Source: Candidatus Alloenteromonas pullistercoris
GTDB lineage: Bacteria > Bacillota_I > Bacilli_A > RFN20 > CAG-826
Reading direction: 5' to 3'
Length of the DNA: 47,657 nucleotides
NCBI GenBank assembly: GCA_017694295.1
Contig: JADINA010000021.1
Location: 1-47,657 of the forward strand
Under the pieces are notes generated by a model. That model searched no databases and was not told the origin of the DNA. It saw nothing but the letters and a program-made list of their open reading frames with translations. Positions 1 through 47,657 of this stretch are shown here, piece after piece. How positions within the stretch are numbered: position 1 is the first letter of the stretch; each line of letters opens with the position of its first letter. Position numbers and translations under genes: made by a program.

Positions 1-681
1 AAACTCGATTCGACCATGCGCAAGGCGGCCTTCAGCTCCTCCCGCGACGTCGACGTCTTGCTTTACCTGCTTGACGCCTCAATCGACTCCTACGAGGAGG
101 ATAAGCGGATATTCGACTCCATCCATTCGGAGGCCCCCCGCATCCTGATCCTCAACAAAATCGATTTGATAACGGCGGGGCAGGCGGAGAAAAAGAAGGA
201 AAGCATCGCCGCCTTATTCCCCGCCGTCCCCCTGATTGAGGCCTCCTTCAAAACCAATTTCGGCATAAAGGACGTCACGAAGGCGGTTTTGCCCTTGCTT
301 AGCGAGGGTGAGCCTTTCTTCCCCGACGACGTCTACACCGACAAAGACGCCGCCTACCAGGCCAAGGAGATCATCCGCTCGAAATTGCTTCAGTTCCTCC
401 GCGACGAGATCCCGCACCAAAGCGCGGTGCTCATCGAGGAGCTGCAAAGCAAAAAGGGCGGGATCGTCATAAAGGCCAAGATCATCGTCGAAAGGGAAAG
501 CCACAAGGGCATCGTCATCGGCAAAGGCGGGGCGATGATAAAGAAGATCTCGATGGCCTCGCGCCGGGAAATCGAATCCAATTGGCATAAGCGCGTCCTC
601 TCCCTCGACTTGGAGGTCGAGGCCGATCCCGGATGGCGCGACGACCCGCGAAAGCTCGATGAACTCGGATATTCTCTTTAA
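1..681 (+). CDS. era: GTPase Era, 3' part (5' end outside window)
   Basis: C-terminal 226 residues of Era, the GTPase that binds the 3' end of 16S rRNA and checks small-subunit assembly. The frame is open from base 1, so the gene starts upstream; the P-loop and DTPG motif are not in the window. The G4 motif NKID is at visible residues 52-55. The KH RNA-binding domain follows, with GIVIGKGG as the VIGxxG loop and the RREIE helix after it. The gene ends inside the start of recO (23-base overlap), which suggests translational coupling. era next to recO is the usual arrangement in Bacilli. Identity is confident; only the length is unknown. Confidence 0.95.
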   Translation, partial: KLDSTMRKAAFSSSRDVDVLLYLLDASIDSYEEDKRIFDSIHSEAPRILILNKIDLITAGQAEKKKESIAALFPAVPLIEASFKTNFGIKDVTKAVLPLLSEGEPFFPDDVYTDKDAAYQAKEIIRSKLLQFLRDEIPHQSAVLIEELQSKKGGIVIKAKIIVERESHKGIVIGKGGAMIKKISMASRREIESNWHKRVLSLDLEVEADPGWRDDPRKLDELGYSL

Positions 682-1411
682 TCCACCTACCGAAGGCGAG
701 GAGCGGGTAAAGGCCATCGTGCTGCGCCGCGTCGCCTATAAGGAGTCAGACGCCGTCTTGACGGCCCTTAGCCAAAGCCGCCTTTTCTCCTTTTACGGCA
801 AAGGCGTCAACCGCCTAAGTTCGAAAAACGGCCCCTCGGTCAGCGAGCTTTGCCTTTCCCTCTTCCTTTTCCATCGCTCATCCCAGGGGAAATTGAGCCT
901 CCGGGAGGGGAGAGTATGCGAAAACCTCGCCCCTTATGGGGATTTGGATAGCCTAAGCGTCGCCATGTTCGCCCAAGAGGCGGGGCTAAGGCTTTTGAAC
1001 GAGGATTCGAGCGAAAGCGAATGCTCGTTTGCCTTCGATGCGATTTTGGAGGCGCTTCGCTCTCTTAAAGGCGGGCTAGACCCCTATTTGGCCGGCATCG
1101 GGCTTTGCTCATCCTTCCTCTCCCTTGCCGGGTTGACCCCGGAGGTCGAAAGCTGCGTACGTTGCGGCAAAAGGCAGGGCATATGCGCGATAAGCGTCGA
1201 AGACGGCGGCTTTGTCTGCCGCGATTGCCTCCGCCAAGCGGACATTAGGCGCCCCAAGGAGTTCCTTTCCGATTTCCAGAAAGCCATCAGGGATCCTAAG
1301 TGTTTGGAAAAAGCGGGGCACGACCGTGAATTGTTCTCTTTGCTCGCCTCCTTCCTCGCCTCGCAGGGCGGGTTCAAATTCAAAAGCGTCGCCTTGCTTG
1401 GCAAATTGTAA
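659..1411 (+). CDS. recO: DNA repair protein RecO
   Basis: RecO, which with RecF and RecR loads RecA on SSB-coated DNA and anneals single strands. The N-terminal OB-fold signature (KAIVLRRVAYKESDAVLT) begins at residue 18. The zinc module is visible as CVRC (Cys166, Cys169) followed by CRDC (Cys187, Cys190). At 250 aa it has normal length. The ATG at 659 leaves about 16 residues ahead of the usual RecO start; no better ATG, GTG or TTG start lies nearer the OB fold, so I keep 659, though its Shine-Dalgarno is poor. Coupling to era through the 23-base overlap may replace a strong ribosome site. Confidence 0.93.
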   Translation: MNSDILFNPPTEGEERVKAIVLRRVAYKESDAVLTALSQSRLFSFYGKGVNRLSSKNGPSVSELCLSLFLFHRSSQGKLSLREGRVCENLAPYGDLDSLSVAMFAQEAGLRLLNEDSSESECSFAFDAILEALRSLKGGLDPYLAGIGLCSSFLSLAGLTPEVESCVRCGKRQGICAISVEDGGFVCRDCLRQADIRRPKEFLSDFQKAIRDPKCLEKAGHDRELFSLLASFLASQGGFKFKSVALLGKL

Positions 1412-1431
1412 AACACTACCCTTAAAATACA

Positions 1432-1460
1432 TTGACACTATTTGTTAACCTACCTATAAT
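1432..1460 (+). promoter_or_regulatory. Consensus sigma-A promoter for glyS
   Basis: TTGACA at 1432-1437 and TATAAT at 1455-1460 are separated by 17 bases, a perfect match to the housekeeping consensus. The predicted transcript starts near 1467, giving a leader of about 27 bases. That is too short for a glycine riboswitch or T-box. Confidence 0.9.
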
Positions 1461-1493
1461 TTGCCGTTGTTTTAACGATTGAAGGTACATAAT

Positions 1494-2873
1494 ATGGCGA
1501 ATAAGCATTCGTTCGAGCGGATCGTGACCCATCTGCTCGACACCGGTTACGTTTTCCAAGGGTCCGCGATTTACGGCGGGCTTTCCAATACCTGGGACTA
1601 TGGTCCCCTTGGTGTTGAGCTGAAAAACAACATCCGGGCCTATTGGTGGCAAAAGTTCGTCCGCGAATCCCCGACCAACGTCGGCATCGACGCCGCCATC
1701 TTGATGAACCCGAAGGTTTGGGAGGCGACCGGCCACGTCTCGACTTTCAACGACCCGATGGTCGACTGCAAGTCGTGCAAGGCCCGGCATCGGGCCGATG
1801 AGCTCATAAAAGGGGAATACCCCGACGCCGACGTTGATGGCATGACCTTCGAGCAGATGGACGAGTTCATCAAAACCCACAAGATCGTCTGCCCCGTCTG
1901 CGGAAAGGACGATTTCACCCCAATCCGCAAGTTCAACATGATGTTCAAAACCCACATCGGGGTCACCGACGACGCCTCATCGACCGTCTACCTGCGCCCG
2001 GAGACCGCCCAAGGCGTCTTCGTCAACTTCCGCAACGTCCAGCGCGCGATGCGCCGCAAATTGCCTTTTGGGATCTGCTCAGCCGGCAAAAGCTTCCGCA
2101 ACGAGATCACCCCGGGCAACTTCATCTTCCGCACCCGCGAGTTCGAGCAGCTTGAGATGGAGTTCTTCTGCAAGCCCGGCACCGACCTCGAATGGTTCGC
2201 CTATTGGAAGGATTATTGCCGCGATTTCGTCCATTCCCTCGGCGTCAAGCTCGAAAACCTCCGCTTCCGCGACCACGAGCCGGCCGAGCTGGCTTTCTAT
2301 TCGAAGGCGACCACCGACGTCGAATACGACTTCCCGAGCATCGGGTGGGGCGAAATCCTCGGCGTGGCCGATAGGACCGATTACGATCTTAAGCGCCATA
2401 TGGAGTATTCCAAGCAGGACCTCACCTATTTCGACCAAGACGACAATTCCCATTACGTGCCCTACACGATTGAGCCCTCGATGGGGCTGGATCGCCTCCT
2501 TTTGATGGTCGTGATGGACGCCTACGACGAAGAGGCGCTTGAAGGGGGCGACACCCGCATCGTCATGCACATCGCCCCGAACCTCGCCCCGTATAAGGCC
2601 GCCATATTGCCCTTATCGAAGAAACTGGGGCAAAAGGCCCTTGAGGTCATGAAGACGGTGAGTTCCCGCTTCTCGGTCACCTACGACGAAACCGGGTCCA
2701 TCGGCAAGCGCTACCGCCGTCAGGACGAAATCGGGACGCCTTATTGCGTCACCGTCGACTTCGACACCGAAAACGATGGCAAGGTCACGGTCCGCGACCG
2801 CGACACCATGACCCAGGTTCGCATCGGGATCGATGAGCTTGGCCAATATTTGGCCGAGAAGACGACAAAGTGA
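1494..2873 (+). CDS. glyS: Glycyl-tRNA synthetase (one-chain, dimeric type)
   Basis: Charges tRNA-Gly. This is the eukaryote-like class II alpha2 enzyme found in Bacilli-related and Mollicutes lineages, not the alpha2beta2 GlyQ/GlyS type. Visible are the N-terminal motif 1 region ([20 protein letters not shown]), CxxC pairs of the insertion domain (CKSC and CPVC), motif 2 (FRNEI, then [14 protein letters not shown]), motif 3 ([13 protein letters not shown]) and a C-terminal anticodon-binding domain ([15 protein letters not shown] onward). An upstream TTG at 1479 is in frame, but GAAGG at 1481-1485 is a good Shine-Dalgarno 8 bases before the ATG at 1494, so the protein is 459 aa. It has its own consensus promoter. 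Confidence 0.96.
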
Positions 2874-2881
2874 ATATTCAG

Positions 2882-2925
2882 TTGATATTTAGTAGTTATT
2901 CGATAAATGTACCTACTTTGTAGGT
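2882..2925 (+). promoter_or_regulatory. Leader of dnaG: weak promoter candidate and hairpin
   Basis: TTGATA at 2882-2887 could be a -35 box, with only a poor -10 (TAAATG, 2904-2909). A perfect small inverted repeat ACCTAC, TTT, GTAGGT lies at 2911-2925, just before the G-rich Shine-Dalgarno (AAGGGGGG) of dnaG. It could be a hairpin close to the ribosome site or an operator. Function unproven. Confidence 0.3.
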
Positions 2926-2938
2926 AGAAGGGGGGATA

Positions 2939-4786
2939 ATGCTTAGACAAGAGCTAATCGAAGACATCCGGTCGAAAGCCGATATCGTGCAAGTCATCTC
3001 CTCTTATGGGATCGACGTCGTCAAGAAAGGCAAGGATTACGTCGCCATCTGCCCGTTCCATCAGGATACCCACCCCTCGATGAGCATCTCGGTGCGGATG
3101 CAGATATTCAAATGCTTCGCCTGCGGGACGGCCGGGAACGTCTTCGGCTTCGTCCAGCAATACGAGAAGATCGGCTTCGAGGCCGCCGTCCGCAAGGTCG
3201 CCAAGATCATCGGCTATAGCTCCCCGGAGCTCGATGAGCGGATCGCCGCCCCGAGGGTCGACGAGGAGAAAAGGCGGTTGCTCTCCTGCATCGACGATTT
3301 GCAGAAGTATTACGCCACCATGCTCCGCACGCAGGAGGGCAAGGCGGCCATTGATTACCTCGCCTCCCGCCAAATCGACTCGATCTGCATTGAGCGCTAC
3401 GGCATCGGCTACTCGCCAAAAGACGGGAAAATGACGGCCGATTGGCTATTGGCCAAAGACCATAGCCCGCATGACATCGAGGGAATCGGGGTCGCGCTTA
3501 TGCGCAACAACTCCATCTCCGACTCCAACGCCGGGCGGGTCATCTTCCCCATCAAAGACGCCGATGGACAGGTCGTTGGCTTCTCGGCCCGCCGGATAGA
3601 GGACGACGGCTCGGCCAAATACAAAAACTCCCCCGAGACCAGGCTATTCGTCAAATCCCGCATCCTCTACAACTACGACAAGGCTGCCATCCCCGCGAAG
3701 CGGGAGGGATATGTTTACCTCCTCGAGGGGTTCATGGACGTCATCGCCCTCAACCGCTCTGGGATCGAGCCCGCCGTCGCCTTGATGGGGACGAGCCTCA
3801 CCGCGGAACATATCCAAATGCTCAGGCGGCTTGGGTGCGAGGTCCGCGTCGCCCTCGACGGCGATGCCCCGGGGCAGCAGGCCATGATGAAAATAGCTTC
3901 GGCCCTGTCGAAGGCCAAGATCGCCTTCCGCCTAGTCGATTCCGGGGACGATAAGCGCGACCCCGACGACCTCTTCCGCCAAGAAGGGGCGGAGGCGGTG
4001 AAAAGAAGGATGGCGAAACTGGTCGACAACTTCGACTTCGCCCTCGGCTTCTACGCCAACACCCATAGCCTTGAGACATCGCAAGACAAAACCCGGGTCG
4101 TCGAGGCCTTCGTCCCCTATCTGAACTCGCTTCCGCCCGGAATCGAATTCGAAAACGCCTTGGTGCGGCTTTCCAAAGTGACCGGCTATGACCCATCGGC
4201 CATCCGCAACCTCACCCGGCTTACCCGCGGCGACGGCCTCTCGCTTGAGGAGGCCAAGCTTGTCAAAGGGTCGCTCAGGAGAAACCTAAAGGCCGCCCCC
4301 CAGCACATCGAGCGGCTCATAACCGCCGAGAGAAAGGTGCTTTGTTACCTAATGGAAAGCTCCCAGGCGGCCGATAGCTACGATTCGAAGATCGGCAACC
4401 TCTACGACGAGGTCAACGACCGGGTCGCCAATTACATCCTCGATTATCGGGAAGCCCACCCCGGACTCGAGAAAGCCGACGCCTCGAGCATCCTCGACTT
4501 CATCAAATCCCAAGCCCCCATCGAGGGGGAAGAGGACTTCGATAAGGAGGCCAGCAGCCAAATAGGCGAGCTGGCGTTCGAGGACGCCATCGACTCCTAC
4601 ACGCCCGACAACTTCGACGAATGCGCCCGCGTCATCGACGAGGAGAAAGCCAAGCTCTACAGCCTAAGCGAAGCCGAGAAATCGCTCCGCCAAGACGATC
4701 GGGCCACCCAAGCCGAGAAAGCCAAGCAGCTGGCCTTGGAAAGAAAAAGGCTCTGGGACAGCCAGATCAACGCCAAAAAGCCCTAA
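2939..4786 (+). CDS. dnaG: DNA primase DnaG
   Basis: Makes RNA primers for the replisome. The N-terminal CHC2 zinc finger is seen as CPFH (Cys38, His41) and CFAC (Cys59, Cys62). The TOPRIM catalytic core includes YLLEGFMDVIAL at about 260-271 and LDGDAPGQQA at about 307-316, carrying the acidic metal ligands. The C-terminal part (from about 440) is the helical helicase-interacting region and is rich in E and K. Length of 615 aa is normal. The start has a G-rich Shine-Dalgarno 7 bases upstream. It sits between glyS and rpoD, the macromolecular synthesis operon arrangement in which primase and the main sigma factor are made together; rpoD follows after 33 bases. Confidence 0.97.
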   Translation: MLRQELIEDIRSKADIVQVISSYGIDVVKKGKDYVAICPFHQDTHPSMSISVRMQIFKCFACGTAGNVFGFVQQYEKIGFEAAVRKVAKIIGYSSPELDERIAAPRVDEEKRRLLSCIDDLQKYYATMLRTQEGKAAIDYLASRQIDSICIERYGIGYSPKDGKMTADWLLAKDHSPHDIEGIGVALMRNNSISDSNAGRVIFPIKDADGQVVGFSARRIEDDGSAKYKNSPETRLFVKSRILYNYDKAAIPAKREGYVYLLEGFMDVIALNRSGIEPAVALMGTSLTAEHIQMLRRLGCEVRVALDGDAPGQQAMMKIASALSKAKIAFRLVDSGDDKRDPDDLFRQEGAEAVKRRMAKLVDNFDFALGFYANTHSLETSQDKTRVVEAFVPYLNSLPPGIEFENALVRLSKVTGYDPSAIRNLTRLTRGDGLSLEEAKLVKGSLRRNLKAAPQHIERLITAERKVLCYLMESSQAADSYDSKIGNLYDEVNDRVANYILDYREAHPGLEKADASSILDFIKSQAPIEGEEDFDKEASSQIGELAFEDAIDSYTPDNFDECARVIDEEKAKLYSLSEAEKSLRQDDRATQAEKAKQLALERKRLWDSQINAKKP

Positions 4787-4819
4787 AGGCCCGATTCGCG
4801 AAAGAAAGGAACCACCAAC

Positions 4820-6133
4820 ATGCCAAGCAAGAAGAAAGCGACCAAAACAAAAGACGAAGACATCGCCCTCGAGGACCTCGACGCGGTCCCGATGGCCGAC
4901 GAGGATGACGAAGTCGTCACCCTTGAGGCCATCAAAAAGCGCTTCGTCGACATCGGTAGGAAATCCGGCGGGATCAACGCCGCCGACGTTTTGGACGCCA
5001 CCGCCCACCTCGATTTGACCGAGGACGATTTCCAAGCCCTGATCAACTATTTCCACGAGCAGGGAATCGCCGTCGAGGCCGACGACGAGCCTGAGGACCT
5101 CGAGGCCATCGACGGCCCGGGGGAGGGCGAGGACATCGAGGCCGAGATGCAGGAAGACGTCATCGACGAAGACGACGAATCCGTCTCCGAGGAGGACAAG
5201 GAGGATATCGCCGCGGCCGACATGGCGTCGATCAACATGGGCGACGTCAAGGTCAACGACTCGGTCAAGATGTATTTGAAGGAAATCGGCAAAACCCGCC
5301 TTCTAAAGGAAAACGAGGAGAAGGAGCTTGCCAAGCGGATCGTCGCCGGAAGGGCGCCCAACGCCACCGACTGGGAGAAGATGGAGGGGAAGGAGGCCAA
5401 AGACCAGCTTACGACCGCCAACCTCCGCCTCGTCGTCTCCATCGCCAAGCATTACGTCGGCCGCGGGATGCAGTTCCTCGACCTTATCCAGGAAGGCAAC
5501 ATCGGGCTGATGAAGGCGGTCGACAAATTCGACTACACCAAGGGCTTCAAGTTCTCGACCTACGCCACCTGGTGGATCAGGCAGGCCATCACCCGGGCCA
5601 TCGCCGACCAGGCCAGGACCATCCGCATCCCGGTCCACATGGTCGAGACCATCAACAAGATGACCAGGGTCCAAAGGGCCCTCGTCCAGGAGCTTGGCCG
5701 CGACCCGACCCCGGACGAGATATCGGAGAAGATGGAAGGCGTCCTCTCCCCGGAGAAGATCAGGGAAATCCAGCGCATCGCCATCGAGCCGGTGTCGCTT
5801 GAGACCCCGATTGGCGAGGAGGAGGATTCCCGCCTTGGCGACTTCGTCGAGGACAAAGACGACGAATCGCCCCAGGAATACACGACCAAAAGCCTGCTTA
5901 AGGACGAGCTTTACGAGATCATGGAGGACCTCAAGCCGCGCGACCGTGAGGTGCTTAAGCTCCGTTACGGCCTAGAGGACAACCGGCCCAGAACCCTCGA
6001 GGAGGTCGGGAAGGTGTTCAACCTGACCCGCGAGCGCATCAGGCAAATCGAGGTCAAGGCCATCAAGCAGCTCCGCCATCCGGTCAGGGCCAAGAAGCTT
6101 GGCGACTACCAGGATAGCGGCGACCGCCACTAA
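4820..6133 (+). CDS. rpoD: Primary sigma factor RpoD (SigA)
   Basis: Housekeeping sigma factor that directs RNA polymerase to -10/-35 promoters. Residues 30-80 look like region 1.1 and 85-135 form an acidic spacer. Region 1.2 starts at about 141 ([15 protein letters not shown]). Region 2 spans about 200-270, with the [17 protein letters not shown] core-binding helix and Trp251-Trp252, Gln255 and Thr258 for -10 melting and contact. Region 3 follows to about 345. Region 4 is 360-425, with helix-turn-helix [14 protein letters not shown]. The 437 aa length is normal. It is preceded by an AAAGGA Shine-Dalgarno and lies directly downstream of dnaG. The promoters I find in this window fit its expected specificity. 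Confidence 0.97.
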
Positions 6134-6164
6134 CATTTGGCTATTTTCGGAAAGGAGGCGCGTT

Positions 6165-6245
6165 ATGGGGAAGGCGAAAGCTAATAAAGCCTATAAGGCG
6201 CCTTTTCGCTTTGGAGGGAATCGATATGCCGGAAGACAGCTTTGA
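6165..6245 (+). CDS. Probable 26-codon leader peptide ahead of second sigma gene
   Basis: An ATG at 6165 follows a near-perfect Shine-Dalgarno AAAGGAGG (6151-6158) with 6 bases between. It opens a 26-codon frame reading MGKAKANKAYKAPFRFGGN and then RYAGRQL. The peptide is strongly basic (7 Lys or Arg) and has no acidic residue. The frame ends with TGA at 6243-6245, inside the first codons of the following sigma gene (ATG 6226), in a different frame. This overlap is the usual geometry of translational coupling. The peptide resembles nothing I recognise, and its length alone proves nothing. The ribosome site is stronger than that of most genes here, which is why I report it. Confidence 0.5.
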   Translation: MGKAKANKAYKAPFRFGGNRYAGRQL

Positions 6246-7089
6246 CGCCTACATGCATGACGTCCGCCAATACGGGCGGCTAAGCAAGGAGGAGGAGCGC
6301 GAGCTTGGCCTATTGATCAAAAAGGGCCGGGAGGAAGGCGCGAGCGAGGAGGATAGGAAAAAGGCGACCGCGGCGAAGGAAAAGCTCGTCAACGCCAACC
6401 TCCGCCTCGTCTTAAGCATCGTCAAGCAGGAATTGCCCTCGGACATGCGGGGGAAGGATTTGAACATGGACGTCATCCAAGACGGCAACAAAGGGCTGAT
6501 GCGGGCGGCCGAGCTTTTCGACCCCGATCAGCCGGCCGGGTTTGCGACCTACGCCTCCTATTGGATAAAAACCGAGGTCAAGCGCTCCATTGAGCAGGCC
6601 AGGGAAATCCATCTCCCCAAGGAGACGCGGACCTCGATCTATGAGCTGCAGAAGAAGGAGGAGGAGCTTTCCGAGAAGCTCGGAAGGATGCCTAGCGACG
6701 AGGAAATCGGCAAGGATCTAGGCAAATCGGAGGAGGAGATACTCCGCCTTCGGGCCATGATGAACAGCACCAACCTCTTCCTCGACGAGCTGACCGGGGA
6801 AAACCACGACGAGCCGATGGTTGACCGCTACGTAAGTGAGTCCCCCGGGGTCGACGAGGGGTTGGACCAGGAGGAAAGGATGGCGATGGTCCGGGAAAGC
6901 CTAAGCGTCCTATCCGGGACGGAGAGGGAAATCGTCGTCAGGCATTATGGCCTTAATGGCCACGAGGCGGAAAGCCTTGCCCAGATCGCGAGGTCGTATT
7001 CGGTGTCGCGCGAGCGGATGAGGCAACGCTTCCAAGCCGCCATGTTCAAGATAAAAAAGCACTGGAAGGAGCGCGGAGGCAATGAGTAG
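6226..7089 (+). CDS. Second sigma-70 factor, RpoD-like paralogue
   Basis: A 287-aa sigma-70 family protein with regions 1.2 (FDAYMHDVRQYGRLSKEEE), 2 (residues 57-125), 3 (about 130-180) and 4 (about 225-280), but no region 1.1 or acidic spacer. It is not SigB, SigF or an ECF factor. Compared with its neighbour RpoD, the -10 recognition helix differs: the WW pair is Tyr112-Trp113, and the positions of Gln255 and Thr258 are Thr116 and Lys119. The region 4 helix VSRERMRQRFQAAM keeps the RERxRQ contacts. A TTG at 6211 is in frame, but GGAGGGA (6213-6219) is the ribosome site for the ATG at 6226. The stop overlaps trmK by 8 bases. Likely an alternative sigma factor; regulon unknown. Confidence 0.85.
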   Translation: MPEDSFDAYMHDVRQYGRLSKEEERELGLLIKKGREEGASEEDRKKATAAKEKLVNANLRLVLSIVKQELPSDMRGKDLNMDVIQDGNKGLMRAAELFDPDQPAGFATYASYWIKTEVKRSIEQAREIHLPKETRTSIYELQKKEEELSEKLGRMPSDEEIGKDLGKSEEEILRLRAMMNSTNLFLDELTGENHDEPMVDRYVSESPGVDEGLDQEERMAMVRESLSVLSGTEREIVVRHYGLNGHEAESLAQIARSYSVSRERMRQRFQAAMFKIKKHWKERGGNE

Positions 7090-7762
7090 GCGGCTTTCCA
7101 AGCGCCTCCAGGCCATCTACTCGATGGTCGACGACGGGGTTTTCGTCGCCGACGTCGGCTCCGACCACGCCCATTTGGTCCTTGAGCTCGTCGAAAAGGG
7201 GAAAATACCCTATGCCCAGGCCATCGAGAACAAAGGCGGGCCCTTCATCAACATGAAATCCAACGTGGCCGCGAGCCCGGAGGGGTATCGGATAGCCTGC
7301 TCGCTTTCCGATGGGCTTTCCGCCCTCTCCCCGGACGCCGAATGCGTCGTCATCGCCGGGATGGGCGGGCGGCTTGCCTATTCGATACTCGAAAAGGGGA
7401 AGGGCAAGCTCGAAAGGGTGTCCTCGATCATAATCGACGCCCACCGCGACCTCCCATTTCTTAGGCAAAAAGTCGCTTTGCTAGGCTATTTCATCGAGGA
7501 TGAGCGGCTTGTCTACGAGGACAAGGTGCACTACACGATCGTCAAATTCCGCCGGGGGCAGGCGCCCCAATACGGGCAAGCCGATTTGCTTTTCGGCCCC
7601 GTGCTCCGCAAAAGTCGCCCCGAGGGGTATTTGGAGTGGCTTCAGGGGCAGAAAAAGAAGGTCGGGGAGCTCCTGGACAAAGGGTTATCCGAGCAGAAGC
7701 GGCAAGCCTGCCTTTCCCTTTACCGCCTCATAAAGGAGGAGATTCAAAGCGAAAGCAGGTAA
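7082..7762 (+). CDS. trmK: tRNA (adenine22-N1)-methyltransferase TrmK
   Basis: SAM-dependent enzyme that methylates N1 of A22 in the D-arm of tRNAs (B. subtilis YqfN family). The SAM-binding motif VADVGSDHAHLV is at residues 23-34, close to the family form DIGSDHAYLP. The second motif VIAGMGGRLA is at about 97-106. The C-terminal helical part (EYLEWLQ-type segment, then the Lys-rich coiled region) completes the 226 aa. GGAGG upstream and an 8-base overlap with the sigma gene indicate cotranslation. In Bacilli trmK is normally followed by the Nif3-like yqfO; here the next gene is ispH on the other strand, whose 3' end overlaps that of trmK by 19 bases. Confidence 0.93.
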   Translation: MSRRLSKRLQAIYSMVDDGVFVADVGSDHAHLVLELVEKGKIPYAQAIENKGGPFINMKSNVAASPEGYRIACSLSDGLSALSPDAECVVIAGMGGRLAYSILEKGKGKLERVSSIIIDAHRDLPFLRQKVALLGYFIEDERLVYEDKVHYTIVKFRRGQAPQYGQADLLFGPVLRKSRPEGYLEWLQGQKKKVGELLDKGLSEQKRQACLSLYRLIKEEIQSESR

Positions 7763-8598
7763 TCGCGGCAGCGGAGCACCTCCTGCTTCGAGGTCGAGGC
7801 GCCGGAGCAAAGGGCGAGGCGCCTATAGGGGGAGAGGTCAAGTCGCTTGACCTCCTCAAGGCCTAAAGCCAAATAGGCCGGGGTCCCGCTTGAAAGGGCA
7901 AGTTCAAGAAGTTTCCTTGAGTTGGAGCTCGTGTTTGAACCGAGGACGAGGAGGCAATCGGCCTTCTTAAGGGCCTGCTTCACCTCTTTTTGCCGCCTTA
8001 TGGTCTCCGGGCAGCGCCCGGCAAGCAGCCTCATCTCCCCATAACGGGACCTTAGGACCGATAAGCCGGCTTCGATCTCCGATTCGGAAAGGGTGGTTTG
8101 GGCGATAGCCCCTAGCGGCTTTCCCTCCTTATAGGCCGTCAGTTTCCCTTCCTTGACGTCAAAAAAGGCGATGGGGCAGACGTTTTTGAGGAAGGCGAAG
8201 CATTCGGCGTGGCCTTTTGCCCCGATATAGGCGACCTGCCCGAGCTTGGCTTTTCCGAGGGCGGCATTGGCCTTGACGTAGGGGCAGGCGGCGTCGATAT
8301 AGGAAAGGCCTAGCGGAAGGCAAAGCGATTCGAGGCGGCTTTCATGGCCATGGGCGGAAAAAAGTATCGTCGACCCTTTGGGAGCGTCATTTAGAAGCGG
8401 GCCAAGGTCGGGGGAGGATTCGACGAGGGTGAAAACGCCTTTTTCCGCCAATTCGGACACCGCCTTCTCGTTATGGACGAGCCGGCCTAGGCAATAAATG
8501 GGCTTTTCGGGGTCCTCCTGCCTGGCCCTTTCGGCCGCCTCGATGGCCTTAAGGACGCCATAGCAATACCCATATGGCTCGACCAGGGTCACTTCCAT
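7744..8598 (-). CDS. ispH: 4-hydroxy-3-methylbut-2-enyl diphosphate reductase IspH (LytB)
   Basis: Last step of the MEP pathway: reduces HMBPP to isopentenyl and dimethylallyl diphosphate with a [4Fe-4S] cluster. The three cluster cysteines are in GYCYGV, AACPYV and GRCPETIRRQ. The substrate histidines are in GRLVHNEKAV and SAHGHES. The active-site ending SSNSRKL and GASTS motifs are also visible. I start at the ATG 8598 (MEVTLVEPYGYCYGV), which matches the family N-terminus and gives 284 aa. An ATG at 8607 (adding MAC) is closer to a GGGGG ribosome site and is possible; the longest frame to 8637 is not. It is one of only three - strand genes in the left half, divergent from cshB. Confidence 0.93.
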   Translation of the reverse strand: MEVTLVEPYGYCYGVLKAIEAAERARQEDPEKPIYCLGRLVHNEKAVSELAEKGVFTLVESSPDLGPLLNDAPKGSTILFSAHGHESRLESLCLPLGLSYIDAACPYVKANAALGKAKLGQVAYIGAKGHAECFAFLKNVCPIAFFDVKEGKLTAYKEGKPLGAIAQTTLSESEIEAGLSVLRSRYGEMRLLAGRCPETIRRQKEVKQALKKADCLLVLGSNTSSNSRKLLELALSSGTPAYLALGLEEVKRLDLSPYRRLALCSGASTSKQEVLRCRDYLLSL

Positions 8599-8642
8599 GC
8601 AAGCCATTTTCCCCCAATTCGCGGCTTTGTTGAACAAGAAGT

Positions 8643-8672
8643 TTGTTTAAGCAAGGCCGCTTCGGCTATACT
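8643..8672 (+). promoter_or_regulatory. Promoter of cshB, almost leaderless
   Basis: TTGTTT (8643-8648) and TATACT (8667-8672) are spaced 18 bases apart. The -10 ends only 8 bases before the ATG at 8681, so transcription should start within one or two bases of the start codon. No usable Shine-Dalgarno is present. Confidence 0.65.
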
Positions 8673-8680
8673 TCGGTGGT

Positions 8681-10033
8681 ATGCATAGCTTCTCTTCCTT
8701 CGCCATAAGCGAAAAAACCGTCCAAGCCCTCAAGGAGCTTGGCTACCTTAACCCCTCCCCGGTCCAGCTTCGGGTCATCCCGGCGGCGTTGCAGGGGGAA
8801 TCGCTCGTCTGCCAAAGCGAGACGGGCTCAGGCAAAACCCATGCCTACCTCATCCCCATAGTCGAAACGCTGAAACATGGAGCCTCGGGGCCACAATCCG
8901 TCATCATCTGCCCAAGCCGCGAGCTTTCCCGCCAGGTTTACGAATTCGCCAGGGAGTTGCTCGCCTTCTTCCCGGGTTTCAAGGCCCGACTTTTCACCTC
9001 GGAAGCCGACAAAAGCGACAACGCCGAGGGGAGCGAGGTCCCGCCCGACATCGTTATCGGGACGCCCGGACGCCTTTTCGACCTTCTTGGAAAGGAGCAC
9101 CTTTACCAGCTCAAAGACGTCAAGACGGTCGTCTTGGACGAGGCCGACATGCTGCTTGAGCTCGGCTATTTCGAATTGATCGACCAATTGACCGCTCTTT
9201 TCCCGGAAAAGAGGCAGACCATGGTCTTCTCCGCCACCATCGAGGGCCCGCTTGTGCCCCATATCGAGAAGGCCATCGGGGCCCGCTTCTCCTATTTCGG
9301 GGAGTCGGTGAAGACAGCCTCGAGGGTCCGCCACCATTTCCTCGACATGCGCCATGTGGGCAAAAACGAGGCGCTTCGGCGCTTCCTTGAGCTCAAAAGG
9401 CCCTATCTTTGCCTTGTCTTCGCCTCGACGAAAGAGGGGGCCCGCTCCTGCTACGAATACCTGCGCGCCAACGGGGTCAAATGCCTCCTTTTCTCCGGGG
9501 AGCTGACCGACAGGGAGAGGAAAAGGGCGCTTAAGCAGCTGCGAACCGGGGAGTTCCCGGTCATCGTCTGCTCCGATTTGCTTGCCCGCGGCATCGACTT
9601 GCCCGACGTCACCGACGTCGTCTCCCTCGATTTGCCAAGCGACCTTTCCTACTATTACCACCGGGCCGGAAGAAGCGGCCGCTTCGGTAAAGAAGGCGAT
9701 TCCTACGTTTTCTACGACAAAGGCGACTCCGCAAGGGCCGAAGAGCTTTTCGCCAAGGGGCTGCAAGCCGATTTTTTGGCGCTAAGGAAAGACGGCATCT
9801 GGGAGGACCCGGTCGGCTTCGCCCCGAAAAGGAAGCTAAGCGGAGCCAAAAAGCCGCTTCCAGACGACGAACGGCGCGAGATATTGATCGCCAAGGCCAA
9901 GACGAGGCCGGGGAAGGTCAAGCCCGGGTATAAGAGGAAGCGGAAGCTCGCCATCGAGAAGGTCAAGGGCAAATACCGGCGCAAGGCCATAAGCAAGGCT
10001 ATTTCCAAATCGAAAAAGGAGAAGGGGAAATGA
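8681..10033 (+). CDS. cshB: DEAD-box RNA helicase (CshB-like)
   Basis: ATP-dependent RNA helicase, probably acting in ribosome assembly or mRNA turnover. All motifs are present: Q motif (LNPSPVQ), I (SETGSGKT), Ia (PSRELSRQ), Ib (GTPGRLFDLL), II (DEAD), III (SAT), IV region (LVFASTKEGA), V (RGIDLPDV) and VI (HRAGRSGRFG). A Lys/Arg-rich tail from about residue 385 to 450 should bind RNA. Its place directly before nfo matches B. subtilis yqfR-yqfS, which is why I use cshB. Its promoter lies immediately upstream, and translation probably begins at or near the mRNA 5' end. The stop overlaps nfo by 4 bases. Confidence 0.93.
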   Translation: MHSFSSFAISEKTVQALKELGYLNPSPVQLRVIPAALQGESLVCQSETGSGKTHAYLIPIVETLKHGASGPQSVIICPSRELSRQVYEFARELLAFFPGFKARLFTSEADKSDNAEGSEVPPDIVIGTPGRLFDLLGKEHLYQLKDVKTVVLDEADMLLELGYFELIDQLTALFPEKRQTMVFSATIEGPLVPHIEKAIGARFSYFGESVKTASRVRHHFLDMRHVGKNEALRRFLELKRPYLCLVFASTKEGARSCYEYLRANGVKCLLFSGELTDRERKRALKQLRTGEFPVIVCSDLLARGIDLPDVTDVVSLDLPSDLSYYYHRAGRSGRFGKEGDSYVFYDKGDSARAEELFAKGLQADFLALRKDGIWEDPVGFAPKRKLSGAKKPLPDDERREILIAKAKTRPGKVKPGYKRKRKLAIEKVKGKYRRKAISKAISKSKKEKGK

Positions 10034-10854
10034 AGCTTGGCAGCCACGTCTCGCTCAAAGCCCCCGACTTCCTTTTGGGATCGCTGCAGGAGGCGAAAAG
10101 CTATGGGGCGGATTGTTTGATGTTTTATACCGGCGCCCCGCAAAACACGATCCGCGTCGAGCTATCGAAAATGCGGATTGAGGAAGCCAATCGCTTCGAT
10201 TCGGATTTGATAAGGATATGCCACGCCCCCTACGTCCTCAACCTCGCCAACCCCGACTCTTCCAAAAGGGCGTTTGCCATCTCCTTTTTGCAAGAAGAGG
10301 CCAATAGGGCGTTTCGCCTTGGGGCGCGTTGCATCGTGCTTCATCCCGGCTCTAGCTTGGGGCAAGGCTTTGAGGAGGCCGCAAGGCGCGTCGCCAATAG
10401 CCTCGACTCCCTTTCCCTCCCCATCCCCATCGCCTTGGAGACGATGGCCGGAAAGGGAAGCGAGATCGGGAGAAGCCTCGAGGAGATCGCCTATTTGCTT
10501 TCTATCTCCAGGCAAAACCTCCGCGTCTGCCTCGACACCTGCCACCTTTCCGACGCCGGCTATGACCTTTCCGACCCCGACGCCTTCCTCGACGAGCTTG
10601 AGCGCTTCTTCCCCCTTGAGAAAGTCGCGGTCATCCACCTAAACGACTCGAAAAACCCGCGCGGCTCCCATAAAGACCGTCACGAGAACATCGGCTATGG
10701 GGCAATCGGGTTCGAAACCCTACATGGGTTTGCGAGCCATCCCCGGCTAAAGGACATCCCCATCATCCTCGAGACCCCCTATTTCGAGGGGGAGGCCCCC
10801 TATGGGCGGGAGATCGCCATGCTTAGAAAAGGCGAATTCTCCGATTGGCGTTAA
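10030..10854 (+). CDS. nfo: Endonuclease IV (AP endonuclease)
   Basis: Cuts DNA 5' to abasic sites in base excision repair. It is a TIM-barrel enzyme with a trinuclear zinc site. Ligands are visible in sequence order: HAPYVLNLANPD, LHPGSSLG, LETMAGKGSEIG, VCLDTCHLSDAGYD, IHLNDSKNPRGSHKDRHENI and ILETPYFEG. The 274 aa length is slightly short of the usual 280-300 but complete. The ATG overlaps the cshB stop (ATGA type), so the two are cotranslated. The 3' end meets ispG head-on with a 4-base overlap of the two stop codons. Confidence 0.96.
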   Translation: MKLGSHVSLKAPDFLLGSLQEAKSYGADCLMFYTGAPQNTIRVELSKMRIEEANRFDSDLIRICHAPYVLNLANPDSSKRAFAISFLQEEANRAFRLGARCIVLHPGSSLGQGFEEAARRVANSLDSLSLPIPIALETMAGKGSEIGRSLEEIAYLLSISRQNLRVCLDTCHLSDAGYDLSDPDAFLDELERFFPLEKVAVIHLNDSKNPRGSHKDRHENIGYGAIGFETLHGFASHPRLKDIPIILETPYFEGEAPYGREIAMLRKGEFSDWR

Positions 10855-11903
10855 AGCAAGTCTATTTCCCTTTCCATCTCGGCGATTAGGTCTTCGTCTT
10901 TGACTTGGCGGATGACCTTCCCTTTTTTGAAGATGGCCCAAACGCCTTTCCCTCCGGCCGCCCCGAGGTCGGCCTGCTTGGCCTCGCCCGGCCCGTTGAC
11001 GACGCATCCCATGATGGCGACGGTCGCCTTCTTCCCGCTTTTCTCCAGGTAGCGCTGTATTTTTTTCGCCGCCGGGATCAAATCGACCTGGGTCCGCCCG
11101 CAGGTGGGGCAGGATATGAAGGTGCCTAGGGATGGATAAAGCCCGAGGTCATGGAGCAGCCGCCTCGCGGCGAGGCATTCCTCCTCGGGGTCGTCTGAAA
11201 GCGAGATCCGGATCGTGTCGCCTATGCCTTCCAAAAGCAAGGGGCTAAGGCAGGCGGCGCTTCGAAGCAGCCCGGTATCCTTCGGCCCGGCCTCGGTCAC
11301 CCCGAGGTGGAGGGGGTAGGGGAAACGGGAACTTCCGAGGCGGTAGGCCTCGATGCTCGTGAGGGCGCTAGAGCCCTTAAGCGAGACGACGATGTCAAAA
11401 AAGCCGAGGCTTTCGAGGATTTTAACGTGTTTTTCCGCCGACTCGACGAGTTTGGCGGCCTCAAGCTTGCCGGAATAATCGTAGACGGAGGAATCCATTG
11501 AGCCGGAATTGACCCCAATCCGGATCGGGACCTTCCGCTCCCTACAGGAGTCGACGACTTCCTTAATCCGTTCCCTGTCCCCGATGTTGCCCGGGTTGAT
11601 CCTGATGGCGTCGATTCCGTTATCAAGGCAAGCGAGGGCGAGGCGGTAATCAAAGTGGATGTCGGCGATTAATGGGATGGGGGAAAGCCGCTTCAATTCG
11701 GCGATGGCCTCGGCGTCATGGAAATCGAGGACCGAAAGCCTCATGAGTTCAGCCCCCGAGGAAGCGCAGCGCTTGATTTGCGCGGCGACATCGTCTGTTT
11801 TCTCCGTTTTAACGTTGGCCATCGTCTGGATGACGACCTTGCTTTGCCCGCCTACTTGGACGCCGCCGACGTAGACGGGGCGCGTTCCCTCCCTTTTGCC
11901 CAT
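10851..11903 (-). CDS. ispG: (E)-4-hydroxy-3-methylbut-2-enyl-diphosphate synthase IspG
   Basis: Converts methylerythritol cyclodiphosphate to HMBPP, the substrate of IspH, also encoded in this window. N-terminal TIM barrel starts GGVQVGG then VIQTMAN. The C-terminal [4Fe-4S] domain carries CPTCGRTQVD and GCVVNGPGEAKQAD, which hold the three cysteines and the glutamate ligand. The long frame begins at 11975, but AAAGGAGA lies 8-9 bases before the ATG at 11903 and the family starts there (TRPVYVGG), giving 350 aa. It lies on the - strand against its neighbours, between nfo and rpmG. Confidence 0.95.
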   Translation of the reverse strand: MGKREGTRPVYVGGVQVGGQSKVVIQTMANVKTEKTDDVAAQIKRCASSGAELMRLSVLDFHDAEAIAELKRLSPIPLIADIHFDYRLALACLDNGIDAIRINPGNIGDRERIKEVVDSCRERKVPIRIGVNSGSMDSSVYDYSGKLEAAKLVESAEKHVKILESLGFFDIVVSLKGSSALTSIEAYRLGSSRFPYPLHLGVTEAGPKDTGLLRSAACLSPLLLEGIGDTIRISLSDDPEEECLAARRLLHDLGLYPSLGTFISCPTCGRTQVDLIPAAKKIQRYLEKSGKKATVAIMGCVVNGPGEAKQADLGAAGGKGVWAIFKKGKVIRQVKDEDLIAEMEREIDLL

Positions 11904-12009
11904 ATTGCCTTCTCCTTTTCCGCTTTCGCCCTTTCCTTTTTTCTTGTGGAAACGGCTTCCCCTATATGGTAACATACTGCACGCGCCGAAAAGGGAGTGA
12001 GAAGAAACA

Positions 12010-12168
12010 ATGGCAAAGAAACGCGATCAGGTCATCCTCAAGTGCACCGTCTGCGGTGATGAGAACTACTTCACCACCCGCAACAAAAAGACCCATCCCA
12101 ACAAGATGGAGATCAATAAATACTGCCCCAAGTGCAACAAGGAAACCCTCCACAAGGAAAAGAAGTAA
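12010..12168 (+). CDS. rpmG: Ribosomal protein bL33
   Basis: A 52-aa large-subunit protein near the E site. The sequence MAKKRDQVILKCTVCGDENY is typical, and it has both zinc-ribbon pairs (CTVC at residues 12-15 and CPKC at 39-42), so this is the zinc-containing (C+) form. The Shine-Dalgarno is GGGAGTGAG about 10 bases upstream. A strong terminator follows 7 bases after the stop, so it is probably a single-gene unit. Upstream promoter elements between ispG and rpmG are not clear to me. Confidence 0.95.
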   Translation: MAKKRDQVILKCTVCGDENYFTTRNKKTHPNKMEINKYCPKCNKETLHKEKK

Positions 12169-12175
12169 ACAAAAG

Positions 12176-12199
12176 ATAAGGCTTCGGCCTTATTTTTTT
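12176..12199 (+). terminator. Rho-independent terminator after rpmG
   Basis: ATAAGGC (12176-12182), tetraloop TTCG, GCCTTAT (12187-12193), followed by six T. Perfect 7-bp stem with the stable UUCG loop. It ends only 8 bases before the start of the next gene. Confidence 0.93.
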
Positions 12200-12207
12200 A
12201 TTGCCAA

Positions 12208-12831
12208 ATGGACTTCACGATCAACAAATTCTGCCTCTCCCCCTCCGATTGCAACTCCTATCTGCTCAGTAACGGCGACAACGCGATCGCCATCGATTTC
12301 GGGCTGGGGGCGAAAGCCATGGCGAATCGCCAACCCGGCCTCCGCGCCGTTTTCCTCACCCATGGTCACGCCGACCACATCGCCTCGCTTGGCCTATTGG
12401 CGGAAAAATCCCCGTCGACGCAGGTTTTCATAGCCCAGGAGGACGCCCCTTACCTGCTTGAGCCCAAGCTCAACCTCTCCCGCGAGCTTTCCCTTGGCCC
12501 CCTTTCCTTTGAGGGCCTAAACCCGTATTTGCTTGAGGACGGGGACGAGATAAGCCTCCCCGGCTTCCGCGTCAAATGCCTTTCAACCCCCTTCCACACC
12601 CCGGGGTCGATGTGCTTCCTCATCGGCGATTGCCTTTTCACTGGCGATTCGCTTTTCCATCTTGGGGTGGGACGGAGCGATTTGCCAGGTGGGGACGAGG
12701 GGAGCCGGCTAAGCTCGCTTCGCAAAATCGCCTCGCTTCCCGGCAAGACGCGGTTTTATCCTGGGCATGGCAAGGGCGGGACGCTTGAAGACGAGTTCTC
12801 CTACAGCCCGTATCTCCGCCTCTTGAATTAG
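12208..12831 (+). CDS. Metallo-beta-lactamase-fold hydrolase (glyoxalase II-like)
   Basis: A 207-aa single-domain MBL-fold hydrolase. Metal motifs are THGHADH (residues 50-56), HTPGS (about 131-135), GDSLFH with the bridging Asp, and YPGHG near the C-terminus. This set fits the YcbL/GloB-like small hydrolases that act on thioesters, but the substrate cannot be read from sequence. The ATG lies 8 bases after the U-tract of the rpmG terminator. There is no Shine-Dalgarno and no convincing promoter, so its expression is unclear: terminator read-through or a leaderless start in the T-rich tract are both possible. The efp promoter begins 4 bases after its stop. Confidence 0.85.
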   Translation: MDFTINKFCLSPSDCNSYLLSNGDNAIAIDFGLGAKAMANRQPGLRAVFLTHGHADHIASLGLLAEKSPSTQVFIAQEDAPYLLEPKLNLSRELSLGPLSFEGLNPYLLEDGDEISLPGFRVKCLSTPFHTPGSMCFLIGDCLFTGDSLFHLGVGRSDLPGGDEGSRLSSLRKIASLPGKTRFYPGHGKGGTLEDEFSYSPYLRLLN

Positions 12832-12834
12832 CTT

Positions 12835-12867
12835 TTGCCCAAAGGGCTCTTTGGTATATAATACCAA
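12835..12867 (+). promoter_or_regulatory. efp promoter with palindrome over the -10 box
   Basis: TTGCCC (12835-12840) and TATAAT (12857-12862) are 16 bases apart. The -10 box is embedded in a perfect inverted repeat TTGGTAT, ATA, ATACCAA (12851-12867), placed where a repressor or other protein would cover the promoter. Confidence 0.75.
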
Positions 12868-12882
12868 CGTCGCGTAAACGAA

Positions 12883-12909
12883 CCCTTTTGGGTTTGCGGC
12901 CCAAAAGGG
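12883..12909 (+). promoter_or_regulatory. Hairpin in efp 5' leader
   Basis: A perfect 10-bp inverted repeat CCCTTTTGGG (12883-12892) and CCCAAAAGGG (12900-12909) with a 7-base loop lies in the transcribed leader. It ends about 6 bases before the A-rich Shine-Dalgarno stretch AAAAAGGAG. There is no U-tract, so it is not a terminator. It could protect the mRNA 5' end or affect ribosome access. Confidence 0.6.
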
Positions 12910-12928
12910 AAGAAAAAGGAGCAACACA

Positions 12929-13489
12929 ATGATCAACGTTACCGAATTGCGGCCTGGGAACTACTTCATCGACGAAGGCAACCTCTACCAGGTCATCGAC
13001 ATCCTCCTCAACAAGACCGCCATGAGGAAGATGGTCGCCAAGCTCAAAGTCAAGAACATGCGGACCGGGGCCATCACCGATTTGGCCCGCAACTCCGGCT
13101 ATGGCGTCGAGGACGTCCACGTCGACAAGAAGACCATGCAATACCTCTACGACACCGGCGAGACCCTTTGCTTCATGGATGGGAAAACCTACGAGCAAAT
13201 CGAGCTTCCCAAGACCAACCTCGAGCATGAGATCCCCTTCCTCGCCCCCAATAGCGAGGTAACCATCGTCTCCTACGAAGACGAGGTCCTCGGGGTCAAC
13301 CTTCCCTCGAAGGTCGCCCTCACCGTCGTCGAATGCGAGCCGGGCGTCCGCGGTGACACCGTCACCAACGGCGGCTCGAAGGATGCCGTCCTCGAAACCG
13401 GCATGAAGATCCGCGTCCCTCTGTTCATCAACCAAGGCGACAAGGTCTCGGTCGACACCACGACCGGCAAATACGACGGCAGGGCCTAA
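12929..13489 (+). CDS. efp: Elongation factor P
   Basis: Relieves ribosome stalling at polyproline by entering the E site. Three beta-barrel domains: the KOW-like N-terminus (LRPGNYFIDEGNLYQVID), a central OB domain, and the C-terminal OB domain with GVRGDTVTNGGSKDAVLETG and IRVPLFINQGDKVSVDT, the family signature. Length of 186 aa is normal. The tip loop of domain I is unusual: in place of the common PGKG with the modified lysine or arginine, the sequence is TAMR, with Met32 at the tip position. It has its own promoter and a strong AGGAG 8 bases upstream; yneF follows after 3 bases. Confidence 0.95.
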   Translation: MINVTELRPGNYFIDEGNLYQVIDILLNKTAMRKMVAKLKVKNMRTGAITDLARNSGYGVEDVHVDKKTMQYLYDTGETLCFMDGKTYEQIELPKTNLEHEIPFLAPNSEVTIVSYEDEVLGVNLPSKVALTVVECEPGVRGDTVTNGGSKDAVLETGMKIRVPLFINQGDKVSVDTTTGKYDGRA

Positions 13490-13492
13490 TCG

Positions 13493-13732
13493 ATGCTTAA
13501 CATCTTGATGTCCTGGGACGGCGGCTGGTTCGGTTTGATGATCGGCGCCCTCATCCTCGGGGCGGTGGCCGGCTTTTTCGGGGCTAGGGCCCTTATCAAG
13601 AGCCAGCTGAAGAAGCATCCCCCGATCGACGAGAAGACGATTCGGGCCATGTACATGTCGATGGGGCGGAAGCCAACCGAAGCCCAAATCCGGCAAGTCA
13701 TGAATTCGATGAAGAAAAACTCCAATCTCTGA
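13493..13732 (+). CDS. yneF: UPF0154 family small membrane protein (YneF-like)
   Basis: A 79-aa protein with one N-terminal membrane helix (GLMIGALILGAVAGFFGARAL, residues 14-34, glycine-rich). A conserved cytoplasmic tail follows, PPIDEKTIRAMYMSMGRKPTE and then AQIRQVMNSM, which is the UPF0154 signature found in Firmicutes and Mollicutes. Function is unknown. It begins 3 bases after efp, so it depends on the efp promoter, and a terminator follows. Confidence 0.9.
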   Translation: MLNILMSWDGGWFGLMIGALILGAVAGFFGARALIKSQLKKHPPIDEKTIRAMYMSMGRKPTEAQIRQVMNSMKKNSNL

Positions 13733-13751
13733 TTCTTGGCAAAACCATATA

Positions 13752-13778
13752 GGCGGGTAGAACCCGCCTTTTCTTTTT
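13752..13778 (+). terminator. Rho-independent terminator after yneF
   Basis: GGCGGGT (13752-13758), loop AGA, ACCCGCC (13762-13768), then TTTTCTTTTT. It ends the efp-yneF unit. Confidence 0.93.
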
Positions 13779-13795
13779 ACCCAGTTTGGGTATTC

Positions 13796-13903
13796 GTCAA
13801 AGGGAATAAAGCGGAATATCCGCTTAGCCCAAAAGAGGTAGTGGTGGATGCCTCTAAACGCTTGGAGGCGAGGCTCACGATTGTTTATAGACGCCTCTTT
13901 GAC
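13796..13903. ncRNA. Candidate structured element in a 435-base gap
   Basis: The gap 13733-14167 holds no gene I can support. After the yneF terminator there are nested inverted repeats: AAGCGGA/TCCGCTT (13809-13825, 3-base loop), GCCTC/GAGGC (13850-13869), AAAGAGG with CCTCTTT (13832-13838 and 13894-13900), and an alternative GTCAAAG/CTTTGAC (13796-13802 and 13897-13903). The last two are mutually exclusive. I see no promoter or terminator for it. The rest (13904-14167) is a purine-rich stretch followed by AT-rich DNA near the end of plsY, with no recognised feature. Confidence 0.22.
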
Positions 13904-14167
13904 CCTTGATGTTTTAGCGGTCCTAGAAACAACGAAAACGGCGGGGGAATGGGGCGGACAAGGAGACGAAAACAGGGCGGCGGCAGGGAGGAAATAGCCC
14001 AAAAATCATGTTAGGCCACCAATTGGGTGAAAAAAGGCGAAAATAACCGTCTTGCAAAAATTTCGTCAACGAATAAACGGCTTGGCATCGAAAGAAATCG
14101 GAAACTCCGCCAAAGGGGGCAAAATATCCACAATGGGTGTTTTATATACTATAAATCTACTAATTAA

Positions 14168-14908
14168 CTACTTTATCCACTTAACGGTGTTTTCCGTTCC
14201 CTCCCGGAGCCTTTTTATGTTGGGGAGGTGGCGGAGGATGAGGATCGCGGCGGAGAGGAGGCAAGCCGCGGCGGCCTCAAAACCAAAGCTTAGGTAGGGG
14301 GCGCCAAACGCCCAGGTCAGGTAAGGGCCGACCTCGGTAAGGACTCCGCCCAAATAAAGCCCAAGGACCAAAACGAAGAGGCTGATCGAGGCGCAGGCGG
14401 AGGCGAGGATGGAGGAGATGGAGACGATCTTTTTCTTGAAGAGGGTTATGAAGAACACCGAGGCGAAGACGGCGACCGGGATATAGGCGAAGGCGATGAA
14501 TAGGCCGACGAAGCTCGACACCGCCTTCCCGCCCTTAAAGCCGAGGTAAACCGGGAAACAATGGCCCAGCAGCGCCGAGACCCCAGCCGTCCAATACCAA
14601 AGGGCGGTCGCGTCGTATCCGCCGTAATCGAGGTATTCGGCGGCGCCGGGGATGAAGGTTAAGGCGGCGTAGGCGGAGAAAAGAGGGGTCATGGTCTTCA
14701 CGGCATCGAGGAAAATGACCAAGACGCCGATCTTCTTCCCAAAAACCCGCCCGACGTTGGACCCACCGGAATTATGCGAGTAGTAGTCGCGGGGGTCCTT
14801 ATGGAAGAAAATCCTCCCGATGAGCACCCCATTGGGGATCGAACCGAAAAGATAGCCGCCGATTATGCAGCTGAGGCCTATTAGGCAATTGGCAAGGTTG
14901 AAATTCAT
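14168..14908 (-). CDS. plsY: Glycerol-3-phosphate acyltransferase PlsY
   Basis: Membrane enzyme that transfers an acyl group from acyl-phosphate to glycerol-3-phosphate, the first step of phospholipid synthesis. Signature regions: GSIPNGVLIGR (about 22-32), NSGGSNVGR (the substrate loop, usually GxGNxGATN), GHCFPVYLGFKGGKAVSS (about 115-132) and the end RHLPNIKRLREGTEN. About six membrane helices. It has 246 aa, longer than the usual 195-215, with an extra segment around 85-110 (EYLDYGGYDATALWYW). It lies divergent from parE, against the direction of its neighbours, a common plsY-parE pairing in Firmicutes. A promoter lies only 11 bases before the ATG, without a Shine-Dalgarno. Confidence 0.92.
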   Translation of the reverse strand: MNFNLANCLIGLSCIIGGYLFGSIPNGVLIGRIFFHKDPRDYYSHNSGGSNVGRVFGKKIGVLVIFLDAVKTMTPLFSAYAALTFIPGAAEYLDYGGYDATALWYWTAGVSALLGHCFPVYLGFKGGKAVSSFVGLFIAFAYIPVAVFASVFFITLFKKKIVSISSILASACASISLFVLVLGLYLGGVLTEVGPYLTWAFGAPYLSFGFEAAAACLLSAAILILRHLPNIKRLREGTENTVKWIK

Positions 14909-14919
14909 ATTGTTTAGTC

Positions 14920-14947
14920 ATTATGCGGTTTATTCGCAAATTTTCAA
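14920..14947 (-). promoter_or_regulatory. plsY promoter, very short leader
   Basis: Read on the - strand: TTGAAA (14947-14942) and CATAAT (14925-14920) are 16 bases apart. Predicted start is near 14913, leaving about 5 bases before the ATG at 14908. Confidence 0.72.
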
Positions 14948-14948
14948 C

Positions 14949-14977
14949 TTATTTTCGACGCGAAAGCGCGCTATAAT
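14949..14977 (+). promoter_or_regulatory. parE promoter
   Basis: TATAAT at 14972-14977 is perfect. The -35 is weak (TTATTT at 14949-14954, 17-base spacing). The predicted leader to the parE ATG at 15008 is about 24 bases and lacks a Shine-Dalgarno. Confidence 0.65.
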
Positions 14978-15007
14978 GCCCCTAGTATTGATTATCGGTT
15001 TTGCGCA

Positions 15008-16966
15008 ATGGACGAAGAGGAAAAGAAAATAGAAGAGGCCGAACGCGGCTATAATGCCCAATCCATCGAGCTTTTATCCGAACTCGAGGGCGTTAGGAAG
15101 CGCCCTGGCATGTATATCGGGTCGACCAATTCGATGGGCCTGCACCATCTTATTTGGGAAATAGTCGATAACGGCGTCGACGAAGCCGTCAACGGCTATG
15201 GCAACAAGATTTCCGTCACCATAAAGAAGGACGGGTCGGCCGAAATCGAGGACGAGGGCCGCGGCATCCCGACCGAGATGCACGCTTCTGGCGTCCCGGC
15301 GATCCAGCTCATCTACACGACCTTGCATTCCGGCGGCAAGTTCTCCGACAAGAACTATTCGACCTCAGCTGGTCTCCATGGCGTCGGCGCGACCGTCACC
15401 AACGCCCTTTCCGAATGGCTCGACGTCACCGTCTACCGCCTTGGGAAGATATACCACATCCGCTTCGAAGACGGGGGCAAACTCGTCACCCCGCTTGAGG
15501 TCATCGGGACCACGAGGAAACACGGCACGGTCGTCCGTTTCAAGCCCGATAAGCGGATCTTCTCGACCGTCGAGTTCAAATGGGACACGATCTCCAACCA
15601 CCTCCAGGAGGAGGCTTTCCTCCTTAAGAAGGTCCATTTCGCCCTAAAAGACGAAAGGACCGGCCTTTCCCGCGAGTTCTACTACGAAAAGGGGCTAAGC
15701 GAATACGTCCTCAACCTCAACCAGAACAAGGAGCCGCTTGGGCCGATCCTCTATTTCGAGGACGAATCGAGCCCGGTCAAGATCGAATTGGCCATGCAGT
15801 GGTGCAACAAGGACTACAACGAGAACATCTATTCCTACGCCAACTCGGTCCGGACCCATGACGGGGGAACCCACGAGACCGGGCTTCGGCTTGGCATCAC
15901 CAAGGCGGTCAACGACTGGGCCACCCAAAACGGAGTCATTAAGGAGACGCAAAAGCTCGACGGCAACGACATCCGCGAGGGGCTGACGGCCGTCATCGCC
16001 GTCAAGGTGCCCGAGAAGATACTCGAATACGAGGGGCAGACGAAAGGCAAACTCGGCACCCCGTCGGCGCTTTCCGCCGTCAACGACTTCACCTACCAAG
16101 CCTTGGTCCATTACCTTGCCGAGCATAAGGAATTCGCCGTCGACCTCATAAAGAAATGCCAAGCCTCCAAAGAGGCCCGCGAAGCCGCCAGGAAAGCCAA
16201 GGAGGCGGCCCGCACTGGGAAGAAGAGCAAAAAGGACGATACCCCGATATCGGATAAGCTCGCCGCCGCCCAAAGCAAGGACTATAAGGAAAACGAGCTT
16301 TTCATCGTCGAGGGCGATTCGGCCGGCGGCACCGCCAAAAACGGCCGCGACCGCCTCCATCAGGCGATTCTCCCCCTTCGGGGAAAGCCGCTGAACACCG
16401 ATTCCGTCACCATGGAGAGGATGCTGCAAAACGTCGAGTTCTCGACCATCATCGCCACCATCGGGGCCGGGGTCGGGGCCGATTTCGACGTCGAGGACTC
16501 GAGGTACGGCAAAATCATCATCATGACCGACGCCGACACCGACGGGGCCCATATCCAGATTTTGCTCCTTACCTTCTTCTATAACTACATGAAGCCGCTT
16601 ATAACCCATGGGATGGTCTATTTGGCCTGCCCGCCGCTATACCGCGTCAGCAAGAAAAACGACAGCAAAAACTTCCTTTACGCCTGGGACGACGAGCAAC
16701 TTGCCGAGGCCAAGAGGAAAATCGGCCCCGGCTATACCATCTCGCGCTACAAAGGCCTTGGCGAGATGAGCGCTGAGCAATTGGCCTCAACCACCATGAA
16801 CAAGGCGACTCGTCGCCTCCTCCAAGTCCGCATCGACGACCCGTTGGTGGTGGAGAAGCGCATCTCGATTCTCATGGGCAAAGACCCGTCGCAAAGGCGG
16901 ACCTGGATCGAGGAAAACGTCAAGTTCGATGAGAAGGACGCCTTCATCGAGGAGGTTGCCAAATGA
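15008..16966 (+). CDS. parE: DNA topoisomerase IV subunit B
   Basis: ATPase subunit of topoisomerase IV, which unlinks daughter chromosomes. The GHKL ATPase domain shows [19 protein letters not shown] and [13 protein letters not shown]. The transducer domain follows. The TOPRIM domain carries EGDSAGG and DADTDGAHI, and the C-terminus has YKGLGEM. A Lys-rich insert sits at about 398-415. At 652 aa it has ParE rather than long GyrB form, and its partner lacks the GyrA box, so topoisomerase IV is the better call. The stop overlaps parC by 4 bases. No Shine-Dalgarno is visible at the ATG. Confidence 0.95.
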
Positions 16967-19614
16967 GCAGGAAAAAGCAGCCGGAAGCGGCCAAGATAGT
17001 CGAAAACATCGAGCCCGGCACCCTCGATGAGCTCATGGGCGACCGTTTCGACATATACGCCAAAGACGTCATCCAGGACCGGGCCATCCCCGATGCCCGG
17101 GATGGTTTGAAGCCGGTTCAGCGCCGCATCGTCTACGTCATGTGGAAAACCGGCAACACCATCGAGAAACAGACGAAGAAATGCGCCCACACGGTCGGCG
17201 AGGTCATGGGTAAATACCATCCCCACGGCGACTCCTCCATCTATAGCGCCCTCGTCCGCCTCTCCCAGCCCTGGATCATGCGCGTCCCGCTTGTCGACTT
17301 CCAAGGCAACAACGGCTCGATCGACGGCGACCCCCCGGCCGCCTACCGTTACACCGAGGCCCGGCTTTCCGCCATCTCCAACGAGCTCATCCGCGACATA
17401 AACAAAAACGGCGTCGACATGGGGCTTACTTTCGACGACACCGAATTCGAGCCTAACGTCCTCCCAGCCCATTTCCCGAACCTCTTGGTCAATGGGGCGA
17501 GCGGCATCGCCGTCGGCCTCGCCACCGAGATCCCGCCCCATAACCTGAAAGAGGTGATTGACGCGGTCATCTACCGCATCAACCGCCCCTCCTGCCCAAT
17601 CGAATCGCTCATGCGCTTCGTCCAGGGGCCTGACTTCCCAACCGGCGGCATCATCTACAAAACCCAGGGGCTTTACGACATCTACCTAAATGGGCGCGGC
17701 ACTGTCACGATGTGCTCGAGGACCCATTACGAGGTAAGTCCGGACGGCCTTGACCAGATAATCGTCACCGAGATCCCCTATGGCGTCTTCAAAAGCGCCA
17801 TCATCGCCTCCATCGACAAAATAAGGCGCGACAAGGAGATAGACGGCATCGACGAGGTGCGCGACGAGACCGACAAAACCGGCCTTCGGATCGCCATCGA
17901 CATCAAAAAAGGGTTCAAAAAGGAAGCCATTTTGGCCTATTTGCTTTCGAAGACCAAGCTTCGGACCACCTATTCGGCCAACATGATCGCCATCGTAAAC
18001 GGCCGTCCGCAGACGCTTAACCTCCTAAGCTATTGCGACACCTACATCGCCCACCAGAAAGACGTCTACACCAGGCGCATCAACTTCGACCTAGCCAAAA
18101 ACAAGGCGAGGCTAAGCATCGTCGAGGGCCTCATCAAGGCCGCCTCCATCATCGAGGAGGTCATCAAGGTCATCCGCCTCTCGAAGGACAAAGCCGACTC
18201 CAAGGCCAACCTCGAGTCCCGCTTCGGCTTTTTGCCCGATCAAAGCGAAGCCATCGTCATGATGCCCCTTTATAAGCTCTCCCACACCGACATCGAGGTG
18301 CTCATGGCCGAGCGCGACGCGCTTAAAGAAGACATCGCCGAAGCCGAGTCGATACTCTCAAGCGAGGAGAAGCTAAGCTCGATCATCGCCTCCGACCTCC
18401 GTGAAATCGCCAAAACCTACTCCGACAAGCGGCGGACCGAGGTCAAACCGGAGGAGGAGATGAACAGCGCCGCCATCGATAAATCCGATCTAGTCGCCAA
18501 AGACGACGTCATGGTCGCCCTCACCCGCGATGGCTACCTCAAGCGGAGCTCAATCGCCTCCTACAAGGGCTCAGGCGGCCATACCGGCGCCTACCCGGGG
18601 ATGAAAAACGGCGATACCCTCCTATTGGCCAAGCAATGCATCTCGACCGACCACTTGCTCATGTTCACCGACAAGGGGCAATTCATCGACCTGCCCGTCC
18701 ACATGATCAAGCAGACCAAATGGCTCGACGAGGGCATCCACATCAACTTCACCGCCACCCTCGACCCGAAGGAGAAAATCGTCTCCGCCTTCGTCGTAGC
18801 GACCTTTAGGAGCGACCTTTACATCGTCTTGGCCACGAAGCTTGGCTCGATAAAGCGGGTGAGGCTCGATAATTTCGCCTCCCTCCGCCTCGGCAAGCCC
18901 GCCAGGGCGATGAAACTGCTCAGCGGGGATGAGGTGGTCGACGCCACCCTTACAAGCGGCGATTCGACCCTTTGCCTATTCTCCAAAGGCGGCTTGGCCT
19001 GCGCCTATTCCGAAAAGGAGGTCGCGCCCTTCGGGACCTCGGCCGGCGGGATCAAAAGCGCTTCCTTCCATGGGGAAGAGGTGGTCGACGTCGAATCGCT
19101 TAACCCCGGGGAGAGCTGCAAATTCGCCCTGATCACCGATATGGGGGCGACCAGGATTCTAAGCAGCTCCAACATCAACCTCGGCAAGCGGCTTTCCCGC
19201 TCGACCGTCATCTTCAAATCGTTCAAAAGCCAGGTCAACTCGCTTATCGGCGTCATCAAGCTTCAAAAGGAGGCGACCGCGCCCTTCACGGTCAAATGCA
19301 CCCTTTCCAGCGGCGACTACCTCGACATCGAGTTCCCCGACCTTTATTTGACCCCGATGGACAAGATCGCGAAAAGCGAGCTCAAACTCCCCAAAGGGGT
19401 AACCGTCTCCCGGGCCAATACCCTCGACGGCATCCTCATTGATTCCTCCACCCAATCCTTCGATAAGGCGGAGGAGGCGGAGGAGAGCGCCCCAGCGGAA
19501 GAGCCGGCCAAGGAAGGGGAAGGCGAGCCCAACATGGTGACCAACGACGATTCCGGGTTCGACGAGAAGTATGAGCAGATCTCGATATTCTCCGACTTCA
19601 ATTTCGATGACTGA
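16963..19614 (+). CDS. parC: DNA topoisomerase IV subunit A
   Basis: DNA-cutting subunit of topoisomerase IV. The winged-helix region has [14 protein letters not shown] and the catalytic tyrosine in [12 protein letters not shown] coiled-coil tower follows (about 430-490). The C-terminal beta-pinwheel repeats contain [15 protein letters not shown], where a gyrase would carry the QRRGGKG box; its absence identifies ParC. A Glu/Ala-rich linker of about 25 residues (around 825-855) precedes the end. The 883 aa length is normal for a Gram-positive ParC. It is cotranslated with parE. Confidence 0.95.
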
Positions 19615-19623
19615 GACTAGGGC

Positions 19624-19638
19624 CATTACTACGTAATG
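19624..19638. repeat. Small palindrome in the parC-yqeG gap
   Basis: CATTAC, TAC, GTAATG forms a perfect 6-bp inverted repeat just after parC. No T-tract follows, so it is a poor terminator. The rest of the 130-base gap is AT-rich (TTAGTAATTAATTGG) and carries only the yqeG -10 element. Confidence 0.4.
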
Positions 19639-19729
19639 ACTTGGACTATTAGTAATTAATTGGTAGATAATTAGTATAGCGATTCCTTCGATTTTACCTA
19701 TTCTTTGCCTTTATATGCGCGGGGGTGTG

Positions 19730-19738
19730 TGCTAGGAT
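19730..19738 (+). promoter_or_regulatory. Extended -10 element for yqeG
   Basis: TGC followed by TAGGAT (19733-19738) forms an extended -10. It ends 6 bases before the ATG at 19745, so the transcript would begin at or beside the start codon. The AGGA within it could alternatively serve as a Shine-Dalgarno if transcription starts further upstream. Confidence 0.45.
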
Positions 19739-19744
19739 AAGCGC

Positions 19745-20260
19745 ATGTGGAAGCGGGTAGTGCCATTCGCCTATAGTCCGGACATATTCTCGATACCGGA
19801 TTCGTTTTGGGCGAGTTCCGGGGCCAAGGTCGTCTTATCCGACCTCGACAACACACTCGACCCCTATTCGGTTAAGCTCCCCTCGCCTAGGGTCAAGGAG
19901 CTCAAAGATAGGCTTGAGTCGCTTGGGATAAAACTGCGGATCGCCTCCAACAACCACTCCAAGCGGGTCCAGGATTACGCCTCTTCCCTCGGGGTCGAGG
20001 CCGATTGCTTCCTGCTTAAGCCGTTCAGCCATAAGCTGAAGAAGGCGCTTTGCGAACTTGGGGTCGAAAAAACCGAAGCCATCCTCGTTGGGGATCAAAT
20101 ATCAACCGACGTCATCGCCGGCAACGGGGCGGGTATCCGGACCATCCTCACCGAGCCGCTTTCCCCGGAGGAGCCGACCTGCACCAAGATAAACCGCCTC
20201 TTCGATAGGCCGATAAGGAAAAAACTTAGGAAAAAAGGCTTGCTTAAGCCAATCCAATAA
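19745..20260 (+). CDS. yqeG: YqeG family HAD phosphatase
   Basis: HAD-superfamily protein of the YqeG (IIIA) family, related to phosphatidylglycerophosphate phosphatases, though the substrate in Bacilli is not settled. Motif I is LSDLDNTLDPY (nucleophile Asp in DLDNT), motif II is the IASNN region, the lysine is in LLKPFSHKLKKAL, and motif III is VGDQISTDV. The 171 aa length is normal. A basic tail ends the protein. It opens the conserved cluster yqeG-yqeH-yhbY-nadD-yqeK-rsfS, linked to ribosome assembly and NAD synthesis; yqeH follows after 17 bases. Confidence 0.92.
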   Translation: MWKRVVPFAYSPDIFSIPDSFWASSGAKVVLSDLDNTLDPYSVKLPSPRVKELKDRLESLGIKLRIASNNHSKRVQDYASSLGVEADCFLLKPFSHKLKKALCELGVEKTEAILVGDQISTDVIAGNGAGIRTILTEPLSPEEPTCTKINRLFDRPIRKKLRKKGLLKPIQ

Positions 20261-20277
20261 GCGGAAAGGAGCCAATT

Positions 20278-21438
20278 ATGAGCAAACTCTCAGTCGTGCG
20301 CCGCTGCTACAACTGCGGCGCCATCCTCCAAAGCGAAGACGAGGGCAAGGAGGGCTATATCGCCCCCGAGCTGCTCGATGGCGGCGATGAGCTCGTGCTT
20401 TTCTGCGCCGATTGCTGGAGCAGGCAGCGCTACAACTTCGCCCCAAGGGAGCCGCACGCCCCCGCGGATTACCTTTCGATGCTCGAGGACGCCCAGGCCA
20501 GCGACTCCTTGATCGTCTACGTCATCGACCTCTTCTCCTTCGAATCGAGCTTCTCGCCCTCGGTCACCAGACAAATCGAAGGGCTTAACGTCTTAGTCAT
20601 CGCCAATAAGCGCGACCTTCTGCCCGCGGAGAGCTCCGACGAATGGCTTAAGGAATACGTCGCCCACCGGTTCAGGATGGCCAGATTGCAGGTGAAAAGC
20701 AGCGACGTCGTCCTTACTTCCCTCACCTCGACTTACGACCTTTCCGACATCTCGAAGGAGATAGAGAGGCGGAGAAGGCGCCATGACGTTTACGTCATCG
20801 GGGCCGTCGGGGCCGGGAAGACGCAGCTTATCTATTCCTTCCTCCGCGGCTATAGCAACCTCTCCAACCGCAACGTCGCCTCCGTCAACTACCCCGGGAC
20901 GAAGCTGCGGGTCATGCAAATACCCCTTGACGGCTCAACCGGGCTATTCGACACCCCGGGCATCCCGACCGACAACTCCGTCCTCGGCTTCCTTTCAAGC
21001 GAAGACGCCCGGAAGGCCTATCCCGATAGGGCGGTGAAAAAAAGGAGCGTCTCCCTCTCCTGCGGCGAATCGGTCGGTGTTGGCGGGGTTTGCCTGCTTG
21101 AACTACATAAAGGGGAGAAGCAGACGCTTGATTGCTACTTCAGCCAAAACATCGATCTTAAGCGGTATTCCGCCAAAAACATGAAGTCTTTCTTCTCCTC
21201 CCTTTCCTCCAAATCCTCTTGGCCGACCGTCCCAAGCGCCCTTGACGCCTCCGGATTCGACGCCTTCGACATCCAAGTCGAGGAGAAAGGCGGGCGCGAC
21301 ATCGGGGTTGAGGGCCTCGGGTGGTTCGCCTTCGAGGGCAAGGAACAGACGTTCCGCATCTTCGTCCCCAAAGGGGTGGCGGTCTACACGACCAGATCGA
21401 AGATAAGGCCAGATGACAAGGCCAAGAAAAGGAAATGA
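20278..21438 (+). CDS. yqeH: Circularly permuted ribosome-assembly GTPase YqeH
   Basis: GTPase needed for 30S subunit assembly. The N-terminal zinc finger is CYNC (Cys10, Cys13) and CADC (Cys43, Cys46). The GTPase motifs are in permuted order: G4 ANKRD at about 109-113 comes before G1 GAVGAGKT at about 175-182 and G3 DTPG at about 223. The C-terminal half is the RNA-interaction domain typical of YqeH/NOA1. 386 aa, normal. AAAGGAG precedes the ATG. The stop lies one base before the yhbY start. Confidence 0.95.
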   Translation: MSKLSVVRRCYNCGAILQSEDEGKEGYIAPELLDGGDELVLFCADCWSRQRYNFAPREPHAPADYLSMLEDAQASDSLIVYVIDLFSFESSFSPSVTRQIEGLNVLVIANKRDLLPAESSDEWLKEYVAHRFRMARLQVKSSDVVLTSLTSTYDLSDISKEIERRRRRHDVYVIGAVGAGKTQLIYSFLRGYSNLSNRNVASVNYPGTKLRVMQIPLDGSTGLFDTPGIPTDNSVLGFLSSEDARKAYPDRAVKKRSVSLSCGESVGVGGVCLLELHKGEKQTLDCYFSQNIDLKRYSAKNMKSFFSSLSSKSSWPTVPSALDASGFDAFDIQVEEKGGRDIGVEGLGWFAFEGKEQTFRIFVPKGVAVYTTRSKIRPDDKAKKRK

Positions 21439-21439
21439 C

Positions 21440-21736
21440 ATGTTAAAGGGAAAACAAGCGCGCTACCTCCGCAGCCTCGCCAATTCCATCGATCACCGCT
21501 ATCTTTTGGGTAAAGGCGAGCCAGACGAACCATTCATCGACCAGCTCGATAAGGGGCTTGAGGCCAACGAATTAATCAAAGTCGGATTGCTCCGCACCTC
21601 GGCTTTGTCGACCAAGGAGCTATCCGAATTGCTTGCAAGCCGGCTTAACTGCGAGATCGTCGACCGGATCGGCCGGGTCGTCGTCCTTTACCGCGAGTCG
21701 AAGACGAAGAAGCGCATAATCCTGCCGCGAGAGTAG
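21440..21736 (+). CDS. yhbY: RNA-binding protein YhbY (CRM domain)
   Basis: Small CRM-domain protein that associates with pre-50S particles. Start MLKGKQARYLRSLANSIDH matches the family; the GxxG RNA-binding loop appears as LGKGEPDE, and the end has the VVLYRES strand. The frame is open from an ATG at 21413 inside yqeH, but AAGGAAA just before the ATG at 21440 and the family N-terminus support 21440 (98 aa). The stop directly abuts the nadD start. Confidence 0.9.
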   Translation: MLKGKQARYLRSLANSIDHRYLLGKGEPDEPFIDQLDKGLEANELIKVGLLRTSALSTKELSELLASRLNCEIVDRIGRVVVLYRESKTKKRIILPRE

Positions 21737-22882
21737 ATGACGAATCAAAGAGAGCAAAAAGGGCTCGTCGTCTTCGGCGGGTCCTTCGACCCAATCCATA
21801 ACGGCCATCTGCGCATCGCCAGGGCGGCCGGTGCGTTTTTACATGCCGACGTCGCCTTCCTCCCGGCGAAAAAGGCGAGGTGGAAAAGCCATTGCGCCCT
21901 CCCTAGCGATAGGCTTGCCATGCTTGAGGCGACCATTCGGGAAGACGAATCCAAAAACGGGGGAGATGTCCGCTTCCTGATCGATCGCACCGAGATCGAT
22001 TCGCCTTCCGAGGACCCGGATTACACGGTTTTGACCTTAAGGCGGATAAAGCAGTCCCATCCAGGCGTCAAGCTCTATTTGCTGCTTGGGGCCGATCAGG
22101 TCAACAAATTCCCCGATTGGATGGAGCCAGAGGAGATAACCAGGCTCGCCACGCCAGTCTACTGCCCGCGGCCTGGGGAGGAGATCGACATAAACGTCGC
22201 CTCATGTTATGGCTTTATCCCGCTTGGCTATGGGGAATCGGGCGAGGTCAGCTCAAGCAAGGTCAGGGCCCTTCAAAGCCTCGACATCCCCGACTCGGTG
22301 CTCCGCTACATCGAGGATCATCGCCTTTATTTCGTCGGAGAGGTCGCCAAAAGGATGGGGGAGCATCGCCTCGCCCATTCCATCTCGGTGGCTAATCTTT
22401 CTAAGCGCATAGCCCTTCAAAACGGCCTAAAGAGCCCTGAGAAGGCCTATATCGCCGGCTTGCTCCACGACATCGCCAAGGAAATGAGGGAGGCGGAGGC
22501 CAAAAAAGAGATGGGGCGGTCGCATCCGGAATATCTCGATATGCCCGAATGGACATACCACCAATTCAACGCCGTAAGCATCGCGCAAAGCGAATTCGGC
22601 GTAGAGGATGGCGAAATACTGCAGGCCATAGAATTCCACGCGAGCGCCGCCCCGAATATCGGGGATATCGCCAAAATCGTCTATAGCGCCGACAAAATCG
22701 AGCCTGGCCGGGGCTATGACTCCGCTTACATGATAGAAAGATGCCTTGAAGACCTAAACGAAGGCTTCAAGCTCGTTTTGCGCGAGAACATGGCCTATTT
22801 GGGGTCAAAGGGATATTCGATCGATAACCGCCTAACCAGGCAGGCCGTGGAGTTTTATTTAGGGAAAGCCCAAGAAAAGTAG
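21737..22882 (+). CDS. nadD: Fused nicotinate-nucleotide adenylyltransferase NadD and HD phosphohydrolase YqeK
   Basis: A two-domain protein. Residues 1-200 are NadD, which makes deamido-NAD from nicotinate mononucleotide: GGSFDPIHNGHLRIA holds the nucleotide-binding GxFxPxHxGH motif, and SSSKVRAL the ISSTxIR-like motif. Residues 205-381 are a YqeK-type HD domain (Ap4A hydrolase family): first His in RLAHSISVANL, HD in GLLHDIAKEM, then HPEYL, EFHASA and YSADKIEPGRG. In B. subtilis the two are separate adjacent genes; fusion is known in Mollicutes. The 381 aa length equals the sum of both. It starts directly after the yhbY stop codon, so translation is likely coupled. Confidence 0.93.
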   Translation: MTNQREQKGLVVFGGSFDPIHNGHLRIARAAGAFLHADVAFLPAKKARWKSHCALPSDRLAMLEATIREDESKNGGDVRFLIDRTEIDSPSEDPDYTVLTLRRIKQSHPGVKLYLLLGADQVNKFPDWMEPEEITRLATPVYCPRPGEEIDINVASCYGFIPLGYGESGEVSSSKVRALQSLDIPDSVLRYIEDHRLYFVGEVAKRMGEHRLAHSISVANLSKRIALQNGLKSPEKAYIAGLLHDIAKEMREAEAKKEMGRSHPEYLDMPEWTYHQFNAVSIAQSEFGVEDGEILQAIEFHASAAPNIGDIAKIVYSADKIEPGRGYDSAYMIERCLEDLNEGFKLVLRENMAYLGSKGYSIDNRLTRQAVEFYLGKAQEK

Positions 22883-22920
22883 GGCAAGGCCCAAAATTTC
22901 CAAAAAATGGAGGAAAAACG

Positions 22921-23313
22921 ATGATTGAGAATTCGAAAATGCCTAACCCGGCAATGGAAATGAGCCCTCAGGCAAAGGAAATATGTGATTTCCTCGATGA
23001 GCGGAAAGCGGAGGACATCGCCATCTTCGACGTTTCCGGCATTTCCCCCTTTGCCACCTATTACGTGATCGCGACCGCGCCCAACCATCGGGCGTTGGGG
23101 GCCATTGCGGAATTGCTTGAGGACAAGCTTGAGCAAGAGGGCCTAATCAGGGGCAAAGCTGAGGGAACCTCGGATTCCGGATGGATAATAGTGGAGTCAG
23201 AGGACGTCATCGTCCATCTCTTCACCAGCGTCAATAGAAAAGAATTCGCCTTGGAAGACCTCATTGCCAAAATCGCGGGCGAATCCAAAAGTAGAGCGGA
23301 CGCGGAAAATTAG
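22921..23313 (+). CDS. rsfS: Ribosome silencing factor RsfS
   Basis: Binds uL14 and blocks 50S-30S joining when nutrients are scarce. Core features: ICDFLDERKAEDIAIFDVSG, YYVIATAPNHRAL and the SGWIIVESEDVIVHLFT segment with the family W-x-x-x-D-x-x-D/H pattern. It has 130 aa including about 18 extra N-terminal residues; an internal ATG (residue 14) could be used, but the GGAGG 8 bases before 22921 favours this start. It closes the yqeG cluster, and a strong terminator follows. Confidence 0.92.
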   Translation: MIENSKMPNPAMEMSPQAKEICDFLDERKAEDIAIFDVSGISPFATYYVIATAPNHRALGAIAELLEDKLEQEGLIRGKAEGTSDSGWIIVESEDVIVHLFTSVNRKEFALEDLIAKIAGESKSRADAEN

Positions 23314-23348
23314 ATTCGCATCCGAAAACGTCAACTTCAAAGAAAATG

Positions 23349-23375
23349 GGCCCGAAGCCAAAATCGGGCCTTTTT
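23349..23375 (+). terminator. Rho-independent terminator after rsfS
   Basis: GGCCCGA (23349-23355), 8-base loop, TCGGGCC (23364-23370), then TTTTT. It ends the yqeG-rsfS operon, 15 bases before dif. Confidence 0.92.
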
Positions 23376-23389
23376 CCGATTTACATATA

Positions 23390-23417
23390 ACTTCGCATAA
23401 TGTCCATTATGTTAACT
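23390..23417 (+). other. dif: dif site (chromosome dimer resolution site)
   Basis: A 28-bp site with left arm ACTTCGCATAA (23390-23400), 6-base spacer TGTCCA (23401-23406) and right arm TTATGTTAACT (23407-23417). By my alignment it matches the published Firmicutes dif consensus at 25 of 28 positions, and the right arm is the conserved XerD-binding half. It lies in the intergenic gap where gene orientation changes from + to - for the whole window, and a Xer recombinase gene is 3.6 kb away. This is the position and context expected of the replication terminus. The identification rests on sequence only. Confidence 0.88.
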
Positions 23418-23707
23418 TATATAGAATAAAAGCGCATCTTATCTAACCTTATATAATGAGGATTAAATCGGAATTCCCCATATTAGAACCTCGTAAAACG
23501 TGTTTCCCATTTTGGGATTAATTACTAATTTTCTACCAAAGGCCCTTTTACAGCCATTTACCCGTTTCGTTAATCGAAAATACGCTCAAAAGGTGATTTT
23601 AGTTCGGAAACGAACTATATATGATTTTTAGGCAAACAATATCTAAGGGATTGGGCACGCGATATTTCGTCAATGGCCCGCTGATGGATTCGCTTGGTTA
23701 TGTTAAC
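23418..23707. other. AT-rich gene-free stretch beside dif
   Basis: No gene is supported here. It contains a perfect 7-bp hairpin TAGTTCG, GAAA, CGAACTA (23600-23617) without a clean U-tract on either strand, and ends with an exact copy of the dif right arm at 23698-23708. I see no convincing promoter or RNA gene. The ABC permease gene ends at 23708. Confidence 0.6.
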
Positions 23708-23708
23708 T
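23698..23708 (+). repeat. Isolated dif right-arm copy
   Basis: TTATGTTAACT, 11 of 11 identical to the dif right arm and in the same orientation, about 290 bases from dif. No left arm lies at the proper distance. It overlaps the first base of the permease stop codon. Confidence 0.5.
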
Positions 23709-24532
23709 TACGCCCTTGGGCTTTCCTCGTATCCTTTTCTCGCCAAAGCCGATTTCAAGGCAAAGAACGGGATGTCGACTAGCAAGGCGATGGATAAGGC
23801 GATCAAGGCATAGGCGATTATGTTCTCGGTCTCCCCGTTTATCCTGGCAAGGGATATCATCGCCCCGATGCCGTGCCTTAACGAGCTTGAACTGACCAAG
23901 ACCTCGGCCATGATGGCTGTTTTGAAGGATAGGCCAAGGCTTTGGGCGAGGGAAAGGGAAATATACGGCCAGGCATCGGGGATGAGGACGCGAATCGTCC
24001 CTTTCAAAGACGTCCTCCCACAATCGAGGCTAAGCGAGTCGCGGATGCTTTGGTCCTCATTGGCGATCCCGGCCCGGCAGGCGTCGAAAATTATCGGGAA
24101 GGCGACGATAAAGGTTAGGAAAGACGGGACGTAATTTAGCAAAAACCACGTCTTCGGGGCCGTTAATGCCCCCATCATAACGATGACGACCGCCACCGTC
24201 GGGACGGCCTTCATCAATAGGCTTCCCGGGCGGAAAAGCCCGTCTATCAGCTTGAATAGCCCGGCGAGGACGCCGAATACGCCGCCAAGGACAAAGGCGG
24301 AGGCAAAGCCTAAAAGGACCCGGCCGATCGTATAGCCGATGCTCGTCCAGGTGTAGGCCGCCCCATCCCAAAAAAGCAGCTTCAAGGCCCGATAGAGGGC
24401 AAGATGGGGATAAGGGAGGATGTGGTTTCCCTTCGAAATAAGCAAATAGGAGGCCAAATACCAGGCGAGGACAATCAAAAAGAGCCCCACCGCGATTCCC
24501 GTTATGGTCAAGGTGTGGGCTCTTTTTCTCAT
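23708..24532 (-). CDS. ABC transporter permease (NitT/TauT/Ssu-like)
   Basis: A 274-aa inner-membrane permease with about six helices, of the family that imports nitrate, sulfonates, or thiamine precursors. The ATPase-contact EAA loop is seen as DSLSLDCGRTSLKG and then VLIPDAWPYI (about 180-215), somewhat degenerate. It follows the binding lipoprotein gene after 20 bases with no clear Shine-Dalgarno. No ATP-binding subunit is encoded in the window, so one must be supplied from elsewhere or the system may not work. Substrate unknown. It is the last gene before dif. Confidence 0.85.
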   Translation of the reverse strand: MRKRAHTLTITGIAVGLFLIVLAWYLASYLLISKGNHILPYPHLALYRALKLLFWDGAAYTWTSIGYTIGRVLLGFASAFVLGGVFGVLAGLFKLIDGLFRPGSLLMKAVPTVAVVIVMMGALTAPKTWFLLNYVPSFLTFIVAFPIIFDACRAGIANEDQSIRDSLSLDCGRTSLKGTIRVLIPDAWPYISLSLAQSLGLSFKTAIMAEVLVSSSSLRHGIGAMISLARINGETENIIAYALIALSIALLVDIPFFALKSALARKGYEESPRA

Positions 24533-24552
24533 TGGCTTAGTTTAGCAAGCTA

Positions 24553-25626
24553 TTACCGCGAAAGAAAGCTGCTTTCCGGATATTCGGGGCCGCCGACGAT
24601 GTGCTGGAAGGCGTTGGCCACCTCCATCGGGTCGGCGTATTCGCTTTGGATGTTGAATTGGTTGGCCCCGTCTTTTTGTAGCGCTGAGACCAAGGCCGGG
24701 GTGAAGCCGAAGCGGGCGCTGCAATCCGAATCGCTATTGGGATCGAGGGCCTCGTAGGCCGTAAGGGCCTCAACGGCCAATTCCGGGTTCTCCACGGCGT
24801 TTGCCATCCTTTCCTCGGTTTCGGCGATGAAGGCGTCCATGACGTCTTTGTTTTCGCCATAGGCGGTTTTGTTCACGAACAAGCCGGCCGCCGGGATGGT
24901 GGAGTCTTCGCCGTGGGCTTCCTTCCACTCATCCTGGAGGTTATAGATTATGTTAAGTTCGATTCCCTTGGCGGACAGCTGGGCCTTGGCGTTTGTCAAA
25001 GCCGGCTGGGCCACGAGGTAGAAATCGTAGGCCTCCGGGTTGCTTATGAGGTTCTGCACGACCGTCAGGACGCCGGATTCGTATTTGATCAAACCCGATT
25101 CGGAAAGCCCCTCGATTCCCCAATGGTCTTCGGCGAGGTTCATCAAAGCCTGGTTGGCGACGCCGTTTTGGACGAACGAATCGATGGTTTTGTCTATGCC
25201 GAGGTCTTCCGGGGAATCGTATTTGGTTGAGACTAGGTAATAGGTGCCGCCGGAGATCCAGCGGGCGAGGGCGTAGTCCCTTTTGTTGTTGGTGACGTTG
25301 GTGAGCCCGTTAATCCCGTCGAAGACGATGAAGTCGTATTGCCCGCTTGAAAAGGCCGCCGGGATGAAATCGGAAGGGCTCGAGGTGCTAAACCACCTAT
25401 TGTCCTCGGCCCCGAGGTCATAGAAGGCCAAAGTCGGGATGCCGGTCGGGGTGATGAGGGTCACCTCGGAGGTGTCGATTTCCCCTTTGTTTTCGGATGA
25501 TGAGCCGGTAGCATCGGGGCTTGAATCCGGCAAAGAGCTTTCCGAGGATGAGCTTCCCGCGCCCCCTTGGCAGCCAACGAGGGCGAGCGAGGTGGAGGCG
25601 AGGGCCATTATGAGCGTTTTATTCAT
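24553..25626 (-). CDS. ABC transporter substrate-binding lipoprotein
   Basis: A 357-aa exported protein. The N-terminus MNKTLIMALASTSLALVGC is a lipoprotein signal with lipobox LVGC (Cys19), followed by a Ser/Gly/Asp-rich linker to about residue 55. The mature part (TLITPTGIPTLAFYDLG, then IVFDGINGLTNV and LARWISGGTYYLVS) resembles NMT1/SsuA-type type II binding proteins, consistent with the permease downstream. The frame is open from 25674, but the signal peptide and AAAGGAG upstream place the start at 25626. It has its own promoter between deoB and this gene. Substrate not deducible. Confidence 0.85.
   Translation of the reverse strand: MNKTLIMALASTSLALVGCQGGAGSSSSESSLPDSSPDATGSSSENKGEIDTSEVTLITPTGIPTLAFYDLGAEDNRWFSTSSPSDFIPAAFSSGQYDFIVFDGINGLTNVTNNKRDYALARWISGGTYYLVSTKYDSPEDLGIDKTIDSFVQNGVANQALMNLAEDHWGIEGLSESGLIKYESGVLTVVQNLISNPEAYDFYLVAQPALTNAKAQLSAKGIELNIIYNLQDEWKEAHGEDSTIPAAGLFVNKTAYGENKDVMDAFIAETEERMANAVENPELAVEALTAYEALDPNSDSDCSARFGFTPALVSALQKDGANQFNIQSEYADPMEVANAFQHIVGGPEYPESSFLSR
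24948..24958 (+). repeat. dif right-arm-like sequence inside the lipoprotein gene
   Basis: TTATGTTAAGT, 10 of 11 identical to the dif right arm, same orientation as dif, within coding sequence (encodes part of ELNIIYN on the - strand). Confidence 0.35.
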
Positions 25627-25683
25627 TTCTAGGTGACTCCTTTTAAGGCAAATTGGAAACGGATAGGCTTCCAAACAGCCGTT

Positions 25684-25712
25684 ATTATCGGACTTCGCAG
25701 CCCGTTTGTTAA
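25684..25712 (-). promoter_or_regulatory. Promoter of the ABC lipoprotein-permease operon
   Basis: Read on the - strand: TTAACA (25712-25707) and GATAAT (25689-25684), 17 bases apart. An inverted repeat TAAGCG/CGCTTA (25710-25715 and 25723-25728) touches the -35 and the deoB stop codon; it could be an operator or a weak end signal for deoB. Confidence 0.65.
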
Positions 25713-25725
25713 GCGTTATGCTCGC

Positions 25726-26925
25726 TTAGGCAAGCAATTCGAGGATCGGCTCGCCGACCATCCCCTCCTCCTTATGGAGGCCGAAGTTCTTGAGGATGGT
25801 GGCCCCGATGGCCCCAAAGCAATGGATCTCGCCTAGCGTCCTCCCCCCTTCGAAGGCTGGGGAGTAGCAAAGCAAGGGCACTTTCTCCCTGGTGTGGTCG
25901 GTGCCGTGGTGGATGGGGTCGTTGCCGTGGTCGGCAGTCACCATGAGCAAATCGCCTTTGCCCATTTTCCTGATGAATTCGCCTAGACGCCTATCGAAGG
26001 CTTCCAGGCAATGGGCGTAGCCCTCGGGGTTGCGCCGGTGGCCGTATTCGGAATCGAACTCGACGAGGTTGACGAAGCAAAGCCCCTCGTAGTCCTCCTG
26101 CGTGAGCTGGCGGATGGCCTCGTCCATCCCCTCCTCGTTGGAGGCGGTATGGATGCTCCTAGTTATGCCGACGGCGTTGAAGATGTCGCTTATCTTCCCG
26201 ATCCCGGATACCGTCAAGCCGTTTTTCTTCAAGACGTCGAGCGCGGTCGTCCCGGTCGGGGAAACGGTGTAATCCTTTCTGTTGGCCCCGTCGCGGACAA
26301 AGCCGTCTTTCTCATTCCCGGTGTAGGGGCGGGCGATGACCCGGCCCACCAGCCATTCGGGCCGCATGCAAATGCGCCTGGCGATCTCACAACAGCGATG
26401 GAGTTCCTCGACCCCGGTCACCTCCTCATGGGCGGCAAGCTGCAGCACTGAGTCGGCCGAGGTGTAAGCAATGAGCGAATTCTCCGCCATCTGAGTAGGC
26501 CCAAGCTCTTTGAGTATCTCGGTCCCCGAGGCGGCTTTGTTGCCGATGATCTTATGTCCGGTTTCCTTTTGAAGCAACTCAATCAATTCCTTGGGGAAGC
26601 CGGTGTCGGTGAAGGTCTTAAACGGCTTAACCGTCTCAACCCCCATCATCTCCCAATGGCCGGTCATGGTGTCTTTGCCCTTGCTTAGCTCCGTAAGCCG
26701 GGCGGAGTAGGCTTTCGGGTGGAGCTCGACTTTGGCTACCCCGGGGATCTCATCGAGTTCGCCTAACCCCATCCGCTCCATGTTGGGGACGGATAGCCCG
26801 CCGATTGAGGCGGCGGCGTGGGCGAAGGTGTTGGCCCCGACGTCGCCGAAGCTCTCGGCGTCGTCCATCTCGCCGATCCCGGCGGAGTCGGCGACTATGA
26901 CGAATATCCTTTTGAACTTTGGCAT
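25726..26925 (-). CDS. deoB: Phosphopentomutase DeoB
   Basis: Interconverts ribose-1-phosphate and ribose-5-phosphate (and deoxy forms), linking nucleoside breakdown to the pentose-phosphate pathway. Alkaline-phosphatase-like fold with two Mn ions: IVADSAGIGEMDDA (first ligand Asp), NKAASGTEIL, YTSADSVLQLAAHEE (nucleophile threonine region nearby), VTADHGNDP and GTDHTREKVPLL. Frame open from 26997, but GGAGG 7 bases before the ATG 26925 and the family start MPKFKRIFVIV set 399 aa, a normal length. No other nucleoside catabolism gene is in the window. Confidence 0.95.
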   Translation of the reverse strand: MPKFKRIFVIVADSAGIGEMDDAESFGDVGANTFAHAAASIGGLSVPNMERMGLGELDEIPGVAKVELHPKAYSARLTELSKGKDTMTGHWEMMGVETVKPFKTFTDTGFPKELIELLQKETGHKIIGNKAASGTEILKELGPTQMAENSLIAYTSADSVLQLAAHEEVTGVEELHRCCEIARRICMRPEWLVGRVIARPYTGNEKDGFVRDGANRKDYTVSPTGTTALDVLKKNGLTVSGIGKISDIFNAVGITRSIHTASNEEGMDEAIRQLTQEDYEGLCFVNLVEFDSEYGHRRNPEGYAHCLEAFDRRLGEFIRKMGKGDLLMVTADHGNDPIHHGTDHTREKVPLLCYSPAFEGGRTLGEIHCFGAIGATILKNFGLHKEEGMVGEPILELLA

Positions 26926-26955
26926 CGCTTGCCTCCTGTTTCTCTTATCGACCTT

Positions 26956-26984
26956 ATTATAGCCATTTGATGGCCCGGCCTTAA
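26956..26984 (-). promoter_or_regulatory. deoB promoter
   Basis: On the - strand: TATAAT (26961-26956), with a modest -35 TTAAGG (26984-26979) at 17 bases. It lies between xerD and deoB, giving deoB a leader of about 25 bases. Confidence 0.65.
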
Positions 26985-26993
26985 CTAATACGC

Positions 26994-27881
26994 TCACTTC
27001 CCCTCGAAGGCCTTGCGGTAGGCGCTTATGGCGCCCTCGGGGTTGACGTGGGTGTAGATCTCGGTGGTCTCGAGGTGGGCATGGCCCAGCAATGCGCTGA
27101 CCGAGCGCAAACTCGCGCCGTGGCTTAGAAGATGGGTGGCGAAGCTATGGCGGAGGGTATGAGGCGAGACGTTTTTCCTTATCCCGGCGATCTCGGCGTA
27201 TTTCTTGACTTGGAGGAAGAAATAGTTCCGGCTGAGCGGGTCGCCGAATTTGTTGAGAAAGCAATATGGGGATTTCTCGGCGCCTTTGACCTTTGGGCGG
27301 TACAAGTTAACATAATCTTTTAGCGCCGCCAAAGCCTCCTCGCCGATCGGGACGGTCCGTTCCTTATCGCCTTTGCCATGCCTTATCCTAACCAAGCGAC
27401 GGTCGAATCCGATGTCGGAAAGGCGCAGCTCGATGAGCTCGCCAACCCGGCAGCCGGTCATATACATGGTAAGAAGCATCGCGTAGTCCCGAGCCCCGAA
27501 TTCGCTTTCGGGGTCGATGGCGGCGAATAGGCGGCCGATCTCCTCCTCGGTCAATACCTCCGGGAGCCGCCTTTCCCGCTTGGGGAGGGCGATTTTCCCG
27601 CCCGAATAGGCCATTAGCCCTTTCTTCGACAAATACAGGAAAAAGCCGCGGAGGAAGGAAAGCCGCCTGGCGATCGAGCTGCGACTCCTTTCCTTCTCGC
27701 CTTCCTCGATGGCGAAGGTCCCGATCATGTCCTCAGTTAGGTCATCGGTGCTCTTGACGAAGGGGAAATCCGTCCGGAAAATCCCGAAATCGTCGTAATA
27801 ATCCTTGACCGTCGTCTTCGAAAGCCCCCTTTCAACCAGCAGGTGGCGCGCGTAATCGTCCATCGCGTCTTCAATGTCCAT
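26994..27881 (-). CDS. xerD: Tyrosine recombinase XerD/XerC
   Basis: Site-specific recombinase of the Xer family, which resolves chromosome dimers at dif during division. N-terminal core-binding domain (about 5-90), then the catalytic domain with the full active site: Arg145 (GCRVGEL), Lys170 (HGKGDKER), His241 and Arg244 (HTLRHSFATHLL), His267 (LLGHAHLETT) and nucleophile Tyr276 (EIYTHV). 295 aa, the standard Xer length with no integrase additions. AAAGGAGG lies 8 bases before the ATG, and the start overlaps the end of dinB by 11 bases. A dif site lies 3.6 kb downstream. XerC versus XerD cannot be told from this copy alone. Confidence 0.93.
   Translation of the reverse strand: MDIEDAMDDYARHLLVERGLSKTTVKDYYDDFGIFRTDFPFVKSTDDLTEDMIGTFAIEEGEKERSRSSIARRLSFLRGFFLYLSKKGLMAYSGGKIALPKRERRLPEVLTEEEIGRLFAAIDPESEFGARDYAMLLTMYMTGCRVGELIELRLSDIGFDRRLVRIRHGKGDKERTVPIGEEALAALKDYVNLYRPKVKGAEKSPYCFLNKFGDPLSRNYFFLQVKKYAEIAGIRKNVSPHTLRHSFATHLLSHGASLRSVSALLGHAHLETTEIYTHVNPEGAISAYRKAFEGK
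27305..27315 (-). repeat. dif right-arm copy inside xerD
   Basis: On the - strand TTATGTTAACT, 11 of 11 identical to the dif right arm, opposite orientation to dif, encoding Tyr-Val-Asn-Leu of xerD with codons (GTT, TTG) less GC-rich than the surroundings. Confidence 0.45.
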
Positions 27882-29070
27882 CGCCTTTGCCTCCTTTCCT
27901 TTCGACCTCTGAGCCGCGTTTCAATAACGGCTTGCTCAGCTTTCTGTTTATCTCGTTGATGATCTTCCTCGTCTTGTCGGCGTTTTCGTATTCCTCATAG
28001 TTCCAAATCGTCATCTGGACGGTGCGCTTAAGCGGGTTGACGAGTTTCGATAGGCTTATGCCGACAAGCCTCACGTCCATCGCCTCGAAGCTTTTCCTAT
28101 ATAGCGACTCGGCTTCGGCGTAGATAGTGGAGGCGTCGCTTAGCGGCTCCTCAAATGTCTTGGAGCGGCTATGCATCCTGAATTGGGTGTCTTTGACAGA
28201 CAAAGTCAAGGTGAGGCCGGACTTTTTGGCCTCCTTGGCCCGGCGGGCGACCTCCTCGGAGAGCTTTCTGACCTCGGGCGAGACCTCATCGAACCCGGAG
28301 CAATCCCGGGAGAGGGTCGTCGAGTTGCCAATCGATTTGGCTTCCTCCGGCTCAACGACGATCTCGTCGTCGCCTTTCCCCCTCACCCAATCCAAACAGG
28401 TGTAGGCGAATTTGCCAAGCAGCCTATAGATCTCCTCGTCGCCTTCTTTTAGCCTAGATGCCAAATCGCCGATGGTCTTGCAGCCTTTTTCGCGCAGCTC
28501 CGGCGCGGTCTTTTTCCCAATCCCCCAAAAAGACTCGATCGGGAGGGGATAGACGATCTTCTCGATGTCGCGTTGCCTTATTATGGTAAGCCCCAGCGGC
28601 TTATGGAGGTCGCTGCCCATTTTGGCCAACCATTTGGTTTTCGCCAGCCCAATCGAGCAGGAAAGTCCGGTTTTCGCCTTTAAATCAAGCTGCATGGCCC
28701 GCAGATAGGCCACCGGGTCTTTGGATTTAAGAAGCGGCTTCGTCATATCGACGTAAGCCTCGTCGATCGAGGCCTTCTCGATAAGCCGGCTATAAGAGGA
28801 AAGATAGGCGAAAAAGGAAAGGGAAAGAACCTCATAATAATGGAAATCGGGTTGGATGACCACCGCTTCCGGGCAAAGCCGGAGCGCTTGGAACATCGGC
28901 TGCCCCGAATGGCAGCCTTTCCGCCTGGCGGTGTAGGAAGCCGTCGAGACGATGCCCGAGCGGCCTTCATGGCCTATGAGGATAGGCTTTCCGCGCAGGG
29001 CGGGGTTGCGGATTTCCTCGGCGGTCGCGTAGAAGGCGTTGAGGTCGATGTGCATGATTAGCCGGCCCAT
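27871..29070 (-). CDS. dinB: DNA polymerase IV (Y family)
   Basis: Error-prone translesion polymerase. Palm motifs are IMHIDLNAFYATAEE (catalytic Asp, steric-gate Phe-Tyr) and KASIDEAYVDM with the SIDE motif. The finger/thumb region includes GLAKTKWLAKMGSDLHKP and WGIGKKT (helix-hairpin-helix). The little-finger domain ends near 350. 399 aa. The longest frame starts at 29091 (TTG), but a TATAAT box occupies 29082-29077, so the ATG at 29070 is the only sensible start and the mRNA is probably leaderless. xerD overlaps its end by 11 bases, so the two are likely coexpressed. Confidence 0.92.
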   Translation of the reverse strand: MGRLIMHIDLNAFYATAEEIRNPALRGKPILIGHEGRSGIVSTASYTARRKGCHSGQPMFQALRLCPEAVVIQPDFHYYEVLSLSFFAYLSSYSRLIEKASIDEAYVDMTKPLLKSKDPVAYLRAMQLDLKAKTGLSCSIGLAKTKWLAKMGSDLHKPLGLTIIRQRDIEKIVYPLPIESFWGIGKKTAPELREKGCKTIGDLASRLKEGDEEIYRLLGKFAYTCLDWVRGKGDDEIVVEPEEAKSIGNSTTLSRDCSGFDEVSPEVRKLSEEVARRAKEAKKSGLTLTLSVKDTQFRMHSRSKTFEEPLSDASTIYAEAESLYRKSFEAMDVRLVGISLSKLVNPLKRTVQMTIWNYEEYENADKTRKIINEINRKLSKPLLKRGSEVERKGGKGDGH

Positions 29071-29076
29071 GAAGCC

Positions 29077-29104
29077 ATTATAGCACGTCAAAAGATTATG
29101 TTAA
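29077..29104 (-). promoter_or_regulatory. dinB promoter, leaderless
   Basis: On the - strand: TTAACA (29104-29099) and TATAAT (29082-29077), 16 bases apart. Only 6 bases (GGCTTC) separate the -10 from the ATG, so transcription should start at the A of ATG. The -35 lies inside a dif-arm-like sequence (29096-29106). Confidence 0.8.
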
Positions 29105-29106
29105 GT
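29096..29106 (+). repeat. dif right-arm-like sequence between dxs and dinB
   Basis: TTATGTTAAGT, 10 of 11 identical to the dif right arm, same orientation as dif. It coincides with the dinB -35 on the - strand, so its resemblance may be due to the promoter. Confidence 0.35.
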
Positions 29107-31010
29107 TAAAGGGATTGCTTGCCCAAAAGCTCGGCGGCCTTGCGGAGACAATCGGAAAGCGAAACCCCGCATTTTTCCTCTTGGGCGTCGATGGAATCGG
29201 CTTGGATGAATTCGTTGGGGACGGCTTGGACGGCGATTTTGCCTTTATAGCCCGATAAGGCGAGGGCGCCGACCAAAGGCAAGGCGAACCCGGCCTCAAC
29301 CCCGTATGGGTCATGGATCAAGACGGCGTCGAATCGAGAAAGCGCCTCGACGATCCCATTAGGCAAAGGATTGAGGAAAACCGGGTCGAAGACGGCGGCA
29401 TCGATTCGGTATTCTTTTACCGATTTGGCTATTTCCTCGCTTCGAGGGCCGACGGCGACGATGGCAAGCCGCAATGAGGACGGTTGGTTGAGCGTCCGCA
29501 TCCCCAAATACGCTAGCCGCCCATCCGGCGTCGGCAATTCGTCTTTTATAAGCCCTTTGCGCGAATAGCGGATCGCGAATATCCCGCCTTTTTCAAAGCT
29601 CATGTCCATTAGCCTTGCCGCGATCTGCGGGTTCGATGGCATCGAAAGGCAAACCCCCGGCATGGCCCTTAGGAAAGCCGGGTCGAAAATCCCCTGATGG
29701 GTTTCGCCGTTGCTCCCGACTAGCCCGGCCCGGTCGATGAGCAAAGTCATGTTGGAGTCAAGGCGGGCGCAATCGTGGCTAAGCTCGTCGTAGGCCCGCT
29801 GCAAAAAGGTCGAGTATATGTTGACTATCGGGTGGAATCCGTTGATCCCAAGGGCCCCGGCGAAGGTCAATGCGTGTTCCTCGGCGATCCCGACGTCGAA
29901 ACAGCGATCAGGATGCTTGATGAAGCTTTCCTCCTGACCCGAGCCCTTCATCATGGCCGGGACGATCAAGACGGCGTTTTTCCTTTCGGAGAGGGCTTTT
30001 TCCGTCAAATCGGCGAATAGGTGGCTATAGGTGATGAGCCCGGGATGCTCCTTCTTCGGCTTCCCGGTGGCGACGTCAAACGGGGTCGCCCCATGCCAAT
30101 AGCCGGTTTGGTCGTTCTCGGCGTAGCGATACCCCTTGCCTTTGATGGTCCGAACGTGGAAAACAACGGATTTATCGGTGTTTTTCGCTCTTTTTAGGTT
30201 CTTTTCCAATAACTTTACGTCATGTCCGTCGAATGGGCCCATGTAGCTATATCCCAAGTTGTCGAACATCGTTAGGGGCACCAGCTTTCGCTTGATGATG
30301 TTCTTTATGGCGAAGGAGAGGTTGTACACCTTCGCCCCGAGCCGGTTATGGGAGAGGATCTTCCGGTAACGCCTTTTGAAGTCGTTATAGGCCTTCCCGG
30401 TCGAGATCTTGCGAAAAAACCTCCCGATGCCCCCGACCGGTTTGGATATCGACATCTCGTTGTCGTTTAAGACGATGATGACCTTGCTGTTGCGGATGGC
30501 TAGGTCGTTTAGGGCCTCGAAGCTCAGCCCATTGGCCATCGAGGCGTCCCCGATTAAGGCGACGACGTCGTATTTTTCCCCTTTCATGTCGCGGGCGTAG
30601 GCAAAGGCCTCGGCCGCCGAAAGGGAGGTTGAGGAATGCCCAGCCTCATAGACGTCATAGGGGGATTCGGCGCGCTTCTGGAAGCCGCTGCAATAGCCGG
30701 GCTGGTTGAGGTGGTCGAGCACGCGCCCGGTGAGGATTTTGTGGGTGTAGCATTGGTGCCCAACGTCGAAGATGAGTTTGTCCTTAGCGAAGTCGAAGAC
30801 CCGGTAAAGGGCCAGGGTGAGCTCGACGTCGCCGAGGTTTGAGGAAAGGTGCCCGCCGTAACGGCTGACTTGGTCTATGATCTCGCCCCTTATCTTCTCG
30901 GCAAGACGGGAAAGCTCAGGGTAGGAAAGCCTTTTCACGATGTTTGGGTCTTCGATGTGCCTAACATCTATATCATCGGCTTTTATTTCGATGGCATCTT
31001 TCTTTTTCAT
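29106..31010 (-). CDS. dxs: 1-deoxy-D-xylulose-5-phosphate synthase
   Basis: First step of the MEP isoprenoid pathway: joins pyruvate and glyceraldehyde-3-phosphate with thiamine diphosphate. Catalytic histidines are in GGHLSSNLGDVELTLAL and DVGHQCYTHKILTGR. The ThDP/Mg motif is IGDASMANGLSFEALND (the usual GDG appears as GDA; the Asp and Asn ligands are kept). Other motifs are GIAEEHALTFAGAL (catalytic Glu), RAYDELSHD and DRAGLVGSNGETHQG. 634 aa, normal, with about 15 extra N-terminal residues. It follows xseB after 22 bases; I see no clear Shine-Dalgarno, so it may depend on coupling or have weak initiation. Confidence 0.95.
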   Translation of the reverse strand: MKKKDAIEIKADDIDVRHIEDPNIVKRLSYPELSRLAEKIRGEIIDQVSRYGGHLSSNLGDVELTLALYRVFDFAKDKLIFDVGHQCYTHKILTGRVLDHLNQPGYCSGFQKRAESPYDVYEAGHSSTSLSAAEAFAYARDMKGEKYDVVALIGDASMANGLSFEALNDLAIRNSKVIIVLNDNEMSISKPVGGIGRFFRKISTGKAYNDFKRRYRKILSHNRLGAKVYNLSFAIKNIIKRKLVPLTMFDNLGYSYMGPFDGHDVKLLEKNLKRAKNTDKSVVFHVRTIKGKGYRYAENDQTGYWHGATPFDVATGKPKKEHPGLITYSHLFADLTEKALSERKNAVLIVPAMMKGSGQEESFIKHPDRCFDVGIAEEHALTFAGALGINGFHPIVNIYSTFLQRAYDELSHDCARLDSNMTLLIDRAGLVGSNGETHQGIFDPAFLRAMPGVCLSMPSNPQIAARLMDMSFEKGGIFAIRYSRKGLIKDELPTPDGRLAYLGMRTLNQPSSLRLAIVAVGPRSEEIAKSVKEYRIDAAVFDPVFLNPLPNGIVEALSRFDAVLIHDPYGVEAGFALPLVGALALSGYKGKIAVQAVPNEFIQADSIDAQEEKCGVSLSDCLRKAAELLGKQSL

Positions 31011-31032
31011 ATACCAAAAAACTACTGAATAA

Positions 31033-31260
31033 CTACTGATTATCTGCTTTGTTGTTTTCTTTGGACTCGCTTAGTTCCTCAATCTTGAGCTTTGCTTCCT
31101 CTAATTCCTTCGCCAGCTCGGCGGAAAGGGTTTTTCCCTCTTGGTAAAGCTTTAGCGACTCCTCTAGCCCCATCGCCTTCCCCTCAAGCCGCTCGACTAT
31201 CTCGCTTAGCCTTCCAAGCTTCTCCTCGAAGGTCATTTTCGCTTTGCTTTCGCTTTCCAT
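31033..31260 (-). CDS. xseB: Exodeoxyribonuclease VII small subunit
   Basis: 75-aa coiled-coil subunit of ExoVII. The family core is FEEKLGRLSEIVERLEGKAM then GLEESLKLYQEGKTL, followed by a Lys/Glu-rich helix. It lies 12 bases after xseA and is cotranscribed with it. Confidence 0.93.
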   Translation of the reverse strand: MESESKAKMTFEEKLGRLSEIVERLEGKAMGLEESLKLYQEGKTLSAELAKELEEAKLKIEELSESKENNKADNQ

Positions 31261-31272
31261 CGCCTTTTCCTC

Positions 31273-32490
31273 CTATTGCCCCCGGCTTTGCTTTTCCTTT
31301 ATTTTCTTCACTTCGGCTTCGATTATACCATCGCTTAGGCCGATGGAAACCCGCTGCCCGGCCTTCGCCTGCTTGGCCGAGGATAAGACATTGCCCTGCT
31401 CATCTTCTACAAGGCTATAGCCGCGGCGCAATACCGAATAGGGATTAAGGGCCTCTAGGCCGGAAAGAAGGCTTTCGTATCGCCTTCTGGCCTCCCCCTC
31501 TTTGATGGCGACCGATTGGTCCATCCGCTTCGCCATGTTGGCGATGAGGGTCAGCTTGTTCTCGTAAATTGCCTCAGGCGAGGCGAATATCGGGCGGTTG
31601 GACAATGACGATAGCCTTTCCCCAAGCCTCTCTATCCGGCTATAGACGGCCTCATCCATCCGAGACGACCTATCGTCGATATAGGCCATAATCTCCTCTT
31701 TCTCCGGGGTGACGGCGATCGCGGCCGCGGTTGGGGTCGAAACCCGCATGTCGGCGGCGAAATCGGTCAAGGTGACGTCGACTTCGTGCCCCACGGCCGA
31801 GACGACCGGGCAAGGGAAGGAGGCGACGGCGCGGACGACCGATTCGTCGTTGAAGGCGCTTAAATCCTCGCTCGCCCCGCCTCCGCGGGCCACGATGAGC
31901 ACGTCGAGATTGGCGGTTTTGGCTTTGCTTAAGGAGGCACAAATCGAATCGGGGGCCGCCTTGCCCTGCACTAAGCTTGGGAATAGGCAAAGGGTAAGCA
32001 ACGGGAAGCGGATTTCGATGTTATGGATGACGTCGCGCATCCCGGCCGAATTGGCCCCGGCGATAACGCCGACGCGCTTTGGGAAAGAAGGAAGCGGCCT
32101 TTTCCGGTTTTCGTCGAATAGCCCCTCCTTCTTCAGTTTCTCCTGCAATTGCTTTAGCTTAAGCAATTCCGCCCCCAAGCCATAAGGGGAGAGGCTAAGG
32201 CAGCTAAGCTGATAGGAGCCGCGGCTTGGGTAGGCGGTTATCCGGCCGAACGCGATGACCTCATCGCCGTTTTTCGGCTCAAAGGAAAGGTTTTGCCGGT
32301 AACTGTTCCACATAAGGGCTGAAATCACCGATTCCCCGTCTTTGAGGGAGAAATAGGCGTGGCCGCTTGGGTAAACCTTGTAATTGCTTATCTCGCCCCT
32401 TACTTGGACGCGGGAAAGCGAAGGCTCCCCCTCGAGGAGCCTTTTGATGGCGAGGTTAAGCTCGGTTACCGAGTAAAGGCCGTTTTCCAT
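31273..32490 (-). CDS. xseA: Exodeoxyribonuclease VII large subunit
   Basis: Catalytic subunit of ExoVII, which degrades single-stranded DNA to oligonucleotides. N-terminal OB domain (VQVRGEISNYKVYPSGHAYF then SLKDGESVISALMW, about residues 28-62). Catalytic core with GVIAGANSAGMRDVIHNI, DVLIVARGGGASEDLSAFNDE (the GGG-S-ED motif) and SAVGHEVDVTLTDFAAD. The C-terminal coiled region is followed by the LRRGYS motif. 405 aa, slightly shorter than the usual 440-450. Part of the nusB-xseA-xseB-dxs unit; nusB ends 4 bases upstream. Confidence 0.95.
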   Translation of the reverse strand: MENGLYSVTELNLAIKRLLEGEPSLSRVQVRGEISNYKVYPSGHAYFSLKDGESVISALMWNSYRQNLSFEPKNGDEVIAFGRITAYPSRGSYQLSCLSLSPYGLGAELLKLKQLQEKLKKEGLFDENRKRPLPSFPKRVGVIAGANSAGMRDVIHNIEIRFPLLTLCLFPSLVQGKAAPDSICASLSKAKTANLDVLIVARGGGASEDLSAFNDESVVRAVASFPCPVVSAVGHEVDVTLTDFAADMRVSTPTAAAIAVTPEKEEIMAYIDDRSSRMDEAVYSRIERLGERLSSLSNRPIFASPEAIYENKLTLIANMAKRMDQSVAIKEGEARRRYESLLSGLEALNPYSVLRRGYSLVEDEQGNVLSSAKQAKAGQRVSIGLSDGIIEAEVKKIKEKQSRGQ

Positions 32491-32494
32491 TGCC

Positions 32495-32950
32495 CTATTC
32501 CGGCTTGACGAGGACCTTGTCGAGGATGGCGTTGACGAATTTGTAGTCGGAGTCGCTGAGGTAGGATTTCGAAAGCTTGACGGCGACGTCGATGACGATG
32601 CCCTTGTCGACGCCTGGCTCGACTAGGTAGAAATGGACGTAGGAAAGGAGCAGGATGGCCTGCTCAACGCGGTTAAGGCGATCGAATGTCCAATGGTTCA
32701 TCAAGGCGTTGAAGGAGGCGATCGCCTCATCGTGAGCCTTGATCGCGTAAATCAAGCAGGCCTTGACGAAATAATCGCAATCCTCGTATGGCTTGTCGCA
32801 AAGCCCGGAGACAATGCCCTCGACATTGACCTTCGAACCCATTGAGACGTAGGTCAGCATGTCGTAGATGGCGGCCATCGCCGTCTTCTGCAGCTGGTTG
32901 CGGCTATCGGCCTCGCCGATGCCAATTTCCTTTTCCGCGCTTATGCCCAT
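32495..32950 (-). CDS. nusB: Transcription antitermination factor NusB
   Basis: Helical RNA-binding protein that, with NusE, helps RNA polymerase read through rRNA operons. Recognisable core: AAIYDMLTYV, the middle helices, LNRVEQAILLLSYVHFYLVE and VIDVAVKLSKSYLSDSDYKF then VNAILDKVL, which is the family end. 151 aa with about 20 extra N-terminal residues. A promoter with an extended -10 lies upstream, so this gene heads the nusB-xseA-xseB-dxs transcript. Confidence 0.92.
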   Translation of the reverse strand: MGISAEKEIGIGEADSRNQLQKTAMAAIYDMLTYVSMGSKVNVEGIVSGLCDKPYEDCDYFVKACLIYAIKAHDEAIASFNALMNHWTFDRLNRVEQAILLLSYVHFYLVEPGVDKGIVIDVAVKLSKSYLSDSDYKFVNAILDKVLVKPE

Positions 32951-32996
32951 ACTTAGATCGATCCTTTGCAGGTTTGGCCTTAGCCAAAGCCGCTAC

Positions 32997-33026
32997 ATCT
33001 TAGCATAAGGAAAACGGAAATTGAAA
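32997..33026 (-). promoter_or_regulatory. nusB operon promoter (extended -10)
   Basis: On the - strand: TTTCAA? is not the only option, but TTTCAA (33026-33021), an 18-base spacer ending TGC, and TAAGAT (33002-32997) form an extended -10 promoter. The transcribed leader holds a TTTGGC/GCCAAA hairpin just before nusB. Confidence 0.55.
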
Positions 33027-33047
33027 CGCGGAGGAAGGCTTTCGCCC

Positions 33048-33491
33048 CTATTGGCCCCGCTTCTCGTTATCTAGAGCCCTTTTGGCGAGGAAATAAATAA
33101 TCAATCCGGCTAAGCCAAGCAATAAGACGGCGATATGGAAACAAAGGGCGATCCAGCCCTCCGCTCCGTCTTTTGGGGCGAGGGCGGAAAAAACCAAGTC
33201 GACGGTGAGGAAGGAAAGCAAGGCGAGGTAAAATGGCAACTTCCCCTTGGCCGCGAAAAGGGCGAAGGGGATATAAAGGAAGCTTAGTAGAAACGAGAGC
33301 AAAAGCCCGGTAAGCGGGGAGGCAAACTCAGCCGCGGCCCAAAGCGACAGCCCCGGGGCGAGCGCTCCCCCGTTTTCGACCCCGAAATAGAAAAGGAAGG
33401 AGGAGATGACTCCCAGCAATGAGGCGATGATTGGGCAAAGGGTGAGCCGCTGATAGGCGATGAGGAGCTTGTCGAATGGCTTATCGCTCAT
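33048..33491 (-). CDS. Uncharacterised four-helix membrane protein
   Basis: 147 aa. I do not recognise the family. Four hydrophobic helices are predicted by eye (about 18-38, 55-85, 86-105 and 114-136), with short charged ends (MSDKPFDKLL at the start, RALDNEKRGQ at the end). It overlaps the Asp23-family gene upstream by 4 bases, so the two are cotranslated. In B. subtilis nothing lies between yqhY and nusB; here this gene is inserted. Asp23-family proteins elsewhere are tethered to membranes by small partners such as AmaP, so a membrane-anchor role is an inference worth testing, with no sequence match to support it. Confidence 0.7.
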   Translation of the reverse strand: MSDKPFDKLLIAYQRLTLCPIIASLLGVISSFLFYFGVENGGALAPGLSLWAAAEFASPLTGLLLSFLLSFLYIPFALFAAKGKLPFYLALLSFLTVDLVFSALAPKDGAEGWIALCFHIAVLLLGLAGLIIYFLAKRALDNEKRGQ

Positions 33492-33823
33492 ATGATCTTG
33501 GCGACCCGGACTTGGACGTCGCAGGGGACGGTGTCGCAGCTAAGGGCGATGGCCTGGGCCACCTCCTTTTGGATGGAAAGGCAAAGCGTTTGAACCGGGG
33601 CGTCCCCGGAGACGTCGATGTCGATCTTGATGACGACCGCCTTCCCGTCTTTGGCCAAAACGGCTTTTACCCCGCGGTCGACCGAGAAAAGGGTCTTCTG
33701 CTTCGACACCTGGACGCCCTGGAAGGCCTCAACCGCCTTTTGGGCGATGGAGGCGATGGCGTGCCTGGAAATGCCTAGCGTCCCGGATTTGGAGTAGTTA
33801 TTGATGGTGACGTAGTCTTTCAT
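33488..33823 (-). CDS. yqhY: Asp23/Gls24 family protein (YqhY-like)
   Basis: 111-aa member of the Asp23 (DUF322) family: GTLGISRHAIASIAQKAVEA, then the central strands VKAVLAKDGKAVVIKIDIDV and the end VPCDVQVRVAKI. In B. subtilis yqhY sits just before nusB and affects acetyl-CoA carboxylase and lipid balance; in staphylococci Asp23 is a cell-envelope stress protein. The position ahead of nusB supports the YqhY assignment. GGGAAAGGGAAA upstream serves as ribosome site. Confidence 0.88.
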   Translation of the reverse strand: MKDYVTINNYSKSGTLGISRHAIASIAQKAVEAFQGVQVSKQKTLFSVDRGVKAVLAKDGKAVVIKIDIDVSGDAPVQTLCLSIQKEVAQAIALSCDTVPCDVQVRVAKII

Positions 33824-33847
33824 TGTTTTTCCCTTTCCCGGCTCTTC

Positions 33848-35809
33848 CTATTTCCGGCCCAGCCAATAGGCGATGCGGTCGGCGACCTTGGAAGCGGTGA
33901 AGCCGTATTCGGATAAGACGTCGGCCATCTTCCCCGAGGCCCCGAAGGAATCGACGCCGATGCTGTATTTGGCGTAGCGCCCCCAGCCGAAGGTCGAGGC
34001 CATCTCGAGTGAGAAGCGTTTCGAATAAGGCAAATGGAGGAGCTTGTTCATATACGAGGGATTTTCCTCAAGCAATTCGAGGCAAGGGGCGCTTATGACC
34101 TCGACGACGTAACCCCGCTTGATGAGGAGGTCGGCCGCCTCAAGGGCGAGCGACACCTCCGACCCGGTGGCGATGATCTGGCAATCCGGCTTGCCTTTTT
34201 TCGGCGTAAGAACCGGATAGGCCCCTTTGGCGACCTTTTCGGGGTCGGTGGCGGGCAAAAGCGGCAGCTTCTGCCGGCTTAAAACTATGGCCGTCGGGGT
34301 GATTTGGCTCTCAAAGGCGAGGCGGTAGGCCCCCTCGACCTCCTTGGCGTCGGCTGGGCGGATGACGTTTAGGTTGGGAATGGCCCGGAGGGCGGCAAGC
34401 TGCTCAATCGGCTGATGGGTCGGCCCGTCCTCCCCGACCGCGAGCGAATCGTGGGTGAAGAGGTAGATGGCCGGAAGATGCTGCAAACTCGCCATCCTAA
34501 TGGCGTTTTTCATGTAGTCGGAGAAGACGAGGAAGCAGGCGGCGTAGCTGATGAGCCCCTTATGGAGCAAAATGCCGTTTTGGATGCCGGCCATGGCGAA
34601 TTCGCGGATGCCAAAGCGCATGTCGGTGCCCTCGGGGAACGGCTTGACCCCCTTTACGTCGGTCATGGTCGACCCCGCGACGTCGGCGGACCCGCCGATG
34701 CAATAGGAGACGGCCTTCCTATAAAGGGAAAGCATGGCCCCGGAGGAACTGCGGGTGGCCTCCGACTCGAGGCCGTCGTAGTTTCTTTTCGGCAGCTCGC
34801 CTAGCTCGCGGCGAAGCGAGCGGAGGTAGCGGCCATGCTCCTTTGGGTGAGCTTTGGCGTAGTCAGCGAGGGCGGCTTCGTAATCGGCATAGGCCTTAGC
34901 GCCCCGCTTCGCGAAGCTTGATTTCAATTTGGCGTAGACGTCCTCGGGGACGGTAAACGCCGGCCAATCGATCCCATAAGATTTTTTCGCGTAGGCCCCG
35001 TCTTTCTCGCCAAGCGGGTTGCCGTGGACCTTGTTGGTGCCTTGGTTTTTCGACCCGAAGCCGATGACGGTCTTCATGATGATGAGGGTCGGGTAGGTGG
35101 CGCTGGTCTTGGCTTTGGCGATGGCCTTCGACACCTTGTTGACGGAATTGCCGTCGTTGACCTCGATGACGTTCCATTCGCTTGAGAGGAAGCGAAGCTT
35201 TATCGATTCGGAAAGCGAATCGGAGGTCGGGCCGTCCAAGGTCGAGCCGTTTTCGTCGTAGATGAGGATGAGCTTGTTGAGGCGGAGGTGGCCAGCCAGG
35301 GAGATGGCTTCCTGGGAGATGCCCTCCTCGAGGTCGCCGTCGCCGCAAAGGCAATAGGTGTAATGGGAGCAAACCCCATCGAAATCGGGGTAAAGGCCCC
35401 GCATGGCCTTCTCGGCCACCGCCATGCCGACGGCTTGGGCGATGCCTTGCCCCAATGGGCCGCCGGAGCTGTCGACCCCCGGGGTCAAGCCGACCTCGGG
35501 GTGCCCTGGCGTTTTGGAATGCAGCTGCCGGAACGACTTCAGATCGTCCATGCTAAGCCCGTATCCGCAGACATGGAGCAAAGCGTAAAGCAAACTCGAG
35601 GCGTGCCCGGAGCTTAAGACGAAGCGGTCGCGGTTGGGCCAATCCGGATGGGCCGGGTCGGCGACTAGGTGGTCGCGGCAAAGGGCGTAGAGGGCGCTGG
35701 CGGCGTCTAGGGCCATCCCCGGGTGCCCCGAGGCGGCTTTGTTGATCTGGTCGATGACCAGACCGCGGATGGCGGCAACGCATTTGGCGTTGATGTCGAG
35801 TTTGCCCAT
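33848..35809 (-). CDS. tkt: Transketolase
   Basis: Moves two-carbon units between sugar phosphates in the pentose-phosphate pathway. ThDP-dependent. Motifs: SSGHASSLLYALLH, GGPLGQGIAQAVGMAVAEK, ThDP-binding GDGDLEEGISQEA with the Asn-containing YDENG, GIREFAMAGIQNGI (catalytic Glu), and THDSLAVGEDGPTHQPIEQL. 653 aa, complete. The usual TTTGPLGQG appears as SSGGPLGQG. A strong AAGGAGGT ribosome site lies before the ATG. Produces ribose-5-phosphate links with DeoB and glyceraldehyde-3-phosphate used by Dxs. Confidence 0.96.
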   Translation of the reverse strand: MGKLDINAKCVAAIRGLVIDQINKAASGHPGMALDAASALYALCRDHLVADPAHPDWPNRDRFVLSSGHASSLLYALLHVCGYGLSMDDLKSFRQLHSKTPGHPEVGLTPGVDSSGGPLGQGIAQAVGMAVAEKAMRGLYPDFDGVCSHYTYCLCGDGDLEEGISQEAISLAGHLRLNKLILIYDENGSTLDGPTSDSLSESIKLRFLSSEWNVIEVNDGNSVNKVSKAIAKAKTSATYPTLIIMKTVIGFGSKNQGTNKVHGNPLGEKDGAYAKKSYGIDWPAFTVPEDVYAKLKSSFAKRGAKAYADYEAALADYAKAHPKEHGRYLRSLRRELGELPKRNYDGLESEATRSSSGAMLSLYRKAVSYCIGGSADVAGSTMTDVKGVKPFPEGTDMRFGIREFAMAGIQNGILLHKGLISYAACFLVFSDYMKNAIRMASLQHLPAIYLFTHDSLAVGEDGPTHQPIEQLAALRAIPNLNVIRPADAKEVEGAYRLAFESQITPTAIVLSRQKLPLLPATDPEKVAKGAYPVLTPKKGKPDCQIIATGSEVSLALEAADLLIKRGYVVEVISAPCLELLEENPSYMNKLLHLPYSKRFSLEMASTFGWGRYAKYSIGVDSFGASGKMADVLSEYGFTASKVADRIAYWLGRK

Positions 35810-35854
35810 ATCCTTGACCTCCTTAGTAGTTATTTGGTGGATATTCGCTATATA

Positions 35855-35873
35855 TAATATACTTTGTATATTA
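35855..35873. repeat. AT-rich palindrome between aspS and tkt
   Basis: TAATATAC, TTT, GTATATTA: 8-bp arms with a 3-base spacer, overlapping the aspS stop codon. It shares the core TACTTTGTA with the palindrome ahead of dnaG (2911-2925). The remaining gap (35810-35854) has several TATATA-like boxes that could hold a tkt promoter, but none with a clear -35. Confidence 0.4.
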
Positions 35874-37622
35874 ATCGCCTTTCTTGAGTTCGATGCCCAA
35901 TGCCTCGAGCTGGTCGGGGTCGACCGGGGTCGGGGCGTGGGAGAGCGGATCGGCGGCCAATAGGTTTTTGGGGAAGGCGACGACGTCGCGGATGTTGTCG
36001 GTACCGGATAAAATCATGGCTAGGCGCTCAAGCCCAAAGGCGATTCCCCCATGCGGCGGGGTGCCGTAGGAGAAGGCGTCGACGAACCAGCCGAACTTGT
36101 TTTTGACGTCCTCGTCGCTTAGCCCCAAAAGGCGGAAGATCTTCCATTGGGTGGCCTTGTCATAGATGCGGAGCGTCCCCCCGCCGGCCTCGTAGCCGTT
36201 GATGATGATGTCGTAGGCGTAAGCCAAGACCTTTTCCGGGTCGGAATCTAGCAAAGCCAGATCCTCGTCACGGGGACGGGTGAAGGGATGGTGCTCAGCC
36301 GTGTATTGGCCGGGCTTATCGTCTATCGGGTCGAACATCGGGAAGTCGACGACCCAAAGCAAATCGTAGGTCCCGGGCTTGATTAAGCCTAGTTTCTTGG
36401 CAAAAAGGGTCCTAATGGCCCCAAGCCCGAAATCGGCGTGGCGGCGGGAGGGCGAGGAGGCGAAGAGGATGAGGTCATCCTCCATTAGCCCAAGTTCCGC
36501 CTTCAAGCGGGCTTTTTGCTCCGTGGAGAGGAACTTGGCAAAGCTCCCGGCGACTTCCCCACTTTCGATTTTAAGCGTGAATAGCCCCTTCAAGCCGAAC
36601 TTCCTGGCTTCGCCGTTAAGCTCGTCGAGAGCCTTCCGGCTCGTTTCCTTTCCTTGCCCAGGCACCTTGATGGCCCTGACGAAATCGCCCTCAGCCATGC
36701 CGGAGAAGGACGAAGGATAAACATAGGGCTTTAGGTCGAATAGGCAAAGCCCATAGCGGGTATCGGGTTTATCCGAGCCATAGGTGTCGAGGGCGTCCCA
36801 GTATTTAATGCGCCTTAACGGGGTTTCTATCTCGACCCCGGCTATTTCCTTGAAAAGGCGCTTGAGGAAGCCCTCGTTTAGGGATAAAAGCTCCTCTTGG
36901 CTAAGGAAGGAGGTCTCTTCGTCGAGTTGGGTGAATTCCGGCTGGCGGTCGGCGCGCAAATCCTCGTCGCGGAAGCATTTGGCGACTTGGTAGTAGCGCT
37001 CCACCCCGCCGACCATAAGCAGCTGCTTCCAAAGCTGCGGGCTTTGGGGGAGGGCGTAGAAGGAGCCCTTCCTTATCCGGCTCGGGACCAGATAGTCCCT
37101 AGCCCCCTCGGGCGAGGAGAGGTTGAGGATCGGGGTCTCGACCTCCAAAAAGCCCTTGGAATCGAGGTAATCGCGGAATATAGAGCATATCTTAGCCCGG
37201 ATGCGGAGGTTATGGAGCATCTTGGGGCGGCGCAAATCGAGGTAGCGGTACTTAAGCCTGGTTTCCTCTAGGGCGTCGGTCTTGTCGGCGATGATGAAAG
37301 GCGGGAGGTCGGCTTTGTTGATGACCTCGAGCCGCTCAAGCGCGACCTCGACCTCGCCGGTGGCCAGGTTTTTGTTGGCCTGCTCCTTTTTGACCACCGT
37401 TCCAACGGCGTGGCAGACATATTCGCTTTTAACTTCCGGGAAATCATCGGGATGGTCCGAGCTAAGCTGGACGATCCCGGTCGAATCGCGCAGATCGATG
37501 AAAAGAAGCGAGCCGAGGTTGCGCGATTTGGAAACCCAGCCGAGCAGCTCAACCCGCTGCCCGACGTTTTCCTTCCTTAGCTCCCCGCACCCGATGGTGC
37601 GCTTGATTGTGATGTTTTCCAT
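35871..37622 (-). CDS. aspS: Aspartyl-tRNA synthetase (bacterial type)
   Basis: Charges tRNA-Asp. Anticodon OB domain at the N-terminus (VELLGWVSKSRNLGSLLFID). Class II motifs: motif 1 (SKGFLEVETPIL), motif 2 (FRDEDLRADRQPEFTQLDEE) and motif 3 (GIAFGLERLAMIL). The GAD insertion domain between about 285 and 420 marks the bacterial form. 583 aa, complete. It follows hisS after 8 bases, with AGGTAGG as ribosome site. hisS-aspS order is the Bacilli pattern. Confidence 0.97.
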   Translation of the reverse strand: MENITIKRTIGCGELRKENVGQRVELLGWVSKSRNLGSLLFIDLRDSTGIVQLSSDHPDDFPEVKSEYVCHAVGTVVKKEQANKNLATGEVEVALERLEVINKADLPPFIIADKTDALEETRLKYRYLDLRRPKMLHNLRIRAKICSIFRDYLDSKGFLEVETPILNLSSPEGARDYLVPSRIRKGSFYALPQSPQLWKQLLMVGGVERYYQVAKCFRDEDLRADRQPEFTQLDEETSFLSQEELLSLNEGFLKRLFKEIAGVEIETPLRRIKYWDALDTYGSDKPDTRYGLCLFDLKPYVYPSSFSGMAEGDFVRAIKVPGQGKETSRKALDELNGEARKFGLKGLFTLKIESGEVAGSFAKFLSTEQKARLKAELGLMEDDLILFASSPSRRHADFGLGAIRTLFAKKLGLIKPGTYDLLWVVDFPMFDPIDDKPGQYTAEHHPFTRPRDEDLALLDSDPEKVLAYAYDIIINGYEAGGGTLRIYDKATQWKIFRLLGLSDEDVKNKFGWFVDAFSYGTPPHGGIAFGLERLAMILSGTDNIRDVVAFPKNLLAADPLSHAPTPVDPDQLEALGIELKKGD

Positions 37623-37630
37623 TTTCCTAC

Positions 37631-38929
37631 CTACTCATGATGATGCCCGTCTTCCCCGAAAAGATGGTCGAGGGTATCGGCTAAATCATCGATTTTTACC
37701 TTTTGCTGTTCCTTGGCATGCAAATCCTTTAGCTGCACGGCCCCTTCTTTAAGCTCATCCTCGCCGACGATGATGGCGTAGCGGGCATTGGCCCTCTCGG
37801 CCTTTTTGAACATCGAACCAAGCTTGGCTTTGCCATAGGGCATAAGCAGGCTATAGCCGAGTGAGCGAATCTCCTCAGCAATATGCAGGCAATCGGGGAT
37901 GACGCCCTCCCCTAGCGGCATCAAATACAAATCGACGCCGTAATCGAGGTCGTCGAGGAGGCCGTCGTCGCGCATAAGCGAGTAAAGGCGCTCCACCCCC
38001 ATGGCGAAGCCGACGCCGTGGTCGATCTCGCCGCCGGCCCCGAACTCGGAGAGCATGCCGTCGTAATGCCCGCCGCCTAGCAAGGCTCCGTAATCCTTCC
38101 CCTCTTTGGAGATGGCATGGACCTCGAAGACGGTTTGGCCATAGTAGTCGAGGCCCCTGACGAGCCCCGGGTCGACCTCGTAATCGATCCCAAGGTCGTT
38201 AAGCAATGAGAGGACGAGCTGGAACCTCCTATCGGCCTCCTCGGTGAGGAAATCGCCGATCTTGGGGGCGAATTTGGCTTTTTCCTGGTCCTCCTCGACT
38301 TTGCAATCGAGCATGCGCAGCGGATTGAGGCGATATCGTTCCCGGCAATCGGCGCACATCGAGTCGAGCATCGGCTCGAAATAGGCCCGCAATGCGTCGC
38401 GGTAGCGATCGCGCGAGGCTTTGTCGCCAAGGGAGTTGACCACGACCTTAAGCTTCTCGAAGCCGAGGAACTGGAGGGTCCGCATGGCGATGGCGATGGC
38501 TTCGGCGTCCAAATAGGGGGAATCCTCCCCCACCGCCTCGATCCCGGCCTGCAGGAATTGGCGGTATCTTCCAAGCTGTGGCCTTTCGTAGCGGAAAACC
38601 GGCCCGTAATAGTAATAACGGAGAGGCAAATCCCCGGTCGAGGCGAGTTTATGCTCGATGATCGAGCGGATGACCCCGGCTGTGACCTCGGGGCGGAGGG
38701 TGATCGAGCGGCCCGCCTTATCGAGGAAGGTGTACATCTCCTTCCTGACGACGTCGCTCCCCTCGCCGGTGGCCCTATTGAAAACCTCGGTGTGCTCCAT
38801 GATGGGGGTTTGGATCATCTTGTAGCCGTAAAGCTCGCAGACGGCCTTGAACACCGATTCGATGAATTGATAGCCCTGGGCCTCCGCGCCGATGATGTCG
38901 TGGGTGCCCTTGACGGAATTGATGGACAT
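37631..38929 (-). CDS. hisS: Histidyl-tRNA synthetase
   Basis: Charges tRNA-His. Motifs: KGTHDI at the start, LRPEVTAGVIRSI, motif 2 FRYERPQLGRYRQFLQAGIE, histidine-binding LVRGLDYYGQTVFE, GGGHYDGML and motif 3 GFAMGVERLYSL. C-terminal anticodon domain (DLYLMPLGEG onward) ends in a His-rich tail. 432 aa. It has its own promoter after rel and is cotranscribed with aspS. Confidence 0.97.
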   Translation of the reverse strand: MSINSVKGTHDIIGAEAQGYQFIESVFKAVCELYGYKMIQTPIMEHTEVFNRATGEGSDVVRKEMYTFLDKAGRSITLRPEVTAGVIRSIIEHKLASTGDLPLRYYYYGPVFRYERPQLGRYRQFLQAGIEAVGEDSPYLDAEAIAIAMRTLQFLGFEKLKVVVNSLGDKASRDRYRDALRAYFEPMLDSMCADCRERYRLNPLRMLDCKVEEDQEKAKFAPKIGDFLTEEADRRFQLVLSLLNDLGIDYEVDPGLVRGLDYYGQTVFEVHAISKEGKDYGALLGGGHYDGMLSEFGAGGEIDHGVGFAMGVERLYSLMRDDGLLDDLDYGVDLYLMPLGEGVIPDCLHIAEEIRSLGYSLLMPYGKAKLGSMFKKAERANARYAIIVGEDELKEGAVQLKDLHAKEQQKVKIDDLADTLDHLFGEDGHHHE

Positions 38930-38955
38930 GCGCTTTTTCCTTTCGTGTCGTCCCG

Positions 38956-38985
38956 ATTATAGGGCATTTGCCTATATTTAGGCAA
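38956..38985 (-). promoter_or_regulatory. hisS-aspS promoter
   Basis: On the - strand: TTGCCT (38985-38980) and TATAAT (38961-38956), 18 bases apart. The -35 is one arm of an inverted repeat TTGCCT/AGGCAA (38968-38985), 6 bases apart, just after the rel stop. The leader of about 20 bases is too short for a T-box. Confidence 0.75.
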
Positions 38986-38990
38986 GGCGC

Positions 38991-41222
38991 TTAGTGGGTG
39001 ACCCGGTCGACCGAATAGACGCCTTTGACCCCGAGCAGGTCGGCGAAGCAGTCGTGGAGGGTTTTGGCGTTGGGGACCGAGACGGTGAGCGAGACGACGT
39101 CATTCATGGTCGAGGCGATGAGGTGGGCGTTTAGGTCGCTCACCCCCACCCCTTTGGCGGCGAGGCATTGGAGGATGTCGGCCAATAATCCCGGCCGGTC
39201 GTTAGCATACACCTGCACGTCGACCTGATAGGTCGATATCCCAAGGTCATCCTTCCAGCTTGCCCCGATAAGCCGCTTGGAGGAGGCGACGTTCGGGCAG
39301 CTTTTGCGATGTATTGTTATTCCCTTCCCCTTGGTTATGTAGCCGACGATGTCGTCGCCCGGGATCGGCGAGCAGCATTTGCCCAAGGTTATGGCCAATC
39401 CGCTTGAGGCCCCGGCGATCTCGATCGGGTTGGAGCCGTCCTCTTTCCTCGAGGAGGGCTTTCTGAACTCATAGCCGGTCTTTTTCCTGATCCGGAGGCA
39501 CTCCAAGACGCTAGAGGGCCCGGGGTTTTTCATGGCCACCATGGCGAATAGGTCCTCGGGCGTGGAGAAATGGAACTCGTTTCTTAGCTTATCCGAGTCG
39601 ATGGCCTTCAAGGCCTCTTCCTCCTCCATCCCGCAGTCGCGGAAGGCCTCCAAAAGGGCGAGGCGGCCGGCTTTGACGCGCTCTAAGCGCACCTGCTCGG
39701 CGTCTTTTCGCTGCAGCGCCTTGCGGATATGCTGCTTGGCCGAGCTCGTTTTGGCGATCTCAAGCCAGGAGTCGTTGGGCCCGGCGCTCGTCTTCGACGT
39801 CCTTATCTCGCAGACGTCGCCCGTCTTCAAAACGGTGTTAAGCGGGACAAGCGAGCCGTTGACGACCGCCCCCACCGCCTGGTCGCCGACCTTGGTGTGG
39901 ATCTTATAGGCGAAATCGAGCGTCGTCGCCCCGGTCGGGAGGTCGATGACCTTCCCAAGGGGGGTGAAGACGTAGACGTTGGCCCCGAAGATGTCGTTGG
40001 AAAGCGACTCCATGTACTCGGAGGCGCTTTTGCCCTTGGCTTGGCCGGAGAGGGAGACGAAGTCGCGGAACCAGTGGAGCTGCTCCTCAATCTCCTTTTG
40101 CTCCTCCTTGGCGTTATAGTGCCCGCCCTCTTTGTATTTCCAATGGGCGGCGACGCCGCTTTCGGCGACTTGGTCCATCTCCTCCGTCCTTATCTGGACC
40201 TCGAATATGGAGCCGTCGCCGGACATGATCGAGGTGTGGAGGGACTGATACATGTTGGGCTTGGGCATGGCGATGTAATCCTTGAACCTGCCGGGTATCG
40301 GCTTATAGGTCGAATGGATGATCCCCAATATCTCGTAGCAGTTTATGACCGTCTTGGTTATGATGCGAATCGCCAAAACATCGTAAATCTCATCGAAGTT
40401 ATGGCCTTTCTGATACATTTTCCTATATATCGAGTATATCGACTTGACTCTCGACTCGAGACGGCAGGGTATCCCATGCTCAAGCAAGATGTCGGCGATC
40501 CGCTTCTTTAAGGCCTCCAGGGAGTGCTTCCGATTCTCGTATTTGTCGTTAACAAGGGAGAGGATCTCCTGGTATTTCTCGGGCTCAAGGTATTTTAGCG
40601 ATAGATCCTCAAGCTCGCTTTGCATGGTGTAGATGCCAAGGCGGTGGGCAATCGGGGTGAACACCTCGATCGTCTCCTTGGCCAAGGCCTTCTGCCTTTC
40701 CGGGGAAAGAGAGTCGAGGGTCCGTAGGTTATGGAGGCGGTCGGCGAGCTTGACGATGATGACCCGGACGTCGCGCGCCATGCCGAGGAATATCTTTCTA
40801 TGGTCCTCAGCCTCGAAGTCGGCGGCCGTCATCCTGGAAAGCTTCATCCGCTGGATCTTAGTAAGCGAGTCGACGATCTTGGCCACGTCCTCGCCGAAAA
40901 GATGCTCGATGTCCTCGATGGTCGCGTCGGTGTCCTCGACGACGTCGTGGAGCAAGCCGCAGGCGATGGTCGCCGGGCCCGATTGCAGGCAAGCCAAAAT
41001 ATAGGCGACCTCGATCGGGTGATGGATATAGGGCTCGCCCGACTTCCGGAATTGGCCTTCGTGCTTCTTTGAGGCGAACTCATAGGCCCGCTCAAGCATC
41101 TCCCTATCCTCGGGGTTGGTGATGTAAAGGCGGTAGACGTCCTTCACGTCGTCGAAGGTATGCATCGGGTAGCCGCCGTTAGGCAGCAATTTGGCCGCGT
41201 CGGTTTTCTGTTCCATGCTCAT
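38991..41222 (-). CDS. rel: Bifunctional (p)ppGpp synthetase/hydrolase Rel
   Basis: Makes and degrades the alarmone (p)ppGpp in response to starved ribosomes. HD hydrolase domain with HHPIEVAYIL and GLLHDVVEDTD, intact. Synthetase domain with SRVKSIYSIYRKM, RFKDYIAMPKPNMYQSLHT (the RxKD form found in bifunctional enzymes) and EVQIRT. TGS domain (VYVFTPLGKVIDLPTGAT), zinc-finger region and C-terminal ACT domain (NDRPGLLADILQ). 743 aa from the ATG 41222, which has GGAG 5-6 bases upstream; the frame is open to 41255. In Bacilli apt usually lies between recJ and rel; it is absent here. Confidence 0.95.
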   Translation of the reverse strand: MSMEQKTDAAKLLPNGGYPMHTFDDVKDVYRLYITNPEDREMLERAYEFASKKHEGQFRKSGEPYIHHPIEVAYILACLQSGPATIACGLLHDVVEDTDATIEDIEHLFGEDVAKIVDSLTKIQRMKLSRMTAADFEAEDHRKIFLGMARDVRVIIVKLADRLHNLRTLDSLSPERQKALAKETIEVFTPIAHRLGIYTMQSELEDLSLKYLEPEKYQEILSLVNDKYENRKHSLEALKKRIADILLEHGIPCRLESRVKSIYSIYRKMYQKGHNFDEIYDVLAIRIITKTVINCYEILGIIHSTYKPIPGRFKDYIAMPKPNMYQSLHTSIMSGDGSIFEVQIRTEEMDQVAESGVAAHWKYKEGGHYNAKEEQKEIEEQLHWFRDFVSLSGQAKGKSASEYMESLSNDIFGANVYVFTPLGKVIDLPTGATTLDFAYKIHTKVGDQAVGAVVNGSLVPLNTVLKTGDVCEIRTSKTSAGPNDSWLEIAKTSSAKQHIRKALQRKDAEQVRLERVKAGRLALLEAFRDCGMEEEEALKAIDSDKLRNEFHFSTPEDLFAMVAMKNPGPSSVLECLRIRKKTGYEFRKPSSRKEDGSNPIEIAGASSGLAITLGKCCSPIPGDDIVGYITKGKGITIHRKSCPNVASSKRLIGASWKDDLGISTYQVDVQVYANDRPGLLADILQCLAAKGVGVSDLNAHLIASTMNDVVSLTVSVPNAKTLHDCFADLLGVKGVYSVDRVTH

Positions 41223-41262
41223 CGTTTCTCCATTCTCAATGGTAGCAAAGGGCAAAAGATGG

Positions 41263-42807
41263 TCAAGGAAGCAATTTCGCTTTTTCGGCGAAAAACTCCA
41301 GCTCGACCCCCTCTTCCCGCTTTGAGAGTATCAGCTTGCCCCGGAGTTCTGCCTTCCTCCCCCTTGGGAGGTCGCCTTCCTTTATGAGGAAGGAGAAGAT
41401 CGAGGTGCCTTTGCCTAGGCTAGTGGAAAGCATCTTCTTCCTTGGGCTATAGGTAAGTGAGGAGGTATCGACCTCAAGCAGGAAAGAAGGGGCCTCGAAA
41501 TCCTTCCCGAAGGGCCCGAAGCTGCGCAGCAAGGCGTAGTTTTCCATCGTTATCTCGCTTAAAAGTAGCTCCACCCCTGCCTCTTCTTCCTCCTCCGCCG
41601 CCTCGGGAAGGGCATTGCAATAGGCAAAAAAGGAATCCTTGACGTAGCTAAGCGATTCCGCGGGAAACCTTATCCCGGCGGCGTAGCGGTGACCGCCGAA
41701 GGAGGTAAGACGGTCGCTTACCCGCTTGGTGAACTCCGAGGAATCAAAGGCCCCTTTGCCGCGAAGCGAGGCGATGCATTCGCCATTCCCGGCTTTGGAG
41801 ACGACGATGGTCTGCTTGCCTTTTTGCTCAAGCAGGCGGTTGGCCAATAATCCCCCGAGGCCCTCTAAGCCGGGGTTAGGGTAAAACAATGCGTTGCCAC
41901 TCTCCTCAATAGCCTCCCCCTTCTCGGCCTCGGCGGTCATCTCCACCCGAGTTTCCTTGGCCTTCTCCATTATCCTAAGCGCGGCCATCGGGTCTTTCGA
42001 AAGCCCAGCGAAGTAATAGGCGCAGGCGATCAGGGGGCGTTGGTCCTCCAATATGCGCCCGGGGGCGTTGATCTTCGGGATGGCCGACATCGAGAGGCCG
42101 CGCTCATCGGGGAAAGCGTCGAGGAGGGCCAACACCCGCCGCCCATAGCCTTTGCGCAATAGCCTCAGGCAAAGGCCGACAAGGGTCCGGTTCTCCCCCT
42201 TCATCGGCATGACGTCGCTAATGACCGAAACCGCCCCCATGACGAGGTTCTCATAGTCGACCTCGCCAAGAAGAAGCGAGGAGAAGTAAAAGCAAAGGGC
42301 GCCGGCCGAGCATTTTTCCTCGAGCCCGATGAGACGGTCGTGGATGAGGGTGCAGGGCGGGAGGGTGGAGCCGACGTCATGGTGGTCGATGGCGATGCAG
42401 TCGATGCCCTTTTCGTAAAGATAGGAAATCGGGGAAAGGCAGGAGACGCCGTTATCGACGAGGATGACGAGGCCATAGCCCTTTGAGGCGATGCGTTTGG
42501 CGTTTTCCTCGTTTAGCCCGTATCCGTCTTTGTAGCGGGACGGGATGAACACCTCGGCTTTTATGCCAAGCTTATGCAAGGTCCGCGCCATGATGGCGGA
42601 GGCCATGATGCCGTCGCAGTCGTAATCCCCGTATATAAGGACCTTTTCGTTGGCTTCCTTGGCCCTCGCTATCCGGTTTTTGGCGCTGATGGCCATCATG
42701 GCGTCAAGCTTGGGCAGAAGCGAAAAGGAGGGGTCGGCCTTCAACCGGCCATACCCCTCCAAAGAAAGCGAATAATGCTTAAGGAGCCTATCGAGCAAGC
42801 TCTCCAT
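41263..42807 (-). CDS. recJ: Single-strand DNA exonuclease RecJ (DHH family)
   Basis: 5'-3' exonuclease used in recombination and mismatch repair. DHH motifs: LIYGDYDCDGIMASAI (motif I), LVDNGVSC (II), AIDHHDVG (III, DHH), then DVMPMKGENR. The DHHA1 domain has the GGHRYAAGIRF motif near 405, followed by an OB-like C-terminus. The frame extends upstream into secDF, but the ATG at 42807 overlaps the secDF stop by one base (TGATG), the classical reinitiation arrangement. This gives 514 aa, short for RecJ (typically 560-800) but with all catalytic motifs. Confidence 0.92.
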   Translation of the reverse strand: MESLLDRLLKHYSLSLEGYGRLKADPSFSLLPKLDAMMAISAKNRIARAKEANEKVLIYGDYDCDGIMASAIMARTLHKLGIKAEVFIPSRYKDGYGLNEENAKRIASKGYGLVILVDNGVSCLSPISYLYEKGIDCIAIDHHDVGSTLPPCTLIHDRLIGLEEKCSAGALCFYFSSLLLGEVDYENLVMGAVSVISDVMPMKGENRTLVGLCLRLLRKGYGRRVLALLDAFPDERGLSMSAIPKINAPGRILEDQRPLIACAYYFAGLSKDPMAALRIMEKAKETRVEMTAEAEKGEAIEESGNALFYPNPGLEGLGGLLANRLLEQKGKQTIVVSKAGNGECIASLRGKGAFDSSEFTKRVSDRLTSFGGHRYAAGIRFPAESLSYVKDSFFAYCNALPEAAEEEEEAGVELLLSEITMENYALLRSFGPFGKDFEAPSFLLEVDTSSLTYSPRKKMLSTSLGKGTSIFSFLIKEGDLPRGRKAELRGKLILSKREEGVELEFFAEKAKLLP

Positions 42808-45620
42808 CAGTCGTTGATGCCGATGAAGATCGCCTCTTCCGGCTCGGCCCCTTTCTTTTTCATCAGCTGACCGCCGACTTTTTTCTTCTTTTTCGCCCGC
42901 GGCTTGATGCGGATCTTGGAGAAGAGGGCGGCAAGCGATTTGGAAAGCAGGGGGTAGACGCAAAGGGAGAGGGCGATGGCGAAGAAGACGCCAAGGAGGA
43001 CGTTGAGGTAGGGATAGGCGAACTCACTCGGCCCGAAGGCGAAGAAGACCAAGGCGACGTAGGCGAGGTTAAGCGAAAGCAGGATGAGCGTCCCGGCCGA
43101 GCGGGAAGCCGCCAGGTCCTCGGATTCGCGGAAGATGGAAAGGGCGGACCTTTCGCGGTCATGGGTCGAGGAGACAAGCTCCTTCGAGGTCGAGCCAAGA
43201 AGCAGGAACAAATAGAAGGATAGCACCGCACCGCCGATGCAGCCGATGGCCACAAGGGGGGTGACGCTCATGCGGGTGAAGACGAAGAAGCTTAGCGAGA
43301 TGAAGGCAGTCGCGGCGCTAAGAAGCCCAGCGGCGATGCCCCGGCTCGGACGGTAACGGAGCACGAGGTAGAGAGCGCTGACGGCTATGCCAAGGCCAAG
43401 GCCAAGGGAGAAGACGCCTAGATCGGGCTGGGAGACGGCCGGGACGACGGTGGCGAAGGAGACGGAGTAGAAATCCTCCTCCGAGACGAGTTCTTGCGAG
43501 ATGTAGTTGGCAACGGCCTCGTCTAGGGGCATGCTGCCTTGCTCGTTCCAGACGATCTCCTCGCCGTTAAGCGAGGCGTAGCTAATCTCGTATTCGATGT
43601 CCGAGCCGTCCTCGGCATAAAGCGGGAAGTGCTCGGAAAGGTCGATCTCGTAATAGAACCAATAGTAGGTGGCGCCCTCCCCGGCGTCGGCGGTCACGTA
43701 AACCGACTTCGGGGTTTCCGAGAGGGTGGCGTCCGCGACGAGGTCGTCGAGGACGGAATCGCCGATTTTGATGGCTGAGAGCAAATTCGGGTTCCCGTCG
43801 GCGTCATAGCCCCGGATTTCGTCGAGGCCAGAAAGCGAGGGGAGGTTGATGGTGTCGGATTCGTCGCTTCTTACGTCTAGATGGAGGACGGTTTGCTCCT
43901 CCCTATAGGCGGCATCGTTGTAGACGTTTCCGGAATTGGTCACCCCAAAGCCGATCATCGTCCCAAGCCCAGCCAAGATGAAGAGGGCCGAGAGGATGCC
44001 GACATACCATTTGCCTTTGGAGAAATCGTGGGAGGCGAAGGGGCCATAGTAGGTTTGCTTCTCCTCCTTAAGCAAATCGGGGAGTTTCTCCTTATCGATG
44101 TGCAGCTGCCCGGGGAAGGCGACCTGCATATGGGAATCGGTGCCTAGAAGATAGGTGGCGATGCGGGTGTAGATGAGATTGGCCAAGGTGGCGAAGAAGC
44201 CGCCGAAGACCAAGACGATGCCGGCCTTTGAGGCCAAATCGCCGGCGAAGAAGTAGACGAAGATGCCGACGATTATCGAGACGACCCCGGCGTCGACTAT
44301 CGGCCAGAAGGACTTCTTAAGCGCCTCCTGGGCCGCCTTCTTCATCGTCCTTCCCTTATATAGCTCGTCTTTTATCCGCGAGCTGATGAACAGGCTCCCG
44401 AAAAGCGAGAGGATGGCGATGAGGGCGAGGGAAAGGAGGGCCGCGATGTTGAATTGGCTCCCGAAGGCCATGAAGGTCGCAAGGGCCGAGAAAACCGATA
44501 AGGCCATGGCCGAGAGATGGGCAAGGGCGAAGATCCGCTCGAAGATGGCGAGGATTATCGCGATGACGGCAAAGCTCACCAAAACGCAGATGAGGGTTTT
44601 GGAGAAGGCGGGCGTGACGGCGTAGTCGCCGAGGCTTATAAGCTCCTCGACCGTCGCCGGGGCCGCCTCGGAATAGGTGAAGTTGACGCGGTAATCGCCA
44701 TAGGAGGAGGCGTTGATCATGTTGCGGAGGAAGACGGCCGCCTCATAGGCCGCCTGGGTTTGGGTCGGGTCATAGTTCCCATCGGTAATGGCCGAGGAGG
44801 CCGGGATGAGCTGAAGCGAGGGGTATTCGCGGTCCTCGTCGGAATCGTCGTACCAGACGGCGTTGTCGTTATTGGCCGCCTCGACGGTCAAAATGCGCGA
44901 TTGGACGTTGGGATCGGTCTCGGCGAGGGAATATTCGTCGCCCTCCTGCCGGTTGGCCCAGACGACGAGCAAAGTCGAGGTGCCCTCGACCGTCTCGCCG
45001 GTTTCCTCGTCGGTCGTGTCCTTGGTGGTGTTGTCGACGCAGTAGTTGATGAGGTTCTCGAAAGCCTCGGTGTATTCGTCGCCATCGGCAAGAGGGACGA
45101 CGACGACCGGGACCTTGTATTGCCCCCTGTCGATGTCCTCTATCCTAGCTTCCTGTCCGTCGATGATGTCGGCGAGGACGTCGGCGTCCGGGTAATCGTC
45201 GTGGCTGGTGTCGGAGGCGCCGAGCTCATAATCCTGGCCGGAGAAGGCGAGGTATTGCTCCAAATAGGCGTATTGGGTTTCCGAATCGTCTTGGGTGCGC
45301 AGCGTGACGGCGATCGTGTCGAAGCCCTCGGTTTGCACCGAATACTCGCTCATGCCCCAGTTGTTGAGCCGGTATTCGAACTCCTCGGCGATGTCCTCGA
45401 TGACCGGGGTGCCGGAGGCGTCGACGTCGGTTTCGTCTAGGAAATCCGAGTAATTGCCCTCAAGCGAGTCCTCGATGTGGTGGGAGGCGCGGAAATAGAG
45501 GGTCCTGCCCTCGGCGTAGGCCAAATCGGGATTGAGGTTCTCGATGACCGGGGCCGTCGCGGCCCCGACCCCGATGAGGGCGGCGGCGCAGAGGAATATA
45601 TAGGCGAGATAGCGGCGCAT
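42807..45620 (-). CDS. secDF: Protein translocase SecDF fusion, divergent
   Basis: 937-aa membrane protein with SecD and SecF halves, expected to pull preproteins through SecYEG. Six helices lie after residue 340 and six after about 730, with one N-terminal helix and large extracellular domains (25-330 and 560-715) rich in Asp and Glu. The P1-like part EEFEYRLNNWGMSEYSVQTE resembles the SecD base; SSRIKDELYKGRTMKKAAQE and FWPIVDAGVVSIIVG match SecD helices 4-5. The usual proton-relay Asp in helix 4 (DANVLIFER motif) is missing. It has its own promoter, and recJ follows with a one-base overlap. Position and topology support the call; sequence divergence is high. Confidence 0.85.
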   Translation of the reverse strand: MRRYLAYIFLCAAALIGVGAATAPVIENLNPDLAYAEGRTLYFRASHHIEDSLEGNYSDFLDETDVDASGTPVIEDIAEEFEYRLNNWGMSEYSVQTEGFDTIAVTLRTQDDSETQYAYLEQYLAFSGQDYELGASDTSHDDYPDADVLADIIDGQEARIEDIDRGQYKVPVVVVPLADGDEYTEAFENLINYCVDNTTKDTTDEETGETVEGTSTLLVVWANRQEGDEYSLAETDPNVQSRILTVEAANNDNAVWYDDSDEDREYPSLQLIPASSAITDGNYDPTQTQAAYEAAVFLRNMINASSYGDYRVNFTYSEAAPATVEELISLGDYAVTPAFSKTLICVLVSFAVIAIILAIFERIFALAHLSAMALSVFSALATFMAFGSQFNIAALLSLALIAILSLFGSLFISSRIKDELYKGRTMKKAAQEALKKSFWPIVDAGVVSIIVGIFVYFFAGDLASKAGIVLVFGGFFATLANLIYTRIATYLLGTDSHMQVAFPGQLHIDKEKLPDLLKEEKQTYYGPFASHDFSKGKWYVGILSALFILAGLGTMIGFGVTNSGNVYNDAAYREEQTVLHLDVRSDESDTINLPSLSGLDEIRGYDADGNPNLLSAIKIGDSVLDDLVADATLSETPKSVYVTADAGEGATYYWFYYEIDLSEHFPLYAEDGSDIEYEISYASLNGEEIVWNEQGSMPLDEAVANYISQELVSEEDFYSVSFATVVPAVSQPDLGVFSLGLGLGIAVSALYLVLRYRPSRGIAAGLLSAATAFISLSFFVFTRMSVTPLVAIGCIGGAVLSFYLFLLLGSTSKELVSSTHDRERSALSIFRESEDLAASRSAGTLILLSLNLAYVALVFFAFGPSEFAYPYLNVLLGVFFAIALSLCVYPLLSKSLAALFSKIRIKPRAKKKKKVGGQLMKKKGAEPEEAIFIGIND

Positions 45621-45642
45621 TGTGTACTTCCTTTCGTATCAT

Positions 45643-45686
45643 CGGGGGGTCCTTCCCCCGGATTCCCAATGAATTATTAATAATTC
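45643..45686 (-). promoter_or_regulatory. Two hairpins in the secDF leader
   Basis: CGGGGG/CCCCCG (45643-45660) and the perfect 16-base palindrome GAATTATTAATAATTC (45671-45686) both lie in the predicted 5' leader, between promoter and the AAAGGAAG ribosome site. No U-tract follows the GC-rich stem in the direction of transcription. Possible control elements, function unknown. Confidence 0.4.
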
Positions 45687-45700
45687 AATCGGCGTTGTAA

Positions 45701-45729
45701 AGCATACTATCGACTTAAACGCCCATCAA
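45701..45729 (-). promoter_or_regulatory. secDF promoter
   Basis: On the - strand: TTGATG (45729-45724) and TATGCT (45706-45701), 17 bases apart. Predicted leader is about 74 bases. Confidence 0.65.
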
Positions 45730-45752
45730 GTGCCATTTTCGCGGGGCAATGG

Positions 45753-46763
45753 CTAGAAAAGGAGCACCTGGTGGGAGATCTTCAGATGGTCGTAGGCCTT
45801 TTCGGTCGCGACCCGGCCCCGCGGGGTCCGGTTGATGAGGCCGCTCATGAGCAAATAGGGCTCGCAGACGTCCTCGAGGTTGGCGACCTCTTCCCCGATG
45901 GAGGCGGCGATGGCCTCTAGCCCCACCGGCCCGCCATGGAAGCGGACGGAAAGGGCCCGCAGATAGGCGATGTCGACCTCATCTAGCCCAAGTTCGTCGA
46001 TATGGAGGGCGGAAAGGGCCTTCTCGGCCTCCTTGGCGTCGATTTTGCTTAAGCCGTCGACGGTCGCGTAGTCGCGGACGCGCCTGAAAAGCCGGTTGGC
46101 GATTCGCGGGGTGCCCCGGGAGCGGAAGGAAAGCAATCGGCAGGCCTCCTCCTCGATGGGCGCGTTAAGCACGGCCGAGGTGCGCTTTACGATCTCGGAA
46201 AGCTCCTCGGGAGTGTAGAAATCGATTTTCTCGGCAATCCCGAAGCGGGCCCTTAAAGGCGCGCTTAGCCCGCCGCTTCTGGTGGTGGCCCCCACCAAGG
46301 TGAAGGGAGGCAAAGGCATCGAGATGACCTTCGAACCGCCGGCTTGCCCGACGACGATGGAGAGGTTGAAGTCCTCCATCGCCCCGTAAAGCACCTCCTC
46401 GACTGCTCGGGGGAGGCGGTGGATCTCGTCGATGAAGAGGATGTCGCCCTCCTCGATCTCCGAGAGTATGGCGGCCAAATCGCCCGGGCGCTCGATGGCT
46501 GGCCCGTTGACGAGCTTTATCCGCCCGCCCATCTCGTTGGCGATGACGTAGGCCAGGGTCGTCTTGCCTAAGCCCGGCGGGCCGTAAAGCAAGACGTGGT
46601 CGAGGACCTCGCCCCGGCTTTTGGCGGCTTGCAGGTAAACCGAAAGGCGGGCTTTAAGCTCGCTTTGCCCCACGTACTCGCTTAGCCTTTGGGGCCGGAG
46701 GCGGAGCTCGTCTTTGCTCTCCTCCTCCTTTTTCCTGGCGTCGAGGATGTCCGATGCGCTCAT
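45753..46763 (-). CDS. ruvB: Holliday junction branch-migration ATPase RuvB
   Basis: Hexameric AAA+ motor that, with RuvA, moves Holliday junctions. Walker [14 protein letters not shown], Walker [10 protein letters not shown], sensor 1 [18 protein letters not shown] with the arginine finger, sensor 2 [10 protein letters not shown], and the C-terminal winged helix ([15 protein letters not shown] then [17 protein letters not shown]). 336 aa. Its ATG overlaps the ruvA stop by 4 bases. Confidence 0.97.
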
Positions 46764-47314
46764 TTCCTAAGCCTCTTGAGGGCAAGGCGGAGCACCTCGC
46801 CCGAATCGAGCCCGGGCTCGTTTATCGAGCAGAGGGCGTCGTCGATCTCCTTGGATTTGAAGCCAAGCCCCTTTAAGGCGGAGCGGACGTCGTCGTATAG
46901 GCTTGAGTCCGGGGATGAGCCGCTTACGAGCTTGCCCTGGAGGTCGAGGATGATTTGGGCGGCCGCCTTCGGGCCGATGCCCGGCAGTTTCTTCAAATAG
47001 GCGGTGTTATTGGAGGATATCGCCTTGAATAGGTCCTCGGGGTTGGTCTTCGAAAGGGCGGAAAGGGCGGTTTTCGGGCCGATGCCCTTTACCTGGATAA
47101 GCGAGGAAAAGGCCTCCTTCTCGAGCTTTGAGGAAAACCCGGCCAGGTAATGGTCGTCCTGGGTGAAGACCTCGTAGACGTAAATGAAGGCGTCCTCCCC
47201 GAGCTTGAAGTCGGAGGGCCTTGAGACGAGGACCTCGAAGGCGATTGGGCCGATGTCGATGGCGATCGAGCTCCCCGAGACGTCGGCGATTTTGCCGTTA
47301 AGCGAATAGATCAT
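46760..47314 (-). CDS. ruvA: Holliday junction DNA-binding protein RuvA
   Basis: Tetrameric junction-binding subunit that positions RuvB. OB domain at the start ([20 protein letters not shown]), two helix-hairpin-helix motifs ([16 protein letters not shown] and [16 protein letters not shown]), and domain III that binds RuvB ([20 protein letters not shown]). 184 aa. AGGAGG lies 6 bases before the ATG, partly inside the stop of the upstream 33-codon peptide gene. Confidence 0.96.
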
Positions 47315-47322
47315 GGTACCTC

Positions 47323-47424
47323 CTAATTGGCGAAAGAGAGGAAAAAGCAGACGGCGAGCAAGCTCGCGGCGATGAGGATCGGGATGGCGATCCGCCCTAT
47401 TTTCCTTTCTTCCTGCCCTTTCAT
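47323..47424 (-). CDS. Possible 33-aa single-pass membrane peptide
   Basis: ATG at 47424 opens a 33-codon frame, MKGQEERKIGRIAIPIL then IAASLLAVCFFLSFAN. It has a charged N-terminus and one hydrophobic helix of about 20 residues. The TAG stop overlaps the ruvA Shine-Dalgarno (TAGGAGG), a coupling arrangement. Its own ribosome site is weak. It fills the 135-base obg-ruvA gap and uses the codon style of the neighbouring genes. No family recognised. Confidence 0.45.
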   Translation of the reverse strand: MKGQEERKIGRIAIPILIAASLLAVCFFLSFAN

Positions 47425-47449
47425 TTTTTCGACGCTCAAACTAAGGCGC

Positions 47450-47657
47450 TTAGCTTACGTACTCGAATTCGAATTCGCCTATCCTCACCGCGTCCCCGTC
47501 GCTCGCCCCCATCTTTGCAAGTTCCTCGTCGACCCCGATTTCCGTTAGGTAGGAAAGCAATTTCGCCACCCCCTGGTCGGTCGAGAGGTTGATAAGCGAA
47601 TAGCGGCGAAGCGCCTCCTCGCCCGTGATGACGAAAAGGTGGGCCGAGGGGTGGGAG
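47450..47657 (-). CDS. obg: GTPase Obg, C-terminal end (partial)
   Basis: The last 68 codons of a gene entering from the right edge. The translated end reads VITGEEALRRYSLINLS, then GVAKLLSYLTEIGVDEELAK and ASDGDAVRIGEFEFEY. This matches the Obg C-terminal OCT domain (pattern GVDEAL..GAKDGDxVRIxxxEFEF). Obg is a ribosome-associated GTPase acting in 50S assembly; the glycine-rich and GTPase domains lie outside the window. obg near ruvA is seen in other Bacilli. Confidence 0.85.
   Translation of the reverse strand, partial: SHPSAHLFVITGEEALRRYSLINLSTDQGVAKLLSYLTEIGVDEELAKMGASDGDAVRIGEFEFEYVS

Follow-up and report, generated by a model that had tools for sequence, protein, structure and literature searches.

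The closest described counterparts of the locus reported here are the chromosomal dif sites of Bacillus subtilis and Escherichia coli. The B. subtilis site has a 28-bp layout, lies at the replication terminus, and is served by two recombinases, XerC/CodV and XerD/RipX. Streptococci and lactococci use a different arrangement in which, according to PMC2731167, a single recombinase called XerS acts on its own 31-bp site, difSL, and the recombination site is linked to the recombinase gene. XerD of B. subtilis also has a function separate from dimer resolution, wherein at the terminus the protein bound to its own sites (XDS) unloads the SMC condensin (Karaboja et al. 2021, as described in the citing papers PMC10945525 and PMC12322038).

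We examined a stretch of 47,657 nucleotides from Candidatus Alloenteromonas pullistercoris, hereafter called the window, together with related genomes from the same uncultured family and from its order. Two conclusions drawn from sequence comparisons are the most secure: that positions 23390-23417 correspond to dif, and that a site upstream of dinB is conserved. The features relevant to dif and its neighborhood are as follows.

16963..19614, + strand: parC (topoisomerase IV subunit A), 3.8 kb left of dif
22921..23313, + strand: rsfS, the conserved left neighbor of dif
23349..23370, + strand: hairpin followed by TTTTT, the probable rsfS operon terminator (the stem scan lists the - strand only; the + strand T run was read by eye)
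23390..23417, + strand: dif, 28 bp, ACTTCGCATAATGTCCATTATGTTAACT, assigned from sequence, single copy, and family conservation; XerC arm (left) ACTTCGCATAA, central region TGTCCA, XerD arm (right) TTATGTTAACT
23407..23417, + strand: XerD arm of dif (right arm), assigned from E. coli and B. subtilis dif (PMC3025954 and established knowledge)
25726..26997, - strand: deoB (phosphopentomutase), last gene of a probable dinB-xerD-deoB operon
26994..27881, - strand: xerD, tyrosine recombinase, whose best NCBIfam match is TIGR02225 XerD, below the cut-off
27871..29091, - strand: dinB (DNA polymerase IV), first gene of the probable dinB-xerD-deoB operon

The 28-mer has the dif-type layout of two 11-bp arms around a 6-bp center. 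When up to three mismatches are allowed, it matches once in the window and never in 100 dinucleotide shuffles. The genome as a whole (1.42 Mb in 40 contigs, 86.67% complete) likewise carries one copy of the 28-mer and no second full-length copy, which is the outcome anticipated by the original prediction of a dif site at these positions. Compared with the experimentally confirmed sites printed in PMC3025954, the window site is identical at 21 of 28 positions to B. subtilis dif (ACTTCCTAGAATATATATTATGTAAACT) and at 22 of 28 to E. coli dif (GGTGCGCATAATGTATATTATGTTAAAT). The right arm matches both at 10 of 11 positions, and the left arm matches both at 8 of 11. The CATAATG core is shared with the E. 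coli site, whereas the outer XerC-arm bases and the center differ. Thus, the 25 of 28 matches to a Firmicutes consensus given in the original prediction are too many; that consensus was unspecified and the alignment is not reproducible. In contrast, the proposed central inverted repeat (CATAATG-TC-CATTATG) is real, with 10 of 14 position pairs complementary. The intergenic placement beyond the rsfS operon terminator is also correct, with rsfS ending at 23313 and the hairpin and its T run lying just before dif.

The same genome encodes candidates for the proteins expected to act at such a site. XerC is the best match for the product of another gene (locus L158), though below the equivalog cut-off, and the gene is found in the context trmFO-xerC-rpsB (trmFO and rpsB as read from the sequence). 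Both xerC and xerD thereby have the gene neighbors expected of them. A protein with an FtsK_SpoIIIE domain (E 9e-52) is encoded as well. We infer that XerCD bind and recombine at dif: XerC on the left arm and XerD on the right arm would resolve chromosome dimers at the replication terminus together with a translocase of the FtsK/SpoIIIE type. A third tyrosine recombinase, besides XerC and XerD, is present at G000:C10:18656-19111 (locus L159) in an open frame of 399 aa, and possibly belongs to a mobile element.

Among 196 genomes of the family, 84 have exactly one dif match each at three or fewer mismatches and the others have none, while the reversed pattern matches nowhere. A looser search with the arms places dif at the same position in nearly all of the remaining genomes examined. 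Among these matches, the arms are conserved and the central bases are variable. For another 40 genomes of the order we also collected the surroundings of xerD, and 38 of these regions contain a dif-like site (five or fewer arm mismatches) in the same neighborhood. No dif-like site was found within the xerD-region stretch examined for G210 (family f4) and G219 (family f5).

Gene context was compared in 20-kb dif regions from 58 of the family genomes plus that of the window; regions are shorter at contig ends, and one genome is represented by two pieces. The order-wide arrangement is nadD-rsfS, then dif, then deoB-xerD-dinB in the opposite direction. Wherever the flanks are covered among the regions listed, dif has a single orientation and neighborhood across the genera of family f1 and in f3 and f5. 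In these listed regions, parC, yqeH, nadD, and usually rsfS point toward dif on the XerC side, and deoB-xerD-dinB do so on the XerD side; the genes in between vary. Two genomes, G052 and G072 (loci L200 and L201), are exceptions in that neither dinB nor deoB was found close to dif and dxs directly precedes xerD; there, no half-site occurs upstream of xerD. Many genera carry a taurine/nitrate ABC-type permease and substrate-binding protein pair between dif and deoB (positions 23708-25674 in the window). This pair occurs on either strand and is absent in other genera.

The position of the site also agrees with that of a replication terminus. In the window, the lowest cumulative GC skew falls at 21.3 kb and the lowest TA skew at 24.5 kb, and the main genes switch strand at dif, being mostly on the + strand to its left and almost all on the - strand to its right. 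Because the genome is divided among 40 contigs, global position was evaluated using the relative G104, whose sequence is one contig of 1,061,998 bases (99% complete). In this genome, dnaA (203,776-205,092) and dif (719,220) are 174.5 degrees apart. The arm running from dnaA to dif shows positive GC skew where sampled, the other arm negative skew, and the sign flips within ~2.5 kb of dif. Similarly, in the single-contig genome G241 (family f5, 81% complete) the distance from dnaA to the dif-like site is about half of the contig. The site had been predicted to lie at the skew switch point and opposite dnaA, and both the window skew minimum and the angle in G104, as a proxy for the genome itself, agree with this expectation.

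It might be argued that the 28-mer is instead a Xer site of a mobile element or plasmid (pdif or a phage att site), given that phages and plasmids use dif-like sites and that a third tyrosine recombinase is encoded elsewhere in the genome. However, there is one copy, its synteny is fixed across genera and families, its neighbors are housekeeping genes, and it lies at the terminus. These observations contradict the mobile-element reading, which we consider extremely improbable. The uniqueness, conservation, and location of the site, together with the encoded machinery, bear out the original assignment, and positions 23390-23417 are almost certainly the chromosomal dif site. Taken by itself, this dif is an unremarkable, well-supported example of a familiar kind.

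The surroundings of this dif differ from those of its counterparts. In the window, dif is tied to the xerD locus, at a distance of 3.6 kb, and extra sites resembling the XerD arm adjoin it, which distinguishes it from B. subtilis dif. In B. subtilis, as here, deoB adjoins xerD; we know of no comparable half-site array in E. coli. The linkage of a recombination site to a recombinase gene is reminiscent of difSL-XerS, but the window has two recombinases, a 28-bp site, and separate half-sites, unlike that system. Four lone copies of the XerD arm are present besides dif, all on one side of it.

23698..23708, + strand: lone XerD-arm half-site TTATGTTAACT, overlapping the permease gene stop codon
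24948..24958, + strand: lone XerD-arm half-site TTATGTTAAGT, within the substrate-binding protein gene (tauA)
27305..27315, - strand: lone XerD-arm half-site TTATGTTAACT, within the xerD coding sequence
29096..29106, + strand: XerD-arm half-site TTATGTTAAGT, covering the -35 box of the dinB-xerD-deoB promoter
29077..29104, - strand: promoter TTAACA-16-TATAAT, with 11/12 consensus matches and TG before the -10 box

Searching the window for TTATGTTAACT with at most one mismatch yields 5 matches compared to 0.11 expected. Exact matches to TTATGTTAAST number 5 in the entire genome, all within 5.7 kb at and to the right of dif, with none elsewhere. The match extends to a 13-mer, TTATGTTAACTTA, which is found at the XerD arm of dif and again at 23698-23710. 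The repetition of this arm had been overlooked in the original prediction. Control searches with the XerC arm nearly always give one match per region, which is dif itself, and therefore the satellites are of the XerD-arm type only.

Several of these copies are retained in relatives. The half-site at 24948 is in the same place in G081, G065, G133, G157, and apparently G033, and the copy at 27305 inside xerD is in the same place in G081, G065, and G133. The copy within the window's xerD specifies Val with GTT, a codon used for 10% of Val codons. More broadly, after exclusion of the dif and dinB sites, the 59 dif regions contain 26 further copies. Shuffled sequences give 2.6 +/- 1.7 (at most 6 in any of 100 rounds), and the reversed pattern gives 8. 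The in-gene copies are concentrated in a few clades and are not all independent. Specifically, extra copies are located in the permease gene, the substrate-binding protein gene, and xerD in clade g1; in yqeH-nadD, nadD, dxs, and the substrate-binding gene in clade g13; and in nadD, the permease and substrate-binding genes, and xerD (at a different place and orientation) in clade g33. Clade g31 also has extra copies. Where copies are coding, the 11-mer is unchanged while neighboring third positions vary.

Sites of the XerD-arm type thus cluster around the terminus. In 14 genomes scanned whole, copies ending in AACC are almost all within 7 kb of dif. Co-evolution of the last base between half-site and dif appears only partial, as the half-site ends in C but dif in T in G012, G033, and G100. 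These comparisons draw mostly on draft metagenome assemblies from relatives that are not independent, and on a motif picked because it is a dif arm. Taken together, the sequence patterns make it highly probable that the lone half-sites are genuine, maintained by selection, and bound by XerD.

The first idea considered for the satellites was SMC condensin unloading by XerD at the terminus, as in B. subtilis. Sites carrying only the XerD arm and clustered at the terminus are what this mechanism uses according to PMC10945525 and PMC12322038, and XDS are likewise separate from dimer resolution. ParB was also found in 8 of 8 family genomes, exceeding the cut-off in 7. However, SMC (TIGR02168) exceeds its cut-off in none of 8 family genomes; the weak matches are short stretches that probably derive from RecF/RecN-like and coiled-coil proteins. 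Among 147 genomes of the order, of which 120 have completeness of 90% or more and contamination of 5% or less, none has a ScpA (PF02616) match over the cut-off, whereas B. subtilis and eight other controls are positive. Thus, SMC-ScpAB seems to be missing from the order, though ParB is present, and the B. subtilis explanation is not simply transferable.

The placement of the copies also argues against SMC unloading, since one half-site coincides with a promoter, in contrast to a scatter of sites across the terminus. With respect to XDS as portrayed in the citing papers, the window therefore differs on two counts: the order is apparently without SMC-ScpAB, and the most conserved copy is on the promoter of the xerD operon. 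We dropped this idea on the basis of the SMC and ScpA searches and regard it as improbable. We favor instead XerD autoregulation combined with an array of XerD sites confined to the terminus.

The copy at 29096-29106 lies between dxs and dinB, and a promoter scan places the -35 box inside it. The -10 element TATAAT is only 6 nt from an ATG that corresponds to codon 8 of the called dinB open reading frame, and therefore the mRNA of the dinB operon is probably leaderless. The pattern of TATAAT, about 6 nt, and ATG (29082-29068 on the - strand of the window) recurs across the family.

A conserved motif, [AGT][GC]TTAACATAA, is located just upstream of dinB in 49 of the 73 genomes of this family (f1) that have dinB, leaving about a third of f1 genomes without the site. 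The reversed and complemented motifs each give 0 matches and the motif on the opposite strand gives 1. Outside f1, the site was found in 1 of 19 genomes. Within the family, the promoter of the xerD operon is the most frequent place for a copied XerD arm.

One alternative is that the motif upstream of dinB is nothing more than a -35 element (TTAACA), or the operator of another regulator, and resembles the XerD arm by chance. The window does offer an 11/12 promoter match here, TTAACA is an acceptable -35 box, and promoter constraint may help to keep the motif in some genomes. However, conservation spans RGTTAACATAAT, well beyond the hexamer, and the spacing between the motif and the start codon ranges from ~6 to 39 nt among genomes. 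A -35 box would need a fixed distance, and therefore the conserved motif looks like an operator. Moreover, in genomes such as G129 and G181 the sites ending in AACY are confined to dif and dinB, and more copies lie within genes near dif. For these reasons, this alternative is unlikely, albeit somewhat less so than SMC unloading.

We propose a regulatory scheme for the dinB-upstream site. XerD alone probably binds isolated arm copies within a few kilobases of dif. When bound at the dinB-xerD-deoB promoter, it would block or compete with RNA polymerase, and the level of the recombinase would thereby be held down. There are known cases of tyrosine recombinases binding beside their own promoters. 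A literature search on autoregulation by XerD specifically returned nothing relevant.

The half-site over the promoter of its own operon suggests that XerD controls its own genes, and we judge the chances of autorepression by XerD specifically to be about even. We have good confidence in the explanation of the locus as a whole, with dif, XerD-bound half-sites, and, less surely, operon autorepression. More tentatively, XerD may act alone beyond dimer resolution in an order that appears to be without SMC-ScpAB, repressing dinB-xerD-deoB and, in several clades, occupying a short array of further half-sites within genes next to dif.

The repeated XerD arm is not ordinary, in that it suggests a housekeeping recombinase doubling as a transcription regulator of its own operon. 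It also suggests a clustering of XerD-only sites at the terminus although SMC unloading, the known reason for such sites, seems absent. The half-sites provide short, exact sequences for binding and reporter work. If the proposed scheme is true, then Xer dosage, an error-prone polymerase gene, and terminus organization would depend on one shared DNA-binding site.
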